The position numbers and the translations under genes are program-made. The notes beneath the pieces are model-generated. The model was not told where the DNA came from, searched no databases, and saw nothing but the letters and a program-made list of their open reading frames with translations. 21,660 bases of DNA from a virus: IMG/VR virus record IMGVR_UViG_3300044608_000603, positions 1 to 21,660 of that record; one strand, written 5' to 3'. Below, piece by piece: positions 1 to 21,660 of the stretch (position 1 is its first letter; each line of letters starts with the position of its first letter).

Positions 1-2
1 TT

Positions 3-380
3 ACTACTATTAAAATAGTCGAACCTTCTGTAAGAGAATCTCTATTATTATCTGAACCAGATTCTAAGCCAGCCGGTATAGAAAGAATTTTAGAAATAAT
101 CACTGATAAGAAAGATAGAGAAAAATTTTCTATATTTAATTATGAATTTTCGAAAAGAATTAGTAAGTATAATGGGACTGCGCAAAAATATAATGATGTT
201 TACGTTAATGCGGCGATGTCATCTTTCGGTGACAATCTTAAAAAGTACAATGGTTTGAAAGATTTTTCCATACAATATATGGAAAGCGTAATATCTTCTA
301 AAGATAAATTTATAACAGAAGATGAAAAAAACATGTTGTCTAATAATTATCTAGCACTTTCTTGGGTATTGGGTGGTTAA
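3..380 (+). CDS. C-terminal part of an unrecognised protein (5' end outside window)
   Basis: An open frame runs from base 3 to the TAA at 378-380, giving 125 residues that end in SWVLGG. No start is visible, so the gene begins upstream of the window. The protein is soluble-looking, charged and mixed in composition, with no membrane segment, signal peptide or metal motif. I do not recognise a family. Codon use (AT-rich third positions) matches the neighbours, so it is very likely a real coding tail rather than noise. The next gene's ATG at 382 lies one base after this stop, which suggests the two are cotranscribed. Confidence 0.75.
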   Translation, partial: TTIKIVEPSVRESLLLSEPDSKPAGIERILEIITDKKDREKFSIFNYEFSKRISKYNGTAQKYNDVYVNAAMSSFGDNLKKYNGLKDFSIQYMESVISSKDKFITEDEKNMLSNNYLALSWVLGG

Positions 381-381
381 T

Positions 382-711
382 ATGAATTATGAAGAAATAA
401 TTGATAGCGAATTTTCTGGTAATAAAAACAGGGTTGCTAAAGAGGCTATTAAATTAGCTAAGAAGTGGATGGAAGATAACAAAGGTCTTGATGATAGAAA
501 TGCCTGTGCAGAATATCTTAAATCAGAACTTAATCAAAAATTTAGTAGTATCATCGGTTCTATAATACTTGGAGTTATAGTGCAATTAATAGTCAAGTTT
601 ATTATAAATAGATGGTTTACTAATCTAAGAGATGATTATTTTGGTATTGAAGATTTGAATATTGAAGAAACTATATGGGAAACCGAAGGCGGGATTCCAA
701 GATTTGAATAA
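382..711 (+). CDS. Small single-pass membrane protein, unknown function
   Basis: This is a 109-residue protein. The frame can extend to a GTG at 373, but the ATG at 382, one base after the previous stop, is the more natural start. Residues about 53-73 (from SSIIGSIILGVIVQL onward) form one hydrophobic helix long enough to cross a membrane. It is flanked by a charged, probably helical N-terminal half rich in Lys and Glu and an acidic C-terminal tail ending in GGIPRFE. There is no signal peptide, so the hydrophobic segment is probably an anchor. No family is recognised; small phage membrane proteins of this kind can be lysis or superinfection factors, but nothing here shows that. It is followed by a strong terminator, so it probably ends its transcription unit. 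Confidence 0.7.
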   Translation: MNYEEIIDSEFSGNKNRVAKEAIKLAKKWMEDNKGLDDRNACAEYLKSELNQKFSSIIGSIILGVIVQLIVKFIINRWFTNLRDDYFGIEDLNIEETIWETEGGIPRFE

Positions 712-733
712 TTAAGAATATATTATGTAATAA

Positions 734-762
734 GGCGCTATAGAGATATAGCGTCTTTTTTT
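734..762 (+). terminator. Intrinsic (rho-independent) terminator
   Basis: A 9-bp stem (734-742 paired with 747-755, one G-U pair) closes a GAGA tetraloop (743-746), a stable GNRA-type loop. A run of seven Ts follows at 756-762. This is a textbook intrinsic terminator placed 22 bases after the stop of the membrane-protein gene and 18 bases before the reductase start. It is the only clear one I found in the window. Confidence 0.85.
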
Positions 763-780
763 ATCTACATGAGGAATAAA

Positions 781-3045
781 ATGAAGAAAAATAATGGTAA
801 AAAATTGCTTTCTGATATTAAATTGTATTCAGATTATCTAAAATGGAAAGATGATTTAGATAGGTATGAAACTTGGGAGGAAGCTTGTGAAGATATTATA
901 AATGGGCATAGACAAAAATATGCAGGTATAGATATTGAAGAAGAATTAACTTCCGCTTTAGAATCTATGAAAGAAATGAAAGTTTTTGCCAGTCAGAGAA
1001 ATCTTCAATTTAGATATCCGCAGGTTAAAAGAAGCAGTTTAAGACTGTACAATTGTTCGGTGTTACACGCTGTAAATAATAATATATTTCAGAATACTTG
1101 TTATCTACTTATTAATGGATGCGGAGTCGGTGTCAGTTTATTAAAGCCATTTGTTGATAATATATCTAGTATTAAAGATAGAGAAAATGGAACAAAAACA
1201 TTTGTAATAGAAGATACTATGGAAGGTTGGGCCGATGCTTTTGGCGTGTTAATTAGTTCTTATTTAACAGATAACCAGCCATTTCCAGAGTATTCTAATT
1301 GTAAAATAAGATTTGATTATTCGTTAATTAGACCGGAAGGATCTCTTATAAGCGGTGGATTTAAAGCTCCTGGACCAAATTCATTAAAAAACTCGTTAGA
1401 AAAAGTAGAAACATTCCTAGATAATTTGATAGATCGGAAAATAAATAAATTAAGACCGATACATGTATTTGATATTATATGCCATATATCTGATTGTATA
1501 TTATCGGGTGGAATTCGTAGGAGCGCCTTGCTTATGGTAGTAGATCCACACGATAAAGAAATGATATATGCTAAAACTGGTAATTGGAGACAATCTAATC
1601 CACAAAGGGCCAGAAGTAATAATTCTGTATTACTATTAAGAAATTTAGTATCTAAAGAACAATTTGAAGAAATAGTTAATCTAAATGATGGCGATAATGA
1701 TATAGGATTTATATTTGGTAATAGCTGGTTTGATATGTTTAACCCCTGCGCGGAAATTCAGTTCACCCCAATACTTACAGATAAAGATTTGACACAAATA
1801 ACATATGAAGAGTTGCCAGACTTTATAAAAGATAATAGTGATATGTTTGGCGTGCAAGTTTGCAATCTTACATCAATGAATGCCGAAAAAATAAAAAATA
1901 AAGAAGATTTTCTTAGAGCTTGTAAGGATGAAGCTATATTAGGAACACTTCAAGCAGGGTATACAGATTTTCATTATTTCAAAGATAAATCAGAGGAAAT
2001 AACTAAAAAAGAAGCTTTATTAGGAACTTCTATTACAGGATGGATGAATAATTCTAAAATACTTAATGCCGATTGGCTACAAGAAGGTGTTAAGATCATT
2101 CTTGAAACAAATGAAAAACTTGCCACTAAACTTGGTATAAATAAAGCGGCTAGAACAACATGCGTTAAACCAGAGGGTAATTTAAGTGTCATAGCTCAAA
2201 CATCGTCAGGATTTCATCCAGAACATTCTGAAAGGTACTTCAGAATTATGCAAATAAATAAAAATAGTGATGTCGCAAAATACTTAATTGAAAATTGTCC
2301 ATTCTTATTAGAAGAAAGTGTTTGGTCAGCAAATAATACCGATTATGTTATATTTGTTCCGGTTATTAATCCTAGCGATGCCATTTTTAAAGATAGCATG
2401 AAAGGTATTAAACATCTAGAGGCAATAAAATTTGCTCAACAAAATTGGGTAATACCTGGAACAAGAAAAGAATGCGGTATATCACCAAAGATTAATCATA
2501 ATATTTCCGCTACAGTAATTTTAGATCATAAAGAAAGTGTTATAAATTATATTTGGGATAATAAAGATTCATTTACCGCTGTAAGCTTTATTTCTGACTA
2601 TGGGGATAAAGATTTTAATCAGGCTCCATTTACGTCAGTTTTAAATGTAGAAGAAATTTTTAGAAAATACGGTAAGGGAGCTTTATTTATTTCCGGTTTG
2701 ATTGTGGACGGTTTACATTATTTTAACAATAACCTGTGGGAAGCTTGCGATTACCTAGATAACCAAACTCTACAAATAGTAGGAACGAAAGAGCAGGTTA
2801 TGTTGCGTAAATATTGGATTTCTAGAGCTAAAAAGTTTGCAAAAAATTACTTTAAAAATGATATAAAAACCCTTATTTATTGTTTAAAAGATGTTCATTT
2901 ATGTCATAAGTGGGAATCTATAACTAGAGAATTAAAAGAAATAGACTTTACAAAAATATTAACAAAACCTAATTACAAAGATGTTTCTGATTATGCCGCA
3001 ATGGCCTGTAACGGCAAAGATGGATGCTCTGTGACTAAAATTTAA
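781..3045 (+). CDS. nrdJ: Adenosylcobalamin-dependent ribonucleoside-triphosphate reductase (class II)
   Basis: It reduces ribonucleotides to deoxyribonucleotides with coenzyme B12 as radical source, supplying dNTPs for phage DNA synthesis without an oxygen-dependent partner subunit. Start: ATG 781 has GAGGA at 771-775 with a 6-base spacer; an ATG at 769 is in frame but has only the terminator T-tract upstream. From 781 the protein has 754 residues, close to the monomeric Lactobacillus enzyme (739). Visible motifs: NCSV with redox Cys92, GCGVG (113-117), NPCAEI with presumed thiyl Cys323 and Glu325, CNL with second redox Cys361, and a C-terminal pair Cys743/Cys749. Two oddities: Cys323 and Cys361 are 38 residues apart where about 11 is usual, and the tail pair is CX5C. 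Neighbouring dUTPase and dNMP kinase genes fit the same pathway. Confidence 0.93.
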   Translation: MKKNNGKKLLSDIKLYSDYLKWKDDLDRYETWEEACEDIINGHRQKYAGIDIEEELTSALESMKEMKVFASQRNLQFRYPQVKRSSLRLYNCSVLHAVNNNIFQNTCYLLINGCGVGVSLLKPFVDNISSIKDRENGTKTFVIEDTMEGWADAFGVLISSYLTDNQPFPEYSNCKIRFDYSLIRPEGSLISGGFKAPGPNSLKNSLEKVETFLDNLIDRKINKLRPIHVFDIICHISDCILSGGIRRSALLMVVDPHDKEMIYAKTGNWRQSNPQRARSNNSVLLLRNLVSKEQFEEIVNLNDGDNDIGFIFGNSWFDMFNPCAEIQFTPILTDKDLTQITYEELPDFIKDNSDMFGVQVCNLTSMNAEKIKNKEDFLRACKDEAILGTLQAGYTDFHYFKDKSEEITKKEALLGTSITGWMNNSKILNADWLQEGVKIILETNEKLATKLGINKAARTTCVKPEGNLSVIAQTSSGFHPEHSERYFRIMQINKNSDVAKYLIENCPFLLEESVWSANNTDYVIFVPVINPSDAIFKDSMKGIKHLEAIKFAQQNWVIPGTRKECGISPKINHNISATVILDHKESVINYIWDNKDSFTAVSFISDYGDKDFNQAPFTSVLNVEEIFRKYGKGALFISGLIVDGLHYFNNNLWEACDYLDNQTLQIVGTKEQVMLRKYWISRAKKFAKNYFKNDIKTLIYCLKDVHLCHKWESITRELKEIDFTKILTKPNYKDVSDYAAMACNGKDGCSVTKI

Positions 3046-3051
3046 AGTGTA

Positions 3052-3068
3052 TATAAATATATATTTAT
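3052..3068 (+). promoter_or_regulatory. Possible late-type promoter or palindromic operator
   Basis: The 52-base gap between nrdJ and the PAS gene holds TATAAATA at 3052-3059, identical to the T4 late promoter consensus. It overlaps a perfect 16-base palindrome at 3053-3068 (ATAAATATATATTTAT). Both are suggestive only: in DNA this AT-rich the same octamer also occurs inside genes (for example near 603). No -35-like element is evident. Confidence 0.15.
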
Positions 3069-3097
3069 TTAATAAAACAGCAACATAGAGATATATT

Positions 3098-3754
3098 ATG
3101 TCAAATTTCATAAATAATTTAGATTGTACGATTATACGCCACTGGATTAGTAATTCTCTTTATTGTAAGATTATAATTAATTCTAATGGCAATATTATTT
3201 GGTCGAATAGAGCATTTTCTAATTGGATAGGGTACACTCCTTCAGAAATAACTTCTAAAAATTTTTCAGATTTTATTATAGATAATGACAATTTTTCAGA
3301 TAATGTAAAAGATTCTAACATTGGAAATGACGATTTTATAACTAATTATATAGTTCATAAACGATTTCTTAGAAGAAATGGCTCACCGGAATGGGGAGTT
3401 TTTCATATTATGAAATGTCCAGAGATAAATGGTGAAAGAAATGATTATTATCTTTGTTCATGGGAACCGGTGAATAATACTGAAGAAATTCTTACAAGAA
3501 AAATCCTTCAAAAAATGGAAAAAATGACGGAAGAAATTTCTGAAATGACTAGAACAATTGTGAGGCTTACAGAGAGTGTCGCAAAGTCTTGCGAGCCTGA
3601 TGAAGAATCTAAATGGTTTTCTTATACGATCAAAATGATTCAAAAATATCCTAAAGTTTCTTTACTTTTAGTAACTTTGATTTTAGGCTCTTATGGGGCT
3701 AGTAATATTATAAATATATTGTCTAAATTAGGATTCTTAACCGTAACTCAATAA
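3098..3754 (+). CDS. Membrane-anchored PAS-domain protein
   Basis: A 218-residue protein with three visible parts. Residues about 22-125 resemble a PAS fold: a core with IIINSNGNIIWSNRAFSNWIGYT, then a spacer, then a strand segment with RRNGSPEWGVFHI and a final DYYLCSW strand. Residues 130-165 form a heptad-like coiled coil (KILQKMEKMTEEISEMTRTI). Residues about 187-207 are a hydrophobic transmembrane helix followed by a short tail. There is no kinase, GGDEF or HTH output domain. PAS domains bind small ligands or cofactors and mediate dimerisation; here an N-terminal PAS would face the cytoplasm with a C-terminal anchor. Role is inferred only: a sensor, scaffold or host-signalling decoy. It sits between nucleotide-metabolism genes, and dut follows after 10 bases. 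Confidence 0.75.
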   Translation: MSNFINNLDCTIIRHWISNSLYCKIIINSNGNIIWSNRAFSNWIGYTPSEITSKNFSDFIIDNDNFSDNVKDSNIGNDDFITNYIVHKRFLRRNGSPEWGVFHIMKCPEINGERNDYYLCSWEPVNNTEEILTRKILQKMEKMTEEISEMTRTIVRLTESVAKSCEPDEESKWFSYTIKMIQKYPKVSLLLVTLILGSYGASNIINILSKLGFLTVTQ

Positions 3755-3764
3755 AGGGGAAAAT

Positions 3765-4184
3765 GTGGATATTGGCGTAAAATTATTGTGTGAAAACGCA
3801 AAGATTCCAACTTGTAATAATTATGGCGATGCTGGTTATGATTTATACTCTACTGAACATGTTATAATACCGTCTAATGAAAGAAAAACTATCAAAACTG
3901 GTATTGCTATAGAAATACCTTTAGGGTTTGTAGGTCTTATTTGGCCACGTTCAGGTCTTTCTGTCAAACAGGGTGTAGATGTATTAGCAGGCGTAATAGA
4001 TGCTACATATAGGGGAGAAATTATGGTATGTCTTCTTAATACATCTGATAAAGATGTTATTATTCTAGAAGGAAATAAAATAGCTCAAATATTAATACAA
4101 CCTGTAGAAGAATGTAATTTCATACAAAAAGATCAATTATCTAATACAACTAGGGAGGATAAAGGATTCGGAAGTTCTGGCTAA
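3765..4184 (+). CDS. dut: dUTP diphosphatase (trimeric dUTPase)
   Basis: It hydrolyses dUTP to dUMP and pyrophosphate, keeping uracil out of DNA and feeding thymidylate synthesis. It has 139 residues, typical of the homotrimeric family. All five motifs are present in order: AGYDLY (23-28), PRSGL (61-65), GVIDATYRGE with the catalytic Asp79 and sugar-stacking Tyr82 (76-85), GNKIAQILIQP (103-113) and the C-terminal glycine-rich REDKGFGSSG (130-139). The start is GTG at 3765 behind AGGGG (3755-3759); the overlapping ATG at 3763 is in another frame and stops after five codons. The gene lies between the PAS protein and PhoH. Confidence 0.95.
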   Translation: MDIGVKLLCENAKIPTCNNYGDAGYDLYSTEHVIIPSNERKTIKTGIAIEIPLGFVGLIWPRSGLSVKQGVDVLAGVIDATYRGEIMVCLLNTSDKDVIILEGNKIAQILIQPVEECNFIQKDQLSNTTREDKGFGSSG

Positions 4185-4212
4185 TTATTACTCTAACTAA
4201 GAGATTATCTAC

Positions 4213-4863
4213 ATGACTAAATCTAATGTAAAACCTCCAAAAGTAGTTCCTTTAACTTATAAAACTGAAAATCAAAAACAATATATATTGTCGATAATAG
4301 AAAATGATATTACTTTTTGTACAGGACCGAGTGGAACCGGTAAGACTTTCATAGCGTCTGGACTTGCTACAGAAAAATTACATAAGGGAGAAATCGCTAA
4401 AATAATAGTAACTAGACCCTTAGTGTGTACTGGAAAAGATATTGGAGCATTACCTGGGGAAATAAACGAAAAAATAATGCCCTATTTAATTCCATTAGAA
4501 GAAAACTTTAAATTCTTTCTTAATGAAATGTATCGAGATTATTTTAGTCAGGGATGTATACAATATAGACCATTAGAGTTGATGAGGGGTTGTACTTTTG
4601 ATAATGCTATTATGATTTTAGACGAGGCTCAAAATTGTACATTTGAACAAATAAAAATGTTTATAACAAGAATAGGTAAGGATAGTAAAATAATTATTAA
4701 TGGCGATTTGAATCAAACCGATTTAAAAAGTGGGCAAACTTGTCTGAGTCATTGTATAAATAAATTAATAAATGTTAAAGGTGTTGGATTTGTAAAATTT
4801 AACGCTTCAGATATTCAAAGAAATGGTATAATAGGGAGAGTGTTAGAAGCACTTGAAAAATAA
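4213..4863 (+). CDS. phoH: PhoH-family ATPase
   Basis: A 216-residue P-loop ATPase of the PhoH family, common in marine and other tailed phages and of uncertain biological role (RNA metabolism or phosphate stress have been proposed for host homologues). Walker A is GPSGTGKT (38-45), the Walker B segment is IMILDEAQN (133-141), and a sensor-like GDLNQTD lies at 164-170. The conserved ITRP-type segment is seen as VTRPLVCTGKDIGALPGE (66-83). The ATG at 4213 follows a weak AAGAG at 4199-4203. The protein is about two thirds the length of bacterial PhoH and lacks its N-terminal extension, as is usual in phages. Its stop overlaps the next start by one base. Confidence 0.92.
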   Translation: MTKSNVKPPKVVPLTYKTENQKQYILSIIENDITFCTGPSGTGKTFIASGLATEKLHKGEIAKIIVTRPLVCTGKDIGALPGEINEKIMPYLIPLEENFKFFLNEMYRDYFSQGCIQYRPLELMRGCTFDNAIMILDEAQNCTFEQIKMFITRIGKDSKIIINGDLNQTDLKSGQTCLSHCINKLINVKGVGFVKFNASDIQRNGIIGRVLEALEK

Positions 4864-5180
4864 TGAATAATGATGATTTTTTAAAGATTCCTGAAACATT
4901 GACTATAATTTCATATAATAAGTATGGAGAAAAGGCTAATGGCAATGATTTTATTGCCGCTAAAATTATAAAAGGTTCTAAAGACAAATTTAAAATAGCT
5001 ATGATAAATGGGTCGGTCTATAATCCTATTGGCATAAATTCTAATAGGGAATCTATAGTTATTCCAAATGCGTCATATAGAGAAGTAAGTGAAAAAGTAT
5101 TCAATTCCTATATAATGGCTTTAAATAAAAGAAGATATGACGGGTTACATATTATTAACAGGGAGATTCTAAATGGCTAA
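4863..5180 (+). CDS. Unrecognised small protein, 105 residues
   Basis: The start overlaps the phoH stop in a TAATG arrangement, so translation is probably coupled. The sequence alternates short hydrophobic strands and charged turns (for example LTIISYNKYG and FKIAMINGSVYNPIG), suggesting a small beta-rich domain followed by a helix (ASYREVSEKVFNSYIMAL, about 75-92). There are no cysteines, no membrane segment and no metal-binding motif. I do not recognise a family. Its position between PhoH and the recombination genes suggests an early-gene role but no more. Confidence 0.7.
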   Translation: MNNDDFLKIPETLTIISYNKYGEKANGNDFIAAKIIKGSKDKFKIAMINGSVYNPIGINSNRESIVIPNASYREVSEKVFNSYIMALNKRRYDGLHIINREILNG

Positions 5181-5499
5181 AAAAGGACCAATGAGTTCTG
5201 TAGAAAAATTCTATATTGATGGACATATAAACGATTCCCCAGAATCGTTAGCTAAAGAACTTGATCGTACTGTGAATTTTGTTGAAAAATATATTAAATC
5301 AATTATAAATTCCAGACCAACTATTACTGAAACAAAATCCACAGAGAAATCTTCTATAAATAAAGATCAGTTTGCTAGAAGAAAAGGAACTGTAGTGATG
5401 ACAGAAGCGGCCTCTGAAATTAGCGATGATGTTAGAAAAATGGTTAAATCCGGCATTAATTTACAAGATCAAGATAGTTTTATTACAAAAATAAGATAA
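5173..5499 (+). CDS. Unrecognised protein with a helix-turn-helix-like N-terminus
   Basis: A 108-residue basic protein starting at ATG 5173 behind GGGA (5161-5164), overlapping the previous gene by 8 bases. Residues about 8-45 look like a three-helix module (VEKFYIDGH, then SPESLAKELD, then VNFVEKYIKSI), the pattern of a small helix-turn-helix or sigma-region-4-like fold, with D-R-T in the turn. A low-complexity Ser/Thr/Lys linker (47-65) leads to a compact tail with FARRKGTVVMTEAASEISD (68-86) that looks like a conserved peptide rather than linker. A DNA-binding or transcription role is an inference from the predicted helices; no known family is assigned. Confidence 0.65.
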   Translation: MAKKGPMSSVEKFYIDGHINDSPESLAKELDRTVNFVEKYIKSIINSRPTITETKSTEKSSINKDQFARRKGTVVMTEAASEISDDVRKMVKSGINLQDQDSFITKIR

Positions 5500-5904
5500 A
5501 TGTTAATAAACTCTAAAGATTCTTGGGCAAAAGAATATAAGAAAGATAAATTAAAAATTTGGTTTTGGATTTATTTCGATGAAGATTTTGTAGCATTTAA
5601 TGATTACAATGATTGGTTCGAAGTTATTGCATTAAATCGTAAAATAACCAAAATTAAATTACAATTTAGATCCAGAGTTGTTGAACATATAATTCCTGAA
5701 GATTGTGATGGAGTCTATCTGGTGAGATCTATCTTATGTAAAATATCTGACGAAGATTATATGCATACTACTACCGTAGGTTTAATTTACGGTGAAGACG
5801 TAGATAAGACCGTTTACATTAACACCGGTCTAATTGAAAGATATAAAGAAAAATCTAAATTATCTGACTGTTTTAGTGAAGCCGCATATCTGATGAAAGG
5901 ATAG
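5500..5904 (+). CDS. Unrecognised protein, 134 residues
   Basis: The ATG at 5500 follows directly after the previous TAA with no spacer, an arrangement seen in translationally coupled genes. The protein is rich in aromatic and acidic residues (for example KLKIWFWIYFDEDFVAFNDYNDWFE, spanning about 18-42) and looks like a mixed alpha/beta soluble domain. It has no signal peptide, no clear membrane helix, and only two widely spaced cysteines. I do not recognise a family or an active-site motif. Codon use matches neighbours, and the frame is closed tightly on both sides by other genes. Confidence 0.65.
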   Translation: MLINSKDSWAKEYKKDKLKIWFWIYFDEDFVAFNDYNDWFEVIALNRKITKIKLQFRSRVVEHIIPEDCDGVYLVRSILCKISDEDYMHTTTVGLIYGEDVDKTVYINTGLIERYKEKSKLSDCFSEAAYLMKG

Positions 5905-5905
5905 A

Positions 5906-6406
5906 ATGGATAAACCCTCATTATTTAACAGAGAATTCCAAAAAGAACCGTCTGAAAAGTATCCGTATAAACATATCCATACCGGCGAGTATTGTACTTT
6001 TGAGGCATATGTAGCTGAATATATATTAATTAGAAGGTCTGAAAAATTAAATTCTGGAACTCTTCCATATAAATTTTGGACTAAAGGCTCTAAAGAACAT
6101 TGGACTTGGTTAAAACAGTTAAATGCCGCTAGAGCATTAGCGAAAGAATACGGTGAAAAACCCTTATTATCTTTTTTAAAATCTAAAGATTTTGATAAAT
6201 TTCTTTTAATAGGATTACAAAATGGTCGAGGTCGTGGCTGGAAAATAAATCCTGCCATAATACCTTTATTAGAAAAGCATAAGCGTATTATCGAAAAAGA
6301 ATCTGAAAGAGAAGAAAATTCATCTATAATTGAAGTGCCAGAAGGTAATTCTAGAAGAGGAACATTCGGGAATAATACAAAATTAAATAAATTAAGAGGA
6401 TTATAA
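5906..6406 (+). CDS. Unrecognised basic protein, 166 residues
   Basis: Start ATG 5906 has AAAGGA at 5896-5901. The first two thirds are aromatic-rich and probably folded (HIHTGEYCTFEAYVAEYILI at about 24-43; TKGSKEHWTWLKQLNAARAL at about 59-78). Later comes a glycine/arginine segment NGRGRGWKINP (106-116), a charged helix (KHKRIIEKESEREE) and a basic, likely disordered tail with SRRGTFGNN. Such tails are common in nucleic-acid-binding phage proteins, but that is inference. The stop shares one base with the start of the recA-like gene, so it is probably translated together with it. Confidence 0.68.
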   Translation: MDKPSLFNREFQKEPSEKYPYKHIHTGEYCTFEAYVAEYILIRRSEKLNSGTLPYKFWTKGSKEHWTWLKQLNAARALAKEYGEKPLLSFLKSKDFDKFLLIGLQNGRGRGWKINPAIIPLLEKHKRIIEKESEREENSSIIEVPEGNSRRGTFGNNTKLNKLRGL

Positions 6407-7482
6407 TGGCAAGAATGGCAAAACCTAAAAAAACAAATGAAGAAACAAAAACAAAGGAAAAAACTAAAGCCATATCTATTACAGAGCTAAATGATATAAT
6501 AAAGAAAAAATATGGGAATGTTGTAAAAGAAGGTTCAGAAGTTTTAAAGTCTATAAATAACCTAAAAGTACTTTCTGTAAGCCCTACAGTAGATTTAATT
6601 ACTGGTGGAGGTATTCGAGAAGGGACTGTAGTTATATTAACTTCAGATCCTAAAGCAGGAAAAACAACGACAGCTTTACATTTCGCGGCTAAACATCAAG
6701 ATGAGTATAATATTGTCTATGTTAATACGGAAAATCGTCTATCTAAACAAAATTTTGAAGGAATAAAGAATCTTAATCCAGAAAGGATACACGTTATAGA
6801 ATCTGGTGAGAAAATATTAAGTGCCGAAGATTATCTTAATATTATAGAAATGTATACGCAAACTTTGCCGAATACTATAATTATAGTAGACTCAACATCT
6901 AACATGGTTCCTAAAGATGAGTTAGAAGGTGAAATTAAAACCGGTATAAGAAATTCACTACCTAGATTATTAAGCCATTTTTGTAAAAGAATCGCTCCGT
7001 ATCTAGTAAGAAATAAAATTATAATGATTCTTGTAACTCATAATATTGCTAATACTTCTGGTAATATGCGAGGCCCACTAAAGCATTCTGATTGTGGAAA
7101 TCAAATAAAATATCAAGCTGGTGCTAATCTTTCTATTACTCATACTATCAAATGGGCGGCTGGTGGCAAGAAAGAAGATGATGATAATAGTAATGATCCG
7201 CAAATAGGACAAAGGCTAAATTGGAAATTAACAACAAGCAATTGTGGGGGAACTCCTGGTTCAATTGGTGAAGGATGGCTTAGATATGGAATAGGTATTG
7301 ATGAAGTTCAAGAAACATTCCAGATAGCACTACAATTATCAATCATAAAGGCGTCAGGTTCTTGGTTTTATATTGGAGAAAAGGCTATACAAGGTGGAGA
7401 AAAAGTCGTTACATTTTTAAATGAAAATCCCGATGTTTTAAAAAGTATACAACAAGAAATAAAAGAATTAATAAATGTCTAA
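6406..7482 (+). CDS. RecA/UvsX-type recombinase
   Basis: It forms filaments on single-stranded DNA and catalyses strand exchange in phage recombination-dependent replication and repair. It has 358 residues. A Lys/Thr/Glu-rich N-terminal tail (1-22) precedes the ATPase core. Walker A is the variant SDPKAGKTT (80-88) rather than the GPESSGKTT of bacterial RecA. VNTEN places a presumed catalytic Glu at 109, Walker B is TIIIVDSTS (157-165), and the DNA-binding loop 2 region is around GNMRGPLKHSDCGNQIKYQ, with a Gln-rich end typical of the family. Start ATG 6406 has AAGAGGA at 6394-6400. The Walker A is closer to phage UvsX-like proteins than to cellular RecA, so I withhold a symbol. Two genes downstream sits a candidate mediator. 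Confidence 0.88.
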   Translation: MARMAKPKKTNEETKTKEKTKAISITELNDIIKKKYGNVVKEGSEVLKSINNLKVLSVSPTVDLITGGGIREGTVVILTSDPKAGKTTTALHFAAKHQDEYNIVYVNTENRLSKQNFEGIKNLNPERIHVIESGEKILSAEDYLNIIEMYTQTLPNTIIIVDSTSNMVPKDELEGEIKTGIRNSLPRLLSHFCKRIAPYLVRNKIIMILVTHNIANTSGNMRGPLKHSDCGNQIKYQAGANLSITHTIKWAAGGKKEDDDNSNDPQIGQRLNWKLTTSNCGGTPGSIGEGWLRYGIGIDEVQETFQIALQLSIIKASGSWFYIGEKAIQGGEKVVTFLNENPDVLKSIQQEIKELINV

Positions 7483-7876
7483 ATCCGTTATTGTTAATGG
7501 TAGAAAATATTCTTGGAATTTTAGTAAGAACAAAATATATGAAGACGATTCTAGGCCAAGATCTCAATATCATACAAAAACTAGGCAGCTAATAAAAGAT
7601 GTGTACGGACAAATCCCAATAATAGAAGAGGTTAGAATACCTGGAACAATTCTATATTTAGATTTTTATATTCCATTATTAGATACTGCTATTGAAGTTC
7701 ACGGCGAACAACATTATAAATTTAACACCTTTTTCCATAAAACTAAATTAGATTTTTATAAATCTTTAAAAAGAGATTCTAAAAAGATAGAGTTCTGCGA
7801 ATCAAATAATATAAAACTTGTTTTACTAAAATATGATGAACAAGAAAAATGGAGAGATCAAATTGTCAGATTATAA
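7475..7876 (+). CDS. Small PD-(D/E)XK / Vsr-like endonuclease
   Basis: A 133-residue protein overlapping the recombinase stop by 8 bases. Its core reads LDFYIPLLDTAIEVHGEQHY (about 62-81), with Asp63 and Glu74-x-His76 in the positions of a PD-(D/E)XK active site. It then has KRDSKKIEFCESNNIKLVLL (about 99-118), a Lys-rich helix followed by the closing strand typical of Vsr-like and related nucleases. The same arrangement is seen in the homing endonuclease at 16264-17151 (DFYLIDYDVYIEVDGDYWH and RDISKNNYCKKNNIKLMRF), so the two share a nuclease fold. Being directly after a recombinase, it may process branched or broken DNA; it may equally be a domesticated homing nuclease. Substrate unknown. 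Confidence 0.72.
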   Translation: MSKSVIVNGRKYSWNFSKNKIYEDDSRPRSQYHTKTRQLIKDVYGQIPIIEEVRIPGTILYLDFYIPLLDTAIEVHGEQHYKFNTFFHKTKLDFYKSLKRDSKKIEFCESNNIKLVLLKYDEQEKWRDQIVRL

Positions 7877-8339
7877 TGAATTTGTTAAAAATATAGACGA
7901 ATATATAAATATTAATAAATTAGATATACCGAATATTAAAGAAGATGTTATAGATTGTTTAGAATTAGATGATGATGATTTATCAGGAATGAGTAAAGAA
8001 GATTGTTTGAATGCTTCTTACAGAGTTTTACAATATATATCTCACGTACAAAGTGAAACTAATAAAAATCTAGCTATAAATAATTGGCTTGAAAATGCTA
8101 TTACATCTATATGTCAAACAACGGCTAAAAGCGGAGTTATAGACACATCTAATGAAGATTTTAAATATTTAAAAGCAGATGCTAAAAGATCTGTATTACT
8201 TAATTGTACAGATTATGGAAAAGAACTAAATAGACTTAATATCATTGTTAAAAGTAGATTAACTCTATTGCAAGACAAAGTGGATGTATTAAAAAGAATT
8301 TCAGAAATTTTACATGATAAGGGGAAATTTTATGGGTAG
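7863..8339 (+). CDS. Helical protein, candidate recombination mediator (UvsY-like position)
   Basis: I place the start at TTG 7863, with a strong GGAGAG at 7851-7856 and a 6-base spacer, giving 158 residues and a 14-base overlap with the nuclease gene. ATGs at 7833 and 7836 are in frame but have no ribosome binding site. The protein is acidic at the N-terminus (CLELDDDDLSGM) and then almost wholly helical, with heptad-like spacing in ELNRLNIIVKSRLTLLQDKV. There are no catalytic motifs. Size, helical character and position beside the recombinase resemble T4 UvsY, the mediator that loads UvsX onto SSB-coated DNA. That is context-based inference; I see no convincing sequence identity. Other options are a helicase loader or a structural protein. 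Confidence 0.6.
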   Translation: MSDYNEFVKNIDEYININKLDIPNIKEDVIDCLELDDDDLSGMSKEDCLNASYRVLQYISHVQSETNKNLAINNWLENAITSICQTTAKSGVIDTSNEDFKYLKADAKRSVLLNCTDYGKELNRLNIIVKSRLTLLQDKVDVLKRISEILHDKGKFYG

Positions 8340-8670
8340 GCCAAAAGGTTCTAAAAATAAACCTAAAATTAACAAAGAAAAAGAAAGGGCGGAAGTTTAT
8401 CAGCATACTACAGAAGACTTCACAATGCAAAAAAAAATAATTAAAGGTCAAAAAATACCCGCAAAAGCTGGTAAAAATATGTGGAAAGATGATGGAAGTA
8501 TACCGGAAGAAGAATTCGATAAACTTGTATCTAGAAGACCCGCTACGCAACCTAGACCAGCCGCTACAATGAGGGAGATAACATGTAGTTGTTGTAAAAA
8601 GACGGTTAAAATACCTTCTAGCTTAGAAACTTCACAATATTATAGATGCGAGAAATGCGTTGGAAACTAA
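8332..8670 (+). CDS. AT-hook-like / zinc-ribbon DNA-binding protein
   Basis: I choose ATG 8332 (AAGGGG at 8319-8324) over the in-frame ATG at 8314, giving 112 residues. The N-terminus MGRPKGSKNKPK matches an AT-hook-like minor-groove motif (GRP core with basic flanks). A basic, probably disordered middle carries SRRPATQPRPAA (68-79). The C-terminus has two CxxC knuckles, Cys85/Cys88 and Cys106/Cys109, with an extra Cys87, separated by 17 residues: a treble-clef or zinc-ribbon layout. A DNA-binding accessory or transcription role is likely but inferred. It is wedged between the mediator candidate (8-base overlap) and the helicase (11-base overlap), so a replication role is plausible. Confidence 0.7.
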   Translation: MGRPKGSKNKPKINKEKERAEVYQHTTEDFTMQKKIIKGQKIPAKAGKNMWKDDGSIPEEEFDKLVSRRPATQPRPAATMREITCSCCKKTVKIPSSLETSQYYRCEKCVGN

Positions 8671-10102
8671 ACATTACGATTTGGGTCTAGAAAGAGCGGT
8701 TTTATCAGGATTATTTCAATATGGCGTAGAAGCTTATGTTGAAATACAAGATATAATTTCTGAATCCGATTTTTATAATCATCAAAACGCTATAATATAT
8801 AGATGTTTAAAATATATTGTAGAGCATAATTTAAGTGTAGATACTGTAAGTATAACTTCGGCAGCTAACACCTTATCTCTTAAAGATGAAATACTATCAG
8901 ATACAGAATTCTTGAAATCATTAAAAACTCTTAATGTAAATAAAGATAATGTGTCTGAATTTGCAATCCAAGTAAAGAAACTATCTTTTATTAGAGATCT
9001 TCTAGTAGAAACTAAAAAGGTTGTAGATAATTTATCTAAAATATCTTCTCAGGAAACTATAGATAATATAATAGATGCTGTAGAAAAACCTATAATAAAT
9101 GCGGTATCATTAGGGTCAACAAATAAAAAGCCGGAAATACTTGGCGATGATATTCTACAATATGTTAAATTCTTGGGAGAAAATCCGTGTGATGTTGTAG
9201 GTATACCTACGGGTTTCCCAAGATTTGATAAATCTATAGGTGGAGGTCTCAGGCGTAAAACCGTTAATGTTATATCGGCTAGACCGAAAGTGGGAAAAAG
9301 TTATATTGCTGACGCTATATCTATAAATGTAACTAACGAAGATATCCCGGTACTTATGCTTGACACAGAGATGAGCAAAGAAGATCATTCTCATAGAATG
9401 TTGGCTATGATAAGCGGCGTAAAACTTAACGATATAGAAAATGGATCTTTTGCGAGAGATGAAATAAGTAAAGATAAAGTTATTAAAGCTGCGGAAAAAC
9501 TTTCTAAACTAAAATATTACTATATAAATGTCGCCGGTGAACCCTTTAATATAATAGCTAATCAAATCAAAAGATGGGTTATCCAAACGGTTGGAAAAGA
9601 TGAAAATGGCAAAACTAACGACTGTTTAGTTATATACGATTATTTAAAATTGATGACATCTAATAACATTAGTGCAAATTTACAAGAATATCAAGCCCTT
9701 GGGTTTCAGATTAGCGAGTTACATAATTTATGCGTTAGATTAGATATACCATGCTTATCTTTTGTACAACTTAATAGAGAGGGTGAGACAAAAGAAAGTA
9801 CAGATGTAGTAAGTGGTTCAGATAGGATTGTGTGGCTATGTACATCGTTCACAATATTCAAGCACAAAACACTAGAAGAAATGGCTGAAGATGGTAAAAT
9901 CGTTTGCACAAGAAAACTTGTCCCTATTGTATCTAGACATGGGGCGGGATTAGATTATGGAGATTATATCAATATAAAATTTGATGGATCTATAGGTTTA
10001 ATAAAAGAGCATAAAACTAGGAATGAATTAAAAAGATCTCTAGGGGACAAGGGTATGCTTGAAGACGGAGAAATTAATAAAGTGGATATTAAAATTGAGT
10101 AA
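8660..10102 (+). CDS. dnaB: Replicative DNA helicase, DnaB type
   Basis: A hexameric 5'-3' helicase that unwinds the replication fork, 480 residues, near the usual DnaB size. The N-terminal helical domain (about 1-150; LERAVLSGLFQ at 10-20) is followed by a linker and a RecA-like motor. Walker A is ARPKVGKSY (207-215), motif H1a is LDTEMS (234-239), Walker B is LVIYDYLKL (323-331), motif H3 is SFVQLNREG (367-375), then SGSDRI (385-390) where DnaB carries its SGxIEQDAD segment. The catalytic Glu after Walker A is Glu237. The start is TTG 8660, weakly supported by GAGA 7 bases upstream; no in-frame ATG occurs before the core. It overlaps the zinc-ribbon gene by 11 bases. The primase follows, forming a helicase-primase pair. 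Confidence 0.92.
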   Translation: METKHYDLGLERAVLSGLFQYGVEAYVEIQDIISESDFYNHQNAIIYRCLKYIVEHNLSVDTVSITSAANTLSLKDEILSDTEFLKSLKTLNVNKDNVSEFAIQVKKLSFIRDLLVETKKVVDNLSKISSQETIDNIIDAVEKPIINAVSLGSTNKKPEILGDDILQYVKFLGENPCDVVGIPTGFPRFDKSIGGGLRRKTVNVISARPKVGKSYIADAISINVTNEDIPVLMLDTEMSKEDHSHRMLAMISGVKLNDIENGSFARDEISKDKVIKAAEKLSKLKYYYINVAGEPFNIIANQIKRWVIQTVGKDENGKTNDCLVIYDYLKLMTSNNISANLQEYQALGFQISELHNLCVRLDIPCLSFVQLNREGETKESTDVVSGSDRIVWLCTSFTIFKHKTLEEMAEDGKIVCTRKLVPIVSRHGAGLDYGDYINIKFDGSIGLIKEHKTRNELKRSLGDKGMLEDGEINKVDIKIE

Positions 10103-11108
10103 TCTTGATAAGATCAAAAAATACTTAAATGGTAATTTACCAAAAGTTTTCGAAAAACTAGGTGTAGAATGCTTTGAATCAGAAGATGACCCGATTATTT
10201 GTAAATGTCCCATTCACGATGGAGATAATGAAAGAAGTTTATCTTATTACAGAAATGGTAATTGGGTGTGTTGGACGCATAATTGCCATCAAGAATACGG
10301 TAATGATATCTTCGGTTTGATTAAGGGTTATTTATCAAAAGATAAAAAGGCTACATTTTCAGATGTAATGAGATGGATTAACAAAGAATTTGGCATTAAG
10401 ACCTTCGGGGAATATGTACCAAAAAAACCGATAAATAAAGAGTTTATCGTCGAGCTAAATGATAAAATTCATATCACTAAACAAAACTTCAATATAGTAG
10501 ATAGATCTTTTAAAGATGTAGAAATACCCTCTGATTATTTTGTTAAAAGAAGGTTTTATGATAAAAAAACTATGGAATTTTTTGGCGTCGGTGATTCAAA
10601 ATGTAAAATTGGTATATCTAGGAATAGAGCCGTTATCCCTGTGCATAATGACGATGGATCGATTGTAATAGCCAATCTTTACAGAGCTACCAAAAGCTGG
10701 TTAGAGCCAAAATTTTTAATAGATAAAGGTTTTGATAAAACAAATTACTTGTATAATTACCATAGAGCAAAAGATGCGGCCAAATCTACAAAGGCTATGT
10801 TTTTATTAGAGGGTTCTGGAGATGTTTGGAGAATGTATGAATCAGGAGTGTTTAATTGCGTTTCAATAATGGGTAAAGAGCTTTCGGCACAACAAAGAAT
10901 AAAGTTAGATAGTTTATCAGTTTTTACAATTATAGTATTATTAGATAACGATTCTCCTGGAAAAGAATCGAAAGTCCAATTAATGAGAGATTTATCTAGA
11001 TTTTACAATTTAATTTTTCCAAAATTTGGCTATAAAAGAGATATAGGCAAGATGTCTCCTGACAGTATAAAAACTCATATATTAAGAGATTTAAAGGGGT
11101 ATTATTGA
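10095..11108 (+). CDS. DNA primase, compact DnaG type
   Basis: It synthesises RNA primers for lagging-strand replication. From TTG 10095 it has 337 residues; TTG 10059 with AAGGG at 10049-10053 is an alternative that adds 12 residues but overlaps the helicase by 44 bases. The N-terminal zinc finger uses Cys38, His41, Cys59 and Cys64 (CPIH...CWTHNC). The catalytic core includes RNRAVIPVHNDDG (177-188), and the TOPRIM fold has Glu239 in LLEGSGD and Asp284/Asp286 in LLDNDSPG. There is no C-terminal helicase-binding domain: bacterial DnaG is about 580 residues. Contact with DnaB would therefore need another surface, or the adjacent small proteins. It follows the helicase and overlaps it. Confidence 0.9.
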   Translation: MSNLDKIKKYLNGNLPKVFEKLGVECFESEDDPIICKCPIHDGDNERSLSYYRNGNWVCWTHNCHQEYGNDIFGLIKGYLSKDKKATFSDVMRWINKEFGIKTFGEYVPKKPINKEFIVELNDKIHITKQNFNIVDRSFKDVEIPSDYFVKRRFYDKKTMEFFGVGDSKCKIGISRNRAVIPVHNDDGSIVIANLYRATKSWLEPKFLIDKGFDKTNYLYNYHRAKDAAKSTKAMFLLEGSGDVWRMYESGVFNCVSIMGKELSAQQRIKLDSLSVFTIIVLLDNDSPGKESKVQLMRDLSRFYNLIFPKFGYKRDIGKMSPDSIKTHILRDLKGYY

Positions 11109-11836
11109 TGATTATTGGTGTGGTAGGAAAAAAGCGCTCTGGTAAAAATACGCTTGGAAATTATTTTACAGGAAGAAAATTGAAAGAGTTAAATCTTGTT
11201 GAAGATTATCATATAAACAAGGAAGGTAAACTTGTTGTTAAAACAAATTTTTTAGATGGCTCTGTTGATTGGGGTATTCTAGATCTCGATAGAAAAGATG
11301 ATGAATTTATAAATCACGCTTCTCAAACTATTTGGCCCTATGCTAAGTGTTATAGTTTTGCCGAGCCTCTTAAAGATATGATTATCAATCTATTTGATGT
11401 AGATAGATCATTCGTTTATGGCACAGAAGAACAACGTAATTCTAAAACTCATATAAAGTGGCAAGATATGCCTGGGCTTATTAAGAAAAAAGATGATTTC
11501 ATGTCTGGTATTGAGCTTATGCAATTTTTCGGAACGGAAATTATGCGTAAAATATATGATCCGATTTGGGTTAATCAAACTATTAGAAGGATATTGGCGG
11601 AATATTCTGAATTATCTATAATAACGGATGTTAGATTCCCTAATGAGGTAGAAGCTATTAAAAAAGTTGGCGGGAAAATAATTAAACTAACAAGAGATAT
11701 AGTTAAATCTACACATGCTAGTGAAATTTCTTTGGACCATTATAAAGATTATGATATAATTATAGATAATAAAAATATGACTCATGAAGAATATATATCT
11801 CGCTTGGACGAAATATATATAAAGGCAACAAAATGA
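11108..11836 (+). CDS. Deoxynucleoside monophosphate kinase (T4 gp1-like)
   Basis: It phosphorylates dNMPs to dNDPs, in T4 acting on dGMP, dTMP and hydroxymethyl-dCMP. Start ATG 11108 overlaps the primase TGA by one base and has AAGGGG at 11093-11099; a TTG three bases earlier is less likely. It has 242 residues. The P-loop is GKKRSGKN (7-14), the family's SFAEPLKD follows the mid-region, and IITDVRFPNE with a following basic strand matches the LID/base region of dNMP kinases. Phages that use modified bases often carry this enzyme, and three glycosyltransferases lie downstream, though no base-modifying enzyme is visible in the window. Substrate range cannot be read from sequence. Confidence 0.88.
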   Translation: MIIGVVGKKRSGKNTLGNYFTGRKLKELNLVEDYHINKEGKLVVKTNFLDGSVDWGILDLDRKDDEFINHASQTIWPYAKCYSFAEPLKDMIINLFDVDRSFVYGTEEQRNSKTHIKWQDMPGLIKKKDDFMSGIELMQFFGTEIMRKIYDPIWVNQTIRRILAEYSELSIITDVRFPNEVEAIKKVGGKIIKLTRDIVKSTHASEISLDHYKDYDIIIDNKNMTHEEYISRLDEIYIKATK

Positions 11837-11898
11837 ATACAGATTATAAATTATTAAAAGCTTTAAGAAGTATCCTAATTATATCGGAGCAAAAATGA
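11833..11898 (+). CDS. 21-residue micro-ORF coupled on both sides
   Basis: An ATG at 11833 overlaps the kinase stop as ATGA, and its own TGA (11896-11898) overlaps the next gene's ATG (11895), again as ATGA. A usable AAAGG lies at 11821-11825. The peptide begins MNTDYKLLKALRS and continues with a short hydrophobic run (ILIIS). Without it there would be a 58-base gap in an operon that otherwise has none. It could be a leader that couples translation of the nuclease to the kinase, a functional micropeptide, or the remnant of a decayed gene. Its short length means chance cannot be excluded. Confidence 0.4.
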   Translation: MNTDYKLLKALRSILIISEQK

Positions 11899-12923
11899 GT
11901 ATTAATATTCCGACTGTATATTTTAGGTCGTCCAGTTTGGGTAATTGGGAATTCTGTGAAATGCAGTATTTTATTCAGTATGTGTTAGGGTATAAATCTC
12001 CAGCAAATAAAAAAGCTCAACTTGGTACAATAACTCATAAAACAATGGAGATATTAGCTAATTGTAAAAAACAATTACAAGATGATCCTGATAAGGGTGA
12101 TTTTATTTATGTTGATCCAGAATTGGACGATATAAGTTGGGATAAATGGTCTTTATTTAAAAATCATTTTGTAGAAGATCTTTGTAGAAAAAGTTTTGAA
12201 TATTATAGAGACAAATGTATACATAATTATGAAGAAAGTGATTTTGATTTTTGTTATAAGATGTGTAGGGTGTTAATAGACAATTATGAAGGAGTTTTCG
12301 ATCCAAGATACAGAAATGTATTAGATCCAGAGCCATTTTTCGATATACCCATAGAAGAATCTTGGGCCAAATTTAATTACGAAGGCGAAGAATTTAACTT
12401 GGCTATAAAAGGTACTATAGATTTAGTTACTAAACTAGATGAAGATACTATAGAAGTAATAGACTACAAAACTGGCCAACGTAAAGATTGGGCTACAGGG
12501 GAAGTTAAAGATTACAAAAAATTGATGCAAGATACGCAACTTTTGTTATATAATTATGCAATTTCTAAGCTGTATCCGGAATATAAAAACCGAATTCTGA
12601 CTATAATCTTTTTGAGAGATGGGGGACCGTTTTCACTTTCTTTTGATGAAGATGATGAAAAAGAGTTCTTAAAAAGATTAAAGAAAAAGTTTTACGACAT
12701 AAGTAATACGAAATTCCCTAAGCTATGTTCTGCTAATAGATCTAATTTTAAATGTACAAGATTATGCCATTTTTATAAAGAGCAATTTCCAGGAACAAAT
12801 AAGAGTATCTGCGAACATGTGGAAGATAATATAAAGACATACGGTATAAAAATCGCCCAAAAAGAATTGAAAGTAGACGGATTTAATTCATCATCATATC
12901 AAGCCCCAGGTACAGGTAATTAA
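11895..12923 (+). CDS. Cas4/RecB-like PD-(D/E)XK nuclease with cysteine cluster
   Basis: A 342-residue nuclease of the Cas4/RecB superfamily, likely a DNA end-processing exonuclease. The motifs are GTITH with His48 (44-48), GTIDLV with Asp176, EVIDYKTG with Asp190 and Lys192, and QLLLY with Gln215 and Tyr219. Cys21 near the N-terminus plus Cys287, Cys291 and Cys306 near the C-terminus match the layout of an Fe-S-stapled nuclease domain (Cas4, AddB, Dna2), with Cys278 as a spare. Spacing CX3C and CX14C is wider than Cas4's usual CX2C and CX5C. Start ATG 11895 has GGAG at 11886-11889. No CRISPR array or other cas gene is present; it is read as a replication/recombination nuclease just upstream of the polymerase. 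Confidence 0.85.
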   Translation: MSINIPTVYFRSSSLGNWEFCEMQYFIQYVLGYKSPANKKAQLGTITHKTMEILANCKKQLQDDPDKGDFIYVDPELDDISWDKWSLFKNHFVEDLCRKSFEYYRDKCIHNYEESDFDFCYKMCRVLIDNYEGVFDPRYRNVLDPEPFFDIPIEESWAKFNYEGEEFNLAIKGTIDLVTKLDEDTIEVIDYKTGQRKDWATGEVKDYKKLMQDTQLLLYNYAISKLYPEYKNRILTIIFLRDGGPFSLSFDEDDEKEFLKRLKKKFYDISNTKFPKLCSANRSNFKCTRLCHFYKEQFPGTNKSICEHVEDNIKTYGIKIAQKELKVDGFNSSSYQAPGTGN

Positions 12924-14425
12924 TGTTAATTAATTTTACTCATTATAGTTTGCAAATTGGTTTATCTAAACCTAAACAACTTGTCGAGAAATGTTTAAAA
13001 GCCGGTTATGATTCTTGTGCTATAACCGATTTAAATACTATCTCTGGTTGTGTTGAATTTTATATAGAATGTAAAAATAATAACATAAAGCCTATACTTG
13101 GCATGTCTTTAGAGAGTGATACTCAACTTTTTGCTAAAAATATAAAAGGATGGAAGAAATTAATAAAAATAGTTAGCGGAGAATTAGAGACAGATTTAGA
13201 TGGAGATTTAATATGTTTATCTAATAATGAGAAATTTAAAGAGAAATTTAAAGATTTTAGGAAGAATGATGGCTCTATTAGGCCGAGTTATTATTGCGAC
13301 GAAGAAGATGCTGATATACATAAGATTTTGGTATGCGGTGGGCTTAAAATAAAAATTAATGAGATACCGAATGAAAAAAGATATCTATTTATAGACTCAT
13401 GTTTTTCAACAGACGGAATTCCTCAATTAGCAGAGTGTATAATAGAAAGTTGCGAAGAATATAATATACTTAGCAATCCGATATTACCAGTTTTTCCCAC
13501 AAATGGGGAGACAGAAGAAGAATTTTTAAAGGAAATTTGTAGGCAAGGATGGAGAAATAAGATAGCTCCTATCTTAAAAACCGATAAAGATAAACAAATC
13601 TATTTGGATAGATTCACCCATGAATTTAGTATTATTAAAGCCGCTAATCTGTTTGGATATTTTCTTATTGTTCATGATATTGTTAGCCATGCTAATATGC
13701 AAGGATTCATAACAGGCGTTGGTAGAGGAAGTGCCTGCGGTTGTTTAATATCATATTTAATGGGTATAACTCAACTTGATCCAATAAAATATAATCTTTT
13801 GTTTGAAAGATTTTATAACACTTCTAGAAACACGGATGGAAATATATCATTACCAGATATAGATTTAGATGTTCCATCTTCTAAAAGAGATAATATTATA
13901 AAATACGTTATAAATAAATATGGTAAAGATAATGTTGCTCAAATATGTACTTATAGTAGACTTCAAGGAAGAAGCGTTCTTAAAGAAATATTAAGAATCA
14001 CTACAGATTGTAGCAATTCTGAAATGAATGCTATCACTAAACATATTCCAGATGAAGCGGCTATTTCAGATGAATTAGAAAAAATGGATAAAGAAGATAA
14101 AAGTATAATCAAATGGAGTTTAATACACAAGAAGAAGGAGTTGGAACCATTCTGCCAAATAGATGAAAATGGGGATTTACACGGCGAATATGCAGATGTT
14201 TTTCAAAAAGGTATTAGACTTGAAGGAACATTTAAAAATGTCGGGACACATGCCGCTGGTATAATTATATCTAAGATTCCTATTAAAGAAATATGTCCAG
14301 TTATAGACAATGTTATACAGATGGAAATGGAATATATTGAGGCATTAGGATTGGCGAAATTTGATATATTAGGGGTAGCGGTTCTTAGCAAGTTAATGAG
14401 AATCAGAGAATTAGCAAATGATTGA
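12923..14425 (+). CDS. dnaE: DNA polymerase III alpha, piece 1: degenerate PHP + palm + thumb
   Basis: A 500-residue N-terminal fragment of a C-family DNA polymerase. The PHP domain at about 1-200 is reduced and has lost metal ligands: the start reads NFTHYSLQ instead of HLHxHS, and ITDLN replaces TDHxN. The palm is intact: GVGRGSACG (265-273), PDIDLD with catalytic Asp312 and Asp314, HAAGIII (443-449), and the third catalytic Asp481 in AKFDILGV (478-485). The protein ends 19 residues later at an ordinary TGA with no intein sequence, at the boundary where the fingers would begin (about residue 567 in E. coli numbering). Start ATG 12923 shares a base with the previous stop. It needs pieces 2 and 3 to make a full enzyme. 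Confidence 0.92.
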   Translation: MLINFTHYSLQIGLSKPKQLVEKCLKAGYDSCAITDLNTISGCVEFYIECKNNNIKPILGMSLESDTQLFAKNIKGWKKLIKIVSGELETDLDGDLICLSNNEKFKEKFKDFRKNDGSIRPSYYCDEEDADIHKILVCGGLKIKINEIPNEKRYLFIDSCFSTDGIPQLAECIIESCEEYNILSNPILPVFPTNGETEEEFLKEICRQGWRNKIAPILKTDKDKQIYLDRFTHEFSIIKAANLFGYFLIVHDIVSHANMQGFITGVGRGSACGCLISYLMGITQLDPIKYNLLFERFYNTSRNTDGNISLPDIDLDVPSSKRDNIIKYVINKYGKDNVAQICTYSRLQGRSVLKEILRITTDCSNSEMNAITKHIPDEAAISDELEKMDKEDKSIIKWSLIHKKKELEPFCQIDENGDLHGEYADVFQKGIRLEGTFKNVGTHAAGIIISKIPIKEICPVIDNVIQMEMEYIEALGLAKFDILGVAVLSKLMRIRELAND

Positions 14426-14747
14426 AATTTTTGATAAAAACTGTAATGATTTAGATGTAATAAGTATGAATGTAGATGCCGTGGAACATTCTATATTCGG
14501 TAGAACGATTTCCATTAAAACTAGGATAGACGAGGTTTCAAAAAAACTTCAATCCCAACAATCATTATATGATGTAAATGGTAATTGTTATATAATAATA
14601 AGAAAAAGATATATTGCAAATGAGTCTAGTAGGGTGGATATATATGAAAACCCAGACGATATAAGTTATGTGGTATTTGAATGCCGTATTAAATCTGAAT
14701 TTGAGAATTATCTTTCTTGTGGGATATTAAAAAAAAATAAAGGATAA
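14418..14747 (+). CDS. Unrecognised 109-residue protein inside the polymerase locus
   Basis: ATG 14418 lies inside the last codons of dnaE piece 1 (8-base overlap) with a GAGA sequence upstream. The sequence looks like a small alpha/beta domain: VDAVEHSIFGRTISIKTRID, then a Gln-rich helix SKKLQSQQSLYD, then strands NCYIIIRKRYI and SYVVFECRI, and a basic tail KKNKG. It contains no DnaE, intein or nuclease motif that I recognise. Its position between the palm fragment and the proofreading exonuclease suggests a replisome accessory, possibly bridging the fragments, but that is inference only. Confidence 0.65.
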   Translation: MIEIFDKNCNDLDVISMNVDAVEHSIFGRTISIKTRIDEVSKKLQSQQSLYDVNGNCYIIIRKRYIANESSRVDIYENPDDISYVVFECRIKSEFENYLSCGILKKNKG

Positions 14748-14753
14748 AATAAT

Positions 14754-15431
14754 ATGCGAGATATCATTTGTTTAGATTTTGAAACAGGCGGAGTAAACCC
14801 ATACACCTGTCAATTAACACAAATAGCGGCTATAGCTTTAGATGGTAGATCATTTAAATTGAAGGGTTCGTTTAATTCCGAAATTTTTGCCGAAACTGAT
14901 GACGATAAAGCTATGGAACTTGGACTTGAACCTTTATCAGAAAAAGCTTTAAAAGTAACCGGCAAAAATAGAGAGCAAATAGCTTCTGCTCCGGATATTA
15001 AATATGTTTGGCCGAAGTTTGTAGAATTTGTCAACAAATATAACTATAATAAAACAGCATATTTTGCGCCAATAGCGTGTGGGTATAATATTATTAATTA
15101 TGATATGGTTATAATAGACAGATTATGTAAACAATTTGGACAACATAACGGCGAAAAACAAACTATATTCAACCAAATATTTAAAATAGATGTTCTTGAT
15201 ATGGTACATCTGTGGTTAGAGAGCGATCCAGATATAAAGACCTATAATCTGGATAAAATAAGAGATGTAATGGGGCTATCTAAAGAGAATGCTCACGATG
15301 CTTTACAAGATGTTAAAGATACGGCAAATATAATGATTTTATTTATGAAAACGCAAAGAGAAATATATCAACAATTACTTTGCAAGAAAATTAACGGGGC
15401 ATTTGCTAACGGGAAATTATATGTTGAATGA
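14754..15431 (+). CDS. DnaQ-like 3'-5' proofreading exonuclease (DEDDh)
   Basis: A 225-residue exonuclease that would remove misincorporated nucleotides from 3' ends, working with the polymerase encoded on both sides. ExoI motif is CLDFETGG with Asp8 and Glu10, ExoII has Asp117 in YNIINYDM, and ExoIII is HDALQDVKD with His181 and Asp186, so all DEDDh residues are present. Size is close to the E. coli epsilon subunit (243). Start ATG 14754 has AAAGGA at 14738-14743. Because the PHP domain of piece 1 has lost its metal ligands, this is the likely source of proofreading. It overlaps dnaE piece 2 by 11 bases, which suggests balanced co-expression. Confidence 0.92.
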   Translation: MRDIICLDFETGGVNPYTCQLTQIAAIALDGRSFKLKGSFNSEIFAETDDDKAMELGLEPLSEKALKVTGKNREQIASAPDIKYVWPKFVEFVNKYNYNKTAYFAPIACGYNIINYDMVIIDRLCKQFGQHNGEKQTIFNQIFKIDVLDMVHLWLESDPDIKTYNLDKIRDVMGLSKENAHDALQDVKDTANIMILFMKTQREIYQQLLCKKINGAFANGKLYVE

Positions 15432-16233
15432 AGTTAATATAGAAAATATTAAAGAGGTTTGGGATTTATTTGGAAACGGTCATACTAAGGGTCTATTCCA
15501 ACTTGAAAGTAATTTGGGAAAGTCTTGGGCTAAAAAATTACAACCGGTGAATTTAGAGCAACTTTCAGCTTTAGTGACAATACTTAGACCTGGATCGCTA
15601 CGCGCTATAATCGATGATAAATCTATTACACAGCATTATGTAGATAGAAGACATGGGAAAGAAGCTATTACATATATAGACGAAAGTTGTAAAGATATAT
15701 TATCGCCAACGCTTGGTTTGATGTTGTATCAAGAACAAACTATGGAAATAGCTAAAAAGATAGCGGGATTTTCTGGCGTAGATGCAGATCGGCTAAGAAA
15801 AAGTATAGGGAAAAAGAAGGCGGACTTAATGGAATCTCTTAGGCATAAATTTATAAACGGATGTGTTGAAACCGGCATAGTAACGAAACAAAAGGCTGAA
15901 GAAATATTTGAGATTATTGAGAAGAGTGCTAGATATCAATTCAACGCATGTTTAGATCCAAATACATTTGTAGAAACAGATCGTGGAGAAATTAAAACAT
16001 TGGACGAATTAAGTGTAGGAGAAAAAATACTTTGTCCTACAGAAGATGGTGATAAATTTATAGAAGTATTAAATTTTATGGAATCTGGGGATAAAGAGTT
16101 ATATGAAGTAGAGTTGGAAGATGGTTTTAGTATAACATGTTCTTTAGATCATGAATTTATGTGTGAAGATTCAATAAAGAGGTCTTTATCAGAAATTTTA
16201 GAAAATAATCACAAAATAATGTGTATAGAATAG
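15421..16233 (+). CDS. dnaE: DNA polymerase III alpha, piece 2 (fingers) fused to split-intein N-half
   Basis: A 270-residue fusion. Residues 1-176 are DnaE fingers sequence: KGLFQLES (23-30), ILRPGSL (54-60), LYQEQTMEIA (102-111), DRLRKSIGKKK (123-133) and EEIFEIIEKSARYQFNA (160-176). This takes up where piece 1 stops, with only the variable linker between. Residues 177-270 are an intein N-terminal half. ATG 15421 has GGGA at 15411-15414 with a 6-base spacer and is preferred to TTG 15403. After the intein the frame ends at an ordinary TAG, so the rest of the polymerase must come from the separate gene at 17124 by trans-splicing at FNA^SHAFAYA. Confidence 0.9.
   Translation: MLNEVNIENIKEVWDLFGNGHTKGLFQLESNLGKSWAKKLQPVNLEQLSALVTILRPGSLRAIIDDKSITQHYVDRRHGKEAITYIDESCKDILSPTLGLMLYQEQTMEIAKKIAGFSGVDADRLRKSIGKKKADLMESLRHKFINGCVETGIVTKQKAEEIFEIIEKSARYQFNACLDPNTFVETDRGEIKTLDELSVGEKILCPTEDGDKFIEVLNFMESGDKELYEVELEDGFSITCSLDHEFMCEDSIKRSLSEILENNHKIMCIE
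15949..16230 (+). other. Split intein N-half (IntN), 94 residues
   Basis: It starts with the splicing nucleophile Cys in CLDPNTFVET (block A) and has block B as SITCSLDHEFM, with the conserved His in an S-x-x-H form. It then ends at a stop codon with no endonuclease domain attached. The opening closely resembles gp41-1-type split inteins (CLDLKTQVQT), and the length is close to the 88-102 residues of known split-intein N-halves. It is strongly acidic, as expected for an N-half that pairs electrostatically with a basic C-half. Confidence 0.9.
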
Positions 16234-16263
16234 TATGGCTTATATTAAATAGGGGGCATACTA

Positions 16264-17151
16264 ATGATTATAGATAAATCTTTATGGCAAACTTGCAAAA
16301 TAACTGGTAAAAATATAAAAGATTTTGGCAAAAGTGGTAAGTATTATACAGATATATTTAAAGAGCATTTAGATTCTTTAGGAATCTCTTTAGTAGACTA
16401 CTTTGTTAAATACTGTAATATAGAAAATCCAATCTGTCCTTGCGGAGTTTGTAATAAAAAACTTAGTATTGTAAAAAAGGGTGCTAATTTTTATTGGAAA
16501 AAATTTGAATGCGGCAGGAACGAGGGGGTTAAAAAATGGTCTGAAGAAGCTAAATCAACTAGGTTAGGCGAAAACAATCCAATGTACGGGAAAAATCCTT
16601 GGAACAAGGGTAAAAATAAAGACAATAACCCTATTATGAAAGAAAAATCAGAAAGAGCTAAAGGTAGAATAACTCCGGAACATGTCAAGATTAAACAATC
16701 TGAGTCTGCTAGAAAAAGGATTATACATGGCATGTCTGGAAAAACGCATTCTAACGAAGAAAAAATTAGAATGAGACAGAGAACTTTAGAAAGATTAAAG
16801 AATGGAGATTTTGGTAAAACTAAAACATTGCCGCATAAATTATTATCTAATGTATTAGAAGATTTGAAAATAAAATATGAAGAAGAAAAATCTCTTTACT
16901 ATTGGAATTTTGATTTCTATCTTATAGACTATGATGTATATATCGAAGTAGACGGAGACTACTGGCATTCAAACCCAAAGTTTTACCCAAATGGTCCGGA
17001 GACTAAATCTCAAAAGATAAATTATACTAGAGATATAAGTAAAAACAATTACTGTAAGAAAAACAATATAAAACTTATGAGATTCTGGGAAAACGATATT
17101 ATTACAAATAAGGAAAGCATTATATGCAAGCTAAAAGAATTATCGGTGTAA
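16264..17151 (+). CDS. Free-standing homing endonuclease, NUMOD3 + Vsr-like (EDxHD type)
   Basis: A 295-residue protein lying between the two intein halves. The N-terminal part has a possible zinc knuckle (Cys58, Cys60, Cys63 and Cys83). A NUMOD3 DNA-binding motif, GENNPMYGKNPWNKG, is at 102-116, and further basic repeat-like helices run to about 190 (KSERAKGRITPEH, KQSESARKRI, SNEEKIRMRQR). The C-terminal nuclease domain has Asp217, Glu228, Asp230 and His235 in FDFYLIDYDVYIEVDGDYWH, with Asp257 in TRDISKNNY. This is the EDxHD family defined from fractured split-intein genes. It would cut polymerase alleles lacking the intein so that the cassette is copied in. The start has AGGGGG at 16251-16256. 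Its end overlaps the next gene by 28 bases. Confidence 0.9.
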   Translation: MIIDKSLWQTCKITGKNIKDFGKSGKYYTDIFKEHLDSLGISLVDYFVKYCNIENPICPCGVCNKKLSIVKKGANFYWKKFECGRNEGVKKWSEEAKSTRLGENNPMYGKNPWNKGKNKDNNPIMKEKSERAKGRITPEHVKIKQSESARKRIIHGMSGKTHSNEEKIRMRQRTLERLKNGDFGKTKTLPHKLLSNVLEDLKIKYEEEKSLYYWNFDFYLIDYDVYIEVDGDYWHSNPKFYPNGPETKSQKINYTRDISKNNYCKKNNIKLMRFWENDIITNKESIICKLKELSV

Positions 17152-17237
17152 AAAGTGTTGGTATCAAAAGATCTGTAGATATAGAAGTTGACTCTAAAGA
17201 ACATTTATTTTATGGAAATGGTATAGCTACTAGTAAT
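17124..17237 (+). other. Split intein C-half (IntC), 38 residues
   Basis: The block F-like segment is SVDIEVDSKEHLFYGNG and the block G end is IATSN, with splice-site Asn38 followed by Ser39. The penultimate residue is Ser instead of the usual His; cyanobacterial DnaE split inteins such as Npu (IASN) also lack that His. The N-terminal region is basic (Lys4, Arg5, Lys10, Lys15, Arg16), complementary to the acidic N-half. Length is close to the 36-40 residues of known split C-halves. Confidence 0.9.
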
Positions 17238-18284
17238 TCACACGCTTTTGCTTATGCTAAAACATCTTTACTTACTGCGTATGAAAAATATAAATCTCCC
17301 ATTAATTTTTTTACAGCATATTTAGAATTCTCTGGCGATAAACAGGATAAAAATGAAGAAGTGGCAGGATTAATATCTGAAGCCAAGTCTGTATTTAATA
17401 TAAAAGTGGAAATGTGCAGATTAAACAATATTTGCGAAAGTTATGCTAGAAATATAGATAATAACGTTATATATTTTGGCATTAAAAGTATTAAGAGTAT
17501 GACTGGTGTTCGTGGAAATGAGGTTATATCCGCATTAAATGAATTCAATTCTAAATATAAAAACCCAAATTGGATGGAGATATTAATATTCTTGTCTAAA
17601 GAAATCGTATCCACTAATTTTAAGGCATTATGTTCTGTAGGATTCTTTGAAAGTCTTAACGTAAAAGAAACTAGGACTAGGATGTTATACGAGTATGGAA
17701 TCTTCAAAGGATTAAAAGATGGGGAATTGAAATGGGTGCAAGATAATTATGATAAATTTAAATGGACAAGTTTAGTAACATGTCTAAGAGATTTAATGCC
17801 AACCAAAAAAAATGGCGGTGGAACTAGCACTATTGGTAGAAGTAATGCTATAAGTAATGAAATATTACTATTAGAATCTCCGCCATATGATCTAGATGTC
17901 GATGATCCTAATTGGGTGCTTGATACAGAAAAAGATCTGTTAGGATGCGAAATATCAACAGATAAATATGCTGTGCCTAGAATTCTTTCGAATGTAACAT
18001 GTCAAGAGGCTTGTAACAAGTCTAACATGAGTAACTCTAGAATGTGTTGCTCTATAGTAAGTATTAATACTCATACTATTAAAAAAGAGGGCGCGAATAA
18101 AGATAGAGAAATGGTGTTTTTGACTGTTAAAGATGATACAGGATTATTTGATTCTGTAGTAGTATTTCCAGATGCTAGAGAAGATCATAAATTTTCTATA
18201 TTTGAGAATAACAATGTTTTACTTATAGGCCATATTAAAGATGGCTCGTTTATAGTTACGGATATGAAGGATATACAAGAATGA
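17124..18284 (+). CDS. dnaE: Split-intein C-half fused to DNA polymerase III alpha, piece 3 (fingers end + OB fold)
   Basis: A 386-residue fusion. Residues 1-38 are the intein C-half, followed by Ser39 as the +1 nucleophile and DnaE sequence from SHAFAYAKTSLLTAYEKYK on. Recognisable parts are the end of the fingers (IYFGIKSIKSMTG, 116-128), FKALCSVGFFESL (166-178), and a C-terminal OB fold at about 308-384 (MVFLTVKDDTGLFDSVVVFP; HIKDGSFIVTD). I see no QxxLF-type clamp-binding motif where E. coli has QADMF. Splicing with piece 2 would give 524 residues. ATG 17124 has AAGGA at 17110-17114 and lies inside the homing endonuclease gene. Its stop forms ATGA with the glycosyltransferase start. Confidence 0.9.
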   Translation: MQAKRIIGVKSVGIKRSVDIEVDSKEHLFYGNGIATSNSHAFAYAKTSLLTAYEKYKSPINFFTAYLEFSGDKQDKNEEVAGLISEAKSVFNIKVEMCRLNNICESYARNIDNNVIYFGIKSIKSMTGVRGNEVISALNEFNSKYKNPNWMEILIFLSKEIVSTNFKALCSVGFFESLNVKETRTRMLYEYGIFKGLKDGELKWVQDNYDKFKWTSLVTCLRDLMPTKKNGGGTSTIGRSNAISNEILLLESPPYDLDVDDPNWVLDTEKDLLGCEISTDKYAVPRILSNVTCQEACNKSNMSNSRMCCSIVSINTHTIKKEGANKDREMVFLTVKDDTGLFDSVVVFPDAREDHKFSIFENNNVLLIGHIKDGSFIVTDMKDIQE

Positions 18285-19942
18285 GAAAAAAAAGAATACT
18301 TTTCTGTTCAGAGGCGTCTTTTCTTAATACTGGATATGCTAATTATTCTAGAAGAATTCTAGAGTATTTATATAAAACCGGTAAATATGAACTAGCAGAG
18401 TTAGCCGCATATGGAGAAAGAAATGATAATAAAGGAACAAGTTTGCCTTGGAAATATTATGGGGTACAACCAAATATTAATTTTCATCCACAAGCATCGC
18501 AAGAAGAGTTGGATAGATATCAAAACGATGTAATAGGGCAATTTGGACAATTTATATTTGAAGAAGTATGCCTAAATTTCTTGCCAGATATAGTGTTTGA
18601 TATACGAGATTATTGGATGTGTTCGTTTATACAATCCTCTCCATTTAGAAGGTATTATGATTTTGCTTTAATGCCTACTGTAGATGCATACCCGCAAGCT
18701 AGACATTGGATCGATATGTACAAGGATGCCGATATTGTTTTTTCTTATTCAGAATGGGCCGGGAATGTTCTTAGATTTCAGTCAAATGATATGATAAATT
18801 ATGTTGGTACAGCTTCTCCAACCGCTGATGATATATTCAAACCTATATCTCAAAAAGAGGCTAGAGGTAAACTTGGCATAAGTAATGATATAAAGATAAT
18901 AGGCACAGTTATGAGAAATCAAAGGAGAAAACTATTTCCGGATTTATTTAAGGCTTTTAATCAATTTTTAAAGTCGGTAGACGATCCATCTAAATATTTT
19001 TTATATTGTCATACAGGCTTTCCAGATTTGGGTTGGGATATACCAGAGCTATTACAAGAATATAAGATTTGTTCAAATGTCTTATTTAGTTATAAATGCT
19101 TATCAAGTGGTAGGATTTTCGCAGATTTATATAAAGGCGTGAAAACTGTTTCTCCAGATACAGGTAAAATGTCTGCACAAATTTGTGGCGTTAAAAATGG
19201 GGCCACAATAGAAGATTTGGCTAATATTTACAATACAATGGATTTATATGTACAGTATGCTAATTCTGAAGGTTTTGGCATACCGCTTGTCGAAGCGGCT
19301 GCTTGTGGTATTCCTATAGCGGCAATAAATTATTCAGCTATGACTAGTATACTTAATAATATAGGCGGAATAAAATTAGAGCCTAAAACATATTATAAAG
19401 AATTAGAAACTGGATGCGAAAGAGCGGTTCCAGATAATGATTATACGACAAATGAGTTTATAAAATTCTTTCAAATAGAAGATACATCGAATATCAGACA
19501 GAAAACCCGCCAAAACTTTATCTCCCATTATTCAATAGATATCTCGGCTGGAAACCTTATGAAGCAATTCGATGCGTTAGAATTAAAAAATGAGGCTTAT
19601 ACGTGGTATTCTCAGCCAAAGATATTTAGACCGGCTGAATTTGACGAATCTTTAAATCAAATGGTTCCAGCCAAACTAACCAAGTGGCTGATAATTAATG
19701 TCCTTGGTCAACCGGAAAAACTAAATTCTTTTTTTGAAGCCAGATTAATAAGAGATTTGACCTATGGTTATAAAAGTGGGACTGTGGGCGGACTGTATTT
19801 AAATGAAAGTTCGGCAGCTTTTGATGGAAGAAAACAAATGATTCAGTTTTCAGCAAAAGATGCTTATAACGATATGTTTGCTATAAGAAATGCTATCAAT
19901 CACTGGGAACAAAGAAGGTATAAAAAATTATGTCAAAAATGA
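18281..19942 (+). CDS. GT-B glycosyltransferase (GT4-like) with C-terminal extension
   Basis: A 553-residue sugar transferase. The N-terminal Rossmann domain opens with KKRILFCSEASFLNTGYANYSRR (3-25), typical of acceptor-side GT-B folds with a glycine loop. The donor domain carries YANSEGFGIPLVEAAACGIP with the EX7E pair Glu330/Glu338, which binds the nucleotide sugar. Residues after about 430 form an extension with no family I recognise (ETYWSQPKIFRP-like and later NAINHWEQRR). The start overlaps the polymerase stop as ATGA. Substrate is unknown: targets could be hypermodified DNA bases, virion proteins or host surface glycans. Two more glycosyltransferase-like genes follow, suggesting sequential sugar additions. 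Confidence 0.85.
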   Translation: MRKKRILFCSEASFLNTGYANYSRRILEYLYKTGKYELAELAAYGERNDNKGTSLPWKYYGVQPNINFHPQASQEELDRYQNDVIGQFGQFIFEEVCLNFLPDIVFDIRDYWMCSFIQSSPFRRYYDFALMPTVDAYPQARHWIDMYKDADIVFSYSEWAGNVLRFQSNDMINYVGTASPTADDIFKPISQKEARGKLGISNDIKIIGTVMRNQRRKLFPDLFKAFNQFLKSVDDPSKYFLYCHTGFPDLGWDIPELLQEYKICSNVLFSYKCLSSGRIFADLYKGVKTVSPDTGKMSAQICGVKNGATIEDLANIYNTMDLYVQYANSEGFGIPLVEAAACGIPIAAINYSAMTSILNNIGGIKLEPKTYYKELETGCERAVPDNDYTTNEFIKFFQIEDTSNIRQKTRQNFISHYSIDISAGNLMKQFDALELKNEAYTWYSQPKIFRPAEFDESLNQMVPAKLTKWLIINVLGQPEKLNSFFEARLIRDLTYGYKSGTVGGLYLNESSAAFDGRKQMIQFSAKDAYNDMFAIRNAINHWEQRRYKKLCQK

Positions 19943-20802
19943 AAGTATTATATATAAGTGATTTCTGTTATAATAGTAAAACTGTTAGGAGGGCTACTAA
20001 CAACGTACTTGGCTTAATGCAAAACGATGTGGATGTAGTATGTAGATCTATAACAAACGGAGAAGCTGATGAAAGAATAGCTCTAAATTTTTCTAAAGAT
20101 ATAAGCGGAGCGACTAGATGTATACAACATGTCCCGCCTAATATGATGATAGGTACTAGAAATTTCATTAAAAATGTAGGCGTAATAGAAAATGGGGACG
20201 AGACTTTTTATAATGATTGTGTTAATAGGATGGATCTAATACTATCTTATGGTATACATCCGTACCCAATTGTTACATTATATGAAAGCCCTAGAGAAAA
20301 AGAATTTTATGAGCGACAATTCCCGAATGTAAATATACCTGGAGTAGATCATACATTTAAATTTTACACCGTTATGAATTATTCTGAAAGAAAAGATGTA
20401 GAAACATTATTCAGAAAATTTTATGAACAATTTGATATCACACAGCAAGTATCTCTAATAATTAAGGCCCGATCTTCTGGATCAGAAAAAGGTTTATTCG
20501 ATTACTTAACAAAAATGTCCGAATCTATCAAGAAAGAAATAGGTAAAATATCATACGGGAAAGAAATAATAATGTGTGGTAACCTAAGTGATTTAGAAAT
20601 TGTCGCTTTGCATAAATATGGAGACTGTTTCGTAGACACATCTAAAGATACAGATGAGGATTATAATATGATGGAGGCTAAAAGTCTAGGGAAAAGATGT
20701 GTTGCGACTAATAATATGCTTTCAACCGTTAGAGAAAAGTATGAATGGAATTTAAGCTCCACTAAAGAAAACGGTTTAAGATTAAAGGAGATTTTAGAAT
20801 GA
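19930..20802 (+). CDS. Compact glycosyltransferase-like protein, 290 residues
   Basis: A short GT-B-like protein. It opens MKVLYISDFCYNSKTVRRATNN (from residue 4), a Rossmann strand-loop-helix. The second half has TVMNYSERKDVETLF, KEIIMCGNLSDLEIVALHKYGDCFVDTS and DEDYNMMEAKSLGKRCVATNN (242-262), which stands where the donor-binding EX7E segment lies, with Glu249 as the likely second Glu. At 290 residues it is shorter than most GT-B enzymes (350-400). ATG 19930 has AGAAGG at about 19914-19919 and is preferred to ATG 19939, which forms ATGA with the upstream stop but is 20 bases from that site. Acceptor and donor unknown. Confidence 0.7.
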   Translation: MSKMKVLYISDFCYNSKTVRRATNNVLGLMQNDVDVVCRSITNGEADERIALNFSKDISGATRCIQHVPPNMMIGTRNFIKNVGVIENGDETFYNDCVNRMDLILSYGIHPYPIVTLYESPREKEFYERQFPNVNIPGVDHTFKFYTVMNYSERKDVETLFRKFYEQFDITQQVSLIIKARSSGSEKGLFDYLTKMSESIKKEIGKISYGKEIIMCGNLSDLEIVALHKYGDCFVDTSKDTDEDYNMMEAKSLGKRCVATNNMLSTVREKYEWNLSSTKENGLRLKEILE

Positions 20803-21626
20803 AAAAGTGGGTAGAGAAAAGAGATAAATTAGATATACTTGTGTTTAATGAAAACACTATAAGTAATCAATATTTAGCCGGAATAAACGCCGATTTTTAT
20901 ATGCTATATATTGATAATACTTCGTATATAGAGCCTCCGATGAATTTTTATAAATTGTTTAATCAAAGAATACCAGTTAGAATAGATGCTATATTGTTAA
21001 CTAATGCTGATAAATATCGTATAGCCCAAAATCTTAAAAAAGATAGAGTAATTATTTGTTATCATGAAAATTATATATTCGACCAGGGAGATATAAATGT
21101 TTTTGATAATACTACTAATTTTGAATATGCTAAAAATAATGGATATAATAACTGTGTATTGATAGAAAAATGTGTTGATTCAAATTATTTCGTCAATAAT
21201 AATAAAGAAACGGATAGTAAGATCTTATGTTTTGATAGATGCAACAATGTTAGTAATATTATAGAAAAATCCCAATATACTATTCCCCCAATTTGTGGCG
21301 AAATGAGATTAGACTTATATAATAAACATGGGGCATTTTTAAATATCAAAGATACAATCGGATACGATGTTCTAGAAGCTATGTCATGCGGGATGCCTGT
21401 AATAACTAGTAGAAAATCTGTGCAAATAATGGGTGAAGACTTTATAATTCATGGCGTAGATGGATATATTTATAATGATATTTCGGAAATAAATAGTTTA
21501 CCAGAGATAGATAAAGGATTAAGAAAATATATTGGCGATAATGCTAGAAATAAAGTAATTAATATGTCGGTAGAAAAATTTAGAAATCATTGGAATTCGT
21601 TATTATTAGCTATTAAAGGGGTATGA
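20799..21626 (+). CDS. Glycosyltransferase-like protein (GT4 C-domain signature), 275 residues
   Basis: The start forms ATGA with the upstream stop and has AAGGAG at 20785-20790. The C-terminal half carries the donor-binding signature GYDVLEAMSCGMPVITSRKS (188-207) with Glu193, then GVDGYIYND (a typical GT4 G-x-x-G-Y/F loop). The N-terminal half is compact, with KLDILVFNENTISNQYL and DRVIICYHENYIF strands. It is shorter than a standard GT-B enzyme, and the first Glu of the EX7E pair is not obvious; the same position in the chain reads LNIKDTIGYD. Function as a glycosyltransferase is therefore likely but not certain. It completes a tandem of three such genes. Confidence 0.72.
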   Translation: MKKWVEKRDKLDILVFNENTISNQYLAGINADFYMLYIDNTSYIEPPMNFYKLFNQRIPVRIDAILLTNADKYRIAQNLKKDRVIICYHENYIFDQGDINVFDNTTNFEYAKNNGYNNCVLIEKCVDSNYFVNNNKETDSKILCFDRCNNVSNIIEKSQYTIPPICGEMRLDLYNKHGAFLNIKDTIGYDVLEAMSCGMPVITSRKSVQIMGEDFIIHGVDGYIYNDISEINSLPEIDKGLRKYIGDNARNKVINMSVEKFRNHWNSLLLAIKGV

Positions 21627-21627
21627 T

Positions 21628-21660
21628 ATGAGACAGAAATATGTTCAAGTTTTAATAAAT
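21628..21660 (+). CDS. Start of a further gene, truncated by the window end
   Basis: ATG 21628 follows the previous TGA (21624-21626) by one base and has AAAGGGG at about 21615-21621. Eleven codons are visible, MRQKYVQVLIN, open to the window edge. Too short to assign; the tight spacing makes it a likely member of the same operon. Confidence 0.55.
   Translation, partial: MRQKYVQVLIN

Follow-up and report, generated by a model that had tools for sequence, protein, structure and literature searches.

A membrane-anchored PAS protein without an output domain in a phage nucleotide-metabolism locus, and its possible relation to lysis-region proteins

We asked what a phage might do with a sensory PAS domain that is held at a membrane and carries no output domain. 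Such a protein is encoded in the window (the whole 21,660-nucleotide stretch of viral DNA analyzed here), between genes for nucleotide metabolism. The features of the locus are as follows.

3..377, + strand: cut ORF, by eye of the same family as a 157-aa protein of contig L001
373..711, + strand: small membrane protein that weakly matches (E 3e-5) the gene preceding the reductase in L176
769..3045, + strand: ribonucleotide reductase, the upstream neighbor (phrog_367, 2.2e-76)
3047..3054, + strand: GTGTATAT, directly after the reductase stop codon and at the equivalent place before both orthologues
3098..3754, + strand: PAS–coiled coil–membrane anchor protein, 218 aa, ATG start (ORF; orthologues in L001 and L002)
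3137..3472, + strand: PAS fold, residues 14–125, with the Pfam match at residues 25–107 (Pfam profiles, fold comparison)
3476..3589, + strand: heptad-patterned long helix, residues 127–164, a presumed parallel coiled coil (model and heptad statistics)
3587..3655, + strand: juxtamembrane segment, residues 164–186 (21 of 23 invariant in three orthologues)
3656..3712, + strand: predicted single membrane helix, 19-residue hydropathy window from residue 187
3765..4184, + strand: dUTPase, the downstream neighbor (PF00692, 2.1e-35)
4213..4863, + strand: PhoH-like ATPase (PF02562, 3.5e-62)

Anatomy of the protein and its locus

The PAS domain is genuine. The protein matched Pfam PAS_9 (E 1.2e-8, 35.6 bits; cut-off 27) and Pfam PAS (E 6.6e-5, 23.3 bits; cut-off 22.6), both orthologues exceeded the PAS_9 cut-off (31.5 and 34.8 bits), and all three sequences (window, L001 and L002) passed NCBIfam sensory_box, a generic profile that was the closest NCBIfam domain. 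An AlphaFold model built from three sequences reached a mediocre mean pLDDT of 57.7, with values of 70–90 in 51 residues only; its PAS part resembled the solved PAS domain 3bwl with a TM-score by target of up to 0.78 (3bwl_A: Z 14.2, 104 residues aligned, rmsd 2.3; model confidence moderate). In the same model, residues 127–164 form a helix, and the 33-residue stretch up to KSC has a stronger a/d heptad pattern than shuffled sequences (p 0.003, 0.003 and 0.008 in the three orthologues, which are related sequences and not independent tests). A single hydrophobic segment starts at residue 187 or 189 (mean Kyte–Doolittle 1.79, 1.88 and 2.11 in the three orthologues); it was called by a hydropathy threshold, not by a trained predictor, and this region of the model has mostly pLDDT < 50. 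Searches of Pfam, PHROGs, NCBIfam and PADLOC revealed no output domain, and the ORF matched no HisKA/HATPase kinase family anywhere along its length, unlike a PAS sensor histidine kinase. These searches confirmed the anatomy read from the letters in the original prediction, namely a PAS domain followed by a heptad helix and one C-terminal membrane segment, with no output domain.

In LOV photoreceptors of the YtvA type, the photoactive cysteine sits in an NCRFLQ motif. This type was rejected for the window protein: in a by-eye alignment the corresponding place reads KNFSDF, KNLSNF and KKSSDF in the three orthologues, and the YtvA model scored at most 25.1 bits against a cut-off of 250. His 15, 87 and 103 are invariant in the three orthologues; a heme PAS domain of the FixL/DosP type needs bound heme and an axial F-helix histidine.

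The window protein shares fold and sequence profile with the PAS domains of sensor proteins (Pfam PAS_9 and PAS; 3bwl, an HTR-like protein), but it is the product of a phage gene and lacks a kinase, cyclase, DNA-binding or other output domain. Short viral proteins annotated as "PAS domain" (169–205 aa) also occur in BFVD for uncultured Caudovirales phages (A0A6J5NY05, A0A6J5KZZ3 and others), and these were likened to the window protein by fold only. VqmA of vibriophage VP882 (PMC8284805; structure 7dwm) is likewise a phage-encoded PAS sensor; it is reported to be a DNA-binding receptor, whereas no DNA-binding domain was matched in the window protein, which carries a membrane helix.

The gene neighborhood is shared with both orthologues: in L001 and L002, the reductase lies upstream and dUTPase and PhoH lie downstream. 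GTGTATAT is present once in the window. A T4-like late promoter was considered and rejected. TATAAATA precedes the window gene, but it occurs 13 times in the window against 9.8 expected, 20 of 100 shuffles reached 13, and the orthologues do not have TATAAATA at that place on this strand.

Orthologues and the conserved juxtamembrane segment

Orthologues of the window protein were found in two viral contigs, L001 (69% identical) and L002 (54%). A second viral scan with the three-row profile returned the same two and nothing more, and the same profile, applied to bacterial genome contigs, recognized no relative in 583 pattern stretches. No window-type protein occurred in 37 further records of related phages, the single weak profile match being to one of the helix–coil–PAS proteins described below. 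Searched by tblastn against annotated phages, the window protein had no match at a threshold of E 0.01 or of E 10; its absence from cultured phages, like that of the helix–coil–PAS proteins, holds at tblastn sensitivity only. By these searches, the window-type gene appears to be clade-specific, with three orthologues known.

Conservation among the three is uneven. Invariant residues make up 8 of 20 at the N-terminus, 46 of 105 in the PAS domain, 10 of 38 in the coil, 9 of 21 in the membrane segment and 3 of 11 in the tail, compared with 21 of 23 in residues 164–186 (hypergeometric 1.1e-6; 2e-4 allowing for 196 positions; the borders of the segment were set post hoc, with the data already seen). 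The peak of conservation is therefore neither the PAS domain nor the membrane helix but the 23 residues just N-terminal to the latter, a stretch seen in the three orthologues only. Taken as a helix, a 15-residue portion of this segment shows moderate amphipathicity (p about 0.03 against shuffles).

Membrane PAS proteins in lysis-like regions of related phages

Among 35 related records, counting the window itself, PAS_9 was detected at E ≤ 0.001 in 9 and exceeded its cut-off in 5, and the positive records include some without a window-type gene; the expectation that PAS domains are rare in phages thus fails for this phage group. One match was found in 28 further records. The PAS proteins of these relatives are about 185–209 aa long, have the order membrane helix, coil, PAS, and carry no output domain. 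A viral scan found such helix–coil–PAS proteins in 47 contigs. A gene of 68–83 aa, mostly with one or two hydrophobic segments, directly follows in 46 of the 47, and a papain-like peptidase (Pfam C1, 2.3e-5) is present in 39, although many of the contigs are near-copies, so that the counts are not independent; the family alignment holds 29 distinct sequences. The small neighbor is termed holin-like by size and hydropathy only; two members had no PHROGs family match, and one of these had no Pfam match either. The model of the helix–coil–PAS family was better than that of the window protein (pLDDT 81.4) and likewise had a PAS fold (Z 12.9), and searches of annotated phages with these proteins gave no match or chance-level matches only.

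The relatives' proteins and the window protein each combine one membrane helix, a helical stalk and a PAS domain without an output domain. They differ in that the window protein has the reversed order (PAS, coil, membrane helix) and lacks the NGG-S-LKD motif conserved in the relatives' stalk. Their genes adjoin the small membrane gene and the peptidase, whereas the window gene is adjoined by the reductase and dUTPase genes, which places it outside the helix–coil–PAS family by context as well as by order. An hhalign comparison of the two families aligned the PAS part alone (probability 80, E 1.3e-5), a figure that covers this one pair of PAS families.

Of the 80 loci fetched that carry the papain-like peptidase, 71 extend upstream of it by 1 kb or more; a helix–coil–PAS gene lies within 4 kb in 23 of these 71. 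A strict functional link between peptidase and PAS protein is weakened, because the peptidase mostly occurs without a helix–coil–PAS gene. The peptidase family (L234–L313) is very common in viral contigs, with at least 559 members among 600 pattern stretches, yet tblastn against annotated phages gave no match to it.

Several records place membrane–coil proteins, with or without PAS, near holin-like or lysis-like genes. In the record of L083, an unrelated contig, a membrane–coil–PAS protein (PAS_3, 1.3e-7), whose membrane helix was read by eye and lies under the hydropathy threshold, is followed by a membrane protein with a DUF2570 match below cut-off and then by Phage_lysozyme (2.7e-40). In L247, the slot between a structural gene and the small membrane gene holds another membrane PAS protein, built in the same way (PAS_9, 1.5e-8). 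A PAS-less membrane–coil protein precedes the small membrane gene in L234, L243, L245 and L247, and one follows that structural gene in L319, L320, L324 and L325; in the stretch examined, no such protein precedes the small membrane gene in L248, L250, L253 or L279. Two of the PAS-less slot fillers have weak BhlA/XhlA-type matches below cut-off, and the match of the L245 filler to the BhlA holin is near threshold (PF10960, 19.4 vs 22.6 bits). BhlA/XhlA-type small lysis proteins share a membrane helix and a coil with the window protein, which, however, carries a PAS domain and matched none of the BhlA and XhlA holin profiles in Pfam and PHROGs. The portion of the open-access literature consulted contained no account of PAS proteins in phage lysis cassettes; PMC12542753 deals with a host kinase and does not bear on them.

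The closest record outside the window clade, L086 (58% in a 166-aa marker protein), has a 94-aa membrane–coil protein between reductase (PF02867, 4.6e-90) and dUTPase, and its usual slot is empty. The 94-aa protein weakly matched the helix–coil–PAS profile (8e-4, small database) and had no sequence similarity to the window protein (BLASTP E 26), so L086 serves as a bridge by position only. This arrangement is suggestive of a relocation in which the window gene would have replaced the relatives' slot protein. The upstream genes of L001, including that for the 157-aa protein, match membrane-protein clusters of the relatives; the contig stops inside the peptidase gene, short of the slot, and the last viral scan, made with the L001 end, found no other window-clade contig reaching it.

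A fold search with the relatives' model also returned two Cellulophaga phage proteins, S0A2B2 (phi18:3, 172 aa, E 3.9e-5) and R9ZZL0 (phi19:1, 240 aa, E 1.3e-3), assigned to gp090 and gp108, respectively, by protein length alone. The former (L230 39102–40734), a possible membrane–coil–PAS-fold protein of a cultured phage, is encoded two genes before the endolysin, and gp108 five genes before the lysozyme. Neither has a Pfam PAS match, and gp108 has no membrane segment above the hydropathy threshold; we treat the two as a lead only.

A tentative signaling role and its alternatives

The relatives' membrane PAS proteins beside holin-like genes point towards the lysis region. We tentatively favor a reading, plausible although far from assured, in which the window protein is a membrane-tethered PAS regulator that signals through its juxtamembrane segment to a membrane protein, possibly one of the lysis region. 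The PAS domain would be cytoplasmic, given the lack of an N-terminal hydrophobic signal and the positive residues before the membrane helix; the protein would dimerize through the coiled coil, as the heptads suggest, with its single C-terminal helix holding it at the inner membrane. A ligand, the redox state or a partner might alter the PAS domain, and the change would travel along the coil to the nearly invariant juxtamembrane residues, which would bind and modulate another membrane protein. A phage protein from the lysis region is the likeliest class of partner, because the other membrane PAS proteins of related phages adjoin holin-like genes. Sensing at the membrane, as put forward in the original prediction, would fit this anatomy, and the interpretation given there is partly supported overall.

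How phages time lysis has been worked out for a handful of model holins and antiholins. The membrane-PAS anatomy, together with relatives near holin-like and lysis-like genes, leads to a broader lysis-sensor hypothesis, to which we assign a modest probability and which we would sooner doubt than assert: phages may have repeatedly fitted PAS domains to lysis-region membrane–coil proteins, so that the host's metabolic, redox or energetic state would set the moment of lysis, with the window gene as a relocated version in reversed order. The lysis-like neighbors of the relatives' proteins suggest, without proof, that phages may sense host state at the host membrane. Against a lysis role, the window gene sits among nucleotide-metabolism genes, outside any lysis cassette; its domain order is opposite to that of the relatives, and the detectable similarity is confined to PAS; only three orthologues are known; and most loci with the papain-like peptidase have no helix–coil–PAS gene nearby. 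With a family of membrane PAS proteins next to lysis-like genes, the timing of lysis by host physiology would become directly testable, and the window gene would be a compact case, in which the signal must exit through about 23 conserved juxtamembrane residues.

The position between reductase and dUTPase, common to all three genomes, could instead indicate a membrane tether or regulator of nucleotide synthesis or replication, which would keep either enzyme or the replisome close to the membrane or tune them in response to a signal sensed by PAS. Spacing was compared in 13 fetched loci that carry both enzymes, leaving out the window and duplicate loci. The gap is 733 bases in L001 and 727 in L002, each containing the PAS gene, and 471 bases in L006, which has small genes without a membrane segment inside; in the remaining 10 of the 13, the two genes lie no more than 114 bases apart and no other gene separates them, and reductase and dUTPase there do without the window gene. 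The protein also has no sequence feature known to bind either enzyme. These observations disfavor the replication tether raised in the original prediction, and we consider a role of this kind unlikely.

A role as redox sensor, metal sensor or scaffold that uses the cysteines, with the PAS domain as carrier, is improbable. All five cysteines of the window protein (10, 23, 107, 120 and 165) are invariant across the three orthologues, and thioredoxin-domain proteins are encoded nearby in L001 and L086, but three sequences cannot separate function from common descent. We regard as quite improbable a decoy role, likewise raised in the original prediction, in which the protein would use its PAS domain or coil to pair with a PAS sensor kinase of the host and would block or redirect that kinase. 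A PAS domain and coil without a kinase do resemble the input half of a sensor kinase, and the closest NCBIfam domain is a generic sensory box; however, the genome contigs yielded no relative, and conservation peaks in a juxtamembrane stretch exclusive to the three orthologues, so kinase blocking finds no support here. Tether and decoy are both possible, with less behind them than the lysis-sensor hypothesis. That the gene was recently acquired and has no selected membrane role is very improbable: it is confined to a small clade, but ORF and architecture are kept at 54% identity and one stretch at 21/23. The divergence of the PAS gene (69% and 54%) is similar to that of its dUTPase neighbor (72% and 62%).

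Other features of these loci were observed in passing. The reductase genes of L001 (1453–4947) and L002 (113–4408) and the PhoH gene of L002 (5576–7261) have long in-frame insertions that look like inteins, whereas the window copies do not. A polymerase at 12923–18284 of the window, presumably DnaE-like, is apparently split over several ORFs with other genes interspersed. Just upstream of the reductase region, L224 (10554–11354, − strand) and L314 (5419–6078) encode proteins in which a cysteine-rich motif resembling CxCxGTGxIxHGDGH is joined to a thioredoxin domain and which have a membrane- or lipid-anchored look.
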